Source of the DNA: Maribacter sp. HTCC2170
GTDB lineage: Bacteria > Bacteroidota > Bacteroidia > Flavobacteriales > Flavobacteriaceae
Direction of reading: 5' to 3'
Length of the DNA: 64,000 nucleotides
NCBI RefSeq assembly: GCF_000153165.2
Contig: NC_014472.1
Location: forward strand, 1,795,501-1,859,500
The notes below the pieces were generated by a model. That model saw only the letters and a program-made list of their open reading frames with translations, did not search any database and was not told the DNA's origin. Of the stretch, positions 1-64,000 are shown in pieces. Every line of letters starts with the position of its first letter. The stretch's first letter is position 1. Made by a program: the position numbers and the translations under genes.

Positions 1-444
1 CGTCAAGCCGGTAACTTTGGATATCTCTTTATAAGGCAGTTGCTCCAAATAAAGTGTGATGACTGCTTTATCGGCTTCGTTGAGTTGTTTGATGCATTTT
101 CGTAATTGTAAAAGTTGACCATGCCTTTCTTGATCATCTTCCGTAGCGATTTCAGTTTTGTGAAAGTGAATGGCTTGACTGTTCATTCGTAACATCTTCT
201 TTTTCCTCTTTATTTCCTTTGTTTTTAATCGAAGACAAACGTTCAAGGTAATCCGGAACATCCATGTACCCATCGAGGAATTCCCTTTGAAAGAAGGCAT
301 TGATTTCCAGATATGAATCAAAACTTCTTGAAAAAGGTCTTTGGTGTCTTCAGTATCTTTGCCATAAACAGAGCAAATCCTGAAGAGTTTCTGCTGGTTT
401 TGCTCCAAGGTCTTCAGAAAGGTGGTTTCAAGTGTTTCGTTCAT
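1..444 (-). CDS. ECF-type RNA polymerase sigma factor, C-terminus cut by the window edge
   Basis: The reverse complement reads from an ATG at 442-444 without a stop to base 1 (148 codons visible). Region 2 is visible early (residues about 15-60: LFRICSVYGKDTEDTKDLFQEV, then a W-K-S-M-P-S-F-K-G segment) and a region-4 helix-turn-helix begins near the end (LPYKEISKVTGLT). The short region 2 to region 4 layout is that of ECF (sigma-70 family group 4) factors, which direct RNA polymerase to a stress or transport regulon and are usually held by an anti-sigma factor encoded next to them. That partner would lie left of the window. Family is clear; the regulon cannot be told from this sequence. Confidence 0.88.
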   Translation of the reverse strand, partial: MNETLETTFLKTLEQNQQKLFRICSVYGKDTEDTKDLFQEVLIHIWKSMPSFKGNSSMGTWMFRITLNVCLRLKTKEIKRKKKMLRMNSQAIHFHKTEIATEDDQERHGQLLQLRKCIKQLNEADKAVITLYLEQLPYKEISKVTGLT

Positions 445-649
445 TTTTAATTCTTCTCTCTACTAAATTTAGTTACAAGATCTGTTGATTTATGACAAAG
501 AGTTCAACTTTTTTAAGCTTTTTTCCAGAAACGGCTTAAAACAACTCATATTTCAGAAAGGGTGTTATAAACCCAATTCCACTCTGTTTTTAAGCGAATT
601 ATACCGTAACTTTAGAGAGGTTTCACCGCTTTTATAATGCTCTTTAATT

Positions 650-1510
650 TTGGACAAGAAGAAAAAAATCATAGATAGGATTTTTAAGGCCCAAGGAAAA
701 AATGGCTTTTGGAAAACACTGCCTCAAACCCACAAATATTATCCTGATTATACACATTATGTTCCAAATTTCAAGGCAACATTATGGACATTGATTCTTT
801 TGGCAGACCTTGAGCATGATCAAAATGATCCAAGGGTAAAAAAACCCTTAAAAGAGATACAACAACATTTTTTTGACACCAAACATGGTATCTATACCCT
901 AAAAAAAGATCATTTTCCTATTCCCTGTTTAAATGGGAATATGATTTATCTTGATGCCTACTTTAATGACAATCCAAGTGATAAAAGTTTCAGAGCGCTG
1001 GAATTCTTTTATAAATACCAAAGGTTTGATGATGGTTGTTATATAGGTGATAAAAATGAATTTTGCTCTAACACCAGTTGCTATGGCAAACATTCCTGTT
1101 ATTGGGGAATCACCAAATTATTGAAAGGTATTTCATTCATTCCAAAGCAATTAAGAACGGCCCAGACAAACGATTTATTGAACAGATGCATTCAGTATGT
1201 TTTGTTACATAAGGTTTGTTATAGTTCTAGAGATAGCTCCAAGGTTATGATCAAAGGGATAGATAGACTTACCTTTCCTAATATGTACAAGAGTGATTTT
1301 TTAGAAATACTGTGGTTATTAAAACGAGAAAAGGTAAAATCTCATGAACTCGATGCTGCAATTGTGCTTTTAAGGTCAAAAAAACAAGAAGACGATAACT
1401 GGAACTTGGAAAAACAGATGCATAATATGGTGACGAGTATTGGGGCAAAAGACCGGCCAAATGCTTTTGTAACTAAAAGAGGACATGAAGTCTTGGAATA
1501 TTATTCTTAA
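650..1510 (+). CDS. Prenyltransferase/squalene-cyclase-like alpha-toroid protein
   Basis: A 286-codon reading frame opened by TTG at 650; no in-frame ATG lies upstream before a stop, and the next internal Met is far inside, so TTG is the likely start. The protein has repeated helical segments of the type seen in alpha/alpha toroid proteins (for example residues 8-24 with the Q-G-x-x-G-F-W element, and 110-140 with a Q-R-F-D-D-G-C-Y element resembling QW motifs of prenyltransferases and terpene cyclases). Six or more cysteines cluster around residues 128-190. No catalytic Asp-rich motif is obvious, so an enzymatic role is uncertain. It sits 30 bases upstream of a sulfurtransferase on the same strand and is probably co-transcribed. 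Confidence 0.6.
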   Translation: MDKKKKIIDRIFKAQGKNGFWKTLPQTHKYYPDYTHYVPNFKATLWTLILLADLEHDQNDPRVKKPLKEIQQHFFDTKHGIYTLKKDHFPIPCLNGNMIYLDAYFNDNPSDKSFRALEFFYKYQRFDDGCYIGDKNEFCSNTSCYGKHSCYWGITKLLKGISFIPKQLRTAQTNDLLNRCIQYVLLHKVCYSSRDSSKVMIKGIDRLTFPNMYKSDFLEILWLLKREKVKSHELDAAIVLLRSKKQEDDNWNLEKQMHNMVTSIGAKDRPNAFVTKRGHEVLEYYS

Positions 1511-1540
1511 ACTTGATATAGATTTCATAATTATTAAAAA

Positions 1541-2344
1541 ATGAACAACTTTTTAGTCAATGTCGAATGGTTAAATACTCATCTTAAAGAGCCCAACATG
1601 GTAGTTCTTGATGCAAGTCAACCCAGTAGTCCTTCAGAACCAATAAGCATTCCTGGCGCTCGCGTCTTTGACCTAAAAAACACTTTTAGCGATACAAGTT
1701 CTGAATACCCAAATACCTTTCCTTTAGTTGAACAATTTGAACGGGAAAGTAGAAGATTGGGTATAAACAAGAAAAGTAAGGTCGTGGTGTATGACAATCG
1801 TGGCATCTATTTTAGTCCTAGGGTCTGGTGGATGTTTAAAGTTATGGGGCATGAGAATGTAGCCGTTTTGGATGGTGGTTTGCCAGAATGGGAACAACAA
1901 GGATTTAAAACTGAAACTAGAAAAACCATCAAATATGCAATCGGTGATTTCACTGCTTCATTGCAGCCTAATGTGTTGAAGAACTTTGATTTTGTTTTAA
2001 AGAATATAGATCAAGAAGAAAGTTTGGTTGTAGATGCGCGCTCCGCTGGTCGTTTTAATGGAACAGCTCCAGAACCTAGAAAGGGTTTACGAAGTGGGAG
2101 TATTCCAAAATCCATGAACATACCTTACGAGACCTTACTCGAAAATGGCAAATTCAAAAACAAAGAGGGACTTCTAGAAATCTTTGGCAAGAAAGAGTTG
2201 GGTGATCAACCTTTGGTCTTTAGTTGTGGGTCTGGTGTTACGGCCTGTATTGTTTTATTGGCTACGGAACTGGCCGGACTTAACAATGAAAAAGGAGTTT
2301 TTGACGGTTCTTGGACCGAATGGGCGCAAAGAACTGATTCATAA
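1541..2344 (+). CDS. sseA: Thiosulfate/3-mercaptopyruvate sulfurtransferase (two-rhodanese-domain)
   Basis: 267 residues, the usual length for tandem rhodanese-domain sulfurtransferases. The N-terminal inactive rhodanese domain spans about residues 5-130 (LDASQPSSP, VVVYDNRGIYFSPRVWW) and the catalytic one about 150-265. The active-site loop is C-G-S-G-V-T-A with the persulfide-forming cysteine at residue 229; this CGSGVTA form is typical of 3-mercaptopyruvate sulfurtransferases, whereas thiosulfate-preferring rhodaneses have CRKGVT. The enzyme moves sulfane sulfur from 3-mercaptopyruvate or thiosulfate to a thiol acceptor or cyanide in the cytosol. The gene follows the toroid protein by 30 bases; it is the last large gene before the repeat region. 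Confidence 0.9.
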   Translation: MNNFLVNVEWLNTHLKEPNMVVLDASQPSSPSEPISIPGARVFDLKNTFSDTSSEYPNTFPLVEQFERESRRLGINKKSKVVVYDNRGIYFSPRVWWMFKVMGHENVAVLDGGLPEWEQQGFKTETRKTIKYAIGDFTASLQPNVLKNFDFVLKNIDQEESLVVDARSAGRFNGTAPEPRKGLRSGSIPKSMNIPYETLLENGKFKNKEGLLEIFGKKELGDQPLVFSCGSGVTACIVLLATELAGLNNEKGVFDGSWTEWAQRTDS

Positions 2345-2427
2345 AATGCAAAAGGAGATAAACTATATTTAGCTTACCTCCTTATGTTTTGATTGATGAA
2401 AGTATATTGGGGGAAAATTCGCCGTGA

Positions 2428-2544
2428 TTAGTGGCTATATTTTTGGTCTGTTGCCCATCTTATTCTTTTACTGGCGTTGAAACTTGAAAGAAAGGCATTC
2501 TTTTTTGATTGGGTGGGGAACTGATTGGTGATGGTGGTTGTCAT
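2428..2544 (-). CDS. Small basic peptide, diverged member of tandem family (38 aa)
   Basis: A 38-codon ATG-to-TAA frame, last in transcription order of a minus-strand array. The peptide aligns with the three near-identical copies to its right after a single one-residue gap: shared Met1, Thr4, Ile5, P-T-Q, F/L-S-x-F, S-K-R-[VI]-x-W and the Tyr near the end. It carries the core S-K-R-I-R-W at residues 25-30 and is strongly basic with one acidic residue. Nucleotide similarity to the other copies is low, yet frame, start, stop region and core motif are kept, which suggests that it is translated. No known family recognised. Confidence 0.6.
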   Translation of the reverse strand: MTTTITNQFPTQSKKNAFLSSFNASKRIRWATDQKYSH

Positions 2545-2591
2545 TAGTTCTGTTTTTTAGGTTGTATTGTTGTCTTTAGTCGTGTTACGAC

Positions 2592-2702
2592 TTATCTGTA
2601 ATTCCTACTTGCTGTCCAGCTTACTCTTTTGCTGTTCCTAAAGTTTGAAAAGATGGTTGATGTTCTTGCTTGTGTTGGTGTTGTGCCGATTGTTGCTCTC
2701 AT
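2592..2702 (-). CDS. Small basic peptide, tandem copy 3 in transcription order (36 aa)
   Basis: 36 codons from ATG (2700-2702) to TAA. The peptide begins MRATIGTTPTQ and carries the core S-K-R-V-S-W at residues 24-29. Compared with the two copies to its right it differs at four bases inside the frame: two are silent third-position changes (Ala12, Tyr35) and two fall in one codon (Ser6 to Gly). It has no Asp or Glu and eight or so Arg/Lys. No Shine-Dalgarno, as is normal in this phylum. Function unknown. Confidence 0.62.
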   Translation of the reverse strand: MRATIGTTPTQARTSTIFSNFRNSKRVSWTASRNYR

Positions 2703-2743
2703 GATGTCTTGTTTTAGATTGTTGTGTTGATCGTTGTTATTTC

Positions 2744-2854
2744 TTATCTATAATTCCTACTTGCTGTCCAGCTTACTCTTTTGCTGTTCCTAAAGTTTGA
2801 AAAGATGGTTGATGTTCTCGCTTGTGTTGGTGTTGTACTGATTGTTGCTCTCAT
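2744..2854 (-). CDS. Small basic peptide, tandem copy 2 in transcription order (36 aa)
   Basis: 36 codons, ATG at 2852-2854, TAA at 2744-2746. The coding sequence is identical to that of the copy at 2896-3006 and lies exactly 152 bases from it, so the duplication is recent. Peptide starts MRATISTTPTQ and holds the S-K-R-V-S-W core; it is cationic, without acidic residues, and has no signal peptide or membrane segment. Confidence 0.62.
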   Translation of the reverse strand: MRATISTTPTQARTSTIFSNFRNSKRVSWTASRNYR

Positions 2855-2895
2855 GATGTCTTGTTTTAGATTGTTGTGTTGATCGTTGTTATTTC

Positions 2896-3006
2896 TTATC
2901 TATAATTCCTACTTGCTGTCCAGCTTACTCTTTTGCTGTTCCTAAAGTTTGAAAAGATGGTTGATGTTCTCGCTTGTGTTGGTGTTGTACTGATTGTTGC
3001 TCTCAT
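2896..3006 (-). CDS. Small basic peptide, first copy of the tandem array (36 aa)
   Basis: 36 codons, ATG at 3004-3006 and TAA at 2896-2898. It is the promoter-proximal member: its leader is very A+T-rich (3010-3060), like the leaders of expressed genes in this phylum, and a 27-base palindrome lies about 70 bases upstream. Peptide begins MRATISTTPTQ, then has a F-S-N-F element at 18-21 and S-K-R-V-S-W at 24-29. No acidic residues. No family recognised; a DNA-, RNA- or membrane-binding peptide is only a guess from the charge. Confidence 0.65.
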   Translation of the reverse strand: MRATISTTPTQARTSTIFSNFRNSKRVSWTASRNYR

Positions 3007-3075
3007 GATTTATATTTTTAAATGTTAATAATTATTTGATTTATACTAACAAGACGACAACAATATTATTTTGTT

Positions 3076-3102
3076 ACAGTACTATGTAATAAATAGTACT
3101 GT
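3076..3102. promoter_or_regulatory. Perfect 10-base-arm palindrome upstream of the small-ORF array
   Basis: ACAGTACTAT, seven-base spacer, ATAGTACTGT. It sits 70 bases upstream of the first small ORF and 200 bases downstream of the fructokinase stop. No T-run follows on either strand, so an operator or RNA hairpin is more likely than an intrinsic terminator. Confidence 0.45.
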
Positions 3103-3302
3103 TTTAAACAATATTTAACAAATTTTTAAAGAAAATAAAATGTAAATAGTTGAAAATGAGATAAATAAAAAAAATCACTTTTTTTCATAATTTTTTGCTA
3201 AAAACCAAAAAACAACAAAATAGTATACTTCCTAGGTTAAATAAATAGTAATATAAAGAGGTGGATTTTGAAATCGGGCAATCAAGATGATACCGCTAAA
3301 TA

Positions 3303-4250
3303 TTAATTTCCGAAAATAGCATCATGGGTTGGTAAAGAAGGTATGGCCCCAAAATTTGTGGTAGTGATGGCACCGGCGGCATTTGCTTTTTTAACCATTT
3401 CAATCAATAAATCCATATCCTTTAATATATCCATAGGATTGTGAATGGTAGATATTTGATAAAGCAGGCAACCAATAAAGGCATCTCCAGCACCGGTAGT
3501 ATCCACCGGGTTAACGCTAATGCTCGGAATGGTATGTTTTGAATTCTCTGTACTCAACAGTGTACCTTCGCCACCCAACGTAATAGCAATCACTGCAGTA
3601 CCAATTTCGTGTAAAACGGCACAACATTCCTCTAAATTGGTCTTTCCTGAAAGCAATTGTGCCTCCTCAAGACTAAATTTGCACAAATGCGCTTTTTGAA
3701 CAAAGGGCATACATTTTTTTATAAAGACTGCTTCTTCGCCTTTCCAAAGGTCCCCCCTAAAATTAGGATCAAAACTTATAAAAGCATTTTGTGTTAGGGC
3801 ATCAAAAAAGTAACGGCTATATGCAGATTCCAGGTCGCCACCCAATAGGGCAGTTGCAGCCCCAAAATGAACCATATTTTCTTTAAAACTTGTTTTTAGG
3901 CTAGAGTCGTACTTTAATTCCTTATCAGCACCACGACTAAAGACAAAATCACGTTCACCGTCTTCGGCGATAGAGACAAAGGCTATGGTAGTAAAACTTT
4001 TACAACGTTGGGTAAGGGTTATGTCCACATGGTTTTCATCCAACACATTCAATAAAAAAGAACCAAATTGATCATCACCAACGGCACCAATGAATTTACT
4101 TAAACCACCCAATTTGGCTATTGCACAAGCCACATTGGCTGGTGCTCCGCCAGCTTTTTTAGTAAATACATCTGCTTTGGAAAGATCATTGCCCTGCTTT
4201 TCAGCAACAAAATCGATGAGTAATTCCCCAATACAATACACCTTCTTCAT
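3303..4250 (-). CDS. PfkB-family sugar kinase, probably fructokinase
   Basis: 315 residues from the ATG at 4248-4250 (MKKVYCIGELLIDF). Ribokinase/PfkB fold: N-terminal G-E-L-L-I-D sugar-binding strand, the first signature around residues 30-45 (GGAPANVACAIAKLGG), and the second signature D-T-T-G-A-G-D-A-F with the catalytic base Asp256. It phosphorylates a furanose sugar, most likely fructose, with ATP in the cytosol; the exact sugar is inferred from overall resemblance to ScrK-type proteins. A frame extension to a TTG at 4274 exists, but a TACTTTTG promoter element overlaps it, so the ATG was chosen. It stands alone, without transporter or hydrolase neighbours. Confidence 0.82.
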   Translation of the reverse strand: MKKVYCIGELLIDFVAEKQGNDLSKADVFTKKAGGAPANVACAIAKLGGLSKFIGAVGDDQFGSFLLNVLDENHVDITLTQRCKSFTTIAFVSIAEDGERDFVFSRGADKELKYDSSLKTSFKENMVHFGAATALLGGDLESAYSRYFFDALTQNAFISFDPNFRGDLWKGEEAVFIKKCMPFVQKAHLCKFSLEEAQLLSGKTNLEECCAVLHEIGTAVIAITLGGEGTLLSTENSKHTIPSISVNPVDTTGAGDAFIGCLLYQISTIHNPMDILKDMDLLIEMVKKANAAGAITTTNFGAIPSLPTHDAIFGN

Positions 4251-4271
4251 AACCTCTATACTTTGTTGGAG

Positions 4272-4279
4272 CAAAAGTA
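4272..4279 (-). promoter_or_regulatory. Bacteroidota -7 element (TACTTTTG) for the fructokinase gene
   Basis: The minus strand reads TACTTTTG, matching TAnnTTTG. Transcription would start near 4266, leaving a leader of about 15 bases before the ATG at 4250. The -33 element is poor (a TTG two or three bases off the ideal spacing). Confidence 0.45.
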
Positions 4280-4349
4280 ATTACAAATGAAAGCTTACCC
4301 CAACATTTTGTGATGAAAAACTAAAAAGAAGGTATTTGCATACTTCGTA

Positions 4350-6893
4350 TTATCCGCACTTAGAAGAGCCACAATCCTTACATGTTAGGCAGCCCTCTTG
4401 ATAGATCAGGTTATTGGATTTACAATTATCGCATTTTTGACCTTTTGCAGCCGTACCATCGGCAACATACCTTTTAAGGGCGCGAGCGACTCCGTTTTTC
4501 CAAGTACTTATAGATTCACCTTCCAATTGTAAACTATTGATCAAATCAACTATTTTTTCAATTGGCATGCCATGACGTAGTGTACTTGAAATTAACTTGG
4601 CATAGTTCCAATACTCAGGATTGAATTTTTGCGATAGACCTTCAATAGTGGTTTTGTAACCTCTTTTGTTTTTATATTGAAAATCATAACGCGAAGTGCC
4701 ATCTTCTTCTCTGTTTTTAATGATAAGACCATTTTCTGCCCAACGAGGAATCAAAATACCATCTTCATCATCAGAGAGTCCAGTGAAAATCTCATAGGGT
4801 TGGTCATCGACAAGACCTATAAAGGCAATCCATTTTTCCTTATTGTTCTGAAAACGTACTACATCTGCTTCTAGCACTTGCGGGCGTTTAGTTGGGAAAT
4901 GCGTCAATGTTTCTTCAGCTTCCGGCTCATTGGAAATCAATACACCAGACCTGGAACCATCGCGATAAACGGTAACACCTTTACATCCTGCTTTCCAGGC
5001 TTCCAAATACAATTTTCCCACTAAGTCTTCCTGAACTTCATTTGGCAGGTTAATTGTAACACTAATAGAGTGGTCTACCCATTTTTGAACGCCACCTTGA
5101 AGACGTACTTTACTCAACCAATCCACGTCATTGGAGGTTGCCTTATAATAAGGAGATTTCTTAACTATTTTATCTAATTCTACTTGGCTGTAGGATTTAT
5201 TGGTATCAATACCATTAACCTCCATCCATTGTCTGAATCTATGATGAAAGACCACATATTCTTCCCATGAATCACCCACTTCGTCAACAAAAGTCACATT
5301 AACGTTCTTGTCATTGGGGTTTACCTTTCTTCTACGTTTATAAACCGGAAGAAAAACTGGCTCTATTCCCGAGGTGGTTTGGGTCATTAAACTGGTTGTG
5401 CCAGTAGGTGCAATTGTCAAAAGGGCAATATTTCTACGACCATATTCCAACATTTCATAATACAGTTTTTCGTCAGCTTCTTTTAGGCGAAGGATAAAAG
5501 GATTTTCTTTTTCCCTTTCTGCATCAAAAATCTCGAATGCTCCACGATCTTTAGCAGCATGAACAGAAGCTCTATATGCTTCCAAGGCAATATTCTTATG
5601 TACTTCAATCGAAAACTCATTGGCTTCCTCACTTCCATAGCGAAGACCTAAAGCTGCCAACATATCGCCTTCTGCAGTAATGCCTATTCCCGTTCTTCTG
5701 CCTTTTATTGCTTTTTCCTTAATGTTCTCCCATAGGCTTATTTCTACCGATTTAGTTTCTTCCAACTCAGGATCCGCCATGATTTTTTCCAAGATGCCAT
5801 CGACTTTTTCAAGTTCAAGGTCAATGATGTCATCCATTATGCGCTGGGCCAATGCAATATGTTTTTTGAAAAGCGGGAAATTAAACGATGCATCTTTGGT
5901 GAATGGTTGATCAACATAAGAGAAAAGATTGATGGCCAACAAACGACAAGAATCATAAGGGCATAATGGAATCTCTCCACACGGATTGGTAGAAACTGTT
6001 TTATATCCTAGATCAGCATAGCAATCAGGTACCGATTCGTTGATGATCGTATCCCAAAATAAGATGCCTGGCTCAGCAGATTTCCATGCATTGTGTACAA
6101 TCTTATCCCATAGCTTATTGGCCTCTATTTCATTTGTAAATCTTGGGTTGTCACTATGTATAGGAAATTTTTGTGTGTAATTCGTATTGTTGTCCACCGC
6201 CTTCATAAAATCATCATCTATACGAACCGATACGTTGGCGCCAGTCACTTTGCCTTGTTCCATTTTGGCATCGATAAAGTCTTCTGCGTCTGGGTGGTTG
6301 ATAGAAACAGAAAGCATCAAGGCACCACGACGCCCATCTTGAGCTACTTCACGGGTAGAATTTGAATAACGCTCCATAAAAGGCACCAACCCTGTTGAGG
6401 TCAAAGCCGAATTTTTTACCGCTGAACCTTTTGGTCGTATATGCGAAAGGTCGTGACCCACGCCACCACGACGCTTCATTAATTGTACCTGTTCTTGGTC
6501 TATTTTCATGATTCCACCGTAAGAATCTGATTTACCATCAGTACCGATTACGAAACAATTGGAAAGAGAAGCAATTTGATAAGGATTCCCAATACCGGCC
6601 ATAGGACTTCCTTGAGGTACGATGTATTTAAAGTTTTTGATTAGGTCATAAACTTCTTTTTCGGTTAAGGGGTTGGGATATTTTTGTTCAACCCTACTGA
6701 TCTCTTTTGCAATTCTATAATGCATGTCATCCGGATTCATTTCATAGAGATTTCCTTCAGAATCTTTTAATGCATATTTATTGATCCAAACTTGAGCGGC
6801 TAGATCATCGCCTTTAAAATAGGCCAAACTAGATTGGTATGCTTCTTCTTGCGTATACGTTTTTCTTTTAGCGGGGATGGTTTTTACTGACAT
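4350..6893 (-). CDS. nrdJ: Adenosylcobalamin-dependent (class II) ribonucleotide reductase
   Basis: 847 residues. It converts ribonucleotides to deoxyribonucleotides using the adenosylcobalamin radical, with no oxygen requirement. Visible signatures: S-N-C-F-V-I-G (first redox cysteine region, about residue 112), RRGGVGHDLSHIRP (about 140-153), N-P-C-G-E with the thiyl-radical cysteine Cys305, I-A-P-T-G-T-T-S (about 495-502), and a C-terminal extension that ends in paired C-x2-C and C-x2-C motifs (zinc-ribbon type, about 825-847) used to pass reducing equivalents. Long class II enzymes with this tail are common in Flavobacteriaceae. No cobalamin riboswitch was recognised upstream; the upstream region instead carries an ATGACAAATGTCAT palindrome. 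Confidence 0.95.
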   Translation of the reverse strand: MSVKTIPAKRKTYTQEEAYQSSLAYFKGDDLAAQVWINKYALKDSEGNLYEMNPDDMHYRIAKEISRVEQKYPNPLTEKEVYDLIKNFKYIVPQGSPMAGIGNPYQIASLSNCFVIGTDGKSDSYGGIMKIDQEQVQLMKRRGGVGHDLSHIRPKGSAVKNSALTSTGLVPFMERYSNSTREVAQDGRRGALMLSVSINHPDAEDFIDAKMEQGKVTGANVSVRIDDDFMKAVDNNTNYTQKFPIHSDNPRFTNEIEANKLWDKIVHNAWKSAEPGILFWDTIINESVPDCYADLGYKTVSTNPCGEIPLCPYDSCRLLAINLFSYVDQPFTKDASFNFPLFKKHIALAQRIMDDIIDLELEKVDGILEKIMADPELEETKSVEISLWENIKEKAIKGRRTGIGITAEGDMLAALGLRYGSEEANEFSIEVHKNIALEAYRASVHAAKDRGAFEIFDAEREKENPFILRLKEADEKLYYEMLEYGRRNIALLTIAPTGTTSLMTQTTSGIEPVFLPVYKRRRKVNPNDKNVNVTFVDEVGDSWEEYVVFHHRFRQWMEVNGIDTNKSYSQVELDKIVKKSPYYKATSNDVDWLSKVRLQGGVQKWVDHSISVTINLPNEVQEDLVGKLYLEAWKAGCKGVTVYRDGSRSGVLISNEPEAEETLTHFPTKRPQVLEADVVRFQNNKEKWIAFIGLVDDQPYEIFTGLSDDEDGILIPRWAENGLIIKNREEDGTSRYDFQYKNKRGYKTTIEGLSQKFNPEYWNYAKLISSTLRHGMPIEKIVDLINSLQLEGESISTWKNGVARALKRYVADGTAAKGQKCDNCKSNNLIYQEGCLTCKDCGSSKCG

Positions 6894-6964
6894 TAACGGT
6901 TATTTATGTGTTTATGGAGTTATTTTGAGTAAGTAAAATTAGTGATATTCGAGAAAACACAATC

Positions 6965-6978
6965 ATGACAAATGTCAT
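6965..6978. promoter_or_regulatory. Palindrome ATGACAAATGTCAT between nrdJ and the SPFH gene
   Basis: Six-base arms (ATGACA / TGTCAT) around AA, 72 bases upstream of the nrdJ ATG. Nearby the 12-mer ACAAAAAAGTAA occurs twice (about 6988-6999 and 7050-7061). Either may be a binding site for a regulator of nrdJ or of the divergent gene at 7184; no known operator was recognised. Confidence 0.35.
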
Positions 6979-7183
6979 AAAGTTTACAAAAAAGTAACAT
7001 AAAATACTGATAATCAATTTAGTAAAAATTTATCAACACTAAAAAGTTAACAAAAAAGTAAAACAATCATTTTTATTAAAGTAACATTTACTAAGCATGC
7101 CAGACCTATAATTAATTACGGTTTCTACTTTGGAACATTTAAAGAATTCCTTACCTTTTTAACAAATAAAAAACACTAACAAA

Positions 7184-8323
7184 ATGAACTTATTTGAAGA
7201 GATAAAAAACAAACTGAAGCATGAATTTATTGACATTGTTGAATGGCTGGATGCCTCAGATGACACCATTGTCCATAGATTTGAAAGATATCAAAATGAG
7301 ATTAAGAACAATGCGAAGCTTATTGTTCGCGAAGGACAGACAGCTGTTTTTGTAAATGAAGGCCAATTGGCCGACGTTTTTACTCCCGGAACATATACGC
7401 TAAACACGAAAAACCTTCCTATACTTACTACGTTAAAAGGTTGGAAATATGGTTTTGATAGTCCGTTCAAGGCCGAAGTATATTTTGTGAACACACATTT
7501 ATTCACTGATGAGAAATGGGGAACCAAGAATCCGTTCATGTTGAGTGATGAGCGATTTGGATTGGTGGAGATCAGGGCTTTTGGGACGTATAGTTTTAGA
7601 ATCAACGATCCTGGTAAATTTGTGGTTGATGTCGTGGGTACCGATGGTAATTTTACCAACTATGAAGTAAATGAACACCTTAAAAGTTTAATAGTTACCC
7701 GATTTACCGATACAGTAGGTGAGGCTAATCTTCCGGTAGAATTATACGCCGCGAATACCAGTGAACTATCAGAAACATGCCAAGAGGTAATGCAACCTGA
7801 ATTTGGCCGTGTGGGTATTGAGTTGGAAAAGTTCTACATCGAGAACGTTTCTATGCCTGAAGAACTTAAAAAAGAAATATTTGAATATAGCCGATTGGAT
7901 AAATTGGATATGACCAAACTTTCCCAGTTCAAAGCTGCCAAGGCCATGGAAGCTGCTGCCAAGAACGAAGGCGGAACTGCCGGAGCAGGTATGGGAATGG
8001 GAATGGGATTCGTATTGGCACAGCAAATGGGCAATATGATGAGCCAACCCGGGACGCAACAACCTTTTGGTGGGCATCCTCAACAAGTTGCTGCAGTACC
8101 ACCGCCAATGCCAACTCAGGTTATGTACCATTATGCTGTTAATGGCCAACAGGCGGGACCAGTAACTTTTGATAAACTAAAGGAACTTTTTGCAAGTAGA
8201 ACTGTGAACAGAGATTCTTTGGTTTGGAAACAGGGGATGGCCAATTGGATTGCATTAAAAGATGTGGAAGAATTGAAGGTTTTTTTAGGAGGTAATACAC
8301 CGCCACCATTACCAACTGCATAA
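7184..8323 (+). CDS. SPFH-domain (virion-core/YdjI-like) protein with C-terminal GYF_2 domain
   Basis: 379 residues. The SPFH-like region of the YdjI/virion-core type spans about 20-270 (VVREGQTAVFVNEGQ-type strand at 48-62, then AEVYFVNTHLF and EIRAFGTYSFRI). A Gly/Met-rich patch (GAGMGMGMG, about 265-275) and Pro/Gln-rich linker follow, and residues about 318-370 form a GYF_2 (DUF4339) domain with the Y-A-V-N-G-Q-Q-A-G-P-V motif and a WxxGMxxW element. In Bacillus, the YdjI protein works with the zinc-ribbon membrane proteins YdjG/YdjH at the envelope. Here a zinc-ribbon membrane protein follows 61 bases downstream, supporting the same kind of membrane-stress complex. Function here is inferred. 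Confidence 0.78.
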   Translation: MNLFEEIKNKLKHEFIDIVEWLDASDDTIVHRFERYQNEIKNNAKLIVREGQTAVFVNEGQLADVFTPGTYTLNTKNLPILTTLKGWKYGFDSPFKAEVYFVNTHLFTDEKWGTKNPFMLSDERFGLVEIRAFGTYSFRINDPGKFVVDVVGTDGNFTNYEVNEHLKSLIVTRFTDTVGEANLPVELYAANTSELSETCQEVMQPEFGRVGIELEKFYIENVSMPEELKKEIFEYSRLDKLDMTKLSQFKAAKAMEAAAKNEGGTAGAGMGMGMGFVLAQQMGNMMSQPGTQQPFGGHPQQVAAVPPPMPTQVMYHYAVNGQQAGPVTFDKLKELFASRTVNRDSLVWKQGMANWIALKDVEELKVFLGGNTPPPLPTA

Positions 8324-8384
8324 TAACCATAATAAATATATTATGAATTCCCATTTCATTTTGGGGGAATGAGAACATTGGTAT

Positions 8385-9467
8385 ATGGAAGAAACCAAGA
8401 ATTCCGAAGTCAATAAATCTTGCGCCAATTGTGGCGCTGAACTCAAATTCAAACCTGGTTCGCACCAAATGGATTGTGCGTATTGTGGCTATGAAGAGTT
8501 TATAGAGCAGGCTAAAAGTAGTTTTGAAGAATTGGAACTTCAGCATTATTTGAAAGTTGTTGGCGAAAATGCTTATACAGAAACCATTGATTTGCTCCAT
8601 TGTAAAAACTGTGGGGCAAATCAACATGTTGAGGAGAATTTTAAATCGCTCGATTGTGTATATTGTGGTGAGCCACTAATTCGGGAGGATGTAGAAAAAG
8701 AAGGGTGGATACTTCCAGGGGCTTTGGTGCCATTTCAATTGGATGCCAAAAAGGCCCGTTCCATTTTTAAGAATTGGGTAGGCGGTATTTGGTTTGCCCC
8801 GAACAAACTCAAAAGGGCAGCATTGGACCCTGAAGGATTGCACGGACTCTATATTCCATATTGGACATTTGATTCCAATCTATATGCTGAATATCAAGGA
8901 CAGCGTGGGGATTATTACTATGAGACACATCGGGTACGTACAAAAAACGGCACTAAAACCCAGCAAGTACGTAAGACTAGATGGTCACATGCTTCAGGAA
9001 GTGTAAATGGGTTTGTAGATGATATTTTAATCAATGCTTCGGAAAAAAAGCGCAGGGTGATACCTTCTCAGATTTCACACTGGAATGTAAAAGAATTGGT
9101 GGCATTCAATTCAAAATATCTTTCTGGTTTTGTCACAGAGAAGTACACCATTTCACTTAAGGAAGGTCATCATCAGTCATTTCAAGAGGCCAAACAAATA
9201 GCATATAATTGGATTCGAAGAGATATTGGGGGGGATACCCAACGTATAGGTCATGCCGATATTAAATTATCCGACGAAACTTTCAAGCATATTCTACTTC
9301 CGGTTTACATAAGCTCATATAAATACAATGGGAAGGATTATCATTTTTATGTCAATGGGCAGACCGGGACTTTGAGTGGCACCAGGCCCTATTCTTTTTG
9401 GAAGATTTTCTTTTTGGTTTTATTCATAATTATGGTCATTGCCATTATTTCGATATTTGCTGGATGA
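8385..9467 (+). CDS. Zinc-ribbon membrane protein (YdjG-like)
   Basis: 360 residues. Two tandem zinc ribbons at the N-terminus: C-A-N-C-G ... C-A-Y-C-G (about 13-35) and C-K-N-C-G ... C-V-Y-C-G (about 72-97). A middle soluble domain of about 200 residues ends in a single hydrophobic helix at about 339-358, so the protein is probably C-tail anchored in the inner membrane. Such proteins are often labelled helicase or primosomal N' in databases because of the zinc ribbons, but no helicase motif is present. Pairing with the upstream SPFH protein matches the Bacillus YdjG/YdjI association. The stop codon overlaps the start of the phosphatase gene by ATGA. Confidence 0.72.
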   Translation: MEETKNSEVNKSCANCGAELKFKPGSHQMDCAYCGYEEFIEQAKSSFEELELQHYLKVVGENAYTETIDLLHCKNCGANQHVEENFKSLDCVYCGEPLIREDVEKEGWILPGALVPFQLDAKKARSIFKNWVGGIWFAPNKLKRAALDPEGLHGLYIPYWTFDSNLYAEYQGQRGDYYYETHRVRTKNGTKTQQVRKTRWSHASGSVNGFVDDILINASEKKRRVIPSQISHWNVKELVAFNSKYLSGFVTEKYTISLKEGHHQSFQEAKQIAYNWIRRDIGGDTQRIGHADIKLSDETFKHILLPVYISSYKYNGKDYHFYVNGQTGTLSGTRPYSFWKIFFLVLFIIMVIAIISIFAG

Positions 9468-10189
9468 GGACATTGGTAGTTGGTGATATACATTCAGGAT
9501 TAAAAGCGCTTGACCAGGTTTTACAAAGAGCGGAAGTTACTACTAATGATAAGTTGGTTTTTCTTGGAGATTACGTTGATGGTTGGAGTGAGGCGGCTGA
9601 AACGGTTGATTTTTTGATTGAACTTGACAAAACCCACAATTGCGTTTTTTTAAGGGGAAATCACGATGAGCTTTGCTCAGATTGGCTGGTTAAACGAGAA
9701 GATAACCCAATGTGGTTACAACATGGCGGTGCTGCAAGCGCTGAATCATATAAGAAAGCTTCGCAATCGACCATTGACAGACACATAAATTTCTTTAATG
9801 ATTTAGTGAATTATCATTTAGATGCTGAAAATCGATTATATCTTCATGCAGGGTTTACCAATGTGAAAGGTGTTGAGCATGAATATTTTCAAAAAACCTT
9901 TTATTGGGATAGAACGTTATGGGAGTTGGCGTTATCCTTAAATCCGAATTTGGGGAAGGAGGATAAATTCTATCCAAAACGATTACTACACTATAAAGAA
10001 ATATATATTGGCCATACTCCAGTTACCCGACTGGGAAAAACCACTCCACAACAAGGTGCGAATGTTTGGAATATAGATACAGGAGCAGCTTTTAAAGGAC
10101 CATTATCAATCGTAGATGTTGATACAAAAGATGTCTGGCAAAGTAATCCTGTTCATACATTTTATCTAGACGAAAAGGGGAGAAATTAA
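9464..10189 (+). CDS. Calcineurin-like metallophosphoesterase (serine/threonine phosphatase type)
   Basis: 241 residues from the ATG at 9464, which overlaps the previous stop (ATGA); this start places the metal-binding motif directly at the N-terminus (MRTLVVGDIHSG). The further hallmarks G-D-Y-V-D-G-W and G-N-H-D-E follow, with a late G-H-T-P motif, so all dimetal-site elements of the PPP/ApaH-like family are present. It could dephosphorylate phosphoproteins or hydrolyse diadenosine polyphosphates; the substrate cannot be told. Coupling to the SPFH/zinc-ribbon genes suggests one transcription unit. Confidence 0.85.
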   Translation: MRTLVVGDIHSGLKALDQVLQRAEVTTNDKLVFLGDYVDGWSEAAETVDFLIELDKTHNCVFLRGNHDELCSDWLVKREDNPMWLQHGGAASAESYKKASQSTIDRHINFFNDLVNYHLDAENRLYLHAGFTNVKGVEHEYFQKTFYWDRTLWELALSLNPNLGKEDKFYPKRLLHYKEIYIGHTPVTRLGKTTPQQGANVWNIDTGAAFKGPLSIVDVDTKDVWQSNPVHTFYLDEKGRN

Positions 10190-10252
10190 AATTTAGCTCC
10201 TCCTAATCGAAAATCAAAGGATATATTAACGTTCTTTGTTAAAAATGATATT

Positions 10253-11248
10253 ATGGTTACCAAGAACATTCGGTTAGAAGTAATGCAGGCTTTAGAGCCC
10301 AAAGTGGATGAGTTCATGAACTCTTTCTTGATTCCTGCAGAGGATATTTGGCAGCCAACAGATTTTCTTCCCGACCCAGAGAGTAAAGGATTTTTAGATG
10401 ACATTGAACAGTTACGTGAAGAATCCAAAGAACTTGGATATGACTTTTGGGTGACTATGGTTGCTGATATGATTACTGAGGAAGCTTTGCCAACCTACGA
10501 ATCTTGGTTAATGGACGTTGAGGGGATCAACCAGCACGACGGAAAGAAAAATGGGTGGTCTAAGTGGGTGAGAGCATGGACAGCTGAAGAAAACCGACAT
10601 GGTGATGTGCTAAATAAGTATTTGTATTTGTCAGGTCGTGTGAATATGCGGGAAATTGAAATTACTACACAACATTTGATTTCAGATGGATTTGATATCG
10701 GTACTGATAGGGATCCTTATAAAAACTTTGTATATACTTCTTTTCAAGAATTGGCGACAAATATCTCGCACAAACGAGTTGGTCAAATGGCCAGAAAAAA
10801 AGGCAATAAACTTTTAGGGAAGATGTGCGGTATTATTGCTGGTGATGAAATGAGGCATCATTTGGCATATAGAGAATTTGTGAAACAAATTTTTGGTGAA
10901 GACCCATCAGGAATGATGTTGGCCTTTGCTGATATGATGAAAAAGAAAATTGTAATGCCAGCACATTTTTTACGTGAATCTGGGGGAACAATAGGCGCGG
11001 CCTTTGAGAATTTTTCAAATTGCGCACAACGTTTGGGAGTATACACGGCTCATGATTATATCGACATTCTTAAAAAATTGAATGCTTTTTGGGATTTGGA
11101 GACCGTGAGAAGTCTTTCAGATGAAGCAGAAAAGGCAAGGGATTATTTATTGAAACTACCAGCGCGATTAGAACGAATATCGGAACGAATGCAATTTCCT
11201 GAAGATCAATATCATTTTAAATGGGTAGAGGCCAACGGAACTTTATAG
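10253..11248 (+). CDS. Acyl-[acyl-carrier-protein] desaturase (soluble diiron)
   Basis: 331 residues. Soluble ferritin-like desaturase of the plant stearoyl-ACP type. The two iron-binding helices show E112-E-N-R-H116 and D198-E-M-R-H-H203, and an earlier T-E-E-A-L-P element supplies a further carboxylate. The enzyme inserts a double bond into an ACP-bound acyl chain using O2 and reduced ferredoxin, adjusting membrane fluidity. Length and motifs agree with bacterial DesA-type members. It ends 4 bases before a strong bidirectional terminator. Confidence 0.93.
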   Translation: MVTKNIRLEVMQALEPKVDEFMNSFLIPAEDIWQPTDFLPDPESKGFLDDIEQLREESKELGYDFWVTMVADMITEEALPTYESWLMDVEGINQHDGKKNGWSKWVRAWTAEENRHGDVLNKYLYLSGRVNMREIEITTQHLISDGFDIGTDRDPYKNFVYTSFQELATNISHKRVGQMARKKGNKLLGKMCGIIAGDEMRHHLAYREFVKQIFGEDPSGMMLAFADMMKKKIVMPAHFLRESGGTIGAAFENFSNCAQRLGVYTAHDYIDILKKLNAFWDLETVRSLSDEAEKARDYLLKLPARLERISERMQFPEDQYHFKWVEANGTL

Positions 11249-11252
11249 AATC

Positions 11253-11284
11253 AATAAACCCTGACGAAATTGTCAGGGTTTATT
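11253..11284. terminator. Bidirectional terminator between convergent genes
   Basis: Perfect 13-base arms (AATAAACCCTGAC / GTCAGGGTTTATT) with a six-base loop, lying between the ends of the acyl-ACP desaturase and the helix-hairpin-helix gene. A/T tracts at both outer ends allow use from both strands. Confidence 0.9.
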
Positions 11285-11296
11285 ATTTGCATTTTA

Positions 11297-11860
11297 TTAC
11301 AGTTTCCCGTGATTATGTTCATCTTGCCATTTAGAAAGGTCTTTCCATTTGCCTTCATAACACATTTTGGCTTGCATAGGCCAAGAGGCAGGATCGTGTA
11401 CCTTATAACGATTACCACCACCGTCGAGAACTTTTTGGCAATCGGAAACAGCAGTATCAGAAAGCGCTTTCCAAGTACTGATTCCTGCATCGTTGAACAT
11501 TCCAGATATTTTCGGGCCAATTCCTTCAATAACCTTTAAATCATCTTGTTTGACCGTTTTGCCCAAAGCAGCCTTAGCGGCTTTGGCATCAAAAGGTAAT
11601 GACGTATCGGTTGCGGCCAATGATGCAGCTGCCACCGCTCCACCGGTCCCAGCCATTGTCGCACTTGCGGAAAGTTTTCCAGTGCAGGCATCTAAATCGG
11701 CCTGTAGCTTCGCATTTTTGTCCTGTAAAAGTTTTAGGTCTGCTGAATTGTCAATCGTTGTGCTTTTTCCTTTTCCTAAAAGGTATCCGAAATAAGCGCA
11801 AAGCGCTCCTACCAATAAAGGAATTAACCAGCACCAAATATTCATTGTTGAAAAATCCAT
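11297..11860 (-). CDS. Membrane-anchored helix-hairpin-helix protein
   Basis: 187 residues: one membrane helix (about 9-28, rich in Leu/Gly), a short coiled coil with repeated Lys/Leu/Asp (about 38-60), an Ala-rich linker, and a helix-hairpin-helix element K-V-I-E-G-I-G-P-K-I (about 105-117). The tail is rich in charged and Trp residues (DPASWPMQAKM). The fold resembles the DNA-binding HhH module also used for protein contacts. It lies 26 bases downstream of an OmpA-family gene in the same direction, a pairing that suggests a joint envelope role. Exact function unknown. Confidence 0.72.
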   Translation of the reverse strand: MDFSTMNIWCWLIPLLVGALCAYFGYLLGKGKSTTIDNSADLKLLQDKNAKLQADLDACTGKLSASATMAGTGGAVAAASLAATDTSLPFDAKAAKAALGKTVKQDDLKVIEGIGPKISGMFNDAGISTWKALSDTAVSDCQKVLDGGGNRYKVHDPASWPMQAKMCYEGKWKDLSKWQDEHNHGKL

Positions 11861-11886
11861 TTTTAATATGTTTTTATGTTAGTTAT

Positions 11887-12792
11887 TTAGTTTAAAGTGA
11901 TTACTGTTCGTCTATTTTTTGCCCTGCCTTCTTCAGTATCATTACTGGCAATTGGTTCATCTGGACCTTTAGAAGTGGCATTTATTCTACTTTCAGGTAT
12001 GCCATTGCGCATTAAATATGATTTGGCGAAATCGGCCCTTTCTTGACCAAGTTTAATATTTGCATCCCTTTGACCTGTATTGTCTGTATGACCGACGATG
12101 TTCGCTACTGCGTCGTCCTCCTTATCAAGATACCTTGATATGTTGGCAAATTTTTGACGTTGTTCAGCTCTAAGATTTATTGATGCCTCTGCTGTATTGA
12201 ACTCCAGAGAGATTGGGTTACCCTTTATTCGTTGATAAATGTCAGCAAGTTGCTCATCAGCGTCTTCCGCTCTATTTGCAATGCTATAACCTAATGGACC
12301 ACTGAAAAGATTAACATTGGGGACCAATTCGTTTTTTAATTGTCCCAGGGTATTCATTAATTTAGAAGGAATTCCCTTTGAAACAAAGTAATTCTTTACT
12401 GCATTGGCTCTTGCCAGTCCTAAATTCGGAAAGGCCGAATCATTTTCTTCATCAGAAGTATAGTATCCATTGATATTGAATACTTTTTCAGAATTCTCAT
12501 CTAAAAATGATTTTAAACTTTCAATACCATCTTCTACCCCTTGTGATACTGGTGTTAGAATAGCCGAAGATGAAGAATTGAAATTAAAGTTGTCATTTGC
12601 GCTATATGTGAAATCCCCATCACTGAACGAAAAGGGAAAAGACGTAGCTTTTGGCTCTATTGACGTTATCACTTCTTTTTCGGGCTCCTCTTTTGATTGC
12701 ATGCCACATTCGCTGCAACATGTAATGTAAAAGTAAGTCCCTGCCAAAATGGTGATAATGATCCCCAATAGGTTGGTGGTTCTTTTTGTCAT
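11887..12792 (-). CDS. OmpA-family envelope protein with a second, degenerate OmpA-like domain
   Basis: 301 residues. An N-terminal hydrophobic segment (about 7-27) includes C-C-S-E-C-G and could be a signal anchor or an unusual lipobox. The C-terminal OmpA/MotB domain (about 190-301) has the peptidoglycan-binding signature N-I-V-G-H-T-D-N-T-G ... N-x-x-L-G-x-x-R-A and N-R-R-T. A first copy at about 80-175 keeps the S-x-x-R-A-N-A-V-K-x-Y-F-V-S-K-G-I-P pattern but lacks the canonical TD-x-x-G motif (it has I-N-G-Y-Y-T-S-D). The protein likely ties the envelope to peptidoglycan together with the HhH protein. Confidence 0.85.
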   Translation of the reverse strand: MTKRTTNLLGIIITILAGTYFYITCCSECGMQSKEEPEKEVITSIEPKATSFPFSFSDGDFTYSANDNFNFNSSSSAILTPVSQGVEDGIESLKSFLDENSEKVFNINGYYTSDEENDSAFPNLGLARANAVKNYFVSKGIPSKLMNTLGQLKNELVPNVNLFSGPLGYSIANRAEDADEQLADIYQRIKGNPISLEFNTAEASINLRAEQRQKFANISRYLDKEDDAVANIVGHTDNTGQRDANIKLGQERADFAKSYLMRNGIPESRINATSKGPDEPIASNDTEEGRAKNRRTVITLN

Positions 12793-12993
12793 TTGTAATT
12801 AATGTTTAGTGTTACTCTTACAATGTATTAAAAAAATCTTAAAATAAAGTATTAACGACTATGAATCAGGGAGGTAGGGTTTTAATTTAAGAAGTCGAAC
12901 GTACCATTTATACAGATTATTTGGCCGTTTATATATTATTTCGAACTCGTATAGTAAAGAAGTCTGATATTGCATGAAAATATTAAAAGTAAG

Positions 12994-13042
12994 CCCTATC
13001 TCTCCCGACAAAGTTCCGGCATTGAGGTGGGGTTTCTTTTTT
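12994..13042 (+). terminator. Orphan hairpin plus T-run (possible sRNA end)
   Basis: CCCTATCTC at 12994-13002 pairs with GAGGTGGGG at 13024-13032 (with G-U pairs), an inner CCG/CGG stem lies between, and TTTCTTTTTTC follows at once. No ORF ends before it on this strand, so it may close a small untranslated transcript starting in 12830-12990. The rest of the 684-base gap 12793-13476 holds only a possible 37-codon ORF and the terminator at 13399. Confidence 0.45.
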
Positions 13043-13210
13043 CAGCATTTACCAACGCTTGGGAAAATGACAACAATTACAATGTAATACCAATAGTATC
13101 ATTTTTTATCACATTCATACAATCAGACTGACCATCAATACATTACTTCTTGATTTAACTTAGTATATGAAATACTTTTAGATATAAGAGAACCTAAATA
13201 GCCTGTGATT

Positions 13211-13324
13211 ATGAAAACGAAAATAAAAGATTTCCTGACCTTTATTTATATGGTAGTTGTATTGGGCACACAAACCTTGTTGGAAGGAAGTTGGAAAGTG
13301 GAGGAATCTCCGAAAGAAAGTTAG
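13211..13324 (+). CDS. Possible 37-residue single-helix membrane peptide
   Basis: ATG at 13211 to TAG at 13322-13324. The peptide starts with a basic stretch (MKTKIKDF), has a hydrophobic stretch L-T-F-I-Y-M-V-V-V-L-G, then a polar tail with Glu/Lys. It lies in an otherwise gene-free 684-base gap. The layout resembles small inner-membrane peptides, but with a single copy and no homolog seen, it could be chance. Confidence 0.35.
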   Translation: MKTKIKDFLTFIYMVVVLGTQTLLEGSWKVEESPKES

Positions 13325-13398
13325 AAACTTTAATCAAAGCAAGGTGTGGTAACCTTGTATTATTTCTTTTTAGTTTGAATTAGTTAGTTTAGTTGGTT

Positions 13399-13470
13399 AA
13401 GAAACCCGCTGACCGTTTGAGCCAGTTTCAATAAATGAAACGAAGGAGCTGAGCGGTGAGCGGGTTTCTT
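13399..13470 (-). terminator. Long branched hairpin at the end of the ALDH gene
   Basis: Outer arms of 17 bases with one mismatch (13399-13415 against 13454-13470, containing AGAAACCCGCT) enclose an inner GTTTC...GAAAC stem at 13424-13440. It lies 7 bases past the ALDH stop on the minus strand. The size and nested stems are more elaborate than usual terminators. Confidence 0.65.
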
Positions 13471-13476
13471 TATTAT

Positions 13477-15030
13477 TTATAGGTCGAATTTAATACCTTG
13501 AGCTAAAGGCAATTCGTCTGAATAATTTACTGTATTGGTTTGTCTACGCATATAAACTTTCCAAGCATCAGATCCAGACTCGCGTCCACCGCCAGTTTCT
13601 TTTTCGCCTCCAAAAGCACCGCCAATTTCTGCTCCAGAGGTTCCAATATTTACATTGGCAATTCCACAATCCGAACCTGCATACGATAAGAACTTTTCAG
13701 CTTCTTTCATTTCGTTTGTCATGATAGCAGAAGATAAACCTTGGGCAACACCATTTTGTTTATCAATAGCATTTTCAACATCTCCAGAATATTTCATTAA
13801 ATATAATATGGGCGCAAATGTTTCGTGTTGTACTATTTCAAAATTGTTTTCTGCTTCGATAATAGCGGGCTTAACGTAACATCCGCTTTCGTAACCCTCT
13901 CCTTCTAAAACACCGCCTTCAACCAATACATTTCCTCCTTCAGCTTTTGCTTTTTCTATTGCAGCTAAATACGTATTTACAGCATCTTTATCAATTAAAG
14001 GTCCAATATGATTTTTCTCGTCTAACGGATTACCAATAGTTAACTGACCATAAGCTCCGACAATAGCATCTCTTACTTTATCGTAAACAGATTCATGAAT
14101 GATTAAACGACGCGTAGATGTACAACGTTGACCACAAGTACCAACAGCACCAAACACAGCACCAGGAACTACTACTTTTAAATCTGCAGTTGGTGTAATT
14201 ATAATTGCGTTGTTTCCACCCAATTCTAATAATGATTTACCAAAACGTTCAGCAACAGTTGCTCCGACGATTCTTCCCATGCGGGTTGATCCTGTAGCGG
14301 AAACTAGAGGAATTCTAGAATCTGTAGTCATCATTTCCCCAACCTTATAGTCACCATTAATGATACAGGAAATTCCTTCCGGCAAATTATTTTCTTTTAA
14401 AATGTCTGCAATTATATTTTGACAAGCTACAGAACATATAGGTGCTTTTTCAGAAGCTTTCCAAACACAAACATCACCACAAATCCAAGCTAAAGCAGTA
14501 TTCCAAGCCCAAACAGCAACCGGAAAATTAAATGCTGAGATAATACCAACAACACCAATTGGATGCCATTGTTCCCTCATAACATGTCCTGGACGTTCAG
14601 AAGGAATAGTTTGACCGTTTAACTGTCTAGACAAGCCAACAGCAAAATCACAGATGTCAATCATTTCCTGTACTTCGCCATACCCTTCTTGCAAAGATTT
14701 ACCCATTTCGTAAGAAACAAGTTTTCCTAAAGGCTCTTTTAAATCTCTTAATTTATTTCCAAATTGACGCACAATTTCTCCGCGTTGTGGTGCTGGTACA
14801 TCTCGCCAAGATTTAAACGCTTTCGTAGCCGCATCCATTACTTTATCGTAATCTGCTCTAGTAGTTGTTTTAACTTTACCAATTAATTGTCCATCTACTG
14901 GAGAGTAAGACTCTATAAGTTCGCCAGAACCAAAATTATTGGAACCTGTAGACGTGCCTTCATTGACTTCTTTTATACCTAATTTCTTGAGGGCATCATT
15001 GATACCAAATTCTTCTACTATTTTTGACAT
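13477..15030 (-). CDS. Aldehyde dehydrogenase, ALDH7 family (aminoadipate-semialdehyde type)
   Basis: 517 residues, NAD(P)-dependent aldehyde dehydrogenase. General base Glu269 lies in L-E-L-G-G-N-N-A, and the nucleophile Cys303 in G-T-C-G-Q-R-C-T-S-T-R-R. The double-Asn L-G-G-N-N and the end segment with G-G-G-R-E-S-G-S-D-A-W-K-x-Y-M-R-R-Q are typical of ALDH7A1/piperidine-6-carboxylate dehydrogenases, which oxidise alpha-aminoadipic semialdehyde in lysine breakdown. It is the last gene of a minus-strand run that begins with 3-hydroxyanthranilate dioxygenase, but a separate 88-base gap precedes it, so shared transcription is uncertain. Another amino-semialdehyde substrate cannot be excluded. 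Confidence 0.88.
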   Translation of the reverse strand: MSKIVEEFGINDALKKLGIKEVNEGTSTGSNNFGSGELIESYSPVDGQLIGKVKTTTRADYDKVMDAATKAFKSWRDVPAPQRGEIVRQFGNKLRDLKEPLGKLVSYEMGKSLQEGYGEVQEMIDICDFAVGLSRQLNGQTIPSERPGHVMREQWHPIGVVGIISAFNFPVAVWAWNTALAWICGDVCVWKASEKAPICSVACQNIIADILKENNLPEGISCIINGDYKVGEMMTTDSRIPLVSATGSTRMGRIVGATVAERFGKSLLELGGNNAIIITPTADLKVVVPGAVFGAVGTCGQRCTSTRRLIIHESVYDKVRDAIVGAYGQLTIGNPLDEKNHIGPLIDKDAVNTYLAAIEKAKAEGGNVLVEGGVLEGEGYESGCYVKPAIIEAENNFEIVQHETFAPILYLMKYSGDVENAIDKQNGVAQGLSSAIMTNEMKEAEKFLSYAGSDCGIANVNIGTSGAEIGGAFGGEKETGGGRESGSDAWKVYMRRQTNTVNYSDELPLAQGIKFDL

Positions 15031-15118
15031 TTTATAACTTTTAGGACGTGTATTGTTAAATTTTCGACAAATTTACGAATAAAAAATCCTTTTATCCGCT
15101 TCTAACCGAACTACGAAA

Positions 15119-16600
15119 TTATTCTGATTTTTGATTGTTGAAATCAGAATAAAGCCCTGTATTTCCTTTGACTAATATGGGCATTAACTCTTCGACTAAA
15201 TCACGATTCGTTTTGCCTATGTTCCTAGTTTCGTAAGGGTCGTTTATATGGTCATATAATTCAATGGACGGCTCTTCTTTTCTGAAATATTTGGTGAGTC
15301 GGTACCTGCTGGTTCGTAATGATATCCCGTTTTTAAAATAACTATAGCCCACACCTTCTGAATCCTCTTGTAGACCTATAAAGCTCTCGCCGTCTATCGA
15401 GTGGGCTGGGTCTATATTACTGAACTCTAATAAACTCGGATAAATATCAACAGTTTCTACAATTGAATTTACGCTTCCTTTTTTCAATTTTCCTTTAGGG
15501 TCCTTAACAATCAGTGCACTTTTAAGCGCATTTTCGAATAGGGTATGTTTGCCCCAAATGCGTTGATCTCCTAGGTGCCAGCCGTGATCACCCCAAAGAA
15601 CTACTATCGTGTTTTTTTCAAGACCCAATGTCTGAAGTTCATCCAGCACTTTTCCGATTTGAGCATCTACATAACTAACAGCAGCTAAATAAGAATGCCT
15701 TAGTTTCTTGGCATATTCATCTGTTATGGGTTCGGAAAGATGAGCTGTTTCATCCGTTAACTTGTATTGATTGAACTCGCCACTTTCATGAAGACTTTTC
15801 AAGTGTACATTTTCAGGTATTTCGGGATTGGGAGATAACGGAATTTCATCTCGATCGTAAAGATCCCAGTATTTTTTTGGGGCATTGAAGGGTAAATGAG
15901 GTTTAAAAAAACCTACCGCAAGAAAGAAGGGCTCATCTTTCATTTTCAATTGCCTTAGCTTTGAGATAGATAATTCTGCTGTTAGCCCATCAACATAACC
16001 ATCGTCTTTCACATTGCCGGCTTCATAAGGTTTTACATTCTTGTCAAGGCTTTGACGGTTTTCGCCATTCGCATATCCAAAAAAAGCGTTCCAACCTGTT
16101 TTCCATTTTCCGCTATTAAAAACCAGCTCATTCCAGCTATGTGGCAATTCTCTTTTATCTGAGATTTCTTCGGTATACCCATATAAAAAACCATCGGCGG
16201 AGTGACTAATCTTTCCTATTCCCACAGTATAATAACCGTTTCTTTTTAGATGATGAATAAAGGTCTCAGGAACTTTTGTTTCTGATTTATCCGACAATTC
16301 AGCTTCAATTGCTCTGTTGGAAAGATGAATGGGTTTGCTTGGTCGCATTCCTGTTAATAAGCTATACCGAGAAGCTCCACAAGTTGGCACTTGAACAAAA
16401 TGATTGTTAAAAACAGTTCCTTCATTGGCCAATTTGTCCATGTTGGGAGTAAAGGCAATGTCATTTCCATAAGCACCAATTTCAGGGCGTAGGTCATCTA
16501 CTGCGATAAATAGGATATTGGGTTGTTCTTGTTTGTCTTGGCAACCAAAAAAAGGAAATAGGAATAAAAGACCTATTATTAGAACAACGTAGGTTCTCAT
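15119..16600 (-). CDS. Lipoprotein sulfatase, iduronate-2-sulfatase-like
   Basis: 493 residues. Signal peptide with lipobox ending F-F-G-C (Cys20), so likely a lipid-anchored, exported enzyme. Metal-binding A-V-D-D-L-R-P near residue 34 and the formylglycine motif C74-G-A-S-R, the C-x-[PA]-S-R form that anaerobic-type maturases convert to formylglycine. Further metal/substrate elements: G-K-I-S-H, P-F-F-L-A-V-G-F-F-K-P-H-L-P-F, L-W-G-D-H-G-W-H-L-G. This pattern is that of S1-family enzymes close to iduronate-2-sulfatase, active on sulfated glycans such as algal polysaccharides. Its start overlaps the DUF1304 stop by four bases (ATGA). No glycoside hydrolase or SusCD pair is near, unusual for such a sulfatase. 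Confidence 0.9.
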   Translation of the reverse strand: MRTYVVLIIGLLFLFPFFGCQDKQEQPNILFIAVDDLRPEIGAYGNDIAFTPNMDKLANEGTVFNNHFVQVPTCGASRYSLLTGMRPSKPIHLSNRAIEAELSDKSETKVPETFIHHLKRNGYYTVGIGKISHSADGFLYGYTEEISDKRELPHSWNELVFNSGKWKTGWNAFFGYANGENRQSLDKNVKPYEAGNVKDDGYVDGLTAELSISKLRQLKMKDEPFFLAVGFFKPHLPFNAPKKYWDLYDRDEIPLSPNPEIPENVHLKSLHESGEFNQYKLTDETAHLSEPITDEYAKKLRHSYLAAVSYVDAQIGKVLDELQTLGLEKNTIVVLWGDHGWHLGDQRIWGKHTLFENALKSALIVKDPKGKLKKGSVNSIVETVDIYPSLLEFSNIDPAHSIDGESFIGLQEDSEGVGYSYFKNGISLRTSRYRLTKYFRKEEPSIELYDHINDPYETRNIGKTNRDLVEELMPILVKGNTGLYSDFNNQKSE

Positions 16601-16956
16601 ATTAGGATTAAGATTATCGCCAACAAGGCAGGGAATGCTTGTACAAAGAATATTTTTTTAGAAGCAGTCAAAGCACCGTAAATTCCAGCAACTGCAACGC
16701 AACCCAAAAAGAACAATGAGATGTTCATTTTCCAGATTGGATCTTCAATAAAGAAAGTCCAAATGAGCCCTGCCGCCAAAAACCCATTGTATAATCCTTG
16801 GTTTGCCGCCAAAGGTTTTGTTGGCTCAAACAGTTCTGGCGGAAAGTTTCTAAAAATTTTTCTCCCTTTGGTTGTCCAAGCGAACATCTCGAACCACATA
16901 AAATAGAGGTGTAGAATGGCAACTAAAGCAATCAAGATTTGAATTATATAAACCAT
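16597..16956 (-). CDS. DUF1304 small membrane protein
   Basis: 119 residues with four predicted membrane helices (about 3-24, 53-72, 78-95, 100-119). The N-terminal M-W-F-E-M-F-A-W segment and the A-N-Q-G-L-Y-N-G-F-L-A-A-G stretch are typical of DUF1304 proteins. Function is unknown in the family. It is translationally coupled with the sulfatase downstream (4-base overlap) and starts 3 bases after the dioxygenase stop, so the three genes form one operon. Confidence 0.85.
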   Translation of the reverse strand: MVYIIQILIALVAILHLYFMWFEMFAWTTKGRKIFRNFPPELFEPTKPLAANQGLYNGFLAAGLIWTFFIEDPIWKMNISLFFLGCVAVAGIYGALTASKKIFFVQAFPALLAIILILI

Positions 16957-16959
16957 GTT

Positions 16960-17499
16960 TTATTCGTCTAATGTAAAGCGTTCATCAACTGGCATAACAG
17001 TACCACAATTATCGCAGGTCCTTAATTCTTCTGACCCGTAAAAATGTTTGAAATGACTCAAAAAGTCCTTCTCAATATCGTTCAATGTAAAATATACTTC
17101 ATAAAGATTATGATTACAAGTATCGCAGAACCAAAGTAACCCATCATCTACTTTCATTTCCGCCCTTTTGCGTTCTATGACCAAACCTATTGACCCTTCA
17201 TATCTAACAGGTGAATGGGGAACTCCTGCTGGGTGAAGATACATATCACCAGGCCCCAGTTTCATAGTCTTTTTTTGACGATCTTCTTGTATATGAACTT
17301 CAATGTTTCCTTCTAATTGATAAAACAATTCTTCAGTTTCATTATAATGATAGTCTTTTCGGGCATTGGGTCCTGCCACAATCATCACAATATAATCACC
17401 GGATTCTTTATAGAGGTTTTTGTTTCCGACGGGAGGTTTTAATAGATCTCTATTTTCCTCAATCCACTTATTCAGATTAAAAGGGGGTATAATGGCCAT
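16960..17499 (-). CDS. 3-hydroxyanthranilate 3,4-dioxygenase
   Basis: 179 residues, cupin. It opens the ring of 3-hydroxyanthranilate to 2-amino-3-carboxymuconate semialdehyde, the last oxidative step of the kynurenine route to quinolinate and NAD. All key residues fall at the classical numbering: catalytic iron ligands His51, Glu57, His95; substrate arginines Arg47 and Arg99; and the second, rubredoxin-like iron site Cys125/Cys128 and Cys162/Cys165 (C-D-T-C and C-D-N-C), which only the bacterial-type enzymes keep. First gene of the operon with DUF1304 and the sulfatase. Other kynurenine-pathway genes are not in the window. Confidence 0.96.
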   Translation of the reverse strand: MAIIPPFNLNKWIEENRDLLKPPVGNKNLYKESGDYIVMIVAGPNARKDYHYNETEELFYQLEGNIEVHIQEDRQKKTMKLGPGDMYLHPAGVPHSPVRYEGSIGLVIERKRAEMKVDDGLLWFCDTCNHNLYEVYFTLNDIEKDFLSHFKHFYGSEELRTCDNCGTVMPVDERFTLDE

Positions 17500-17595
17500 T
17501 TACTTCTTTTCTTGAAAGGTAAAAAAAGTATTGGTACAATGAATGACTAAGCGGTTGAAAATTGGTTCGTGATAAAGTTAGAGCTTGTAGAAAAA

Positions 17596-18075
17596 CTATT
17601 TTTTAAAGAAAAGCTGGGTAAAATAGTAATCACCTGAAGTGCTTTCTTTGACACTAACAGCAGAATGGGTGAAATCACCTTCCATGGTTTTTTTATGGTC
17701 ACTACTGTTCAGCCAAGCATTAAAGGCCTGGATTGCACTGTTATAGTCTTTTGCAACATTTTCAGCTACGTATTCGGCCTCTACGGCCGCTGCAATATTA
17801 GAAGCTCTAGCACTAAAATTATCATGATTAACACTGCCCTTTGAAATCATATAGTCATTATGATCATTCGCATATTCATAAGCGACGGCACTAAACTCCA
17901 ATGTATTGTAACCTAATGATAACCTATGATCGTTTACAACGTTCAATAGCTCATTTTCAACCTCAGGGGCATTCTTGGCCTCGTTAATATTTGTATTCTC
18001 CAATGATTCCTTTGAACAGGAACCCAAAATACATACAAATAAAACGAGGAAAGCATAATGCAATCTCATCTTCAT
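17596..18075 (-). CDS. CAP-domain (SCP/PR1-like) lipoprotein
   Basis: 159 residues. Lipoprotein signal ending I-L-G-S-C (Cys20). The CAP domain follows at about 40-158: L-L-N-V-V-N-D-H-R-x-x-L-G-Y-x-x-L, H-N-D-Y-M, a Gly-x-x-N-H-D-N-F element and the A-E-N-V-A motif, then W-L-N-S-S-D-H-K-K-T-M. The bacterial family is exported; some members act as proteases or bind lipids, but most have no assigned role. Start chosen at the ATG that gives a complete lipoprotein signal; an ATG two codons later would work as well. Confidence 0.88.
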   Translation of the reverse strand: MKMRLHYAFLVLFVCILGSCSKESLENTNINEAKNAPEVENELLNVVNDHRLSLGYNTLEFSAVAYEYANDHNDYMISKGSVNHDNFSARASNIAAAVEAEYVAENVAKDYNSAIQAFNAWLNSSDHKKTMEGDFTHSAVSVKESTSGDYYFTQLFFKK

Positions 18076-18419
18076 ACAGTGTTCTATTTGTAAGTAGGTA
18101 AACTATATAGTAAGTAGGAAGATAAGAAAGGGAATCTTGTGTTCTTTTGTTGAGTGGGGTAAAAGTCAACTCTGTAATGATAGTGAAAATAAAGACAGTT
18201 GTTATTAAACCATTAAGTTAATCGATGAACTGCACATTTTTTAAGAAAAATGTAGCCTAAAAGAGACATTATTTTAGAATAGTATTATGAATTTTCATCA
18301 TACTAAATATCGCATTGGCCTCGTTTTAACATATAAGGGGTCATTCAAGCATAAATTTCATGATTAAACGGAATGCGCTAAAGAGAATCTCCACTACTTT
18401 TATATAAAATCCATAATAC
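18076..18419. other. 344-base intergenic region between divergent genes
   Basis: No ORF or RNA recognised. It holds the upstream regions of the CAP lipoprotein (minus) and the macroglobulin gene (plus). A TACTTTTA at 18395-18402 fits a -7 element 18 bases before the ATG at 18420; no convincing -33 partner. Confidence 0.5.
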
Positions 18420-21400
18420 ATGAAAATTACGCAGATCCTAAGAATCTCTCTTCTAATATTATTTTTCATTGGTTGCAACTCAAAAAAAGAAAATGACCTT
18501 AACGAATATGATGATTTAAGCAGATATCAAAAATTTGTTGCAGAAGTAAGTCATGGTATTGTTTCTGTAAAAAGTGATGTACGTGTAGTTTTGAATCAAC
18601 CAGTGGATTCTTGGAACAATGGTGATGAACTCTCAAATGACTTGATGTCGGTTTCACCAAAAGTAGAAGGCAAGGTCATTGCCCTTAATAACAGGACCAT
18701 TGCCTTTATTCCTGAAGAGGGTTTTAAACAAAATACGGAGTATAAATTCATTTTGGCTTTAGCCGATATCATAAAAGATTTGCCCAAAGACTTAAAAACC
18801 ATAAGCTTCGGTGTCAAGACTAAAAAGCAACAATTCAATGTTTATACAGACCCATTGCAGTCTTATACTAAAGACCAACAGTTTGTTAATGGGCAATTGC
18901 GCAGTTCAGATGTAATGTTCTTGCGAACCGCAAAGGCTTTGATTAAGGCAAGTCAATCAGGAAAAAATTTGAATATTAAGTTTGAAGAAGCTGTAAAGGA
19001 AGGAACCCAATTCCATTTTAAGATTGATAGTATTCAGCGGTTTGATGATGATTCGCAGCTCGAAATTGCATGGGATGGCACAAAACATGGTATTGAAAGT
19101 TCGGGAAAGAACGCCATAAAAATACCAGGGAAGAACAATTTCACTGTACTAGAGGCATTAGTACAAAATGGCGAGGAACAGCTTGTACTTGTAAATTTTT
19201 CTGATCCTATCAAAAAAGGTCAGAATTTTAAAGGTCTTGTTGCTTTAGAAGGAGCCGATGCTCTTAAATTTTCTATCGACGGTAATACCCTAAAAGTTTA
19301 TCCTAGCGATGATATCAAAGGAACAGCACAACTTGAGGTTTTTGAAGGAATAGAAAGTGTGGACGGGCATAAACTCAGGACCAAATTTGAAGAAAGAATT
19401 GCCTTTGAGCAGATAAAACCTGAGATTAGACTTTTGTCCAACGGCACTACTTTACCTTCTTCAAGTAATCTAAAAATCAACTTTGAGACGGTAAACCTTA
19501 AGACCATAAATGTTTCGGTACTTAAGATTTATGATAACAACATCCTCCAGTTTTTACAAAACAACAATATTGACGGCAATTACAATTTACGCTCAGTTGC
19601 ACGACCAATTGCCAAAAAGAAACTGGTTTTGCAAAACCAGTTGTCGAACATCAATGGAAAATGGACGGCTCATGCCCTGGATCTAAAATCATTGATCACT
19701 CCAGATCCTGGCGCAATTTATAGGGTTGAATTCGATTTTAAACCTGAAGATAGCAGTTATAAATGCGATGCAACAAATTTTGAACTTTTTGAAGAAGGTG
19801 AGAATGAGTTTGATGAGGAGCAGGAAGATAGCTCTTGGGACGGAGTGGAAAATTATTATAATGATTACTACTATAACTACGATTGGAACGAACGGGAAAA
19901 TCCTTGTAACACCTCATATTATTATGATAAGAAAATAGGGGTAAATATTTTGTCAAGCGATATAGGACTCACAATAAAAAAAGGGGTGAACAATAGTTAC
20001 TTTGTGGCGGTTAACAATATTTTGAATACCAGTCCAATTGCTGGTGCCAAAGTCACTTTTTATAATTACCAACAACAACCAATGGGCAATGTGGTGACCA
20101 ATGCCGAGGGTACCTCAATATTTGATGCAGAAAAGTTGGCCTATTTTGCAATTGCGGAGAACAATGGGCAAAAGACATATTTAAAACTAAATGATGGTAA
20201 TGCTCTATCAGTAAGTAAGTTTAAAGTCGCAGGCACTCAATTACAGAAAGGCATAAAAGGATTCATTTTTGGTGAAAGAGGGGTTTGGCGACCAGGAGAC
20301 AAAGTTTACTTGTCCTTTATGCTGAATGACAATGAGAATAAATTACCACAAAACCATCCCGTAAAGTTGGAATTGATGGACCCTTATAACAAGATTGTCC
20401 TTCGAAAGGTTCAACGAAATTCATTGAATAATTTTTATCAGTTTGATATAAAAACCGATGAAAATGCACCAACCGGAAATTGGTTGGCCAAGGTAACTGT
20501 TGGTGGGGCATCGTTTACCAAAACAATTAGGATAGAAACAATAAAACCCAATCGGCTTAAGATCAAGACTGATTTTGAGGATGAGGTACTTTCAGGAACC
20601 AATCCGATATCTGGAAACCTTGAGGTAAAATGGTTACACGGTGCTATCGCAAAAAATCTAAAGGCCGATATTACTGCTAAGTTCAATAAGAAGAAAACAA
20701 GTTTCGAATCCTTTCCAGGATATGTTTTTGATGACCCTACGAGGGCTTTTTCATCTGAGGAATTGCGGGTGTTCGATGGTAAGCTGAATGCTGAAGGAAA
20801 AGTTGGTTTTACAATGAACACCCAAATGATGAATAAGGCACCGGGAATGCTAGATGCAGCATTCATTACAAAGGTTTATGAAAATGGAGGTGATTTTAGC
20901 ACCGATGTTTTTGTGAAACCATATTCATCTTTCCAAACATACATTGGGTTGAATACGCCTAAAGGGGATAAAAATAGAGGAATGCTTTTGACTGATACCA
21001 AGCACAAGTTCGAAATAGTATCAGTCGATGAAAAAGGCAAGCCAAGAACTGCAAAAAAACTTAAGGTTACCATTCACAAAGTGAATTGGAGATGGTGGTG
21101 GGATACTTCTGCTGATAATCTCAGTAATTTTAGCAGCAGTAATTATCGTGAAAGGGTTTTTGAAAAAACGATAAGTACAAATTCTAGTGGTAAAGCCACT
21201 TTTGACTTCGAATTGAAATACCCAAACTGGGGACGATATTTAGTTCGAGTGGAAGATAAAAATGGAGGTCATGCCACAGGTAAAACCATTTATATTGATT
21301 GGCCAGGATGGGCTGGTAAATCAAGAAAAAATGACCCCTCAGCGGCAACTATGCTTGTTTTCTCTTCGGATAAAGAAAAGTACAATGTCAATGAAACAGC

Positions 21401-23939
21401 CAAAGTAACTTTCCCAAGTTCTGAAGGCGGTAGGGCATTGGTAACTGTGGAAAATGGTAATGAAGTATTGGAATCTCTTTGGGTTGAAACCACCAAAGGT
21501 GAGACTAAATTTGACTTACCAATAAAGGATTTATATACTCCAAATGTGTTTATACACATTACATTATTACAACCGCATGCAACAACGTTGAACGATTCCC
21601 CTATTCGATTATATGGAGTTATTCCAGTATCGGTAGAAAATACGAATACTAAGTTGAATCCCATTATTGCCATGCCAGATGTACTAAGACCTGAGGAGAA
21701 AATCACTGTGAAAGTCTCTGAGAAAAGGAACAAGGCAATGACCTACAGTATTGCTATTGTTGATGAAGGACTATTGGATCTGACAAGGTTCAATACCCCA
21801 GACCCATGGAACACCTTTTATGCACATGAAGCCTTGGGTGTAAAAACTTGGGATGTTTATGATGATGTTATTGGTGCCTTTGGTGGTAGAATAAATCAGG
21901 TATTGTCAATCGGTGGTGATGGTGAATTGGCAGGCGCCAAAAACAAAAAAGCGAATAGATTTGAACCAATGGTAGTTCATTTAGGTCCTTTTGAACTAAA
22001 AGAAGGGCAGACTAAATCACATGAAATCAGTATACCAAAATATGTAGGCTCTGTGCGGACCATGGTGGTTGCAGGAGAAAACAATTCAGAGGCATATGGT
22101 AAGACCGAAAAAACCACTCCTGTCCGAAAACCATTGATGGTTTTAGCCTCTTTACCTAGAAAAATCACGCCTGGTGAAATGGTTACTTTACCAGTAACGG
22201 TTTTTGCAATGGAAAAGAAAGTCAAGAACGTTACTTTGAAAATTAAAAAGGACCAGGCCTTTACAATTGAGGGAGATGAATCGCAAACCCTTTCATTTTC
22301 CCAACCTGATGAGAAGATGGCATACTTTGAGCTTAAAGTTGCTGACTTTAATGGTATTGGAAAAGTAATTGTAGAAGCTACAGGAAATGGTGAAAAAGCG
22401 TCTTTTGAGATACCAATTGATGTGGTCAATCCAAATCCGATGACTTCAACGGTGCAGGATTTTGTTTTGGATGCCAACGGTAGTGAAACTTTCGATTTGG
22501 AGACTTTTGGGGTAGCTGGAAGCAATTCAGCCCAATTGGAGTTCTCGACCTTACCACCTATGAATTTTAATGGCCGAATGAAATATTTGATCCGTTATCC
22601 TCATGGTTGTGTAGAGCAAACTACTTCCGCTGCTTTTCCACAATTGTTTTTGGCAGACATCTTTGATTTGGATGCTAATAGAAAAAACAAGATTCAGTTA
22701 CATGTTGAAAATGCCATTAAGCGACTAGGTGGATATCAACTACCGAATGGAGGTTTTTCCTATTGGCCAGGACAAGGAAGGGTCAATGATTGGGGAACTT
22801 CTTTCGCAGGGCATTTCTTGTTGGAGGCAGAGAAGAAAGGGTATGTATTGCCTATTGGGTTTAAATCGAGCTGGGTAAGTTACCAACAGCAAATAGCGAA
22901 ACAATGGCGCTCAGGAAGTGATCGTTCAGATTTGGCTCAAGCATATCGCCTATTTGCACTGGCCCTCTCTGGCAATGCCGATGTTGCTTCTATGAACAGG
23001 CTTAGGGAGACTAGAAATTTATCTAACGAATCAAAATACCGATTGGCGGCTTCATATGCTATGATAGGACAAGCAAAGGTTGCCAAGGAATTGCTTTCCA
23101 ATGCCTCCTTGGATTTCAACAATTCCAGGCACAATTATTATACTTACGGTTCGGCAAGTAGAAATAGAGCAATGGCATTGGAGACCTTGGTACTGATGAA
23201 AGACAAGTCAAAAGCCCAAGAAATGGCAAAAACAGTGGCTCAAAGATTGAGTGAAAAACGCTGGATGAGTACTCAAAGTACCGCTTATAGTTTATTGGCA
23301 ATGGCAAAATTTGCTGAGATGGTTGGTGGAAAAGGAATAAAAGTCAAAATGAATGTCAATGGCAATCAATCTGAATTCAGTACAGAAAGGACGTTGGCAG
23401 AAAAAGTGTTGAAGGTCAAAAAAGGTACTAATTCCATCACTCTTTCAAATTTGGAACAGAACACCCTTTTTGTCAGTGTTGTAAATAATGGGATCTTACC
23501 GGTAGGAAACGAAAAAACCATACAACGCAATTTGTTGGCCAAGGTTGTTTATAAAGGCAGGGATGGTTCTCAAATAAATGAATCAAATATTATGCAGGGA
23601 ACTGATTTCGTCGCAGAGGTTACTTTAACGAACACCTCAAGTAACCCTTTAAAAGATGTTGCTTTGATGGAGATTTTCCCTAGCGGTTGGGAAATTGTAA
23701 ATACCCGCTTTACCGATTTTGGCGATTTTGCCCAAAATAATGTGACTCATACTGATATTCGGGATTATCGTGCCAATTTCTATTTTGACATGAAGCGAAA
23801 TGAAACAAAGACATTCAGGATTTTATTGAATGCTTCTTATTTAGGAAGATACTATTTACCAGGTATACAGGCAGAAGCTATGTACGACAATGACCATGAG
23901 GTGCGAACCAAAGGCAAATGGGTACAAGTGGTACGATAG
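18420..23939 (+). CDS. Alpha-2-macroglobulin-family lipoprotein with intact thioester
   Basis: 1839 residues, lipoprotein signal ending F-I-G-C (Cys19). Typical bacterial alpha-2-macroglobulin order: N-terminal MG repeats, a low-complexity Asp/Glu/Tyr-rich loop (about 460-505), MG2/carboxypeptidase-like segments (E-R-G-V-W-R-P-G-D near 620), the A2M bait-proximal domain with V-D-E-G-L-L-D-L near 1115, and the thioester motif Y-P-H-G-C1397-V-E-Q1400 followed by the alpha-toroid complement domain. Cys and Gln both present, so the covalent trap should form. These proteins protect the periplasm from foreign proteases and usually pair with penicillin-binding protein 1C, found here 4.6 kb downstream in the same direction. 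Confidence 0.95.
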   Translation: MKITQILRISLLILFFIGCNSKKENDLNEYDDLSRYQKFVAEVSHGIVSVKSDVRVVLNQPVDSWNNGDELSNDLMSVSPKVEGKVIALNNRTIAFIPEEGFKQNTEYKFILALADIIKDLPKDLKTISFGVKTKKQQFNVYTDPLQSYTKDQQFVNGQLRSSDVMFLRTAKALIKASQSGKNLNIKFEEAVKEGTQFHFKIDSIQRFDDDSQLEIAWDGTKHGIESSGKNAIKIPGKNNFTVLEALVQNGEEQLVLVNFSDPIKKGQNFKGLVALEGADALKFSIDGNTLKVYPSDDIKGTAQLEVFEGIESVDGHKLRTKFEERIAFEQIKPEIRLLSNGTTLPSSSNLKINFETVNLKTINVSVLKIYDNNILQFLQNNNIDGNYNLRSVARPIAKKKLVLQNQLSNINGKWTAHALDLKSLITPDPGAIYRVEFDFKPEDSSYKCDATNFELFEEGENEFDEEQEDSSWDGVENYYNDYYYNYDWNERENPCNTSYYYDKKIGVNILSSDIGLTIKKGVNNSYFVAVNNILNTSPIAGAKVTFYNYQQQPMGNVVTNAEGTSIFDAEKLAYFAIAENNGQKTYLKLNDGNALSVSKFKVAGTQLQKGIKGFIFGERGVWRPGDKVYLSFMLNDNENKLPQNHPVKLELMDPYNKIVLRKVQRNSLNNFYQFDIKTDENAPTGNWLAKVTVGGASFTKTIRIETIKPNRLKIKTDFEDEVLSGTNPISGNLEVKWLHGAIAKNLKADITAKFNKKKTSFESFPGYVFDDPTRAFSSEELRVFDGKLNAEGKVGFTMNTQMMNKAPGMLDAAFITKVYENGGDFSTDVFVKPYSSFQTYIGLNTPKGDKNRGMLLTDTKHKFEIVSVDEKGKPRTAKKLKVTIHKVNWRWWWDTSADNLSNFSSSNYRERVFEKTISTNSSGKATFDFELKYPNWGRYLVRVEDKNGGHATGKTIYIDWPGWAGKSRKNDPSAATMLVFSSDKEKYNVNETAKVTFPSSEGGRALVTVENGNEVLESLWVETTKGETKFDLPIKDLYTPNVFIHITLLQPHATTLNDSPIRLYGVIPVSVENTNTKLNPIIAMPDVLRPEEKITVKVSEKRNKAMTYSIAIVDEGLLDLTRFNTPDPWNTFYAHEALGVKTWDVYDDVIGAFGGRINQVLSIGGDGELAGAKNKKANRFEPMVVHLGPFELKEGQTKSHEISIPKYVGSVRTMVVAGENNSEAYGKTEKTTPVRKPLMVLASLPRKITPGEMVTLPVTVFAMEKKVKNVTLKIKKDQAFTIEGDESQTLSFSQPDEKMAYFELKVADFNGIGKVIVEATGNGEKASFEIPIDVVNPNPMTSTVQDFVLDANGSETFDLETFGVAGSNSAQLEFSTLPPMNFNGRMKYLIRYPHGCVEQTTSAAFPQLFLADIFDLDANRKNKIQLHVENAIKRLGGYQLPNGGFSYWPGQGRVNDWGTSFAGHFLLEAEKKGYVLPIGFKSSWVSYQQQIAKQWRSGSDRSDLAQAYRLFALALSGNADVASMNRLRETRNLSNESKYRLAASYAMIGQAKVAKELLSNASLDFNNSRHNYYTYGSASRNRAMALETLVLMKDKSKAQEMAKTVAQRLSEKRWMSTQSTAYSLLAMAKFAEMVGGKGIKVKMNVNGNQSEFSTERTLAEKVLKVKKGTNSITLSNLEQNTLFVSVVNNGILPVGNEKTIQRNLLAKVVYKGRDGSQINESNIMQGTDFVAEVTLTNTSSNPLKDVALMEIFPSGWEIVNTRFTDFGDFAQNNVTHTDIRDYRANFYFDMKRNETKTFRILLNASYLGRYYLPGIQAEAMYDNDHEVRTKGKWVQVVR

Positions 23940-23949
23940 CCAGAATTAT

Positions 23950-24384
23950 TTATGAGGCTTTGGATGATCTTATGTTAGTGGTATGTTTTGCCCATATTAT
24001 GGCATCTTCCAGAGAAGTAAAACTTCTAAAATTGGATGAGGTGAATATTTTTTCCAAAATATTATTGAAATAGCCGGTCTTCGTGTAGTTGATGATTCCG
24101 TAACCTTTTAATTTAAAACTATTTTTATAGAAATTGAGCCAATCAGAAGGTTGCACTGCGTATTGGTTGATCCTGTTTGTGAGATAAATTAAGTCCTTAC
24201 CATTATTCCCATATAAACTGCTAATATCTTTGGAAGCCAATTTTCCATGCTCCTCCCAATTGAAGACTACATCTTCGTTTATTTCGGCAACAATAAATGT
24301 TTCAAAAAGAAAAAAGGATCCAAAAGAATAATTTAGTTCATTGAAAGCCTCATGGTAGAACGGCGTGTTTTTTAACTTTGACAT
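23950..24384 (-). CDS. Hypothetical protein, STAS/SpoIIAA-like fold suspected (paralog A)
   Basis: 144 residues, cytosolic, no signal or membrane helix. About half of the residues match the neighbour at 24573-25037 over the full length, so the two arose by tandem duplication. The pattern of alternating strands and helices with G-N-N-G-K-D-L-I-Y-L-T-N-R in the centre and S-L-E-D-A-I-x-W at the end looks like the STAS/SpoIIAA-like small proteins common in Flavobacteriia. Function unknown. It is convergent with the macroglobulin gene (11-base gap). Confidence 0.75.
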   Translation of the reverse strand: MSKLKNTPFYHEAFNELNYSFGSFFLFETFIVAEINEDVVFNWEEHGKLASKDISSLYGNNGKDLIYLTNRINQYAVQPSDWLNFYKNSFKLKGYGIINYTKTGYFNNILEKIFTSSNFRSFTSLEDAIIWAKHTTNIRSSKAS

Positions 24385-24572
24385 TATAAAAAGATTTGGA
24401 TTTCTTTATTAAGGCCAAAGCTATTCTAACCTATTAAATTTCAATCAATTAATCGATGACTCAAAGAGAAATATCTTTAAGTCGCATAGTTTCAATTAAA
24501 CATTAGGCAGAGATTTCCTTCAAAAACCACATAATTGTTTTTCAATTATTGAAAGTTGTTAAAAATGATAAT

Positions 24573-25037
24573 TTACTCGGAATGAAAGATGGTAGATTTG
24601 TATTCAAGAGGAGTAAGAACATTTGAATTTGATAGTTTACCAACCCATTGAATAGCATCTTCCAAAGAATTGAACCATCTAAGTTTAGTGTTCACGAACA
24701 TTCTTTCAAGCATAGCATTGAATAGCCCCGTTTGTGTATAGCTGATAATACCATATGCCTTAAGCATAAATCCAAATTTGTGGAATTTTTTCCAATCTGT
24801 CGGAATTACAGAATAGTCATTTACCCTGTTGGAAATATATACAATGTCCTTGCCGTTGTTGTCATAAAGGTCGAAAAGTACTTCGAACAATTGTTTGCCA
24901 TGTTCATTCCATGAAAAAAGAATATCTTCATGAATTTCACCAACTACAAAAGTATCAAATAGGTAAAAATCACCGAAACTATAATTAATCTCGTGAATTG
25001 CCCTATTATAATATGGTGTATCTCTTAATTTTATCAA
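24573..25037 (-). CDS. Hypothetical protein, STAS/SpoIIAA-like fold suspected (paralog B)
   Basis: 154 residues, with the same landmarks as its paralog: I-N-Y-S-F-G near residue 18, D-N-N-G-K-D-I-V-Y-I-S-N-R in the middle, S-L-E-D-A-I-Q-W at about 127-134, then an extra 10-residue tail. It is separated from the first copy by 188 bases with an A+T-rich sequence that may carry its own promoter for the downstream copy. No functional residue could be assigned. Confidence 0.75.
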   Translation of the reverse strand: MIKLRDTPYYNRAIHEINYSFGDFYLFDTFVVGEIHEDILFSWNEHGKQLFEVLFDLYDNNGKDIVYISNRVNDYSVIPTDWKKFHKFGFMLKAYGIISYTQTGLFNAMLERMFVNTKLRWFNSLEDAIQWVGKLSNSNVLTPLEYKSTIFHSE

Positions 25038-25233
25038 AATGCCCCCATTTCATCGTTCTCACTAACAAATAAATAAAAATCAAAGCAATCGCTTTGTTAT
25101 TATCGTTTAATCACCATTAAATTCTCTGTAATGCTAAGTTGAGCTATTCAATGGGAAATGTACTTTCTTTGGCTATGAGAATTGTATTACATAGATTGAA
25201 TCAATTTATGTCACTTGCGAAATTTATTATGGC

Positions 25234-25263
25234 TTGTCTAATCTAAAGAAATACATACTTTTG
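25234..25263 (+). promoter_or_regulatory. Bacteroidota-type promoter, almost leaderless, for the hydroxyproline operon
   Basis: TTG at 25234-25236, exactly 19 bases, then TACTTTTG at 25256-25263, a full match to the TTG-N19-TAnnTTTG pattern. Transcription would begin within a few bases of the ATG at 25268, so the message would be leaderless or nearly so. Confidence 0.65.
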
Positions 25264-25267
25264 GATT

Positions 25268-26227
25268 ATGACTAAGTTAGTTCAAATAGATGATCAATTC
25301 ATCAATACTAATACCATATTTTCGGAGCTAATCCTTGAATTAAAAAACGGTTTTTCCTCTAAAAACAGCAAGGTTCCCATGAGGCACCACCATGACTTTC
25401 CTAATCCAGAAGTGGGTGCTGACTCTACTTTGCTTCTAATGCCCGCATGGAATCCAAATAAGGAGGCAGGAGTTAAAATTGTTACGGTAAGTCCTGAAAA
25501 CGGACAGTTCGGATTGCCTTCGATACAAGGAATTTATATTTTGATAGACCCTATTAAAGGGGGTATGAAAGCAATTTTAGAGGCCAAAAGTCTAACGGTG
25601 AAAAGAACCGCAGCGGCTTCGGCATTGGCATCTTCTTTTTTATCGAGAGAAGATTCTTCGAGTCTTTTAATGATTGGCACCGGGGCATTGTCTACCAATT
25701 TGATTAAAGCCCATGCGACGGTTCGACCTATTAAGAGGGTTTATGTATGGGGAAGGGATGTAGAAAAGGCAAGAGGTATTTGCGAAGCTTTGACAAATGA
25801 GGATTTCAAGATTTCAGCGGTCGAAATTGTTGAAGAAATTATATCTGAAGTAGATATTATTTCTTGTGCGACACTTTCAAAAACACCATTGGTTTTAGGT
25901 AAGTATTTGAAGAAAGGGCAACATGTAGACTTGGTCGGGGCCTATAAAAAGGATATGCGTGAGGCAGACGATGACGTAATAAAAAAAGCTTCGGTCTTTG
26001 TTGATACCATGCAAGGGGGACTTAAAGAAAGTGGAGATATTGTGATTCCATTGCAGAACGGAATTTTGAATGAGGAAGATATTAAAGCAGATTTATTCAG
26101 TTTATGTTCAGGTCAACATCTAGGAAGAACCAATCAAAATGAAATCACAGTATTTAAATCTGTTGGGCATGCTTTGGAGGATTTAGTCTCAGCTTCATAT
26201 TACTTTAAAAAGTATTCCAATGGGTAA
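25268..26227 (+). CDS. Ornithine cyclodeaminase/mu-crystallin family reductase, probable delta1-pyrroline-2-carboxylate reductase
   Basis: 319 residues. Rossmann domain with the nucleotide-binding G-T-G-A-L-S (about 138-143; the usual G-x-G-x-Q/A loop) and substrate-facing K-x-x-x-V-K-R-T-A-A-A-S-A-L-A-S element (about 104-125). The downstream gene, overlapping by 8 bases, is a trans-3-hydroxyproline dehydratase. Its product is delta1-pyrroline-2-carboxylate, which reductases of this family turn into L-proline with NAD(P)H. The pairing makes that role much more likely than ornithine cyclodeamination. A promoter lies directly upstream. Confidence 0.86.
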   Translation: MTKLVQIDDQFINTNTIFSELILELKNGFSSKNSKVPMRHHHDFPNPEVGADSTLLLMPAWNPNKEAGVKIVTVSPENGQFGLPSIQGIYILIDPIKGGMKAILEAKSLTVKRTAAASALASSFLSREDSSSLLMIGTGALSTNLIKAHATVRPIKRVYVWGRDVEKARGICEALTNEDFKISAVEIVEEIISEVDIISCATLSKTPLVLGKYLKKGQHVDLVGAYKKDMREADDDVIKKASVFVDTMQGGLKESGDIVIPLQNGILNEEDIKADLFSLCSGQHLGRTNQNEITVFKSVGHALEDLVSASYYFKKYSNG

Positions 26228-27287
26228 AGTCTATGACAACATACGGGAAAACAACAATTTGGAACCGAACAAAGATTGGCTCCAGATAAAGACTATTGAC
26301 ATGCATACTGGTGGTGAGCCATTAAGAGTTATTGTCGGGGGGTTTCCTGAATTAAAAGGTGAGTCAGTTCTTGATTATCGGCGTTACTGTAAAGAGAACT
26401 ATGATCATTTGCGAACAGCTTTAATGTTTGAACCGCGTGGTCATGCAGATATGTATGGTTGCATATTGGTTCCGCCCAATGACCGGGATGGCGATTTTGG
26501 GATAATTTTTCTACATAATGAAGGGTATTCCACGATGTGCGGTCATGCCATTATTGCCATTTCTACTTTGGCCGTTGAAATGAAATGGATTAATGTTAAA
26601 GAAGGAGACAATATACTCAAGATTGATGCTCCCTGTGGCCGTATCACTTCTTATGCTAAAGTGAAACATGGAAAGGTCGTTGGAGTGAGGTTTCATTGTG
26701 TTCCCAGTTTTGCGGTCGGCTTGGATCGTACAGTTGAGGTCAATGGTCTGGGCAAAGTGACGTATGATCTTGCATACGGTGGGGCATTTTACGCTTATGT
26801 GGATATGGCCAAAAATAAGTTTGATTTTGATCTGGGTCCTGCGTCATATCGTAGGTTGATTGCAAATGGTATGGCAATCAAAAATGCTGTAATGGAAAGT
26901 GATAAAGAGATTTTGCATCCTTTTGAAGATGACTTAAGTTTTCTTTATGGCACCATTTTTATAGACAATTCCAAACAGGAATCTGGAGTTGACAGTAGAA
27001 ATGTTTGCATATTCGCTGAAGGGGAAGTTGATCGCTGCCCAACTGGTTCTGGGGCCTCAGGAAGAATGGCTATTCATAAAGCCAGAAAGGAAATTGATTT
27101 TGGAGAGATCATGACCATTGAAAGTATTACTGGTTCAGTATTCAAGGGATCGGTAATTTCGGAGGAGGATTACGGTACTTTCAATGCAGTAATTCCGCAA
27201 GTTGAGGGCACGGCACACATTACAGGAATGCACACTTTTTGTATTGACCCAAATGACCCTATGAAGGATGGATTTATACTGAGGTAA
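26220..27287 (+). CDS. trans-3-hydroxy-L-proline dehydratase (proline racemase family)
   Basis: 355 residues, proline racemase fold. The first catalytic cysteine is kept (M-C107-G-H-A), while the second is replaced by threonine (R-C-P-T275-G-S-G in place of x-S-P-C-G-T-G). A Cys/Thr pair marks trans-3-hydroxy-L-proline dehydratases, as opposed to proline or 4-hydroxyproline epimerases (Cys/Cys). It removes water from trans-3-hydroxy-L-proline to give delta1-pyrroline-2-carboxylate, which the product of the overlapping upstream gene should reduce to proline. The substrate comes from collagen-like protein breakdown. One odd point: Cys precedes Pro-Thr where Ser is usual. Confidence 0.93.
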   Translation: MGKVYDNIRENNNLEPNKDWLQIKTIDMHTGGEPLRVIVGGFPELKGESVLDYRRYCKENYDHLRTALMFEPRGHADMYGCILVPPNDRDGDFGIIFLHNEGYSTMCGHAIIAISTLAVEMKWINVKEGDNILKIDAPCGRITSYAKVKHGKVVGVRFHCVPSFAVGLDRTVEVNGLGKVTYDLAYGGAFYAYVDMAKNKFDFDLGPASYRRLIANGMAIKNAVMESDKEILHPFEDDLSFLYGTIFIDNSKQESGVDSRNVCIFAEGEVDRCPTGSGASGRMAIHKARKEIDFGEIMTIESITGSVFKGSVISEEDYGTFNAVIPQVEGTAHITGMHTFCIDPNDPMKDGFILR

Positions 27288-27292
27288 GAGAA

Positions 27293-27802
27293 TTATTCCT
27301 CTTGGGAACTATTCTCTTCATTTCCTTTTAATACTTTGGAAAATACTAGTGCCCCTATATCTTTTATTGGCTCATACAACACAGAATCTTCCAAGGTCTC
27401 ACTTTTAATCAAATTCACTGAAGAATTGGCCCGTTCAAAGAACACCAAAAGGGCTCCAAGAATTACAGCAACTTTCAATGCTCCAAAAATTGCTCCGGCC
27501 AATTTGTTCAATAAACCTAACATGGCAAAATCTGCAATCTTCGTTAGGAACTTCCCTGCCAAATGTACAACTAGCACGATTATTACGAATGTTATGATGA
27601 AGGCTGTTATATTAATAGAGCGTTCATTCCACTGCATGTTTTCCGATAGATAATTCCCTGCGATATATGAAAAATGTATCGCACCGTAAAGTCCGGCGAC
27701 CAATGCAATTATTGAGGCTATTTCAACAAAAAGTCCATTTTTAAGGCCTTTGTAAAGACCATAAATAAGTAACAATCCAAGCAAAATATCCAATATTCCC
27801 AT
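27293..27802 (-). CDS. CvpA-family membrane protein
   Basis: 169 residues from the ATG at 27800-27802; a TTG six codons upstream would sit in a promoter -7 element and was rejected. Four membrane helices (about 2-21, 24-45, 63-86, 103-123) and the M-G-I-L-D-I-L-L-G start are those of the CvpA family, named for the colicin V production gene of E. coli. Its role in most bacteria is unclear, with links to envelope homeostasis. The stop lies 5 bases from the end of the convergent dehydratase gene. Confidence 0.88.
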   Translation of the reverse strand: MGILDILLGLLLIYGLYKGLKNGLFVEIASIIALVAGLYGAIHFSYIAGNYLSENMQWNERSINITAFIITFVIIVLVVHLAGKFLTKIADFAMLGLLNKLAGAIFGALKVAVILGALLVFFERANSSVNLIKSETLEDSVLYEPIKDIGALVFSKVLKGNEENSSQEE

Positions 27803-27817
27803 ATCTTTTTGTTTGCT

Positions 27818-27846
27818 CAAATATAAAACATTGATTTGTACCTTTG
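27818..27846. promoter_or_regulatory. Divergent -7 elements between cvpA and the gene at 27863
   Basis: On the minus strand TATATTTG (27818-27825) faces the cvpA-like gene; on the plus strand TACCTTTG (27839-27846) faces the gene at 27863. Both match TAnnTTTG. The -33 elements are not convincing. Confidence 0.45.
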
Positions 27847-27862
27847 AATTTGAAAAAGGAAT

Positions 27863-28219
27863 ATGTCAAGAGATTTACAATTAAAAGAACGCTGGGAGGA
27901 ATTGGTTGAAAAACTGTCGGCTCAATTTGCGGATGGTGATGCTTTGGAATTGGATGCAATTATTTATTTGGTTGGCATCCAGGAATTAGGACAATACCAT
28001 AAAACCTATAAAAAAGACGAAAAACTGAATTTAATGCATATAGCTATTTGCCGTTTGTTAGAACCGTATGGTTATTATGAGTTCAATTTTTTTGATGAAG
28101 AAGGCTGGCCGCATTATTCAGTTAAAGAGGAATTGCCCCCGCTTAAAGCTGGAGAACAGTCTGTATTGATGAAAGAAGCGATCGTAGGTTATTTTTTAGA
28201 GAAAGAATATATAGTTTAA
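27863..28219 (+). CDS. Conserved small protein of unknown function
   Basis: 118 residues, soluble, slightly acidic, no signal peptide. Mostly helical in the first 70 residues (E-R-W-E-E-L-V-E-K-L), followed by E-P-Y-G-Y-Y-E-F-N-F-F-D-E-E-G-W-P-H-Y. It resembles flavobacterial hypothetical proteins, but no named domain was recognised. Divergent from cvpA with its own -7 element; a hairpin (28224-28249) follows its stop. Confidence 0.7.
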   Translation: MSRDLQLKERWEELVEKLSAQFADGDALELDAIIYLVGIQELGQYHKTYKKDEKLNLMHIAICRLLEPYGYYEFNFFDEEGWPHYSVKEELPPLKAGEQSVLMKEAIVGYFLEKEYIV

Positions 28220-28223
28220 CCCT

Positions 28224-28249
28224 TTTGTCATTTCTCTGAAAATGACAAA
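28224..28249. terminator. Hairpin after the 118-residue protein gene
   Basis: Ten-base perfect arms TTTGTCATTT / AAATGACAAA, loop of six. It may end transcription of the gene at 27863. The arms resemble the outer parts of the repeats at 50143-50555 (TTGTCATT...AATGACAA), so a collapsed repeat is another reading. Confidence 0.55.
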
Positions 28250-28263
28250 TCATCACATTCTAA

Positions 28264-28572
28264 ATGAAAGTTTCAAAACCCTATTATGCAGTGATTTTCA
28301 CCAACACTAGAACCGATATTGAAGAAGGTTATTCTGAAATGGCTCAACAAATGGAGGATTTAGCAAGGCAGCAACCAGGGTTTATTGATTTTGAAAGTAC
28401 ACGCGATGGTTTGGGTATATCAATCAGCTATTGGGAAACGCTTCAGGATATTACCAATTGGAAAGCAAATACAGATCATTTAATCGCCCAGAAAAAAGGT
28501 GTCTCAGATTGGTATAAATGGTACAAGGTTCGCATTTGTATGGTAGAACGTGAGTATGAGTTCAAAAAATAG
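28264..28572 (+). CDS. Antibiotic biosynthesis monooxygenase-domain (ABM) protein
   Basis: 102 residues, one ferredoxin-like dimeric alpha/beta barrel domain. Typical features: Y-A-V-I-F-T-N-T at the first strand, A-x-x-M-E-D-L-A-R-Q-Q-P-G-F-I-D-F-E-S-T, I-S-I-S-Y-W-E-T and a W-K-A-N-T-D-H helix. Family members range from quinol monooxygenases to heme-degrading enzymes; many are only housekeeping stress proteins. Overlaps the start of the pbpC-type gene by 17 bases. Confidence 0.85.
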   Translation: MKVSKPYYAVIFTNTRTDIEEGYSEMAQQMEDLARQQPGFIDFESTRDGLGISISYWETLQDITNWKANTDHLIAQKKGVSDWYKWYKVRICMVEREYEFKK

Positions 28573-30937
28573 GGCACAGCCAAATACCGTAAAAAAAAGA
28601 GTTCTTCGGTTTTTCAAGAAACATCCAAAAAAGTTGATTCTAATCGGGAGTTTATTAATAGCCTATTATTTTTCTCTTCCAAAAACATTGTTCAATTCGC
28701 CAACAGCCACTGTCGTAGAAAGTAGCGAGGGGCAATTATTAGGCGCTATGATTGCAGATGATGGGCAATGGCGTTTTCCACAAGTTGATAGCGTGCCCCA
28801 GAAATTCAAAACCTGTTTGTTGCAGTTTGAAGATGCACATTTTTATAACCATCCTGGATTCAATCCCATTTCAATGTCAAAGGCGATTGTGTCTAATGTT
28901 AAGGCGGGTAAAACCGTTAGGGGAGGCAGTACCCTAACGCAGCAGGTAATTAGATTATCCAGGAGTGGAAAACAACGGTCGTATTTGGAAAAGGCAATAG
29001 AACTGGTCTTGGCAACTAGATTGGAGTTGCGGCATTCTAAAGAGGAAATAATAAAATTATATGCGAGTTATGCCCCATTTGGTGGCAATGTTGTTGGTTT
29101 GGATGTTGCTGCATGGCGATATTTTGGTTTACAAGCACATCAATTATCATGGGCAGAAGCTGCAACTTTGGCCGTATTACCAAATGCGCCAAGTCTAATT
29201 TATCCTGGTAAAAACCAAGAAAAGTTGCTCAACAAAAGGAACCGATTGCTGCAAAAGTTGTATTCAGAAAGAATTCTGGACAGTACCACTTATGAACTAT
29301 CACTATTAGAACAATTACCACAAAAACCATATCCACTACCTAGAATTGCACCACATTTGGTTCAATATTTGACGAAACAACATAAAGGGCAGCGAATAGC
29401 TTCAACAATTGACAAAGCACTTCAATCAAATATCAATACCCTAGTTTCGAGACATCATCAGAATTTGCAACAAAATAAGGTGCACAATGCAGCGGTCTTG
29501 GCCTTGGATGTAAAAACAAGGAAAGTAATTTCTTATGTAGGTAATACGAATACAACTAATGAGCATCAAAAAGATGTAGATATGGTGCAAGCCAATCGCA
29601 GTACAGGCAGTACAATCAAACCTTTATTATATACAGCAATGTTAGATGCAGGTGAATTGTTGCCAGATATGTTGGTACCAGATGTACCAACACAAATAGC
29701 CGGCTATACACCAGAAAATTTCAATGAAGATTATAGTGGGGCGGTTAAGGCGAAAAAGGCGTTAGATCGCTCTCTAAATATTCCTTTTGTGAGATTGTTA
29801 CAGCGATATGGATTGGAAAAATTTCGGGATCAACTCAACTTTTTCAATTTGAAAGGAGTAAACAAATCAGCAGATCATTATGGATTGACCTTGGTATTGG
29901 GAGGGGCAGAAAGTAGTCTTTGGGATTTGTGTAAAACCTATGCTTCGATGGCTTCAACAGTCAATCATTTTAATGCAACTTCCAGTGAATATTTTGAGCA
30001 AGAATTTATAGAACCAAGCCTTACTAAAGACCAGAAAGTCAGTTTTGGCAACAAATCCACTGAAAAGACCATTTTCGATGCTGGGAGCATCTATTTGACT
30101 TTTGAGGCCATGAAAGAGGTGAACCGTCCTGAAGGTAATGATTCATGGGAATTCTTTGATAGTAGCAAGGAGATTGCTTGGAAAACAGGTACCAGTTTTG
30201 GCAATAAAGATGCTTGGGCGATTGGGGTAACAAAAGACCATGTGGTTGGGGTATGGGTCGGGAATGCAGATGGTGAGGGAAGACCAAATGTGACCGGAGT
30301 ATCAAGCGCGGCACCTATACTTTTTGATATTTTTGACCTGCTGCCTAGATCAGATTGGTTCTCAAAACCATTGGATGAATTTGTTGATTTAGAGGTGTGT
30401 GAATTAAGTGGTTATTTGGCCAGTGACATTTGCCCGACTAAAAATGTATCTGTTCCAAAAAAGAACAACTATGTAAAATCGTGCGATTACCATCAATTGG
30501 TTCATTTGGATGCATTGAAACAATTTCGCGTCAATTCTTCATGTACAGACCTATCCACGGCAGTAAGTGAATCATGGTTTGTGTTACCCCCTTTAATGGA
30601 GTTCTTCTATAAAAAAAGCCATCCCACCTATAAAAGTCTACCGCCGTTTAGAGTTGATTGCAATTCAGATACTGGGTCTCCAATGGAATTCATTTATCCT
30701 AGAAATGGAAGCAGGATCAGTTTGACCAAAAACTTTGAAGGAAAGAAGAATGAATTGGTCTTGAAATTGGCCCATACGAAACCGGAGACCAAAGTGTATT
30801 GGTATTTAAATGAGAAGTATCTGGATGAGACTACAGTTTTTCATGAAATAGGTGTAGTGCCGAGCATGGGAAGACATATGATTACAGTGGTTGATGAATA
30901 CGGTAATGAGGCCAAAATTTCTATACTAATTGAGTAA
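28556..30937 (+). CDS. pbpC: Penicillin-binding protein 1C
   Basis: 793 residues. Short cytoplasmic basic stretch, a membrane helix (about 26-41), glycosyltransferase family 51 domain with catalytic Glu92 in F-E-D-A-H-F-Y-N-H-P and R-G-G-S-T-L-T-Q-Q, then a transpeptidase domain with S352-T-I-K, the S-L-N motif and K543-T-G-T-S, and a C-terminal BiPBP_C domain (from about 690). It polymerises glycan strands and cross-links peptides outside the inner membrane. PBP1C genes usually lie next to alpha-2-macroglobulin genes; that partner is 4.6 kb upstream. GTG two codons earlier is an alternative start. Confidence 0.95.
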   Translation: MSSKNRAQPNTVKKRVLRFFKKHPKKLILIGSLLIAYYFSLPKTLFNSPTATVVESSEGQLLGAMIADDGQWRFPQVDSVPQKFKTCLLQFEDAHFYNHPGFNPISMSKAIVSNVKAGKTVRGGSTLTQQVIRLSRSGKQRSYLEKAIELVLATRLELRHSKEEIIKLYASYAPFGGNVVGLDVAAWRYFGLQAHQLSWAEAATLAVLPNAPSLIYPGKNQEKLLNKRNRLLQKLYSERILDSTTYELSLLEQLPQKPYPLPRIAPHLVQYLTKQHKGQRIASTIDKALQSNINTLVSRHHQNLQQNKVHNAAVLALDVKTRKVISYVGNTNTTNEHQKDVDMVQANRSTGSTIKPLLYTAMLDAGELLPDMLVPDVPTQIAGYTPENFNEDYSGAVKAKKALDRSLNIPFVRLLQRYGLEKFRDQLNFFNLKGVNKSADHYGLTLVLGGAESSLWDLCKTYASMASTVNHFNATSSEYFEQEFIEPSLTKDQKVSFGNKSTEKTIFDAGSIYLTFEAMKEVNRPEGNDSWEFFDSSKEIAWKTGTSFGNKDAWAIGVTKDHVVGVWVGNADGEGRPNVTGVSSAAPILFDIFDLLPRSDWFSKPLDEFVDLEVCELSGYLASDICPTKNVSVPKKNNYVKSCDYHQLVHLDALKQFRVNSSCTDLSTAVSESWFVLPPLMEFFYKKSHPTYKSLPPFRVDCNSDTGSPMEFIYPRNGSRISLTKNFEGKKNELVLKLAHTKPETKVYWYLNEKYLDETTVFHEIGVVPSMGRHMITVVDEYGNEAKISILIE

Positions 30938-30945
30938 CTACAATG

Positions 30946-30977
30946 TTTTGTTTTAGTAGGTTTAAGCGTTATCTTTA
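30946..30977 (+). promoter_or_regulatory. Bacteroidota-type promoter for glycerol kinase
   Basis: TTTTG at 30946-30950, exactly 19 bases, then TATCTTTA at 30970-30977 (one base off TAnnTTTG). The gene starts 19 bases later. Confidence 0.6.
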
Positions 30978-30996
30978 ATACCTTATCCTAATACCT

Positions 30997-32484
30997 ATGT
31001 CAAAAAAATATATCATTTCCCTGGATCAAGGAACAACAAGCTCACGAGCTCTATTGGTTGATCAAGAAGGTGCCATCGTAAATATGGTGCAACAAGAATT
31101 CAAACAGATTTTTCCAAAACCAGGCTGGGTCGAACATGACCCCAAGGAAATTATGGAATCGCAGTTACATGTGATGCATGAATTGGTAAAAAAAGAAAAT
31201 ATTGATGCTTCAGACATTAAGGCAATCGGAATTACCAATCAGCGGGAAACTACGATGGTTTGGGATAAAAATACCGGCGAGCCTGTTTACAACGCTATCG
31301 TTTGGCAAGACAAACGTACTGCAGATATTTGTGAAGACCTCAAGATCAAAGGACTTGTTGAACATGTGAAAATGACAACAGGATTGGTGATCGATTCCTA
31401 TTTTTCGGGCACCAAGGTGAAATGGATACTGGATAATGTTGAGGGTACTCGAGAAAGAGCTGATAATGGAGATTTGTTAATGGGTACGGTCGACACTTGG
31501 TTGGTTTGGAATATGACCAAGGGGAAAAGTCATGTTACCGATTATACAAACGCATCACGAACCATGATATATGATATTACCAAGCTTACTTGGGATGAAA
31601 AAATGTTGGGTGAATTGGGAATCCCAAAAAGTATGTTGCCAGAGGCCAAACCCTCTGCGCATCATTTTGGAGATTATGAATTAAATGGGGTAAGTATTCC
31701 CATAGCAGGAATTGCTGGTGATCAACAGGCAGCTTTGTTCGGTCAAGGATGTTTTGCCAAGGGAACTGCTAAAAATACCTACGGGACAGGATGTTTTATG
31801 CTGATGAACACGGGTGAGAAACCACAATTTTCAGATAACGGACTACTCACTACAATCGCTTACGGATTGAATGGAAAAGTAAACTATGCCTTTGAAGGAA
31901 GTATTTTTATTGCCGGAGCAGCAATTCAATGGTTAAGAGACGGCTTGGAACTTATCAAAGATGCCAAGGAGACTGAAGCATTGGCAAATTCTATTGAAGG
32001 TGAAAGCTCAGTCTATGTTGTTCCCGCCTTTGCTGGATTGGGCGCACCATATTGGGATATGTATGCCCGTGGAGCCATTTTTGGGTTGACCCGCGATACT
32101 GGTAAAGCCCATTTGGCAAAAGCAACGCTCGAGTCATTGGCATACCAGACCAAGGATATTCTAAATGCCATGGAGGAAGATTCAGGAGTAGAGCTTCAAA
32201 ATTTAAAAGTAGATGGTGGGGCCTGTGCCAACAATTATCTAATGCAATTTCAAGCGGATATTTTGGGGACTGAAGTCCATCGACCTAAGGTTATAGAATC
32301 CACAGCAATGGGTGCCGCATTTTTAGCAGGAATCCAAGTAGGGTTATGGACTCAGAATGACATTGATCAGAGTAGGCCAATGGACCGTATATTCAAACCT
32401 ACTTTTGACAGTGACAAAAGAACACGGTTATATAAAACCTGGCAGAAAGCAGTTGACCGCACAAAAGGTTGGGAAGAGAATTAG
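30997..32484 (+). CDS. glpK: Glycerol kinase
   Basis: 495 residues, FGGY kinase. Start [18 protein letters not shown] is the phosphate-binding loop, with substrate region R-E-T and W-Q-D-K-R-T (about 83-108) and [13 protein letters not shown] (about 240-252). Converts glycerol and ATP to sn-glycerol 3-phosphate. It lies 24 bases before glpD in the same direction, and its own promoter precedes it. No glycerol facilitator gene is in the window. Confidence 0.97.
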
Positions 32485-32508
32485 AATCCAAATTAAATCA
32501 TTGATTTC

Positions 32509-34176
32509 ATGAAAAATAATATCAGATTTTCAAATCTTGATAGAACAAAAACCATTCAGGAACTTTCCAAAGAATCCTATGATCTGGTAGTGATTGGTGG
32601 TGGTATAACAGGAGGAGGCATTGCCCTTGATGCAGCCGCAAGAGGATTAAAAGTAGCACTGGTTGAGAAAGGCGATTTTGCCTCGGGGACTAGTAGTAAA
32701 TCAACTAAATTAATTCATGGGGGATTGCGTTATTTAAAGCAGTTCGATTTTTGGTTGGTCAAGGAGGTTGGTTCAGAAAGAGCCATTGTACATAAATTGG
32801 CACCTCATCTGGTGCTTCCAGAGAAAATGTTGCTCCCACTTATTGAAAATGGTTCTTATGGCAAATGGTTGACCTCTATCGGACTTAAAGTCTATGATAT
32901 ATTGGCACAGGTAACGGGGGATGATAAACGTAAAATGTTAGAGAAAAAAGAGGCCATGAAATTGGAGCCGCTTTTACCCAAAAAAATACTAAAGGGGGCA
33001 GGTTACTATGCAGAATATAGGACAGATGATGCAAGGCTGACAATTGAAGCAATCAAAACAAGTCTGCAATATGGGGCCAAAGCTTTAAACTACACTGAGG
33101 TTTCGGAATTCATTTATAAGGATGACATGATAGCCGGAGTTGTTGTAAAAGACGCACTAACAGATGAGACCTTTGAGGTAAAGTCAAAATTTGTAATCAG
33201 CGCCGCCGGGCCTTGGGTTGATGAATTAAGAGCTGTGAACAATTCAAAAAAAGGCAAGCGCCTACACCTGACCAAGGGTGTACATTTGGTATTTCCACAT
33301 GAAAAATTGCCGATAAAGCACTCTGTGTATTTTGATATTCCAGATGGTCGAATGATGTTCGCTATCCCAAGAGGAAAAATAACCTATATAGGAACTACCG
33401 ATACAAATTTCGACAAGGACAAGGACCATGTGAAGACCGATTTGGCTGATGCGATATACTTAATATCTGCGGTGAACAATATGTTTCCAAAAATTAACCT
33501 GGAGATGGAGGATATAATTTCTTCTTGGGCAGGTTTACGCCCATTGATTCATGAAGAAGGAAAATCCGCTTCTGAACTTTCGCGAAAAGACGAGATTTTT
33601 GTTTCCGATTCAGGATTGTTCAGTATGGCTGGGGGGAAACTTACCGGATACCGAAAAATGGCAGAACGTGTAATGAATCGTATTGCAAAGAAGATGCATG
33701 AAGATTATGACGTTGAGGTCGCAGAAAGCACTACAGAGAGTATTCCTTTATGCGGTAGTGATTTTAAAAAATTCAAGCATGTAAAAAAATACATCAATGA
33801 GGTGTATGAGCGAATTAAAGGTGACGGCTTTACCAAATACAATGCTTGGTTTTTGGTTACCAATTATGGTATACAGACTAATACCATATTGGACTATTAT
33901 TCCAAGAGGAAAGAAGATGATAATGAAGTACGTTTAGCATTGGCAGAACTTGAATTTGGGATTGATTTTGAGATGGTTCAAAACCCGATGGATTTCTTTA
34001 TCAGACGTACAGGGCGCCTCTATTTTGATATCGAAAGTGTTCGAACCTTAATGGAACCTATTTTGCAGGAATTCAAAAAAGTATACAAAGTGGATGATGC
34101 TCAATTATTAGCATGGAAAGAAGAACTCAATAGCGAATTGGATGAGCATTCTAATTTTTCAATGGATAGGGTTTAA
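32509..34176 (+). CDS. glpD: FAD-dependent glycerol-3-phosphate dehydrogenase, aerobic type
   Basis: 555 residues. N-terminal FAD-binding G-G-G-I-T-G-G-G-I-A-L-D-A-A-A-R-G (about 28-44) and the G-T-S-S-K-S-T-K-L-I-H-G-G-L-R-Y-L stretch (about 62-78), both classic for GlpD. It oxidises glycerol 3-phosphate to dihydroxyacetone phosphate at the inner membrane and passes electrons to the quinone pool. It forms an operon with glpK. The 3' end overlaps the convergent hydrolase gene by 18 bases. Confidence 0.96.
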   Translation: MKNNIRFSNLDRTKTIQELSKESYDLVVIGGGITGGGIALDAAARGLKVALVEKGDFASGTSSKSTKLIHGGLRYLKQFDFWLVKEVGSERAIVHKLAPHLVLPEKMLLPLIENGSYGKWLTSIGLKVYDILAQVTGDDKRKMLEKKEAMKLEPLLPKKILKGAGYYAEYRTDDARLTIEAIKTSLQYGAKALNYTEVSEFIYKDDMIAGVVVKDALTDETFEVKSKFVISAAGPWVDELRAVNNSKKGKRLHLTKGVHLVFPHEKLPIKHSVYFDIPDGRMMFAIPRGKITYIGTTDTNFDKDKDHVKTDLADAIYLISAVNNMFPKINLEMEDIISSWAGLRPLIHEEGKSASELSRKDEIFVSDSGLFSMAGGKLTGYRKMAERVMNRIAKKMHEDYDVEVAESTTESIPLCGSDFKKFKHVKKYINEVYERIKGDGFTKYNAWFLVTNYGIQTNTILDYYSKRKEDDNEVRLALAELEFGIDFEMVQNPMDFFIRRTGRLYFDIESVRTLMEPILQEFKKVYKVDDAQLLAWKEELNSELDEHSNFSMDRV

Positions 34177-35553
34177 TATATTCCATTCAATAGGATTCCT
34201 CTCCGTGCTGCATGCTGAATTCGGTTTTTGGAGAGGGTTGTTCAGAAAATCTTCGGCGATTTGAAAAAAACAGGGATTAAATAGATTATGACCATCATCT
34301 GGAAAGACTACTTCATAACCATTTTTCAAATGTTTTAATGCCTTTTTGGCATTGCTAGAAGGAGTAACATGATCCAAACCACCACTTACCATTAGCGTAG
34401 GAATTTCTGAAATTACCGGTTGGTCTTCAAAGTTCGCAGCTCTAAATGAATGCCAATCGGCAAGTAACTGCATCTCTGAACGGTAAGAGGCAAAACCAGA
34501 CCCTAGCTCAGATTGTTTTAAATATTGGTCTATAGCTACTGCATCATAAAAAGGAATTTCTTCATAAACCATTACAGAATAGTTCATGGACCAATTAATA
34601 AATGTGTAAAGATGTTCAATATTTTTTAAAGCGTTATTAAGAGGTTCTGTTTCTCCAGTTTCCATAGCCTCAATAAGTATTGGGATATTACCTATCGAAT
34701 TACGGTCGTATAGTGAAAAGAAGAGCACAAGCAAAGCATCTTGAGGATTGAGTACGAACAGTTCACCTTCAAGGTCAAAACGCAAAGGAGCAGTTTGTAA
34801 TTTCTCCAAAACGTTTAATAACCGCTCTTTCAAATTTGGGTAACGGTTATTACATTCTATATTATTTTCGCAACGATTAAAAATGAAAAAAAGGGAGTTC
34901 TCAAAATTTTGTACCGTATTGTTTAAATAATCAATTTCTGGAGCAAGAATCCCTGCAAGCATTGCACTACGAACACTTTCTGGAAAATCGCGCATTATGG
35001 TCAATCCCAATCGAGAACCATACGAAACTCCCCAAAGATTCCATTTGTCATAACCCAAGACTTTTCGTAAATCCTCAAAATCGGCAGCATTTTCTTTACT
35101 CGTATACCCGGCAAGATCTACACCTTTTTGTTTGAGGTTTTCTTTGCAATTGGACAATATAGTATCTAGAGTCCTGTATTGACTCTCTCCGAGTAGGTCA
35201 TCTCTCAAAACAACAAATATGGTTGCTCCAATTTCAGTGCAGTTTGCTTCAGACTTACCTGTTCCTCGCTGATCCATGAGTACAATATCCCGATCATTAC
35301 GCAGAGGATGATTTTCCCAAAACTCTTCCATAACCAAGGTTGCTGCTCCAGGTCCGCCCTGTAAATAAACAATGGGTGATTTTGTTGAATCTGCTTCTTT
35401 GGCCTTTAAAACTTTGTAAACCAATTTTAGAGTTCGCGAATCTGGGTTTTCTCGATTTTCTGGGACTTCGATAACGCCATCAATTGTAATATTTTCAGAA
35501 GTTGTACATGTACATAAGACCGTAACAAATAAAAGTAATGTCCAAATGCGCAT
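34159..35553 (-). CDS. Alpha/beta hydrolase lipoprotein, prolyl aminopeptidase/TAP-like
   Basis: 464 residues from the ATG at 35551-35553, which gives a lipoprotein signal (lipobox at about residues 12-15, V-L-C-T-C); a TTG 13 codons upstream overlaps gpsA and lacks a sensible signal. Alpha/beta hydrolase fold with an oxyanion-region H-G substitute Q-G-G-P-G-A, nucleophile Ser177 in G-V-S177-Y-G, and a C-terminal TAP-like part with the G-G-L-D-H-V-T-P acid region and D-D-G-H-N for the catalytic His. Related to tripeptidyl/prolyl aminopeptidases, so a periplasmic peptidase is likely. Its 3' end overlaps glpD by 18 bases. Confidence 0.85.
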   Translation of the reverse strand: MRIWTLLLFVTVLCTCTTSENITIDGVIEVPENRENPDSRTLKLVYKVLKAKEADSTKSPIVYLQGGPGAATLVMEEFWENHPLRNDRDIVLMDQRGTGKSEANCTEIGATIFVVLRDDLLGESQYRTLDTILSNCKENLKQKGVDLAGYTSKENAADFEDLRKVLGYDKWNLWGVSYGSRLGLTIMRDFPESVRSAMLAGILAPEIDYLNNTVQNFENSLFFIFNRCENNIECNNRYPNLKERLLNVLEKLQTAPLRFDLEGELFVLNPQDALLVLFFSLYDRNSIGNIPILIEAMETGETEPLNNALKNIEHLYTFINWSMNYSVMVYEEIPFYDAVAIDQYLKQSELGSGFASYRSEMQLLADWHSFRAANFEDQPVISEIPTLMVSGGLDHVTPSSNAKKALKHLKNGYEVVFPDDGHNLFNPCFFQIAEDFLNNPLQKPNSACSTERNPIEWNILNPIH

Positions 35554-35588
35554 ATATTGACCTTTTGTACCGAAGTTAACGATTCTTT

Positions 35589-36590
35589 TCAATCCAACCT
35601 ATCAGTCAATTTGGCAAAAGTTTTTTTCGCATTTTTGCCTTGATAAAGCACTTGGTACACCGCATCTATTATGGGTGTTTGCACTTTACTCTTGAAATTG
35701 GCCTTAAGTCCGTAGGCACTTTTTGTGGCATAATAACCCTCGGCGACCATACTCATTTCCATTTGTGCACTTTTGACGGTATAACCTTTGCCAATCATAT
35801 TGCCGAACATACGATTACGACTAAAGGTTGAATAACCCGTTACCAACAAGTCACCCAAATATGCCGAATTGTTGATGTTCCGTTTCATTTTGTGTACACG
35901 CTTAATGTAGCGCTTCATTTCGCGAATACTGTTGCTCATCAACACACTTTGAAAATTATCACCATAACCCAAGCCATGGTAAATACCAGCTGCAATAGCG
36001 TAAATATTTTTCAGCATTGCGGCATATTCCGTCCCAATGATATCATCTGATATTTTGGTCTTTATATAATTGCTTTTTAGGTTATTGGCGACCAATTCTG
36101 CCTTTTCTTGATCTGCACAAGCGATGGTCAAGTAAGAAAGACGCTCCAAGGCAACTTCCTCAGCATGACAGGGACCAGTGATAACCCCAATATTCTCAAA
36201 CGGAATTTCGTAAATATCATGAAAATGCTCACCAACGATCAGGCCTGTTTCAGGAACGATTCCTTTGATCGCCGAAAAGATGGTTTTTCCCTTGATGTTC
36301 GCGGTCAACTTTTTTAGTTCTGTATCAAGAAAAGCCGATGGAATCACGAATATGAGAACATCATTGTTTTCAACCGCATAATTTAGGTCAGTTGTTAAGT
36401 CTAATTGTTCGGTATGGAATTCTACAGAACTTAAATAATTGGGATTGTGCTTTTGGGTTTTTATATGTTCAACAGCATCTTCATTTCGCATGTACCAAGT
36501 TACTTTGTGTAGGTTTTCGGTCAACATTTTCACAATGGCCGTTGCCCAGCTACCTCCACCCAATACGGCGAATTTCATCTCGTTCTTCAT
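35589..36590 (-). CDS. gpsA: NAD(P)-dependent glycerol-3-phosphate dehydrogenase
   Basis: 333 residues. N-terminal Rossmann motif G-G-G-S-W-A-T-A-I-V (about 11-20), I-F-V-I-P-S-A-F, S-A-I-K-G-I, G-P-C-H-A-E-E-V-A, and the catalytic-lysine helix M-L-K-N-I-Y-A-I-A-A-G, all typical of GpsA. It reduces dihydroxyacetone phosphate to sn-glycerol 3-phosphate, the start of phospholipid synthesis, opposite in direction to GlpD. Starts at ATG 36590 (a second Met four codons on is possible). Gene order places both routes of glycerol 3-phosphate metabolism within 6 kb. Confidence 0.95.
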   Translation of the reverse strand: MKNEMKFAVLGGGSWATAIVKMLTENLHKVTWYMRNEDAVEHIKTQKHNPNYLSSVEFHTEQLDLTTDLNYAVENNDVLIFVIPSAFLDTELKKLTANIKGKTIFSAIKGIVPETGLIVGEHFHDIYEIPFENIGVITGPCHAEEVALERLSYLTIACADQEKAELVANNLKSNYIKTKISDDIIGTEYAAMLKNIYAIAAGIYHGLGYGDNFQSVLMSNSIREMKRYIKRVHKMKRNINNSAYLGDLLVTGYSTFSRNRMFGNMIGKGYTVKSAQMEMSMVAEGYYATKSAYGLKANFKSKVQTPIIDAVYQVLYQGKNAKKTFAKLTDRLD

Positions 36591-36715
36591 TCGAATAGTT
36601 TAGTCGGTTCAAATGTAAATAAAAATGAAAGAATGTTTTAATAACTGATAATCAGATAGATATAAATATTGGCATGGTGATTGTTTTGGTAAAGTAGAAT
36701 TTAAATGCACAAATT

Positions 36716-37639
36716 ATGAAGGCTGTAAAACTACTTTTGGGATTTATACTTGTTGGAACTTTAATGACTTCTTGTTATACAGAAGTGATTTTGGATGATG
36801 AATTTATTGAAGAATCAAGTTTTAATACAGATCAGGTATTGCAATCCTATGATCTTTGGTATGTAGATATTAACGCTACCAAGGGCAATGGTGAAGTGCC
36901 TTTTTTACAACGTGCGTTCACCATATCTTTTGATAACGGAAAAGTTTATGCAAATAACAATATAGCAGGTATTGGGAAAACAGGAAGTGGATTTGGTATT
37001 GACGTGGGTTTTTATGAACCGTTAAGGGGCACCATAGAAATTGACCATGATGTTGACGGGTTATGGTTGTTGGATGTGTTTGCCGTTGATGGTAATACTA
37101 TTGAGTTCTACGACAAGGCATCTGACACTTCATATTATCTAAAAGGATATCAGTTCAACAATTTTGATTTTGATATGGTGTTTTATGACAACATTCATTA
37201 TTTCTTACAGGAATATGATGCTTGGGAGAAAACCTATACCAGTGAAGAAGGGGCTTTGAATGATTTTGATGATGAGAACTTTTTACAATTTGTTGCAAGT
37301 GACAATGGTGACTTTTTTAGATCATCAATTGATCAGGCGGGTACATCTGTAAACATACTTGAGTGGGATTTTGAAGGTGATTATGAGATTTTTGATGTAG
37401 AAAACGATGAAACGCTTAAAACTTTAACACTCTCCTATGACTTTATGGGCAATGATTATTTTGAACTCTACGTTATTAATGATAGTACTATTGAGTTATA
37501 CCACCCTGATAGTGAAACGGTATATGAGTTTAATGGTAGGGGATATCAACAGTACTTAAAATCGGGCAAAGGTTCGGTTGACAAGAAAAGAACAAAGACT
37601 TCGAATCCTGTTATGAAAGTGAAACGAAGTAGAAAATAA
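36716..37639 (+). CDS. Lipoprotein with two similar lipocalin-like halves, function unknown
   Basis: 307 residues. Lipoprotein signal ending M-T-S-C (Cys20). Two tandem halves (about 42-142 and 155-275) share the order Y-D-x-W, a strand-rich centre, an I-x-x-Y/L-E-L/F-Y segment and a closing Y-x-x-x-G-Y-Q, so an internal duplication is likely. The N-terminal part (W-Y-V-D-I-N-A-T-K-G-N-G-E-V-P-F-L-Q-x-A-F) resembles a flavobacterial family sometimes mislabelled nicotinate mononucleotide adenylyltransferase; no nucleotide-binding motif is present here. The C-terminal tail is very basic. A REP-like repeat and a terminator follow. Confidence 0.72.
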   Translation: MKAVKLLLGFILVGTLMTSCYTEVILDDEFIEESSFNTDQVLQSYDLWYVDINATKGNGEVPFLQRAFTISFDNGKVYANNNIAGIGKTGSGFGIDVGFYEPLRGTIEIDHDVDGLWLLDVFAVDGNTIEFYDKASDTSYYLKGYQFNNFDFDMVFYDNIHYFLQEYDAWEKTYTSEEGALNDFDDENFLQFVASDNGDFFRSSIDQAGTSVNILEWDFEGDYEIFDVENDETLKTLTLSYDFMGNDYFELYVINDSTIELYHPDSETVYEFNGRGYQQYLKSGKGSVDKKRTKTSNPVMKVKRSRK

Positions 37640-37643
37640 AAGC

Positions 37644-37669
37644 TGTCACCCTGAGCGCAGTAGAAGGGT
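37644..37669. repeat. Single REP-like imperfect palindrome
   Basis: TGTCACCCTGAGCGCAG then TAGAAGGGT; arms ACCCT/AGGGT. The layout (TGTCA, arm, GAG, loop, GA, arm) is the same as in the 26-base repeats around the GIY-YIG gene at 50143 and 50530, suggesting one dispersed repeat class. Confidence 0.55.
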
Positions 37670-37704
37670 AAAGCGAAGACTTTTTGGTTGGTTATTTAGT
37701 TAGG

Positions 37705-37740
37705 AACCGCCCTGGTTATGAAAAACAGGGCGGTTTTTTT
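37705..37740 (+). terminator. Intrinsic terminator after the duplicated lipoprotein gene
   Basis: Ten-base arms AACCGCCCTG / CAGGGCGGTT with an 11-base loop, followed by a T-run to 37740. Confidence 0.9.
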
Positions 37741-37873
37741 ATGTGCTCATCTTGGTGAGATACAAAAGTTTAATTATACAGTTTAAACTGCTAAGTAGTA
37801 GTACTTACAAGACAGAAATATGGTAACTTGTTACTATATATAATTGTTGAAGAACAAATTTAATTTCGACGTA

Positions 37874-38245
37874 ATGAAACAAATGACAAAAATTATTGCA
37901 GTTATATTATTAATCAGTTTCCAAAACTCATTCGGACAAAATACTAAGACACAAATTCCGGAAACTAATGTATTCCCTGCGATAGCTAATTCAGAATTCG
38001 ATCTGATTATTCGAATAGACACGGACATGGTTGAGGAAGAAGTGCAGTCCCGCATAGGGGTTTTAAAAAGTTTTGATAAAGACCTTGAAATATTCTACTC
38101 ACGGGATGAAACGGGTGATATAAAAACACTTACAAGTTCTGGGGGCAAATCTAGTGGCTCCTGTAAATCCGATGATTTTGGTTATCTTATAATTGCATTA
38201 AAAGATTATCAGTGGAAGGGATGTATGATTTCGGATAAAAAATAA
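37874..38245 (+). CDS. Small exported protein of unknown function
   Basis: 123 residues from the ATG at 37874, chosen because it gives a clear signal peptide (MTKIIAVILLISFQNSFGQ, cut after Gly-Gln). The mature part is about 100 residues with one Cys pair (Cys near 101 and near 117) and a strand-rich look. No named domain recognised. It has A+T-rich surroundings and a CAGTTTAAACTG palindrome lies upstream at 37779-37790. Situated at the left end of the accessory-looking stretch 37.8-40.1 kb. Confidence 0.62.
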   Translation: MKQMTKIIAVILLISFQNSFGQNTKTQIPETNVFPAIANSEFDLIIRIDTDMVEEEVQSRIGVLKSFDKDLEIFYSRDETGDIKTLTSSGGKSSGSCKSDDFGYLIIALKDYQWKGCMISDKK

Positions 38246-38275
38246 ATCTTTTTTGAGTACTCAAAGAAATACGTT

Positions 38276-38299
38276 TTACAACAATACCTATAATACATT
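38276..38299 (+). repeat. 24-base direct repeat, left copy
   Basis: Starts TTACAACAATACC; matches 40061-40084 at 21 of 24 positions in the same orientation. The two copies bracket the GNAT and DUF4386 genes. Confidence 0.55.
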
Positions 38300-38395
38300 T
38301 CTACCTTACCTCTTAACTAAAAATCCTTAACGGATTTATCGCATCGAAATCATAGTCGAACCGTTGACGATAATAAAAAAAAAGACAGGCCCGAA

Positions 38396-39199
38396 ATGAT
38401 AAGAGAGCTAAAAGTATCAGACATAGAAGGATTAAACAGTCTTCCTCCATTAGATTGGAATTTTGACTATGAAGCCCTTTTAAGAGATTTCATAAACGAA
38501 GACTTCTTTTATGCGTTTATCCAAATCCAAGACAACAAAATTGTAGGGACAGGCAACGTTTTTATTAAAGAAAAAGTTGGCTGGCTTGCAAACATAATAA
38601 TAGATAAAACTTGTAGAGGAAAGGGTTTAGGCTTTGAAATGACAAACTTTCTTGTTGACTTCTTAACAGATAAAAAATGTGATACCCAATTATTGATAGC
38701 TACCGAACTTGGGGAAGGTGTTTACAGAAAAATTGGTTTCAGAAAATTAACAGAATACCAATGCTTTGATTCAGAAATTGACAGCGATTTTAATTTTACT
38801 AATTCGGTTCGAAAGTTAGAAATTTCAGATTTGGAAAGTGTATACAAATTAGATCAAGAAACAAATTCTGAGAACAGGACCCATTTGATTGACAAATATT
38901 ATAAAAACGGATTTGGATACTTCAATAACGACAATGAATTATTAGGGTTTTATCTTCCAGAATTTGGAAGAGGATTAGTTTTATCTCGGGACGAGCAAGC
39001 TGGAATTGAACTTCTAAAATTGAAGCACTCAAAGAAAGGAAAAAGAACATTATTGCCTATTGAAAATCAAAAAGGAATTATATTATTGGAGAATATTGGC
39101 TCAAAGAAAGGCGCCAAATGTTCGAGAATGGTTTTGGGTAAAGAAAACAAATGGAAACCCAATTACATATACTCATATGGAAGTGGGTATTGTGGATAA
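38396..39199 (+). CDS. GNAT-family N-acetyltransferase
   Basis: 267 residues. GNAT domain at about 1-135: the acetyl-CoA pyrophosphate loop C-R-G-K-G-L-G-F (about 72-79), preceded by the strand W-L-A-N-I-I-I-D and followed by Y-R-K-I-G-F. A second, weaker GNAT-like half follows (about 140-255; V-R-K-L-E-I-S-D-L-E-S-V), so the protein probably has two domains of which the first binds cofactor. Substrate unknown. Codon use is A/T-rich, in line with the accessory nature of this stretch. Confidence 0.82.
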   Translation: MIRELKVSDIEGLNSLPPLDWNFDYEALLRDFINEDFFYAFIQIQDNKIVGTGNVFIKEKVGWLANIIIDKTCRGKGLGFEMTNFLVDFLTDKKCDTQLLIATELGEGVYRKIGFRKLTEYQCFDSEIDSDFNFTNSVRKLEISDLESVYKLDQETNSENRTHLIDKYYKNGFGYFNNDNELLGFYLPEFGRGLVLSRDEQAGIELLKLKHSKKGKRTLLPIENQKGIILLENIGSKKGAKCSRMVLGKENKWKPNYIYSYGSGYCG

Positions 39200-39356
39200 A
39201 AAATTAGGCTAAGTGCCAACCCAAAAAGTTCAGTTATCTGAAATCCTGTACTAACCATAGCCAAGACCTTGTGTGTAATTTGAATAGTACACTCTTTTGT
39301 AACATTCCAGAATTTACAACGTCCTATACCCAATTAATTAACTAATCAATCAAAAT

Positions 39357-40037
39357 ATGAACTCGAATAAAAAAACCGGAAGGCTTGTAGGCCTATTATT
39401 TCTAATCATATTTGCAACGGGAATTATAGTCTATCAAATTTTACAAGGTCCTGTACTCTTTTCAGATGATTTTCTAACAACTGCATCTGTAAACGCTAAT
39501 GAAATAATTATTTCGACCTTACTTTTATGTTTAAGCGGTATAACCTCTGTTGTTATAGCCTCAATTTTATTACCGATTTTTAAAAAGCATAGCACCCCTT
39601 TGGCATTTTTATATTTAGCATTTAGTATCCTAGGTTTTATAGCTATATCTATTGACAATATAAGTGTTCTATCTATGTTAGAATTAAGTCTAGAGTATAC
39701 CAAAAATGAAACTGGGAATTCTGACATATTAAATAGTTTGGGCAGTGTATTTTATAAAAAACATTGGTGGACACATTACATGAGTCTTCTCATTTCCTGC
39801 TTCCCAGTTTTTATTTTATACTATATATTTTACTTGTCTAAATTAATTCCGAAAGTTATTTCAATTGTTGGGATAATAGCCGTTACTCTTATGTTCACTG
39901 AAGTATTATTTTCGATTTTTGGAAATAGCATTAGTATGAATATGCTCCTGCCGATAGGGGTCATTCAACTAGTTCTCCCCCTCTGGTTAATTTTCAAGGG
40001 ATTGAATTCGACAGTTTTAGAGGCTAAAGTGAAATAA
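39357..40037 (+). CDS. DUF4386 family membrane protein
   Basis: 226 residues, about six membrane helices (about 10-28, 50-75, 82-102, 137-157, 164-185, 193-213). The start K-K-T-G-R-L-V-G-L-L-F-L-I and the helix spacing match the DUF4386 family of integral membrane proteins of unknown function. It lies alone between convergent and codirectional neighbours, inside the segment flanked by the 24-base repeats. Confidence 0.82.
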   Translation: MNSNKKTGRLVGLLFLIIFATGIIVYQILQGPVLFSDDFLTTASVNANEIIISTLLLCLSGITSVVIASILLPIFKKHSTPLAFLYLAFSILGFIAISIDNISVLSMLELSLEYTKNETGNSDILNSLGSVFYKKHWWTHYMSLLISCFPVFILYYIFYLSKLIPKVISIVGIIAVTLMFTEVLFSIFGNSISMNMLLPIGVIQLVLPLWLIFKGLNSTVLEAKVK

Positions 40038-40060
40038 TGGGATTTAGTTAGAAAAACTGG

Positions 40061-40084
40061 TTACAACAATACCCTTAATCCATT
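40061..40084 (+). repeat. 24-base direct repeat, right copy
   Basis: Starts TTACAACAATACC; see the left copy at 38276-38299. It sits 24 bases past the DUF4386 stop. Confidence 0.55.
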
Positions 40085-40135
40085 GCGGTTAATTTCCTAG
40101 ATAGAATATTTCTTGAATTTCAATAAAAAGATAAT

Positions 40136-40813
40136 TCAAAAGGTTGTATATAAAGTTGTTACTATAACTCCTTTTCCGTCATTCGATTCAACAGACAATA
40201 GTTGTTCTTTCTCTTTTATATTCAAGTAAAATGGTGGGGCCAATAGGTTTATACCGCTTCTTTTTTTAAGTCGGGTACCCTGCCCTGAAATAATGTCTTT
40301 ATTGGGTTCAAAGTCGCCCTGAGGCACATGCTCGGTTAAAACAACATATTTAAAATAGGTCAACTTTTTTATGATACGCTGTACTTCGGCATTTGATAAA
40401 TGTTGAAGTACTTGCCGTACTATGGCACAATCCGCTTTAGGTAGATTATCGGTTGAGATATCCAAACAATGGAATTCTAAATTCTCCTTTTTAAACTTTT
40501 CTTTATTGTGTTCAATAAGATCTGGGACTATATCAATAGCAACATATTTTTTAGTGTGTTTTACCAGCGCTTTGCCAACATTAAAATCACCACAACCTAA
40601 ATCACAAACCACTATGGGATGCTCAAAAGCGGTCAGAAAGGTTGTCAATACTTGTATATAGGGATTTACCAACTCCGAACTATGTGACCCCTCACCGGAA
40701 TAAAAATCAGATTTGTTATCACCCCAAAGTTTCATTTCATACACCTGTTCCATGGCCTTTTTGGTTGGCCAAGGTTTCTTTATTCTTTGGGTTCCATTAT
40801 CTTTCTGTTTCAT
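40136..40813 (-). CDS. Class I SAM-dependent methyltransferase
   Basis: 225 residues. Motif I V-V-C-D-L-G-C-G-D-F-N-V-G (about 68-80), motif II-like A-I-D-I-V-P (about 92-97), and the post-motif H-C-L-D-I-S-T-D-N-L-P-K-A-D-C-A-I-V-R-Q-V-L-Q-H-L (about 114-138). The methyl acceptor cannot be told from the sequence; small-molecule or protein targets are both possible. A divergent -7 element TATATTTG lies at 40833-40840. Confidence 0.9.
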   Translation of the reverse strand: MKQKDNGTQRIKKPWPTKKAMEQVYEMKLWGDNKSDFYSGEGSHSSELVNPYIQVLTTFLTAFEHPIVVCDLGCGDFNVGKALVKHTKKYVAIDIVPDLIEHNKEKFKKENLEFHCLDISTDNLPKADCAIVRQVLQHLSNAEVQRIIKKLTYFKYVVLTEHVPQGDFEPNKDIISGQGTRLKKRSGINLLAPPFYLNIKEKEQLLSVESNDGKGVIVTTLYTTF

Positions 40814-40832
40814 AAACGATGTGTAATAGTAT

Positions 40833-40840
40833 CAAATATA
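40833..40840 (-). promoter_or_regulatory. -7 element (TATATTTG) for the methyltransferase gene
   Basis: Minus strand TATATTTG, a full TAnnTTTG match 20 bases before the ATG. No clear -33. Confidence 0.4.
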
Positions 40841-40849
40841 TAAACAAGA

Positions 40850-41185
40850 GTGGATAATAAATCGAAAATCATACGTACCTGGAAGGGATGGACAACATTG
40901 GAAAATGCTCCGATTTATGAAGATATGCTGATAAATGAAGTCTTTCCAACAGTAAAAAAGAAAGGGGTATTAGGTTTGGAAAAGGTTAGTATTTCAACGC
41001 AGAAAGGAGTAAATGAAGTAGCGTTTTTTCTGGTGTTACAATTTGAATCGCTAAGCGCAGTGAAAACCTTTGCCGGTGAAAACTATGAAAAGGCCTATAT
41101 TCCTGAAAATGCGAAACGTGTGTTATCAAGATATGATGAAAATGCACAACATTTTGAATTGAAAGAAGAACTGATACTCAAATGA
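40850..41185 (+). CDS. Dimeric alpha/beta barrel (ABM-like) protein
   Basis: 111 residues from a GTG start (no in-frame ATG until residue 26). Pattern of a ferredoxin-like barrel: I-R-T-W-K-G-W-T, Y-E-D-M-L-I-N-E-V-F-P, L-E-K-V-S-I-S-T-Q, F-F-L-V-L-Q-F-E-S-L-S-A-V-K-x-F-A-G. It resembles the antibiotic biosynthesis monooxygenase-type barrels. Function unknown. Convergent with the AraC regulator. Confidence 0.7.
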   Translation: MDNKSKIIRTWKGWTTLENAPIYEDMLINEVFPTVKKKGVLGLEKVSISTQKGVNEVAFFLVLQFESLSAVKTFAGENYEKAYIPENAKRVLSRYDENAQHFELKEELILK

Positions 41186-41211
41186 AAGAACCATAAAATT
41201 GATTTGTTGAT

Positions 41212-42051
41212 CTAATGTCTTTTTCGAAAATCCGAAGGATTTTCGTTTACTACTTTCTTAAAAGTTCTATTAAAATAGGACAAACTTTCAAAACCACATT
41301 CAAAGCAGGTTTCACCCACGTTCTTACCAGTAAGCAATAATCGTTTGGCCTGACTTATTCTATACTGGTTCAAAAAACCTATAAATGTGCCGCCAGTTGC
41401 TTTTTTGAAATATCGGCAAAAAGCCTCCTTTCCTAAATTACAAATTGTGGCTACTTCTTCTATATCTATCTTTCGTTGATAGTTTTCATCTATAAATGCG
41501 TAGATGTTTCTAAGACGCACTTGTTCCTTTTTATTGTATTTGTTTTTGAAAGGTTGATCGTGCAGCAATTCATACTCTTCGGATTCAGATAATGTTTTCA
41601 ATATTTCCAGTACGGCGATAAATAGTTGATATGGAGATAGGGCGTGTAATTTTTTGAGTTCTGACCCTATGCGTTTTTTGGTCTCACCGCTAAAGGCTAT
41701 TCCGTGACGAGACCTCTGAAATAGGTTTTGAATACTCTTTAGTTCAGGTATATCACCAATGACCTCATTTCTATAAAAGGGTTTTATATGTAATACCTCT
41801 TTCTTATAATCGGTCTGCACACCATAATCGAAATTCAGATGTGGAATGTTTGAACCAATTAAAACTAAATCACTTTCCTCAAATCTTGATATATGGTTTC
41901 CTACATGTCTCGTTGCACTGGCCCCCTCGATATAAACAAGTTCAAATTCCGGATGAAAATGCCAATAGAACAGATTATTCAATCTAGGATTGTGAAGAAC
42001 CCTAAACGGACTTTTACTATCTGCCTTAAAAGTTTCTAGTTGAATCTTCAT
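41212..42051 (-). CDS. AraC-family transcriptional regulator
   Basis: 279 residues from the ATG at 42049-42051 (a TTG five codons upstream is less likely). N-terminal cupin-like sensor (about 10-150: F-Y-W-H-F-H-P-E-F-E-L-V-Y-I-E-G) and two C-terminal helix-turn-helix motifs (about 180-279) with I-E-E-V-A-x-I-C-N-L-G-K-E-A-F-C-R-Y-F-K-K and the closing F-x-S-L-S-Y-F-N-R-T-F-K-K. It lies 114 bases from the divergent PhyH dioxygenase gene, so it probably regulates that gene in answer to a small ligand. Confidence 0.93.
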   Translation of the reverse strand: MKIQLETFKADSKSPFRVLHNPRLNNLFYWHFHPEFELVYIEGASATRHVGNHISRFEESDLVLIGSNIPHLNFDYGVQTDYKKEVLHIKPFYRNEVIGDIPELKSIQNLFQRSRHGIAFSGETKKRIGSELKKLHALSPYQLFIAVLEILKTLSESEEYELLHDQPFKNKYNKKEQVRLRNIYAFIDENYQRKIDIEEVATICNLGKEAFCRYFKKATGGTFIGFLNQYRISQAKRLLLTGKNVGETCFECGFESLSYFNRTFKKVVNENPSDFRKRH

Positions 42052-42135
42052 TCTTAAATTTAACAAAAATGAGTTAAAAATTTGATGAATACGTCTATAA
42101 AATCAATATAGTTCAAATTTTGGTCAATATCACGG

Positions 42136-42166
42136 TTGAGAATGGATAAAGTGGTTTGTAGTTTTA
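42136..42166 (+). promoter_or_regulatory. Candidate promoter for the PhyH-family dioxygenase
   Basis: TTG at 42136-42138, 20 bases, TAGTTTTA at 42159-42166 (one base off TAnnTTTG). It lies in the short divergent gap with the AraC gene. Confidence 0.5.
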
Positions 42167-42179
42167 CCCTATCATTTCA

Positions 42180-43172
42180 ATGCTAAAAAATAATATCATG
42201 GAGAAAGTCAAGAATAGAATGGAAATGGCCAATAAGGCACATGAAGAGATTCCTGGGAATCCGTCAACAGCTACAAGTAGTAAGCAAAAGTTGAATGATA
42301 GATCTAATGGGAAACCATTAAAGGTATTGAGCGAGGATGATTGGGATTTTTGGATTAAGAACGGATATATTGTCATCAAAAATGCCGTTCCAAAAGAGCA
42401 GGCAGCGACAACGGCCAACTTTTTATGGGAATTTGAGGAAAAAGAACCTGGCAACCCTGATTCTTGGTATGCACCACCGCGGGCAGAAATGAAAATGAAA
42501 GAGCTTACGGGTACCGGAATGGTTGAGGTTTATAACAATCAACATCTATGGAACAATAGGCAAATGCAGCGGGTCTATGATGCGTTCTCAGATGTTTGGG
42601 GCACGGAAAAACTTTGGGTCACGATTGATCGCGCCAATTTGAATTTCCCCAATAGACCGGGAAATGAACAAAAAGGATTTATTCATTGGGATTATGATCC
42701 TGAGACCAAACCACAAAATGTTCAAGGTGTTTTAGCATTGGCTGATCAGACCGATGAAAATATGGGCGGATTTCAATGTATTCCGTGGTTGTATCGAAAT
42801 TATGATTCTTGGAAATTAACACAGCCTGAAGATCGTGATCGTTTTCAACCGAATATTTCAGGCCTGGAAGATAAAATTGTAAAAGTAAAGCTGGAAGCTG
42901 GGGATTTAATGATTTTTAATAGTTGTGAACCTCACGGAATACGACCCAATAAATCAAAAGATAAAGTGCGAATTGCCCAATATATATCTATGATGCCGGC
43001 AGAAGAAGACAACGAGGCCTTAAAGCAATGGCGAGTTAATTCATGGAAGAATAGGATCGCACCAGAAGGGTATGCTTTTCCGGGTGACCCAAGAAATTGG
43101 GAACAAGAGAAATACGATGTTGCCAAATTATCCCCTTTAGGAGAAAAATTGTTGGGCCTTAAACCGTGGTAA
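42180..43172 (+). CDS. Phytanoyl-CoA dioxygenase (PhyH) family oxygenase
   Basis: 330 residues from ATG 42180; an ATG six codons later (42198) is a fair alternative. Iron/2-oxoglutarate dioxygenase: the His-x-Asp of the facial triad is H169-W-D171 in F-I-H-W-D-Y-D, and the distal His lies in P-H-G-I-R-P, where the Arg would bind 2-oxoglutarate. D-Q-T-D-E-N-M-G-G-F-Q-C-I-P is typical of the family. The substrate is unknown (phytanoyl-type, or a small hydroxylated metabolite). Likely controlled by the divergent AraC regulator. Confidence 0.9.
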   Translation: MLKNNIMEKVKNRMEMANKAHEEIPGNPSTATSSKQKLNDRSNGKPLKVLSEDDWDFWIKNGYIVIKNAVPKEQAATTANFLWEFEEKEPGNPDSWYAPPRAEMKMKELTGTGMVEVYNNQHLWNNRQMQRVYDAFSDVWGTEKLWVTIDRANLNFPNRPGNEQKGFIHWDYDPETKPQNVQGVLALADQTDENMGGFQCIPWLYRNYDSWKLTQPEDRDRFQPNISGLEDKIVKVKLEAGDLMIFNSCEPHGIRPNKSKDKVRIAQYISMMPAEEDNEALKQWRVNSWKNRIAPEGYAFPGDPRNWEQEKYDVAKLSPLGEKLLGLKPW

Positions 43173-43226
43173 GTTGCCAAATCCCTAATAATTAGTGGTT
43201 TTACGGTCATACCAAAATTTTAATGC

Positions 43227-43234
43227 TATTTTTG
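43227..43234 (+). promoter_or_regulatory. -7 element (TATTTTTG) for the SulP transporter
   Basis: Full TAnnTTTG match 20 bases before the ATG at 43254. No convincing -33 element. Confidence 0.45.
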
Positions 43235-43253
43235 CGCCCTTAAAATCCTGGGC

Positions 43254-44831
43254 ATGAAGAAGTATTTGAATATTTTCGATTTTAAACAGAAGGTTGACTA
43301 TAAGACTGAGATTCTATCAGGGCTTACAGTGGCTTTGGCGTTGGTGCCAGAAGCAATTGCATTTGCTTTGATACCTGGGTTTTCACCTTTGACAGGATTG
43401 TATGCCGCTTTTGTTTTGGCATTGATCACCTCCATATTTGGCGGTAGACCAGGAATGATCTCTGGTGCTACAGGTGCAGTTGCCGTTATTTTTGTGGGAT
43501 TGATTCTTGAACTCAAAAACACTTTCCCAGGTATAGAACCCGAAACTATTTTACATTATGTATTTGCAACCGTAATCGTTGCCGGCCTCCTTCAAATGGC
43601 TGCTGGTTTTCTTCGATTGGGGAAATTTATACGCTTGGTACCACATCCTGTAATGTTCGGTTTTGTAAACGGATTGGCCATCATAATTTTTATGGCACAG
43701 TTCCCTAATTTCTATCAAAAAGGAACAGATGAATTGTTGACTGGCGCTTCATTTTATACCATGTTGGGACTTACCCTTTTAACCATGTTGATCATATGGG
43801 GTTTTCCAAAATTGACAAAGGCGATTCCGTCTTCATTATTGGCGATTGTGGTTGTTTCAGCAATTGTTATTGGTTTTGGAGTAGATACACTGACAGTGGC
43901 AGATACGATGAAAGAGGGGCAGACTATTCAAGGTGGTTTTCCACCGCTTTCAATACCTGAAATACCTTTTACTTGGCAGTCCTTAAAAATAATTTTTCCG
44001 TTCTCAGTGATTGTTGCAGTAGTGGGATTAACTGAAAGTTTATTGACCTTGAATATCATTGACGAAATTACTGATACCCGTGGTAGGGGCAACAAAGAAT
44101 GTGTGGCACAGGGTACAGCGAACATCCTTTCAGGATTCTTATCTGGAATGGGAGGTTGTGCAATGATCGGTCAAAGTTTGATCAATACTTCTTCAGGTGC
44201 TCGTGCAAGATTATCTGGAATAACTGCGGCTGTTATGCTTTTGGTGTTCATCATGTTCGGGTCAAGTTTAATTGAGCGTTTGCCAATGGCCGCTTTGGTA
44301 GGGTTGATGTTTATGGTAGCGATTGGCACTTTTGAATGGGCGAGTTTTAAAACGTTTAGAAAAATGCCTAATTCAGACGTAATCGTAATGGTATTGGTAA
44401 CCTTGATCACGGCTATTACTCATAACCTGGCTATTGCTGTATTGTTTGGAGTTATTATCTCTGCTTTGGCGTATTCATGGGAAAATGCAAAACGTATTCG
44501 AGCAAGAAAATATATTGATGATGACGGAGTTAAGCATTACGAGATATTTGGCCCTTTGTTCTTTGGATCAACAACCTTGTTCACTGAAAAGTTCGATATA
44601 CAAAATGACCCAGAGGAAGTGATTATTGATTTTCAGGAAAGTCGTGTTGCCGATATGTCCGGGATTGAAGCCTTGAACAAACTTACCGAGCGTTATGCCA
44701 AAGCTGGCAAGAAAGTACATCTAAAGCATTTAAGTAAAGATTGTATTCGTCTTTTATCAAACGCCAATGATATCATTGATGTAAATGTATTGGAAGATCC
44801 AACCTACAAAGTTGTGGTAGATAAGTTTTAA
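43254..44831 (+). CDS. SulP-family anion transporter with STAS domain
   Basis: 525 residues, ten to twelve membrane helices over about 20-420, with the SulP hallmarks V-A-L-A-L-V-P-E-A-I-A-F-A, P-x-x-G-L-Y-A-A-F, G-x-x-G-A-V-A-V-I-F and the G-x-G-N-K-E-C-V-A-Q-G element in the late part. A short cytoplasmic STAS domain closes the protein (about 430-525). Substrates in the family are sulfate, bicarbonate or other inorganic anions; nothing nearby identifies the one used. Its stop is directly adjacent to the stop of the convergent chromate-type transporter. Confidence 0.92.
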   Translation: MKKYLNIFDFKQKVDYKTEILSGLTVALALVPEAIAFALIPGFSPLTGLYAAFVLALITSIFGGRPGMISGATGAVAVIFVGLILELKNTFPGIEPETILHYVFATVIVAGLLQMAAGFLRLGKFIRLVPHPVMFGFVNGLAIIIFMAQFPNFYQKGTDELLTGASFYTMLGLTLLTMLIIWGFPKLTKAIPSSLLAIVVVSAIVIGFGVDTLTVADTMKEGQTIQGGFPPLSIPEIPFTWQSLKIIFPFSVIVAVVGLTESLLTLNIIDEITDTRGRGNKECVAQGTANILSGFLSGMGGCAMIGQSLINTSSGARARLSGITAAVMLLVFIMFGSSLIERLPMAALVGLMFMVAIGTFEWASFKTFRKMPNSDVIVMVLVTLITAITHNLAIAVLFGVIISALAYSWENAKRIRARKYIDDDGVKHYEIFGPLFFGSTTLFTEKFDIQNDPEEVIIDFQESRVADMSGIEALNKLTERYAKAGKKVHLKHLSKDCIRLLSNANDIIDVNVLEDPTYKVVVDKF

Positions 44832-45953
44832 TCAAACTAAACTTAATACATACCCTAGGAGCACCCCTCCTAAAACAATAAAGGCACTATTCAGTTTTTT
44901 AAAATAGAAGACAGTAAGTAAACTGGCAATTGCAATGGTGATGGTGCGCCAATCGGTCAAAGTGTCCATTCCCATTTGTACACAAACGGCAAGGATCAAT
45001 GCAACAGCAGCAACGTTTACAGCATCCAATAATGCACCAATAAGCGGTGACTTACGCATTTTGGGAATCAACGGATTCAATATCAACACAAACAAAAACG
45101 AAGGAAGAAATATACCCAAAGTAGCTGCCAAAGCACCAGCGGCACCATTCATTTGCCATCCTATAAAAGTAGCGGTAGACAACACAGGTCCGGGAGTCAT
45201 TTGGCCCACTGCAACAGCATCTATCAAAGCTTGCCGGGTGAGCCAACCGTTGGCGACCAATTCTGAATCTAGAAAGGCAAAAAGCACATAACCGCTTCCG
45301 TACAGAATGGCACCTACTTTTAAAAAAGTCAAGAATATTTTAAGTGAACCTAATTGCAATGGGTCACTGAGTTGTAAAAGTAAAAGAGGCAAGAAACTGT
45401 TAAGCGTGTTACTGTTTTTTTTAATGAAATAGAGGAGCAAACCTAAAAGGCCACATCCAAAGAGAGCAATAATCTCATTAACTCCCAAAAGACAGGCGGC
45501 CAAAGTAATAATTCCCAAAATGATTAGTTCATTGCTTTTGATGGCTTTTTTACCCAACCGATAAGAGGCCATTAGAATAATGGAAATCACTGCCGGTTTA
45601 ATACCATAAATAAATGGCTCTACTTCGGGTAATTGACTGTATGTTTGATACAACCATGCAAAGATTGCCGTAATTACTACAGCGGGAAATATAAAACAGA
45701 ACCCTGCGATAAAAAGCCCTTTCCAACCACCTCGTTCATAACCGCAATGCATGGTCATTTCGGTCGAGTTGGGTCCTGGAATTAGGTTGGTGGCACCAAT
45801 TAAATCCAAAAAATGGGCTTGGGTCATCCATTTTCTTTTAGTGACCACTTCGTCCTCCATCATGGCCACATGGGCTGCAGGCCCACCAAAAGAAATACAG
45901 CCCAACTTAAAGAAGAGTTTGGCGATTTCTGTTAGATTGTTTTTGCTGGGCAT
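44832..45953 (-). CDS. Chromate-transporter (ChrA/CHR) family protein, two-domain
   Basis: 373 residues from the ATG at 45951-45953. Two CHR repeats (about 1-175 and 195-373). The first has the motif F-F-K-L-G-C-I-S-F-G-G-P-A-A-H-V-A-M-M-E and G-A-T-N-L-I-P-G-P-N-S-T-E; the second has F-L-K-V-G-A-I-L-Y-G-S-G-Y-V-L-F-A-F-L and A-V-G-Q-M-T-P-G-P-V-L-S-T-A. Known members export chromate in exchange for sulfate, but many have no such role. Stop-to-stop with the SulP gene. Confidence 0.93.
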   Translation of the reverse strand: MPSKNNLTEIAKLFFKLGCISFGGPAAHVAMMEDEVVTKRKWMTQAHFLDLIGATNLIPGPNSTEMTMHCGYERGGWKGLFIAGFCFIFPAVVITAIFAWLYQTYSQLPEVEPFIYGIKPAVISIILMASYRLGKKAIKSNELIILGIITLAACLLGVNEIIALFGCGLLGLLLYFIKKNSNTLNSFLPLLLLQLSDPLQLGSLKIFLTFLKVGAILYGSGYVLFAFLDSELVANGWLTRQALIDAVAVGQMTPGPVLSTATFIGWQMNGAAGALAATLGIFLPSFLFVLILNPLIPKMRKSPLIGALLDAVNVAAVALILAVCVQMGMDTLTDWRTITIAIASLLTVFYFKKLNSAFIVLGGVLLGYVLSLV

Positions 45954-45980
45954 TTTAATCAAACGGGTTAGAATATAAAA

Positions 45981-46018
45981 AATGCTGTTACCTGTATCTT
46001 TATATAGGTAACAGCATT
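45981..46018 (-). terminator. Intrinsic terminator after the cytochrome c gene
   Basis: Perfect 13-base arms AATGCTGTTACCT / AGGTAACAGCATT, loop of 12. On the minus strand a TTTTTT tract follows. It lies 23 bases past the cytochrome stop and directly before the chromate-transporter start. Confidence 0.9.
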
Positions 46019-46040
46019 AAATCTGATATTGTTTTAAAAC

Positions 46041-46520
46041 CTAAAACGTACGTAGATACTCTGCAACAGCTCTAGCTTCTTCTTCGCTCAAATTTTGGTT
46101 GAGCATAATGGCATTATTGTATTCTTTCAATAAAGCCTTTGCAATAGGATCTTCCTTGATCATTCGGTCTGGATTTAAAATCATGTTCATGACCCACTCC
46201 GGACTCCTACGGTCGTAAACACCTTTTAATGCAGGGCCAATTAAACGTTGTTCGGCAGTATGGCAAGCAACACAGATACCACTATAGGTTTCTTCACCTT
46301 TGGCAGCCAGTTCAGCATCAATTTCAGCACCAAATTCTACCGAAGTTATTGGGCCAACACCTTTATTGTCCATATCAACAGGGACTTCATTTGAAGTAGT
46401 TTCGACTTTCACCTCTTTTTTTGCACGGTTCATTTCAAAACCCTCTTTCTTTTCTTCCTTTTTTTCACCACAGCTCATTAGTAATCCTCCAATGGCCAAA
46501 ACGGCTAATACTTTTTTCAT
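46041..46520 (-). CDS. Lipoprotein mono-heme cytochrome c
   Basis: 159 residues. Lipoprotein signal ending L-M-S-C, then a Lys/Glu-rich linker (about 18-45). The heme attachment motif C83-V-A-C86-H87 lies in I-C-V-A-C-H-T-A-E; the sixth-ligand Met candidate is in N-A-I-M-L-N, about 50 residues later, as in class I cytochromes c. Anchored in the envelope, it would shuttle electrons. The hydrolase gene upstream on the same strand leaves a 46-base gap, so co-transcription is possible. Confidence 0.93.
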   Translation of the reverse strand: MKKVLAVLAIGGLLMSCGEKKEEKKEGFEMNRAKKEVKVETTSNEVPVDMDNKGVGPITSVEFGAEIDAELAAKGEETYSGICVACHTAEQRLIGPALKGVYDRRSPEWVMNMILNPDRMIKEDPIAKALLKEYNNAIMLNQNLSEEEARAVAEYLRTF

Positions 46521-46565
46521 GTCTTTGTTTTTTGAAGCCCCTAAGATAATAATTAGGAGTATTGG

Positions 46566-47525
46566 TTACACTTCATTAAAGAACTTTATCACTCTTTTCT
46601 CGGTGTACGTTATATTTTGCTTCTCATAGAAACCTACATGCCCACCTGATTTGGGTACTTCTAGATAGAGCGATTTATTCATTTCCGCCTCTTTAAAAGG
46701 ATAACATGCATCGCCTAGGAACGAATCATTTAAGGCATTGATGATCAAAGTAGGAGTCTTTATGTTCGGTAAAAATTGGAGTGAGCTGCATTTTTCGTAA
46801 TAATCCATCGCATCTTTAAAACCATGGGCCCTACTGGTATAGATATCATCAAAATCTTTCAATGTTCTTACATTGGTAATATCAACATCGGATATTTTAG
46901 AAGGAAACAACTTTTGCTTACCCCTCATTTTTGCTTTCAGATGATCTTTAAAGCGTTGGGAATACAGGAAATTCTTGGGTTTTAATAATTGGATAAGTGA
47001 ACTGTGTAAACTACAAGGAACGGAGACCGCTACAACGCCTTTAATTTCTTTGGGATGGGTATTACGCTCACCAAGGTATTTTAAGACCATATTGCCTCCC
47101 AGACTAAAGCCTTTTATGTATACCTGAGTGTATTTGTCCAGACTTAAGATGTGTTGAACCACAGCTTCTAAATCTTCGGTAGCTCCTGAATGGTATGAAC
47201 GATATAATTTGTTCATTTCACCACTGCAGGTTCTAAAATTCACGGCACAAACATCCATTCCGTTAAGATTACATTGTTTGGCACTTCCTGTGATGTAAGG
47301 TCTCTGGCCGTTTCCTTCCAAGCCATGTAAGAGGATGGTTAATTTATTCGTTGGTTTTTGGGAATGGCTCCAATCCAAATCAAGAAAATCACCATCTGCC
47401 AAGTTGATGCGTTCTCGTTCTTGGACTACGCCATCAACCTTTCGTACCAAGCCAGAATACATGGTAGAAAAATGCCCATTTTTAAATAGAAAGGATGGAT
47501 TGTAATTAGACGGGACTATTGGCAT
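46566..47525 (-). CDS. Alpha/beta hydrolase of the YheT/EstB type
   Basis: 319 residues. Starts M-P-I-V-P-S-N-Y-N-P-S-F-L-F-K-N-G-H-F-S-T-M-Y, typical of the YheT (COG0429) family. Oxyanion region L-L-H-G-L-E-G-N-G, nucleophile in G-F-S-L-G-G-N-M-V-L-K-Y-L-G (about 138-142), an Asp in I-N-A-L-N-D-S-F and the catalytic His in G-G-H-V-G-F. Substrate not known; relatives are esterases. The start overlaps the bestrophin stop by one base, indicating coupling. Confidence 0.92.
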   Translation of the reverse strand: MPIVPSNYNPSFLFKNGHFSTMYSGLVRKVDGVVQERERINLADGDFLDLDWSHSQKPTNKLTILLHGLEGNGQRPYITGSAKQCNLNGMDVCAVNFRTCSGEMNKLYRSYHSGATEDLEAVVQHILSLDKYTQVYIKGFSLGGNMVLKYLGERNTHPKEIKGVVAVSVPCSLHSSLIQLLKPKNFLYSQRFKDHLKAKMRGKQKLFPSKISDVDITNVRTLKDFDDIYTSRAHGFKDAMDYYEKCSSLQFLPNIKTPTLIINALNDSFLGDACYPFKEAEMNKSLYLEVPKSGGHVGFYEKQNITYTEKRVIKFFNEV

Positions 47526-48529
47526 TAGTAGAGCACATTATCTTTGGGTTGTACTTTCTCCGGCAGATTGTCTTCATTCAGCATATCTTTCAGATCAATT
47601 TCTATCGTGCGACAAAGAGCGGTCATAGGCACATCGTTCATACGACCCTCAAAAGGATCTTCACTGTTACTGCCCACTTTTTCCATAGTTATGAAAATCC
47701 ATGAAATAAGCACAGAAAAAGGAATCATAAGTGTTAAGAACAATTCTTGATGAATGAATTCACGTAATTCATTGAACTCGGACTCAAAAACGGAAAGAAG
47801 ACCAAACGGAAGAAGGAGAACAAATATCCAAGTAAAAATTGTACTTACATATGAATATTGTCTGGGGAATGGAGTGTTTTTAATTCGCTCACACCGTCCC
47901 TGTAAATTATACATTTCTTCAAGATTGCTATGGAATATCTGTTTATCAAATTCGGTTATACTGCCATCCTTCAATAGTTGTTTTATATGTAATCCTTGGT
48001 TTTTTATCAAATGAGTAGCTACATTTTTTCGGTTCTCAAGGTCGGCATCCTCTTCAGAGCTTATAAAATTGTCGAGCCCCGCGCATACTGGATTTCTTTC
48101 CCCATGACGGTCAAATATTCTTCTCATGGTACTATTCTCCCGCATAGAAAAACTACTGGGTTGACGAAGCTGAACCCGTAAGGCATTGATCCATGCCAAG
48201 TGCCTATAAATCATTGTTTTTTTAGATTCTTCATCATCTTCAACAAGAGAAATTACATTGTTCGCCCATGTTCTGGAATAGTTTACAATGCCTCCCCATA
48301 TTTTTCTACCCTCCCAGAAACGATCATAACTTTGGGAGTTTTTAAAACCTACATAGAATGAAACGGCAATACCGATTACGGTCAGAGGTTCAAACGGAAT
48401 GTCAAGGAATTTCCAATCAAAAAAATAATAGAGAATGAAAATAATGGCCGCCCAAAGGGTAAAAAAAATGAGGTTCTTCCAACCATACCTTAATATGATG
48501 TTCCAACTGATGTTTCTTTTTATATACAT
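47525..48529 (-). CDS. Bestrophin-family (UPF0187) ion-channel protein
   Basis: 334 residues. Membrane helices near the N-terminus (about 20-45, 53-70) and centre (about 230-285). Hallmarks: the family sequence V-G-F-K-N-S-Q-S-Y-D-R-F-W-E-G-R-K-I-W-G with the start of the cytosolic part, and R-Q-P-S-S-F. Bacterial bestrophin homologs form pentameric cation or anion channels. The cellular role is unknown. It is followed without gap by the YheT-like hydrolase. Confidence 0.93.
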   Translation of the reverse strand: MYIKRNISWNIILRYGWKNLIFFTLWAAIIFILYYFFDWKFLDIPFEPLTVIGIAVSFYVGFKNSQSYDRFWEGRKIWGGIVNYSRTWANNVISLVEDDEESKKTMIYRHLAWINALRVQLRQPSSFSMRENSTMRRIFDRHGERNPVCAGLDNFISSEEDADLENRKNVATHLIKNQGLHIKQLLKDGSITEFDKQIFHSNLEEMYNLQGRCERIKNTPFPRQYSYVSTIFTWIFVLLLPFGLLSVFESEFNELREFIHQELFLTLMIPFSVLISWIFITMEKVGSNSEDPFEGRMNDVPMTALCRTIEIDLKDMLNEDNLPEKVQPKDNVLY

Positions 48530-48550
48530 AAACTAGGATGAAATTAACTT

Positions 48551-49525
48551 CTACTTAGGAAAGGTATCGAGTACTTTTATTTGTTTTTCAATTGCTGATT
48601 TGAATTCCGTTTTTAGATTATCCACCAATTCCGAAACCGGCACTACATTTTCGATTGTTGCCACACCTTGACCAGCAGACCAAATGGTTTTCCAAGCTCT
48701 GGCTTCAGTATCCATTTCTTTTCCAAAATCGATTTTGGTGTCTTTTTTCAAATCTTCCTCTGTAATCCCCGCGGCTTTTAAACTAGCTCCAAGGAAGTTG
48801 GCATGAACCCCTGAAATAGAAGCAGTATAAACAACATCGCTAGCACCAGATTCAATGATCATCTTTTTATAATCATCGTTGGCCTTACTCTCCTCAACAT
48901 TGATGAAGCGTGTGCCCATATAGGCCATATCTGCACCCATTTGTAAGGCAGAGGCAATATCGCGCCCATTGCTTATACAACCTGAAAGAATGATGGTCTT
49001 GTCAAAGAATTTTTTAATCTCGGCAACTAAGGTCATTGGGTTAATGGTACCTGCATGACCACCCGCTCCTGCAGAAACGAGAATGAGTCCGTCTACTCCA
49101 GCTCCGGCCGCTTTTTTAGCATGCCGTTTCTTGATCACATCGTGAAAAACGAGTCCGCCATAACTATGAATGGCATCTACAACTTCTGTAACCGCACCGA
49201 GCGATGTAATAATCAAAGGCACTTTATGTTTTACACAAAGCTTAATATCGGCCTGCAATCGTGGATTTGTTTGATGCACAATGAGGTTCACCCCAAAAGG
49301 AGCGGCCTTTTTACCTGTTTCTTTTTCAAAATCGGCCAAGGCTGTTTTAATCTCAATCAACCATTCTTCAAAACCTTCACTAGAACGTTGGTTCAGCGCA
49401 GGAAAGGTGCCAACGATACCGTTTTTACAACATTCAATCACCAATTTAGGTCCCGAGATAAGAAACATAGGGGCGGCTATAGCTGGCAAAGAAAGGTCAT
49501 TGATGAAGGGTGCTTTGGTGCTCAT
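48551..49525 (-). CDS. Nitronate monooxygenase
   Basis: 324 residues, FMN-dependent TIM barrel. It starts with L-S-L-P-A-I-A-A-P-M-F-L-I-S-G, includes the Q-A-D and G-V-D-G-L-I-L-V-S-A-G-A-G-G-H-A-G elements of the family (phosphate-binding at about 150-165), and G-C-I-S-N-G-R-D-I-A-S-A-L-Q-M-G-A-D-M-A-Y-M-G-T-R-F. It oxidises propionate-3-nitronate and related nitronates, protecting against these respiratory poisons. Divergent from the thioesterase gene. Confidence 0.92.
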   Translation of the reverse strand: MSTKAPFINDLSLPAIAAPMFLISGPKLVIECCKNGIVGTFPALNQRSSEGFEEWLIEIKTALADFEKETGKKAAPFGVNLIVHQTNPRLQADIKLCVKHKVPLIITSLGAVTEVVDAIHSYGGLVFHDVIKKRHAKKAAGAGVDGLILVSAGAGGHAGTINPMTLVAEIKKFFDKTIILSGCISNGRDIASALQMGADMAYMGTRFINVEESKANDDYKKMIIESGASDVVYTASISGVHANFLGASLKAAGITEEDLKKDTKIDFGKEMDTEARAWKTIWSAGQGVATIENVVPVSELVDNLKTEFKSAIEKQIKVLDTFPK

Positions 49526-49602
49526 ATTCTGTTGTTTATTGTTTTAAATGTAGCGATTATTTCTTTTTTCGTGAGCATATCACTGGTTTTCCAAAACTAT
49601 GG

Positions 49603-49610
49603 TATTTTTG
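49603..49610 (+). promoter_or_regulatory. -7 element (TATTTTTG) for the thioesterase gene
   Basis: Full TAnnTTTG match 39 bases before the ATG at 49649. No TTG at the ideal distance. Confidence 0.4.
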
Positions 49611-49648
49611 CGATTCTTATGCATGCATAATAAATTAATTCAAACAGG

Positions 49649-50122
49649 ATGTTTCAAAAAGAGTTCGAAGTTCGTTGGAGTGATGTTGATGCTAACCGAC
49701 ATTTGGCCAATTCGGCATATATAAATTTTATGAGCCACACGCGCATGGCCTATTTAATGCAATTGGGCTTTGACCATAAGGTCATGGCGGTAAACAAAAT
49801 AGGACCAGTGGTCTTCTATGAGCATATGTATTATTTCAAGGAAGTGTTTCCTGGCAAGCCGGTCAAGGTTTCTTTGGAAGTCGCTGGTTTGAGCGAAGAT
49901 GGCTGTTTCTTTGAATTTCACCATAATTTTTATGACAGTAAGGGTAGAAATGTGGCCCATTGCGAAATGATGGGTGCTTGGATGAGTCTCGAGACCAGAC
50001 AGCTCACACCCCTATCCGGTGAATTATTGGGGCGTTTTTCCAGTGAGAATAAGACGGAGGACTTTCGTGTTTTGACCAAAGAGGACACGCGTAAATTCGC
50101 GAAGCGACCTAAGGATTTGTAG
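49649..50122 (+). CDS. Acyl-CoA thioesterase (4HBT/YbgC-like hotdog)
   Basis: 157 residues, single hotdog domain. The signature V-R-W-S-D-V-D-A-N-R-H-L-A-N-S-A-Y-I-N-F contains the catalytic Asp (Asp14, of D-x-D-x-x-x-H-x-x-N) of 4-hydroxybenzoyl-CoA thioesterase-like enzymes. It hydrolyses acyl-CoA thioesters in the cytosol; chain length is unknown. Its 3' side borders the repeat-bounded GIY-YIG unit. Confidence 0.9.
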   Translation: MFQKEFEVRWSDVDANRHLANSAYINFMSHTRMAYLMQLGFDHKVMAVNKIGPVVFYEHMYYFKEVFPGKPVKVSLEVAGLSEDGCFFEFHHNFYDSKGRNVAHCEMMGAWMSLETRQLTPLSGELLGRFSSENKTEDFRVLTKEDTRKFAKRPKDL

Positions 50123-50142
50123 ATATGTTCTTTAATTAATAA

Positions 50143-50555
50143 TTGTCATTCCGAGGTACGAGGAATCTTTCGTAATTTTTAAGGATGAATACAGAGGGAT
50201 ATCATGTTTACCATGTTTATATAATCACCAATTCAACAAAATCTGTTTTGTATACGGGAGTAACCAATTATTTGGCAAAAAGACTTCAGCAACACAATGA
50301 GAATATTACATTGAAAAGAACATCTTTTGCTTCAAAGTATAAATGTAGACATCTGCTCTACTATGAAAAATTCACATGGATTCAAGAGGCAATTGCAAGG
50401 GAGAAAGAAATAAAAGGGTGGCGAAGACAAAAGAAAATGGATTTAATAAAAACGATAAATCCAGATTTGAACTTTTTGGAGTATTTATTTCCTTTCCAAC
50501 ATCAATAGTGCAGTATTCAATCATTTGCTAGATTCCTCGTGCCTCGGAATGACAA
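50143..50555. mobile_element. Possible mobile unit: GIY-YIG gene between 26-base inverted repeats
   Basis: TTGTCATTCCGAGGTACGAG plus six more bases (50143-50168) and its inverse complement (50530-50555) agree at 25 of 26 positions. They enclose a single small endonuclease gene in 413 bases. Each repeat is itself a weak palindrome (ATTCC...GGAAT). No direct target-site duplication was recognised. No transposase is present. Confidence 0.6.
50185..50508 (+). CDS. Small GIY-YIG endonuclease-domain protein (UPF0213-like)
   Basis: 107 residues. GIY-YIG core: V-Y-H-V-Y-I-I-T-N at 8-16 and L-Y-T-G-V-T-N at 22-28, with the catalytic Arg33 in L-A-K-R-L-Q-Q-H and the conserved Glu region (about 61-75) ending in A-R-E-K-E-I-K-G-W-R-R. 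UPF0213 proteins are short, lack an obvious DNA-recognition domain and are of uncertain role. It is the only gene inside the inverted-repeat unit, suggesting that it acts on the repeats. Upstream only 16 bases separate the left repeat from the ATG. Confidence 0.88.
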   Translation: MNTEGYHVYHVYIITNSTKSVLYTGVTNYLAKRLQQHNENITLKRTSFASKYKCRHLLYYEKFTWIQEAIAREKEIKGWRRQKKMDLIKTINPDLNFLEYLFPFQHQ

Positions 50556-50590
50556 AACCAAGTTTTTAGATTATATTAAACCTTGGTTTT
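50554..50590 (-). terminator. Hairpin at the end of the EamA gene
   Basis: Nine-base arms AAAACCAAG / CTTGGTTTT; the right arm lies in the last codons of the EamA gene and the left arm touches the right inverted repeat. A long T tract is lacking, so confidence is moderate. Confidence 0.45.
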
Positions 50591-51463
50591 TTTACTCGAA
50601 AGGTATACCCCGAACATAACCATTGCGGCGGCCAATACTTTAATAGTGGTCAATGAATCTTTACCCACGGCTATTGCAAAGAGAATTCCCAATAAAGGTT
50701 GCACGTACATAAAAGTACTAAGGGTAGAGGCTTTAAGGTGCGTCAATGCATATATATTGAAGAGATAGGTACAGAAAGTCGTACCTATGATCACAAAGGC
50801 AATACGCCAGATCATGTCAAAAGGGAGGTTAACCCAATCAATTTCGGTCATTTCTTGATAGCCAAAAGGCAGGCAGATAAAAATACCCAACAGGAATAAC
50901 CATTTCATAAAAGTGAACGGGTGGTATTTTGAGATTAGGATTTTAGCCAGTATCAAATACGTGCCATAAAAGACCGAATTCATTAAAATCAAAAAATTAC
51001 CCAATCCAATATTAGGTGCATCCTGGCGAATTTCCGCTCCGAACAAAATCAGGCCCAAAGCTCCAAGCAGACCAATGAATATGCCAAAGACTTTTCTTTG
51101 GGTAATTTTTTCCTTGATCAGGAGTGCTGAAAGAATCAAAACAATTATAGGTGTTGTTGTAATTAAAACGGCACTGTTTATAGGTGTAGAGAGAGACAAA
51201 CCTTTAAAGAACACGAGCATATTCACACCCATTCCAAAGAAGGCACAGATGAGTATGCGCAAATAGTCCTTTTTGTCTATTTTTTCTTTGGGACCAAAAA
51301 GTGAAATAATCCAAAAAAGTGCTGTTGCACCAATAACCCGAAGCATTACAAATGCGAATGCACCAACATAATTGGGCATTACACCTTTGGCAATGGTATG
51401 GTTAAGACCATAAATGGTCGTTGCCCCCAAAGCGGCTAAAATAGCAAGGGTTCGTTTGTTCAA
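50576..51463 (-). CDS. EamA/DMT-family transporter
   Basis: 295 residues with ten membrane helices in two EamA repeats (about 8-140 and 152-290). G-A-T-T-I-Y-G-L-N-H-T at the first helix and Y-V-Q-P-L-L-G-I-L-F-A-I in the second repeat are typical of RhaT/EamA exporters of amino acids or metabolites. Substrate unknown. Its start overlaps the stop of the ArsC-like gene by four bases. Confidence 0.9.
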   Translation of the reverse strand: MNKRTLAILAALGATTIYGLNHTIAKGVMPNYVGAFAFVMLRVIGATALFWIISLFGPKEKIDKKDYLRILICAFFGMGVNMLVFFKGLSLSTPINSAVLITTTPIIVLILSALLIKEKITQRKVFGIFIGLLGALGLILFGAEIRQDAPNIGLGNFLILMNSVFYGTYLILAKILISKYHPFTFMKWLFLLGIFICLPFGYQEMTEIDWVNLPFDMIWRIAFVIIGTTFCTYLFNIYALTHLKASTLSTFMYVQPLLGILFAIAVGKDSLTTIKVLAAAMVMFGVYLSSKKTKV

Positions 51464-51813
51464 GAGTGAATGGTTTCTTTGGCTGCCTGAACCACTTTTT
51501 TACTGTTCCCAACAAAGATTTGATCATTGAAAAGAACCACCGGACGTTTCAGAAAAGTATAATGTTCCAAAATCAATTCTTTATAATCGGTTTCCATTAG
51601 TTCCTTTGCGGCCAACCCTTTTTCCTTGTAGAGTCGTGCACGTTTGCTGAAGAGTGACTCATAACTGCCAGAAAGCTTATGCATTTCTTCCAACTGAATT
51701 TTGGTAATGGCCTCGGTCTTTATGTCTTGCAATTGAAACCCTTCCAACGGTTGTAATTCCTTTAAAATTCGCTTGCAGGTATCGCAGGTACTTAAGTGAT
51801 ATATTTTATTCAT
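51460..51813 (-). CDS. ArsC/Spx-family protein
   Basis: 117 residues, thioredoxin-like ArsC fold. Starts M-N-K-I-Y-H-L-S-T-C10-D-T-C13-K-R, a CxxC-type active site, and ends with R-P-V-V-L-F-N-D-Q-I-F-V-G. Arsenate reductases of the glutaredoxin-coupled type have a single Cys in C-x-x-x-R; here the C-D-T-C pair also fits Spx/YusI-like thiol proteins, so arsenate reduction is not certain. No ars operon genes are near. Translation is coupled to the EamA transporter by a 4-base overlap. Confidence 0.86.
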   Translation of the reverse strand: MNKIYHLSTCDTCKRILKELQPLEGFQLQDIKTEAITKIQLEEMHKLSGSYESLFSKRARLYKEKGLAAKELMETDYKELILEHYTFLKRPVVLFNDQIFVGNSKKVVQAAKETIHS

Positions 51814-51853
51814 TGTAGTTGATTTTTAAATTCTATGTAGGTAGAAATCTGTT

Positions 51854-52195
51854 CTAGTTTTCAATGTATTCCGAGGTTCCTATTGTTTGGTTTCCGCCCA
51901 GCCATTCCCAATTTAGTTTTAATTTGATCTTACCCTGTTCATTTAGACTAATTTCAGCGATAGCTTTTCCGGCCTTTAATTCATCATCGGTTGTTATGCA
52001 TTGATACCGCATATGAAGTTCATTGCTCTTTAATACCGAAATTATTTTCCCATAACGAATGTTTCCACCATGATATTCGGCTGTGACTAAATTCCCCTTT
52101 TGGCTATATTCAAAGACAGTTTCAGTATCAACCTCCCCGTTTTTTGAATTGGTGATTAGCGAAAAGGTTTTATTGTTGAAATCCAATTTATTCAT
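51854..52195 (-). CDS. Small strand-rich conserved protein
   Basis: 113 residues from the ATG at 52193-52195; the frame extends 18 codons upstream, but that part is hydrophobic and out of place. Mostly beta strands with Y-H-G-G-N-I-R-Y-G-K-I and L-K-L-N-W-E-W-L-G-G. It resembles a flavobacterial family often labelled N-acetylglutamate synthase without evidence, since no GNAT motif exists here. Function unknown. Confidence 0.68.
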   Translation of the reverse strand: MNKLDFNNKTFSLITNSKNGEVDTETVFEYSQKGNLVTAEYHGGNIRYGKIISVLKSNELHMRYQCITTDDELKAGKAIAEISLNEQGKIKLKLNWEWLGGNQTIGTSEYIEN

Positions 52196-52320
52196 ATTAA
52201 AAAAGCTAAAGGATTTTACATTCAAAAATGTTAATGCAAAGAAACCCAATTCCTCTTAATTGAACTACTTTTAACTATCTTGTTATTTTAAGTGAAAAGT
52301 ATAACACAAAAAATTAATCT

Positions 52321-53079
52321 TTGAAAAGCCAGAATTCTTTTCGGTATTCTTTTGTACTGCTTTTGGTTTTTACTATGTGTACCGTAGATAGCCTAATTGG
52401 TCAAAATCTTGAAGAGTCAGGTGACTTGGTTCGGTTTGACAAAACCATTGGTCCAATGAATTCAGGAGCTTTTACTGGGTACGCCTATACTGAAGAATTT
52501 AGGGTTTTGGGAGACCGGCACAAGTTCTTTTTAAGTTCAGATTTCTTACTGGGTACTGTCAACTACAACGGGCAGTCGTACTTCGATTACAAAATGAAGT
52601 ATGATGTGCATGGGGACAATCTATTACTTCGGCACGGTGGTGTGAACGGCACCCAAGCTATCCAATTGATAAAGGAAAGGGTAACTAAATTTGAGATTGA
52701 GGGACATCGATTTATCAACCTTGATGTCAACTACAAAATGAAAACACCTGTTTCAGGATTTCTTGAAGTACTTTTTGAAGGGAACAATTTTTCTTTCCTG
52801 AAAAAGCATAAAAAATACGCATTGAAAAAGGTAGAATTGGAATCGGTATATTTTGAATTTAAAGGCCTTAGTGAATACTTTTTAGTATTGAACAATGGGG
52901 TAAACAAAATCAAATCCAATAAGCAGATTACAGCACTTTTTCCCAACTACCGAAAGCAGATAAGTGATTTTACCTCTAAGTATAAGAAAATCAAGAAAAG
53001 TGATGTTCAATTGTATCTCGAATCAATATTATCTGATTTGGACAAACTCATTGAATTAAAAAACGAGGAGGGAAAATGA
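52321..53079 (+). CDS. Exported protein of unknown function, first gene of the TonB-receptor operon
   Basis: 252 residues from TTG 52321; a signal peptide (about 1-28, cleaved after S-L-I-G-Q) supports this start. The mature part has strand-rich halves and a Lys-rich end (K-Y-K-K-I-K-K-S-D-V-Q). No named domain was recognised. Its TGA overlaps the next ATG (ATGA), so it is translationally coupled to the receptor and may be a periplasmic partner in uptake or sensing. Confidence 0.72.
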   Translation: MKSQNSFRYSFVLLLVFTMCTVDSLIGQNLEESGDLVRFDKTIGPMNSGAFTGYAYTEEFRVLGDRHKFFLSSDFLLGTVNYNGQSYFDYKMKYDVHGDNLLLRHGGVNGTQAIQLIKERVTKFEIEGHRFINLDVNYKMKTPVSGFLEVLFEGNNFSFLKKHKKYALKKVELESVYFEFKGLSEYFLVLNNGVNKIKSNKQITALFPNYRKQISDFTSKYKKIKKSDVQLYLESILSDLDKLIELKNEEGK

Positions 53080-55838
53080 AGGACAAAATAGCCATTCTTG
53101 CTTTTTTGTTCATTTTGGCCGTCAATGGCCAAGAAATCGCACCTAGGTTTTCTTTTGATTTTCAGGACATCAGTTTGGAAAATGCATTACTGCAATTACA
53201 GTCGGAATCTGGTAAATCAATGTATTTGGCAGATGAATGGATTAAAGGGAAAACGGTTACAAAACACTATACTAACGTTTTACTTGAGGATATACTTTCG
53301 GATCTTTTAAAAGACACCCAGCTAAATTTTTTTATCTCTAAAGATCATCGAATCATTTTCACCCAGAACAATCGAATTTTTGGTGAACTACCCGAAAACT
53401 TTTTTGGAAGGGAAGAACTGATCAACGAGGAAAATGAGGATGATGATCCGGCAGCAAGTATTTTTTTGTCGGATAAAGCTTCGGAATCAAAATTAAAAGT
53501 AGCTACTGTTCGCATCGGAAAAGAACAAAAAAACAATCAACGGAAAAGATTTAGACTCTCCGGAACCATAAGGAATATCGCTGACAATAGACCTGTTCCA
53601 AATTTTGCAGTGGTAGTGCGGGCATTAGGAATTGGCACAACGACAGACAATAGTGGGCGATATGCTATAAATCTTCCAGTAGGTCTAAATGTTGTTGAAA
53701 CCAGTTCTTTAGGATTTGAAGACACTAAAACCAATATTATCATTTACAACGACGGAAATTATAATATTGAAGTTGAAGAAAGTTATGAGCTTTTGGATGA
53801 AGTTGTTCTTAAGGCAGATGCAGTAAGTAACGTTGATGATGCGACAACCGGAAACACAAAAATTGGGGCCGAGGAAACCAAGAACATTCCTTTGGTTCTT
53901 GGTGAACGTGATTTATTGAAAGTGGCGACAACCTTACCTGGGGTTACGACGGCGGGTGAAGGTTCAGCGGGGTTTAATGTAAGGGGAGGAAAAACGGATC
54001 AAAACCTAATCCTATTAGACAATGCTGTTGTTTACAATCCTTCCCATTTTTTTGGAATATTTCAGGCCTTGAACCCTTTTGCCATTAGTGATTTAAACAT
54101 TTATAAAGGGGCAATACCTGCTGAGTACGGAGGGCGATTGTCATCAGTTTTCGAAATCAGTACTAAAAACCCCGATACCGAAGAGTTTAAGGGGGAAGTT
54201 TCTATTGGTCCAGTTACAGCCAATGCAGTCGTAGAAATTCCTTTGGTGAAGGAAAAATCGGGTTTAATGATTGGTGCAAGAGGGGCTTATTCGGACTGGG
54301 TTTTACGTTCGTTGAACGATGTTTCATTAAAAAACAGTAGCGCCAGTTTTTATGATGTAATGGGCAAGTATAACCATCAGATTAACGAGAACAATGGTTT
54401 AAGTGTTTCTGGATATTATAGTAAGGATGCTTTTAGTATTACCTCTGATTCCTTGTATGGCTATAGCAATCGACTTTTTTCTTTAAAATGGGACCATAAA
54501 TTCAATGAAAAAAATGCTGGAAGTCTAGTGCTGACCAATAGTCAATATAACTTCGATATTGATTTTGATGGTAGCGTAAACGACAATTTTCTGCAAAAAT
54601 ATAAAATTGATGAAACCGAACTGAAATTGAGGATGAAGTATCTTCTTAATGATCGGCACAATTTTGATTATGGTTTTTCAACTAAACTATACGGGGTACA
54701 GCCAGGACAAATAGACCCAAAAACATCCCAAGACCTAATATTACCATTAAAAATCCCTAAAGAACGGGGCATTGAATCCGCTTTGTTCCTAACGGACAAT
54801 TTAAAGGTAAATGACAAATTATTGCTTGATCTTGGATTAAGGTATTCTTTTTTCACAGCCTTGGGCAGTAGTCAACAACTGGTCTATGAAGATGGTTTGC
54901 CAAAAAGTACAGAAACAGTGGTCGATACATTGAATTTTAAAAAAAATGAGGTAATAAAAACCTACGGCGGACCTGAAGTGCGTATCTCTGCCCGATATTT
55001 TTTAAAAGAGGATTTTTCAATCAAGGCTAGTTTTAATAATATGTATCAATTCATACATACCTTATCGAATAATACAACGGTTTCCCCTATTGATACATGG
55101 AAGTTATCTGATTACAATATCAAACCACAACAAGCCAAACAGTTTGCTCTTGGGCTCTATAAAAACATTGATAATGACAATTATGAACTTAGTTTGGAAG
55201 GATTCTACAAGAGACAAAAGAACCTACTGGATTTTAAGACAGGGGCCAAATTAATTTTGAACGAGACCATCGAGACCGAAGTTCTTCAAGGGGATGGAAA
55301 ATCATATGGGTTAGAGTTCTTTGTTCGCAAGAATGCGGGTAAACTAAACGGATGGCTGGGTTATACTTATTCCAGGTCTTTGTTGAAGTTGGATAGTGGG
55401 TTTAGGGAAGAACGTGTTAATGATGGTAGATATTTTCCTTCGAACTTTGATAAACCCCATGATTTTAGCCTTGTTCTTAATTACAAGTTTACCAAGCGTT
55501 ACAGTGTATCAACCAATTTTCTTTATCAGACTGGTCGCCCGGTTACTTTCCCAGTTGGTAATTACACATTCAATGATATAGAATATGTGCTTTATAGCGA
55601 TCGTAATCGTTACCGAATCTCGGACTATTATAGATTGGATATTGGATTGAACATTGAGGGGAACCACAAAGCCAAGAAATTGGCGCATAGTTTTTGGAAT
55701 ATATCGGTTTACAACGTGTTGGGAAGAAATAATCCGTACTCGGTATTTTTTGTTTCAGATTCGGGAGAGATTGAAGCTTTACAAAGTTCAATTTTCTCTA
55801 TTCCAGTACCATCTATAACCTATAATTTTAAATTTTGA
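53076..55838 (+). CDS. TonB-dependent receptor with STN and carboxypeptidase-like N-terminal domains
   Basis: 920 residues. Signal peptide (about 1-18); an STN/secretin-N domain (about 28-85: F-D-F-Q-D-I-S-L-E-N-A-L-x-Q-L-x-S-E-S-G); a CarboxypepD_reg-like segment (about 158-235); a plug (about 260-370: P-G-V-T-T-A-G-E-G-S-A-G-F-N-V-R-G-G) and a 22-strand barrel ending in Phe (Y-N-F-K-F). STN domains contact an inner-membrane anti-sigma factor, so this receptor may also signal. Substrate unknown: no sugar, iron or peptide genes lie next to it. Confidence 0.94.
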   Translation: MKDKIAILAFLFILAVNGQEIAPRFSFDFQDISLENALLQLQSESGKSMYLADEWIKGKTVTKHYTNVLLEDILSDLLKDTQLNFFISKDHRIIFTQNNRIFGELPENFFGREELINEENEDDDPAASIFLSDKASESKLKVATVRIGKEQKNNQRKRFRLSGTIRNIADNRPVPNFAVVVRALGIGTTTDNSGRYAINLPVGLNVVETSSLGFEDTKTNIIIYNDGNYNIEVEESYELLDEVVLKADAVSNVDDATTGNTKIGAEETKNIPLVLGERDLLKVATTLPGVTTAGEGSAGFNVRGGKTDQNLILLDNAVVYNPSHFFGIFQALNPFAISDLNIYKGAIPAEYGGRLSSVFEISTKNPDTEEFKGEVSIGPVTANAVVEIPLVKEKSGLMIGARGAYSDWVLRSLNDVSLKNSSASFYDVMGKYNHQINENNGLSVSGYYSKDAFSITSDSLYGYSNRLFSLKWDHKFNEKNAGSLVLTNSQYNFDIDFDGSVNDNFLQKYKIDETELKLRMKYLLNDRHNFDYGFSTKLYGVQPGQIDPKTSQDLILPLKIPKERGIESALFLTDNLKVNDKLLLDLGLRYSFFTALGSSQQLVYEDGLPKSTETVVDTLNFKKNEVIKTYGGPEVRISARYFLKEDFSIKASFNNMYQFIHTLSNNTTVSPIDTWKLSDYNIKPQQAKQFALGLYKNIDNDNYELSLEGFYKRQKNLLDFKTGAKLILNETIETEVLQGDGKSYGLEFFVRKNAGKLNGWLGYTYSRSLLKLDSGFREERVNDGRYFPSNFDKPHDFSLVLNYKFTKRYSVSTNFLYQTGRPVTFPVGNYTFNDIEYVLYSDRNRYRISDYYRLDIGLNIEGNHKAKKLAHSFWNISVYNVLGRNNPYSVFFVSDSGEIEALQSSIFSIPVPSITYNFKF

Positions 55839-55851
55839 TGCCCATTTGTTC

Positions 55852-57090
55852 ATGCAGATGTTAAAGGAAAACACATATCGCCCATTTAGAATAAAGAACA
55901 GTTTTTTATTGTTCAGTTTGCTTCTGTGGTTAATGGGCTGTGTTGAACCGTATGAAGGTGAAGTGACTGACTATGAGGATGTGATTGTGGTAAATGCAAA
56001 TTTGACCAACGAATTAAAAAGACAGGAGGTGAGATTAACCCGATCTTATCGTTTCGAGGAAGAAGAGCCACGTTCGGAATCCAATGCGCAAGTTCAGATT
56101 ATTGGTGATGACGGTAGTACATTTGGTTTTGAAGAATTCGAACCGGGAAGGTATCTGTCGAATATTCAGTTTGCGGCACAGCCTAATATTGCATATTCAC
56201 TTTCTATTGAAACAGAGGAGGGTAAATTTTACAACTCGGATGCCATGAGCCTACCAAGTGCGGCTTTGCTGGAAGACTTATATGCGGAACGCACTACAAA
56301 TGATGATGGGGAAGATGGTATTGGAATTTTTGTCGATAGTTTTGACCCAGAAAGCCAATCTAGATATTATCGTTTTGAATTTGAGGAGACCTACAAGGTC
56401 ATTGCTCCTTATTGGAGCAAGTTTGATGCTGTTGTACTGAGTGAAGGTCATAGTACAATTTCTCTTGGTGTGATTCTCAGAGAACGTGAAGAGCAGGTTT
56501 GTTATGGTACAGATACGGCAAAAGATATTTTAATTCAAAGTACACTTGGGCTTTCAGAGGATAGGTTAACAAGGTTCAGGGTAAGGTTTATTAAAAACGA
56601 CAACTATATTATTACACATAGGTATAGTATTCTGGTAAAACAGTTTGTACAAAACCCGGAAGCATTTACATATTATGAGACCTTAAAAGGGCTTTCGAAA
56701 TTGTCCGGGAATATATTTTCGGAGGACCAACCTGGTTTTTTAGGGGGCAATATTTCCGCCGCCGATGGGTCTGAAGAAAATGTAGCGGGTTTTTTCGAAG
56801 TATCCGCTGTTAACGAAAAACGAATTTTCTTTGATTATGAGGATTTTTATGCCGGCGAAGAAAAACCACCATTTTTATCGTCATGCTTTTTTACCGCCCC
56901 AACCACTACAGGAAGGCTGGGTGAAAGAAGATTGTTGAATGCTATTTATGATGATAATTTACGTTTTTATGATTACAATCGTAACCCCGATCAAGAAGTG
57001 GGAACAGGGCCATTCCTAATGGTTCGTCCCGAATGTGGGGACTGTACGGTTTTAGGAAGTAATAAAGTACCTGATTTTTGGATAGAATAA
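55852..57090 (+). CDS. DUF4249 lipoprotein
   Basis: 412 residues from ATG 55852; the frame also opens at a TTG two codons earlier and at an ATG two codons later. Lipoprotein signal at about 14-31 ending W-L-M-G-C. The segment C-V-E-P-Y-E-G-E-V-T-D-Y-E-D-V-I-V-V-N-A-N-L-T-N is typical of DUF4249, a family usually encoded right after TonB-dependent receptors in Bacteroidota, acting as a surface-exposed partner. The gap to the receptor stop is only 13 bases. Substrate not known. Confidence 0.92.
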   Translation: MQMLKENTYRPFRIKNSFLLFSLLLWLMGCVEPYEGEVTDYEDVIVVNANLTNELKRQEVRLTRSYRFEEEEPRSESNAQVQIIGDDGSTFGFEEFEPGRYLSNIQFAAQPNIAYSLSIETEEGKFYNSDAMSLPSAALLEDLYAERTTNDDGEDGIGIFVDSFDPESQSRYYRFEFEETYKVIAPYWSKFDAVVLSEGHSTISLGVILREREEQVCYGTDTAKDILIQSTLGLSEDRLTRFRVRFIKNDNYIITHRYSILVKQFVQNPEAFTYYETLKGLSKLSGNIFSEDQPGFLGGNISAADGSEENVAGFFEVSAVNEKRIFFDYEDFYAGEEKPPFLSSCFFTAPTTTGRLGERRLLNAIYDDNLRFYDYNRNPDQEVGTGPFLMVRPECGDCTVLGSNKVPDFWIE

Positions 57091-57100
57091 TAAATTCTTT

Positions 57101-58882
57101 ATGAAGAAAGTATTGCTGTTAATGCTCTTTTTGTTTGTCGTAAACGTTACGGTGAATGGGCAATCTATTCCAAAAGATCAGGCAATTGAAGAGGGTTTTG
57201 AAAATATATCCCCAGAGCGTATCTACATACATTTTAATACGACACTATTATTCCCTGCTGAGTATTTGTATTACAGGGTCTATTGTTTTGATAAAAAGAC
57301 TGAACGCTTGAGTAAAATAAGCAAAATAGCTTATGTCGAGTTGGTTTCAGAAAATCAAGAAGTTATCTTTAAACAGAAGGTCAGATTGCAAGAAGGTGTT
57401 GGTCAGGGAGATTATTTTGTTCCGGTTTCACTTCCTTCAGGAAATTACAAACTGGTTGCCTATACCAATTGGATGAGGAATTTTGGAGGTGATAAATTGT
57501 TTGAAAATGATATAAGTATCATTAACCCTTACCAAGCCAATCAAGAAGCCATTATAAAGTCATTTGAAGGACAAATAAAAAGCTCGGTTGATTCAATCTT
57601 GGTTGAAAAGGAAGGTAACACAGAGTCCCCTGATTTTATTCCGGTTTCGGTTGGATCTATTAAGGTCGGTTTAGAAAAGGACAAGTACAGCAAGCGTGCA
57701 GCAGTAAAGTTGATGCTCAAAGGTGAAAATGGCAAAGATTTACCTAAAGGAAGATATTCACTATCGGTAAGACAATTGGGAGGCCTATCGCAACACGGCA
57801 GAACGCCTATAAATGCTGGTTTTGATAGTAAAGAATCGTTTAAAGATTCACCCCAGATGTATTTGCCTGAATTAAGGGGTGAATTAATCAAAGGGCGGAT
57901 AGTCTCAGTGAAAAACAGCGTTTCGAATGCCAAAAGAAAAGTGGCAATTTCTTTCCCCGGTGATGACTACCAGTTTAAAATTGTAGAGACCAATTCAGAA
58001 GGAATTTTCTATGTTAATCTTAATAAGGGCAATACAAGTGAAAGGACACTTGTTCAGGTTTTGGGAAAAGAACGTGATGAGTTCAATGTTCAATTCGATG
58101 AACTCAATTCTCTGGACTATTCACAAATGGTCTTTAAAAAAATCACAATAGACCAAAGCGATAAAGAAAGTATTTTGGGAAGAAGTATCCATAACCAAAT
58201 CGAGAGTGCTTATTTTAGATTTAAACCAGATTCGGTCTTACCAACAACACACCAGTTACCTTTTAATAGTAACAATTTCCAAAATTATGATTTAGCGGAT
58301 TATAATAGTTTCAAATCCCTAAAAGAGACCCTGCTTGAAATTATAAAAGATACATGGGTACGCAAGAATGCTGATACTGGGCTAGAGATTGAAGTAAAAA
58401 GTATGGACTTGATATCCAATCCTAATTTACTTCCTTTGGTCATTGTAGATGGGGTTATTGTACAAGATCATGAACGCTTGTTGGATTATGATGCCAGAAA
58501 CTTGGAATCTATAGGCGTTTATCGGGACAAGTATGTTTTTGGTCCCCAGGTGTATCAAGGGGCATTGGTTTTGAAGACCAAGAAATCTGATTATTCCCAA
58601 AATGTAAATGATACCAGTGTTAAGCAATTTCAAATACTACGACCTCAGTTGAGTAAAAAGTATTTTACACAGCAATATGACCTTGATGGTGATACTACTA
58701 CATTTGACCTGCCAGATGATCGTTTACAATTGGTTTGGATGCCCCAAGTAGATGTTATGGGAAAAACTTTTGATGTTGAATTCTTTACCTCAGATGTCAC
58801 CGGAACATATGAGATTTGTCTTGAAGGAATTACAAATAATGGAGAGTTTATCTCAGCCCATAAAACTTTTTTGGTAGAATAA
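57101..58882 (+). CDS. Exported macroglobulin-like (MG2-type) protein, last gene of the uptake operon
   Basis: 593 residues. Signal peptide (1-20; V-N-G-Q-S). The first 130 residues resemble macroglobulin-type MG2 domains (I-Y-I-H-F-N-T-T-L-L-F-P-A-E-Y-L-Y-Y-R-V-Y and V-S-L-P-S-G-N-Y-K-L-V-A-Y-T-N-W-M-R-N). A plug-like stretch (I-G-V-Y-R-D-K-Y-V-F-G-P-Q) lies near 470. It follows DUF4249 by 10 bases. Proteins of this type often end TonB-receptor operons with DUF4249; their role is unknown. Confidence 0.8.
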   Translation: MKKVLLLMLFLFVVNVTVNGQSIPKDQAIEEGFENISPERIYIHFNTTLLFPAEYLYYRVYCFDKKTERLSKISKIAYVELVSENQEVIFKQKVRLQEGVGQGDYFVPVSLPSGNYKLVAYTNWMRNFGGDKLFENDISIINPYQANQEAIIKSFEGQIKSSVDSILVEKEGNTESPDFIPVSVGSIKVGLEKDKYSKRAAVKLMLKGENGKDLPKGRYSLSVRQLGGLSQHGRTPINAGFDSKESFKDSPQMYLPELRGELIKGRIVSVKNSVSNAKRKVAISFPGDDYQFKIVETNSEGIFYVNLNKGNTSERTLVQVLGKERDEFNVQFDELNSLDYSQMVFKKITIDQSDKESILGRSIHNQIESAYFRFKPDSVLPTTHQLPFNSNNFQNYDLADYNSFKSLKETLLEIIKDTWVRKNADTGLEIEVKSMDLISNPNLLPLVIVDGVIVQDHERLLDYDARNLESIGVYRDKYVFGPQVYQGALVLKTKKSDYSQNVNDTSVKQFQILRPQLSKKYFTQQYDLDGDTTTFDLPDDRLQLVWMPQVDVMGKTFDVEFFTSDVTGTYEICLEGITNNGEFISAHKTFLVE

Positions 58883-58893
58883 TACAAAGAATA

Positions 58894-60084
58894 CTATTCT
58901 TCCCTTGCCCAACCTGAGGCCCATTCGGGAAAGCTGATGCTATTACCTGAACCTAATGAATTACCTTCTGAATAGAAAGAAGCATTGGGACCTGTGTAAT
59001 TTGTGGGTGAAAAGGTAGGGGCGGTACTATCAAATTGGACGGGGTCTATTTGTATTTCTCCAGCGTCGATTCTAGTTGTAGCTATTGGCCCTTGAATATT
59101 GATGCCCAGCAGTGCATTATTTGTATAAATATCTTCAAACGTCCCAATGCCTCCTCCATGATCAATAAGTAAGGTACCTTCAGGGGCAGACCCGATAATT
59201 GAACTATTTTTAATGGTACCTGTAGTTATTGGAGTGGCGTTACTATCATCATGGTTGTTCGATAGTTGTATACCAGATTTTTCATTCCCTACAAGGTGTA
59301 ATAAATCCGCATTCCCGTTCCATCCTGCGTCCAAAGAAACTCCGCTCATATCGTGATCACTTGATATCAACCGTTTTGGATTTATAGTACCTCCAATGAA
59401 GGTAAAGCCATCGCCTTTGCCCATGTATGATTGTACGTAATCGACGGTTGTAAATGCGCCAGCACCGTAAAAGGTAATCCCATTGAATGTTGCGGTATCT
59501 TCAAATCGGGCACCCGTATATTCTACCCTTAAGTATTGAATGGTCCCTGATGAATCTTCAAGTTCATTGCCGCCATAAAATAGGTCACCTAGGGCAGACC
59601 TGGCATTTTCACCATTATTTGTGGGCGCCTTTCCACAGAGGACTATACCACCCCAATCTCCAGGTTCCGGATTTTCTTCATCTGAAGTAATGATGACAGG
59701 ATTATCTGCTTTACCGTAAATATAGATTTTACCACCTGGGGCAACTGCGATATAGGCATTCGCATCTTTTTGAGCCCTGATTATTGTTCCTTGCCGTATT
59801 TCCAACTCACCACCATCGCGGATAATTAAGGGCCCTGTCAGTTTATATTCTGCTGAATTATCCAGAATCACCTTCGCAACTATGTGACCTTCCAATCCGT
59901 TTACCGCTTCACAGGTATTTGAGCAGGCCCAGCCACAATCAATTCCTGTTTCATTTCCGTTTTGAATGCCATCAGAACAGTTGGCTTCTTGAATGGCAAT
60001 TGAAGGGGATTTGTCTTCTGAGCATGCCAAAAAAAGTAGAAACAAAACTAAAATGCTAAGTGAAGGAAAATGATTTTTTTTCAA
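58894..60084 (-). CDS. Beta-helix lipoprotein with Cys-rich DGIQNG motif
   Basis: 396 residues. Lipoprotein signal ending L-A-C (Cys21). Residues about 36-58 carry the C-S-D-G-I-Q-N-G-N-E-T-G-I-D-C-G segment with four Cys, a recurring surface module in Bacteroidota. The rest is a right-handed beta-helix with a repeating pattern of short turns (G-G-x-x-x-I-R-x-G-T-I-I-R-A, D-W-G-G-I-V-L-C-G, I-x-Y-L-R-V-E-Y-T-G). Many such proteins are adhesins or glycan-binding; function here is unknown. It is convergent with the uptake operon. Confidence 0.85.
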   Translation of the reverse strand: MKKNHFPSLSILVLFLLFLACSEDKSPSIAIQEANCSDGIQNGNETGIDCGWACSNTCEAVNGLEGHIVAKVILDNSAEYKLTGPLIIRDGGELEIRQGTIIRAQKDANAYIAVAPGGKIYIYGKADNPVIITSDEENPEPGDWGGIVLCGKAPTNNGENARSALGDLFYGGNELEDSSGTIQYLRVEYTGARFEDTATFNGITFYGAGAFTTVDYVQSYMGKGDGFTFIGGTINPKRLISSDHDMSGVSLDAGWNGNADLLHLVGNEKSGIQLSNNHDDSNATPITTGTIKNSSIIGSAPEGTLLIDHGGGIGTFEDIYTNNALLGINIQGPIATTRIDAGEIQIDPVQFDSTAPTFSPTNYTGPNASFYSEGNSLGSGNSISFPEWASGWAREE

Positions 60085-60300
60085 TTGTTCTGATTATAGC
60101 TTTAGAAAAGTACAACAAATTCAAACTATGTTTATTCAGATGACCATATTTTTTCAACAGTACTCGAATACTTTTCGTTTTGATTCAAGCAATCCAAATG
60201 GCTGTTGGAATTGTTTTTGCCAAAAGGTATTTTCAATTATTTAGAGTTTGTTTTCACTGGAAAACTCTATTTTTATTCCCAGCTAAAAAAACAACTCACT

Positions 60301-60762
60301 TTGGAAAGATTATTCAATATTACACTTCAGAACAGAAAATTACTTTATAAAATCCTTAAGAATACACCAAAAGAGCAATTGATTACTATTCCTGATGGGT
60401 ATCGCAACAGTATCTGGTGGAACATTGCCCATGTAGTGGTAACCCAGCAACTACTGGTTTACAAATTAAGTGGTCAAGAGATGAAAGTCCCGACTGCGAT
60501 TGTTGACAAATTCAAAAAAGGAACTGTTCCTGACGGGACGGCTACCGATGAAGAAATGGATATGATCAAAGGCTTTCTTTTCTCCACGGTGGAATGGGCA
60601 CAAGGCGATTACGAAAGTGGGTTATTCAAAGATTTTAATGAATATATGACCAGTGCCAATGTTGCATTGAATAATGTAGAGGATGCTATTGTTTTCAATA
60701 CTTTTCACGAAGGCATACATCTAGGTGTGATCTTATCTCTTCAGAAGGCATTGATGAAATAG
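60301..60762 (+). CDS. DinB-family protein
   Basis: 153 residues from the TTG at 60301, the expected family length; a frame extension to 60205 exists but encodes an unrelated stretch. DinB four-helix bundle with metal ligands: His in W-W-N-I-A-H-V-V-V-T-Q-Q (about residue 43) and His in H-E-G-I-H-L-G (two, near 138-142). These bacterial enzymes are metal-dependent thiol transferases or have no known activity. It runs convergent to the DUF4163/DUF3298 gene. Confidence 0.85.
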   Translation: MERLFNITLQNRKLLYKILKNTPKEQLITIPDGYRNSIWWNIAHVVVTQQLLVYKLSGQEMKVPTAIVDKFKKGTVPDGTATDEEMDMIKGFLFSTVEWAQGDYESGLFKDFNEYMTSANVALNNVEDAIVFNTFHEGIHLGVILSLQKALMK

Positions 60763-60771
60763 AGCGGAGTA

Positions 60772-61515
60772 TTAAGGCACCAACTTTCGTTTTAAATAGT
60801 TTTTCACCTCATTCGGCGGCAATTGCAATTCAATAGCTCCGTCAGCAAAAGAAGCAACCTCGTATTGGTTATAGAGTAAAACCAAACCTTGATCCGTGAG
60901 CCCCATGTTTTCGGGTAGATGAAACTCATCTCGTTCAAACATAAATCCAGTGCTGTTGATTGGGTCATCTTGCGGGATACCTTCCTGAATACGGAATTTT
61001 GCTTCGGCAAATTTTAAAAAATGGTCTTTGTCTTTGAACAATTCCCAGTTTTCAAGTTCTATTCCTTTGCGTTTGTCAAAATTCAAAAATCTTTTTGAGG
61101 TATAGCCATGGGCACCTCCCGTAAACAAATAAGAATCCAATGCTATTGTGATGGTGTTTTTGTCTTCATAAGAGACTTCACCTGAAATTTTTGCTTCCCA
61201 TATGGCGCTTTCATCAGGATAGCGCTTTTTCAATGCTGTAAATCCGTTTTTAAATGATTGGATCGCTTCTGGGAGTGTTGCAGCCTCTAATTCATCATCA
61301 AAAACCAAAAGAAAGATAAGCTCTTCTTCCAGAACAGTGTTTATCGTAGTCGATAGTTTTGATTGGTCTAGGGCATTGGGAATATCAATTGTGATTTTCG
61401 GGCACTCCTTGCAATCATTGTCGGCCAAGGTAAAGGGCTCAAAAGTGAGCCTGTTATCAGCATTGCAACCGAGGAGTAAAATAAAACCAAGTAAAATTAG
61501 AATTGGGGATTTCAT
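60772..61515 (-). CDS. Lipoprotein with DUF4163 and DUF3298 domains (PdaC/RsiV-like)
   Basis: 247 residues. Lipoprotein signal ending L-L-G-C. DUF4163 spans about 30-120 and DUF3298 about 130-235; the segment T-I-A-L-D-S-Y-L-F-T-G-G-A-H-G-Y-T is the characteristic DUF3298 start. In Bacillus, the related RsiV binds lysozyme and PdaC is a peptidoglycan deacetylase that carries this module, which suggests a cell-wall related role. A divergent -7 element lies upstream. Confidence 0.88.
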   Translation of the reverse strand: MKSPILILLGFILLLGCNADNRLTFEPFTLADNDCKECPKITIDIPNALDQSKLSTTINTVLEEELIFLLVFDDELEAATLPEAIQSFKNGFTALKKRYPDESAIWEAKISGEVSYEDKNTITIALDSYLFTGGAHGYTSKRFLNFDKRKGIELENWELFKDKDHFLKFAEAKFRIQEGIPQDDPINSTGFMFERDEFHLPENMGLTDQGLVLLYNQYEVASFADGAIELQLPPNEVKNYLKRKLVP

Positions 61516-61538
61516 TTTGGTATTTAATTTTAAAAGTA

Positions 61539-61585
61539 CAAAGTTACAGCTTCATTGTAATCTCAGAAAGAGTTCTATACATTTG
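61539..61585. promoter_or_regulatory. Divergent promoters for the DUF3298 lipoprotein and the PLP enzyme
   Basis: Plus strand: TTG at 61555-61557, 20 bases, TACATTTG at 61578-61585 for the gene at 61614. Minus strand: TAACTTTG (61539-61546) for the gene ending upstream at 61515. Both -7 boxes match TAnnTTTG. Confidence 0.55.
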
Positions 61586-61613
61586 TTGAACACGTCTTTA
61601 ATAATTATGACTT

Positions 61614-62768
61614 ATGGGCACGAAAAATCTCAAATTCAATAGTAAGACCATACATGGCGGACAGCAACCAGATGAAGCTTACGGTGCGGTCATGCCTCCT
61701 ATTTACCAAACTTCGACCTATGCCCAGTCTACCCCTGGCGGCCATAAAGGGTATGCCTATTCCAGAAGTGCCAACCCTACACGAACAGCTTTGGAAAATT
61801 CCTTGGCGAGTATTGAAAATGGTGAATTTGGGCTTGCCTTCGCGAGCGGACTTGCCGCTATTGATGCTGTTATGAAATTATTGTCTCCCGGAGATGAGGT
61901 ATTGGCTACAAACGATATTTACGGTGGTAGTTACCGTTTGTTCAAAAGGGTTTTCGAAAACTATGGGATTGTTTTTCATTTTGTTGATATGGAGAATCCT
62001 GAGCGAATTACAGAACACATTAATACAAAGACCAAGTTGTTGTGGCTTGAAACCCCTACCAACCCAATGATGAATATAGTTGATATTAAAGCTGTTGCCC
62101 AAATTGCAAAAAAGCATCAGCTGCTTGTGGCTGTGGACAATACGTTTGCAACGCCTTATTTACAGCTACCACTTGATTTAGGGGCAGATATTATAATGCA
62201 TTCAGCCACTAAGTACCTTGGCGGTCATAGCGATGTGGTTGTTGGTGCGCTTGTAGTAAAAGATAAGGCATTGGCCGACCGTCTTTATTTTATACAAAAT
62301 GCAAGTGGCGCAGTATGCGGACCTATGGACAGTTTTTTGGTCCTACGCGGTATTAAAACCCTGCATGTGCGCATGCAGCGGCATTGTGAAAATGGTAAGG
62401 CTATTGCAGAATATTTGGCCAAGCACCCCAAAATCGACAAGGTCTATTGGCCAGGATTTGAAAACCACCCCAATCATTCTGTTGCAAAAACTCAAATGAA
62501 AGACTTTGGTGGAATGATTTCTTTTGTACCAAAAGGAGGCGATTACCAAACATCGATAAAAATGGTTGAACGCCTTAATATATTTACGCTGGCAGAATCG
62601 TTGGGCGGTGTTGAAAGTCTTGTAGGCCATCCTGCAAGTATGTCCCATTCAGGTATCCCGAAAGAAGAACGGGTTAAAGCCGGAGTTGTTGATGCCTTGA
62701 TACGGTTAAGTGTGGGGATAGAGGATCAAGCAGATCTGATTGCCGATTTGGAGCAGGCGATTCAATGA
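61614..62768 (+). CDS. Cystathionine gamma-synthase/lyase-type PLP enzyme
   Basis: 384 residues, Cys/Met metabolism PLP enzyme. The start F-N-S-K-T-I-H-G-G-Q-Q-P-D, the Y-S-R-S-A-N-P-T-R motif, and the pyridoxal lysine K200 in S-A-T-K-Y-L-G-G-H-S-D-V-V-V-G-A fit. It either condenses an activated homoserine with cysteine or cleaves cystathionine; the family resemblance alone does not decide. No other methionine-pathway genes are near. Confidence 0.92.
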   Translation: MGTKNLKFNSKTIHGGQQPDEAYGAVMPPIYQTSTYAQSTPGGHKGYAYSRSANPTRTALENSLASIENGEFGLAFASGLAAIDAVMKLLSPGDEVLATNDIYGGSYRLFKRVFENYGIVFHFVDMENPERITEHINTKTKLLWLETPTNPMMNIVDIKAVAQIAKKHQLLVAVDNTFATPYLQLPLDLGADIIMHSATKYLGGHSDVVVGALVVKDKALADRLYFIQNASGAVCGPMDSFLVLRGIKTLHVRMQRHCENGKAIAEYLAKHPKIDKVYWPGFENHPNHSVAKTQMKDFGGMISFVPKGGDYQTSIKMVERLNIFTLAESLGGVESLVGHPASMSHSGIPKEERVKAGVVDALIRLSVGIEDQADLIADLEQAIQ

Positions 62769-62786
62769 ACCTATAACCTGAACACT

Positions 62787-63677
62787 CTAGAACTGTAGAT
62801 GCATCAAAATTTCGTGGGTGCCATTATCACTATTTTTAATTGGGTTTTCTGTCGCGACCTCATAGGCATAACCAATGTCTAACCATCCCGTTTTAAATAT
62901 AAAGATGCCACTAATACTTTCGTTCAAACGATAAGCTGCACCAAGGTCTATTCTATTGTTGAATTCCACTAAGCCAGTTAAATCAAGAGATATGGGTGAG
63001 GCATCTACGTACCTTAATAATGCGGTAGGTTTAAAAATTACGTTTTCGCTGAGCGAAAAATCATATCCTCCCGCTAAATAGACATGGGTTTTGTCTACAC
63101 CCAATCGGGCCAAACCATCATTTTGTTCCAAACGATCTGGAGTTAGCATTTTCGGAACAGAGAGTGATACAAAGTATTTTTCATTCTTAAGATAAACCCC
63201 TACCCCAACATTCGGATTAAAACGGCCATCAATATTCATCAACGACATATCTTGTCCTATCCCGTAGGTCACAAGTCCTTCTGTATTAACATCATATGAG
63301 GTAAACCCTCCTTTCAACCCAAAGTATAGATTATTACTCTCGTTTAATTTCAGTTTATAAGAAAAGTCCATACAGAACGAGGTTTGGCTCTCTACAAAGG
63401 TTTTGTCATTGACAACTGAAAGGCCTACTCCCACATTTTTTCCGACAGCTGTTCCAAAAACCAAACTCTGTGTTTCAGGGGCTCCTTGTATACCTGCCCA
63501 TTGACTTCGCACATTCAAACTCAAGTTGGTCGTTTCAGAGGCTCCAGCGAATGCCGGGTTTATTAAGTTCATATTATACCTATAAAAAGTATAATTGGGA
63601 TCCTGTTGTGCCGAGAGATTAACAACCGTCATGCTCAAGATCAGGAAGAAAAGAATATATATATTATTGATTTTCAT
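62787..63677 (-). CDS. PorP/SprF-family type IX secretion-associated membrane protein
   Basis: 296 residues from the ATG at 63675-63677 (signal peptide M-K-I-N-N-I-Y-I-L-F..., cut after L-S-A-Q); the longer frame lacks such a signal. N-terminal Q-Q-D-P-N-Y-T-F-Y-R-Y-N-M-N-L-I-N-P-A-F-A-G and the alternating strand pattern to a final Phe are those of the PorP/SprF family, outer-membrane barrels that partner type IX secretion cargo. It directly follows (17 bases) the CHU_C-domain gene. Confidence 0.93.
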   Translation of the reverse strand: MKINNIYILFFLILSMTVVNLSAQQDPNYTFYRYNMNLINPAFAGASETTNLSLNVRSQWAGIQGAPETQSLVFGTAVGKNVGVGLSVVNDKTFVESQTSFCMDFSYKLKLNESNNLYFGLKGGFTSYDVNTEGLVTYGIGQDMSLMNIDGRFNPNVGVGVYLKNEKYFVSLSVPKMLTPDRLEQNDGLARLGVDKTHVYLAGGYDFSLSENVIFKPTALLRYVDASPISLDLTGLVEFNNRIDLGAAYRLNESISGIFIFKTGWLDIGYAYEVATENPIKNSDNGTHEILMHLQF

Positions 63678-63693
63678 TTTTAAACTTTTTATA

Positions 63694-64000
63694 TTAATAA
63701 TTGATGAACAACCATCCCCGTATCGGTTCATTGCCATTACCCGGATCTATGATATAGAGGTATGAGCCAGCTGGCAACTTTTTTGAATTTGAACCATGAT
63801 TTCCATTCCAATCATTTCTGTAATTAATTGCGGCAAAAACCTCATGCCCCCAACGATTGTATACAGTAACCTTAGCATTTGAATAACTATCTATACCAGG
63901 TATTACCCATGTGTCGTTGATTCCATCTCCGTTGGGTGTAAAGGCCTCTGCTGGTTTTAGCAAAGGTTCATTATCGGTAGGTTTTTCTTCCAAACTACTC
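63694..64000 (-). CDS. T9SS type B sorting-domain (CHU_C) protein, C-terminal part only
   Basis: The visible part is the last 102 codons; the frame runs past the window edge, so the true start is outside. P-A-E-A-F-T-P-N-G-D-G-I-N-D-T-W-V-I-P-G and V-T-V-Y-N-R-W-G-H-E-V-F, followed by W-N-G and P-A-G-S-Y-L-Y, are the classic gliding motility-associated C-terminal domain used for export by the type IX system and cell-surface attachment. Such proteins are often very large adhesins. The gene is coupled to the SprF-like gene, as is usual. Confidence 0.93.
   Translation of the reverse strand, partial: SSLEEKPTDNEPLLKPAEAFTPNGDGINDTWVIPGIDSYSNAKVTVYNRWGHEVFAAINYRNDWNGNHGSNSKKLPAGSYLYIIDPGNGNEPIRGWLFINY

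Follow-up and report, generated by a model that had tools for sequence, protein, structure and literature searches.

ECF sigma promoters combine an AAC-type -35 element with a CGTC-type -10 element. Among small proteins, the type I toxins Ldr and Ibs are hydrophobic peptides of the membrane that are paired with an antisense RNA, and SRA and THX are small basic ribosome-associated proteins. For F. psychrophilum, the ECF-type motif SM6, having a CGT -10 box and being induced in low nutrients, is described as preceding an ECF/anti-sigma pair, type IX secretion genes and the putative regulatory RNA Rfp11, which is named among the RNAs with strong predicted structure and conservation in other species (PMC9723704). 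In P. gingivalis, two operons composed of ECF sigma, hypothetical and DUF4252 genes are reported to be upregulated in the PG_0686 mutant, with a stronger effect under peroxide (PMC10101095), and growth and survival of the PG0985 mutant are reported to be reduced in peroxide (PMC9862357).

The array of micro-ORFs described here shares features with each of these systems and differs from all of them. The Ldr/Ibs arrays of enterobacteria likewise consist of tandem tiny ORFs, whereas the peptides analysed here are basic and hydrophilic, show none of the hydrophobic character of these toxins and are encoded behind an ECF-type promoter. SRA and THX are alike in size and charge; in contrast to them, our peptides have no match among PDB sequences up to an E-value of 1, are encoded in tandem in multiple copies and have no known ribosomal site. 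Like the array, the SM6 regulon has a flavobacterial promoter of ECF type with CGT as its -10 box, and it includes an ECF sigma/anti-sigma pair and a short RNA; the passages on SM6 and Rfp11, with which we compare by description, treat the latter as RNA and mention neither micro-ORFs nor a palindrome or an array (PMC9723704). The P. gingivalis operons PG0985-PG0987 and PG0214-PG0216, likened by layout, show the same arrangement of genes as the sigma operon that we link to the array, and micro-ORF arrays are not part of the description of the ECF-hypothetical-DUF4252 operons of Bacteroidota in the sections of these reports dealing with them (PMC10101095, PMC10434189). Our searches of open-access full text found no description of such micro-ORF arrays.

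The window, i.e. the whole stretch of 64,000 nucleotides analysed here, originates from Maribacter sp. HTCC2170, whose genome is one 3.87-Mb contig. The array lies in a gap of 958 nt, bounded by a rhodanese-domain gene (1541-2344, plus strand), which is downstream of and convergent with it, and by a PfkB-type kinase gene (3303-4274, minus strand). All four micro-ORFs are on the minus strand: micro-ORF 1 (2896-3006, 36 aa), nearest to the promoter and coding for a peptide with family matches that we call type A, micro-ORF 2 (2744-2854, 36 aa) with the same coding DNA, micro-ORF 3 (2592-2702, 36 aa) with a single residue changed from Ser to Gly, and micro-ORF 4 (2428-2544, 38 aa), a diverged family member matched by the profile with an E-value of 9.6e-16. 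The first three are embedded in minus-strand repeat units of 152 nt, each comprising ORF and spacer (2566-2717, 2718-2869 and 2870-3021, together 2566-3021), with spacings of 152 and 152 nt and an identity to the first unit of 91% for the second and 88% for the third; Tandem Repeats Finder reports 2591-3009 with a period of 152, 2.8 copies and 98% matches. A sequence-only reading had described four ORFs of 36-38 codons, three of them at an exact 152-nt period, in agreement with the ORF positions and unit spacings, and had placed the array at 2428-3009, of which the start holds and the end does not, the ORFs stopping at 3006. Its view of the fourth ORF as a relative is borne out by a protein alignment working after a one-residue gap, and all four ORFs fit the type A profile of ~37 aa with S-K-R-[VI]-x-W near the C-terminus. 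Equally accurate was its account of the coding differences, micro-ORF 3 differing from micro-ORFs 1 and 2 by four bases, two of them silent (Ala, Tyr) and two falling within one codon, and of basic peptides having zero or one acidic residue (none in the three near-identical copies, one in the micro-ORF 4 peptide) and lacking a signal peptide, as no signal-peptide-like hydrophobic stretch is present.

Upstream of the array we identified an AAC-type -35 and a CGT-type -10 element at ECF spacing, the sequence TGTAAC-N16-CGTCT (3052-3078, minus strand) being the sole exact match in the window and occurring in 0 of 100 shuffles; the sequence-only reading had made no mention of a control region. A palindrome (3076-3102), reading ACAGTACTAT...ATAGTACTGT on the minus strand, overlaps the -35 element and is likely the binding site of a putative second regulator. 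At the other side, a terminator-like hairpin of 14 pairs (2352-2383, minus strand) likely forms the end of the array transcript. The likely unit would thereby be larger than the ORFs, extending from promoter and palindrome (3052-3102) through the terminator-like hairpin (2352-2383).

We show by comparison of genomes that the micro-ORFs belong to a peptide family under selection. With the 36-aa peptide as query, nine matches were obtained in the own genome, and a 22-row profile detects ten copies at four places, none having an internal stop: the window array, C1:2854790-2855214 (three copies), C1:3451190-3451439 (two) and C1:3847826-3847933 (one). At an E-value of 0.1, type A matches occur in 13 of 60 genomes, the own genome counted, with just one of the matches listed containing internal stops; one of the 13, G049, is not counted as a member, its match sitting inside a 359-aa frame. 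The profile search at an E-value of 0.001 finds type A in 59 of 397 Flavobacteriaceae genomes and 38 of 237 genera, the E-values of close members being flattering because the profiles were made from their own hits. A scan of named genomes yielded 71 loci, mostly from Maribacter, Eudoraea, Robiginitalea, Muriicola, Saonia, Ulvibacterium and other Flavobacteriaceae. A weak, longer match in a metagenome-assembled genome labelled Acidobacteria (L138) is probably due to chance or contamination and was not counted. The 244 type A copies correspond to 187 distinct peptides, of which 183 contain Trp and 154 are exactly 37 aa long, with a mean net charge of +6.4 (range +3 to +9) and a median GRAVY of -1.19. 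The highest hydropathy over 15 residues is 0.57, and type A peptides therefore have no membrane segment. Array sizes range from single (21 of the 73 counted) over double (18), triple (24) and quadruple (6) to quintuple (4), some being clipped by contig ends, and in 51 multi-copy arrays the copies are in one orientation behind one promoter. One copy (L059:1653-1787) carries a short in-frame insert, LPTGQAG, near the N-terminus, perhaps a small repeat insertion.

The NG86 dN/dS ratio of type A has a median of 0.196 over 1906 same-length, non-independent pairs (identity at least 60%, dS 0.3-1.5) and exceeds 1 in none, and differences amount to 14696, 11906 and 30867 at first, second and third codon positions; the set used for selection omits peptides longer than 45 aa, those containing X and those whose DNA does not translate to the listed peptide. 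The proposal of selected peptides in place of a plain repeat is upheld by the presence of the family in other genomes, by its constant length and by this ratio. Frames breaking in relatives at the rate of random DNA, named beforehand as an observation speaking against the proposal, were not seen, the frames being held and 154/187 peptides keeping 37 aa. The family had not been recognised in the sequence-only reading and is indeed unnamed in the Pfam, NCBIfam, PHROGs, PADLOC and PDB libraries.

Searches of Rfam, Pfam, NCBIfam, PHROGs, PADLOC and PDB sequences gave no convincing relative of the micro-ORF peptides or the array. Rfam produced five matches, none near its gathering score; PADLOC returned 0 families for 6 peptides; and PDB sequences, including ribosomal and ribosome-associated proteins, contained 0 chains up to an E-value of 1 for either profile. 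Three candidates were discarded: NCBIfam NF047934 (GapS4b; 2/50 members, best E-value 0.0053), not taken as real, and, both too weak, a RepB leader (1/50 members, E-value 0.065) and a PHROG of unknown function for a 44-aa peptide type (E-value 0.33). With PADLOC at 0 and the GapS4b matches discounted, nothing indicates a role in anti-phage defence, and an origin from phages or plasmids is unsupported at the sensitivity of the search, because no relative was found in viral contigs, phages and plasmids. AlphaFold predicted from the single sequence one helix at residues 9-35, with a pLDDT of 76 for the best model and 50-59 for the other four, and with 50 relatives gave no confident fold (pLDDT 61.5, pTM 0.18). 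This predicted absence of a stable fold fits a peptide folding on a partner and proves nothing.

We clustered 624 neighbour proteins and compared 82 of 92 representatives with Pfam. Array neighbours differ by lineage, the commonest being an EF-G-like GTPase (25 loci, e.g. L070:6387-8495), which we read as chromosome context because it is encoded opposite to the array in every case and lies either up- or downstream of it. The genes downstream of the arrays are variable and in many cases run in the other direction, as not expected for a leader peptide or attenuator, with an exception: a putative ExbD-like gene follows the micro-ORFs on the same strand in 11 of 30 loci found through the promoter (L155, L157, L158, L162-L164, L167, L168, L171, L178 and L181).

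The promoter is conserved and linked to the arrays. Of 71 type A arrays, 59 have TGTWAC-N16-CGTC in the 420 nt preceding them, compared to 325 of 20000 random pieces from the same loci, a control including real promoter sites, with L138 left out and three arrays having too little upstream sequence excluded. The upstream consensus of type A across genera is AAAtaGTACctTTTtataCATAGTACTGTAACAAaa-N..-CGTCTatTaagTgTAAgt. The promoter is absent at 12/71 arrays, ten of these being single-copy, including two of the own genome's four places; promoter with palindrome is present at the two others. Four single copies without the promoter (L009, L068, L069 and L130) have TTTGTCCTGTAA in common, located ~30-50 nt before the ATG, possibly the promoter of another sigma factor. 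Genome-wide, TGTAAC-N16-CGTCTW has 8 exact matches (reversed control 1), i.e. two arrays, one sigma gene and five elsewhere. The latter (G000:C1:484752, 1306554, 2488932, 3265394 and 3834654) may be due to chance or represent other regulon members.

The promoter marks a class wider than type A. Combined with the palindrome (at most 1 mismatch) it occurs in 148/397 genomes and 102/237 genera, the reversed control giving 0 among the matches listed, and the promoter pattern was found in 0/15 genomes of other families, with the own-genome control being found. Read by eye, micro-ORFs follow in 41 of 43 promoter-found loci (30/30 and 11/13), starting within ~140 nt of the -10 element; a longer secreted-type protein at L246 and a receptor-like protein at L251 are the exceptions, and L249 shows four repeated micro-ORFs without Trp. 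A micro-ORF with the W-motif is present within 420 nt at 101 of 105 distinct promoter instances versus 212 of 2988 random places, many of these loci having been found through the peptides and sites with less than 200 nt downstream being skipped. The corresponding peptide of many genera, type C (MRTLNNNQLTGTL..SK..WNTKRRYR), has 28 aa and is frequently doubled, and in many cases a peptide of 44 aa with an end like W-K-G-T-K-R-Y-A-H comes after it. Its profile matches in 131/395 genomes, and the median dN/dS is 0.39 over 379 pairs, 2% exceeding 1. Type A or C is present in 182/397 genomes, some of the matches being weak (E-values 1e-4 to 1e-3), 135 with and 47 without a promoter match; a promoter match alone is present in 13. 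Reading 12 of these 13 (all except G081) revealed further kinds of micro-ORFs in 11 and none in G254; in G386, micro-ORFs are present at one of two promoter sites. Types A and C have S-K-x3-W-x3-R-x-[YF] in common, and HHalign aligns the SKxxxW...R.Y segments of both profiles with 20% probability and an E-value of 0.0012, which as a comparison of profiles is suggestive of common descent and not a proof. As a separate observation, a ..RPRIYF..GFGWNTDRLYD.. peptide commonly precedes type A in Maribacter and relatives, its micro-ORF lying between promoter and type A array in L010 (~5230-5345, minus strand), L070-L074 and L096-L098; the L010 peptide has no match in Pfam, PHROGs and PADLOC.

The same promoter precedes one sigma gene. 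Among the 23 sigma-70 region-2 genes of the own genome, one has the strict promoter upstream and six fit a looser pattern, two of which are close to the strict form (L217, L220), so that a second sigma factor could share the promoter. The strict-promoter gene (C1:3339575-3340081) is followed by a 139-aa ORF without a Pfam match, by its position a putative anti-sigma factor, and by three DUF4252 genes. The motif re-found the sigma gene in 25 of 30 loci (not in L203, L208, L209, L210 and L212), and 23 of these 25, the own gene included, have the promoter, L191 being without it and L207 having a one-base variant. The palindrome was not seen at the sigma gene, neither at the own gene nor in the orthologue loci. 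A sigma orthologue is present at an E-value of 1e-40 in 337/395 genomes, namely in 181/181 genomes with type A or C, and type A or C occurs in 0/58 genomes lacking it, the two genomes missing compared to the set of 397 being assumed to be G427 and G428. Three sigma-lacking genomes have the promoter with other micro-ORFs, i.e. G065 (complete), G112 (81% complete) and G407 (76% complete). The Fisher values of 6e-18 and 9e-49 overstate the case, because many sigma-lacking genomes are small or incomplete (about 12/58 have at least 2.5 Mb) and all share ancestry; the co-occurrence across genomes is thus supportive but confounded.

Some further observations concern sigma factors. In G065 (L254), G290 (L247) and G341 (L250) the -10 element reads AGTC, not CGTC; G065 has no sigma orthologue at an E-value of 1e-40, those of G290 and G341 are rather diverged, and G144, of the same genus as G341, has CGTC with an equally diverged sigma factor. 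A co-evolution of -10 element and sigma factor is only a thought. Two other ECF sigma genes of the own genome are located ~2 kb from the array (window 217-405, minus strand) and from a single copy (C1:3845658-3845861). The array-adjacent ECF genes (window 217-405 and near the copy in L009) were dropped as candidates for the cognate sigma factor, because they are different paralogues in different loci.

What the unit produces can be explained in several ways. The main rival to a role of the peptides is a regulatory RNA locus in which the ORFs are incidental, and Rfp11, being listed under SM6, predicted to be strongly structured and conserved in other species as far as the description of these RNAs goes, could be its counterpart (PMC9723704). 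This pure RNA role is difficult to reconcile with the selection seen at codon level (median dN/dS 0.196 for type A and 0.39 for type C). The predicted 702-nt RNA does not stand out in stability against 20 shuffles (z -1.28), the strongest hairpin that it forms being the terminator-like one, with no Rfam match near the gathering score; not every sRNA is structured, and we regard this explanation as unlikely. We judge just as unlikely a dual-function RNA, in which the same transcript would encode a selected microprotein and act by base-pairing: the conserved promoter, the short predicted transcript and its terminator-like end would suit it, while the z-score gives no structure signal.

Less probable still are precursors of secreted or modified peptides, be it RiPP-like, antimicrobial or signalling ones, as which small, basic, multi-copy peptides with variable N-termini might be taken. 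A split into leader and core is not apparent and conservation reaches near the C-terminus, the low maximal hydropathy leaves no signal-peptide-like stretch, the neighbours vary by lineage, and no RiPP maturase was recognised in the commonest 25 of 120 neighbour Pfam families. The tiny ORFs in tandem also recall type I toxin arrays such as Ldr or Ibs, an explanation we consider very improbable given the GRAVY and net charge of the peptides and the absent PADLOC match. Hardly credible is finally a spreading non-coding repeat with frames open by chance. The 152-nt units are near-identical in the window and several places per genome are occupied, and the recent three-fold duplication in the window is real; as a general explanation the repeat is opposed by the codon-level selection, by DNA diverging across genera with length and motif being kept, and by the single orientation behind one promoter.

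We favour, with a probability of roughly 0.62, the reading of the array as encoding ECF-controlled, probably stress-induced basic microproteins with copy number setting the dose. In this model, the array would constitute a single transcription unit of an ECF sigma regulon. The DUF4252-linked sigma factor would become active, probably when the cell meets envelope, oxidative or nutrient stress, and transcribe the array using the TGTAAC-N16-CGTCT promoter (3052-3078), and a second regulator would act at the palindrome overlapping the promoter. The published peroxide data on the P. gingivalis operons and the low-nutrient induction of SM6 fit this model. Judged from promoter and genome comparisons, transcription of the array by this sigma factor is likely, and translation of the micro-ORFs very likely given the selection on their codons. 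The four ORFs would yield strongly basic, hydrophilic peptides of 36-38 residues with no stable fold predicted, for which the data make a stress role fairly probable. The peptides may bind a negatively charged partner via the conserved S-K-R-[VI]-x-W-x3-R-x-[YF] segment, RNA or the ribosome being the first guess and RNA polymerase or the inner face of the envelope the next; we guess the target from charge and composition, and binding to a polyanion or the ribosome accordingly a tentative proposal. Tandem duplication would set the peptide dose.

More speculatively, Flavobacteriaceae might possess an undescribed class of stress microproteins, controlled by an ECF sigma factor and a palindrome regulator, encoded in arrays tuned by copy number, composed of basic peptides of ~26-45 residues with a common W-x3-[RK]-x-[YF] and acting on one cellular machine. 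The families placed in this proposed class are the SKRVxW, the WNxKRRY, the 44-residue and the GFGWNTDRLYD type. The C-terminal element and a shared machine, for instance the ribosome or RNA polymerase, belong to this joint reading and are put forward with the same reserve.

The generic kind, a sigma-controlled small-protein operon, is known already; neither the peptide family nor its arrangement in arrays nor the combination of promoter and palindrome was found named in the libraries searched or described in the open-access full text searched. A layer of tiny proteins thus seems to have been missed so far. Because the promoter identifies the class without reference to the peptide sequences, it can serve to find microproteins that lack annotation. 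The short RNAs described for flavobacteria merit re-reading for tiny ORFs. Our data connect a conserved ECF sigma factor, encoded alongside DUF4252 genes, with a defined group of likely targets, whereby the question of what this flavobacterial sigma factor controls becomes directly testable.
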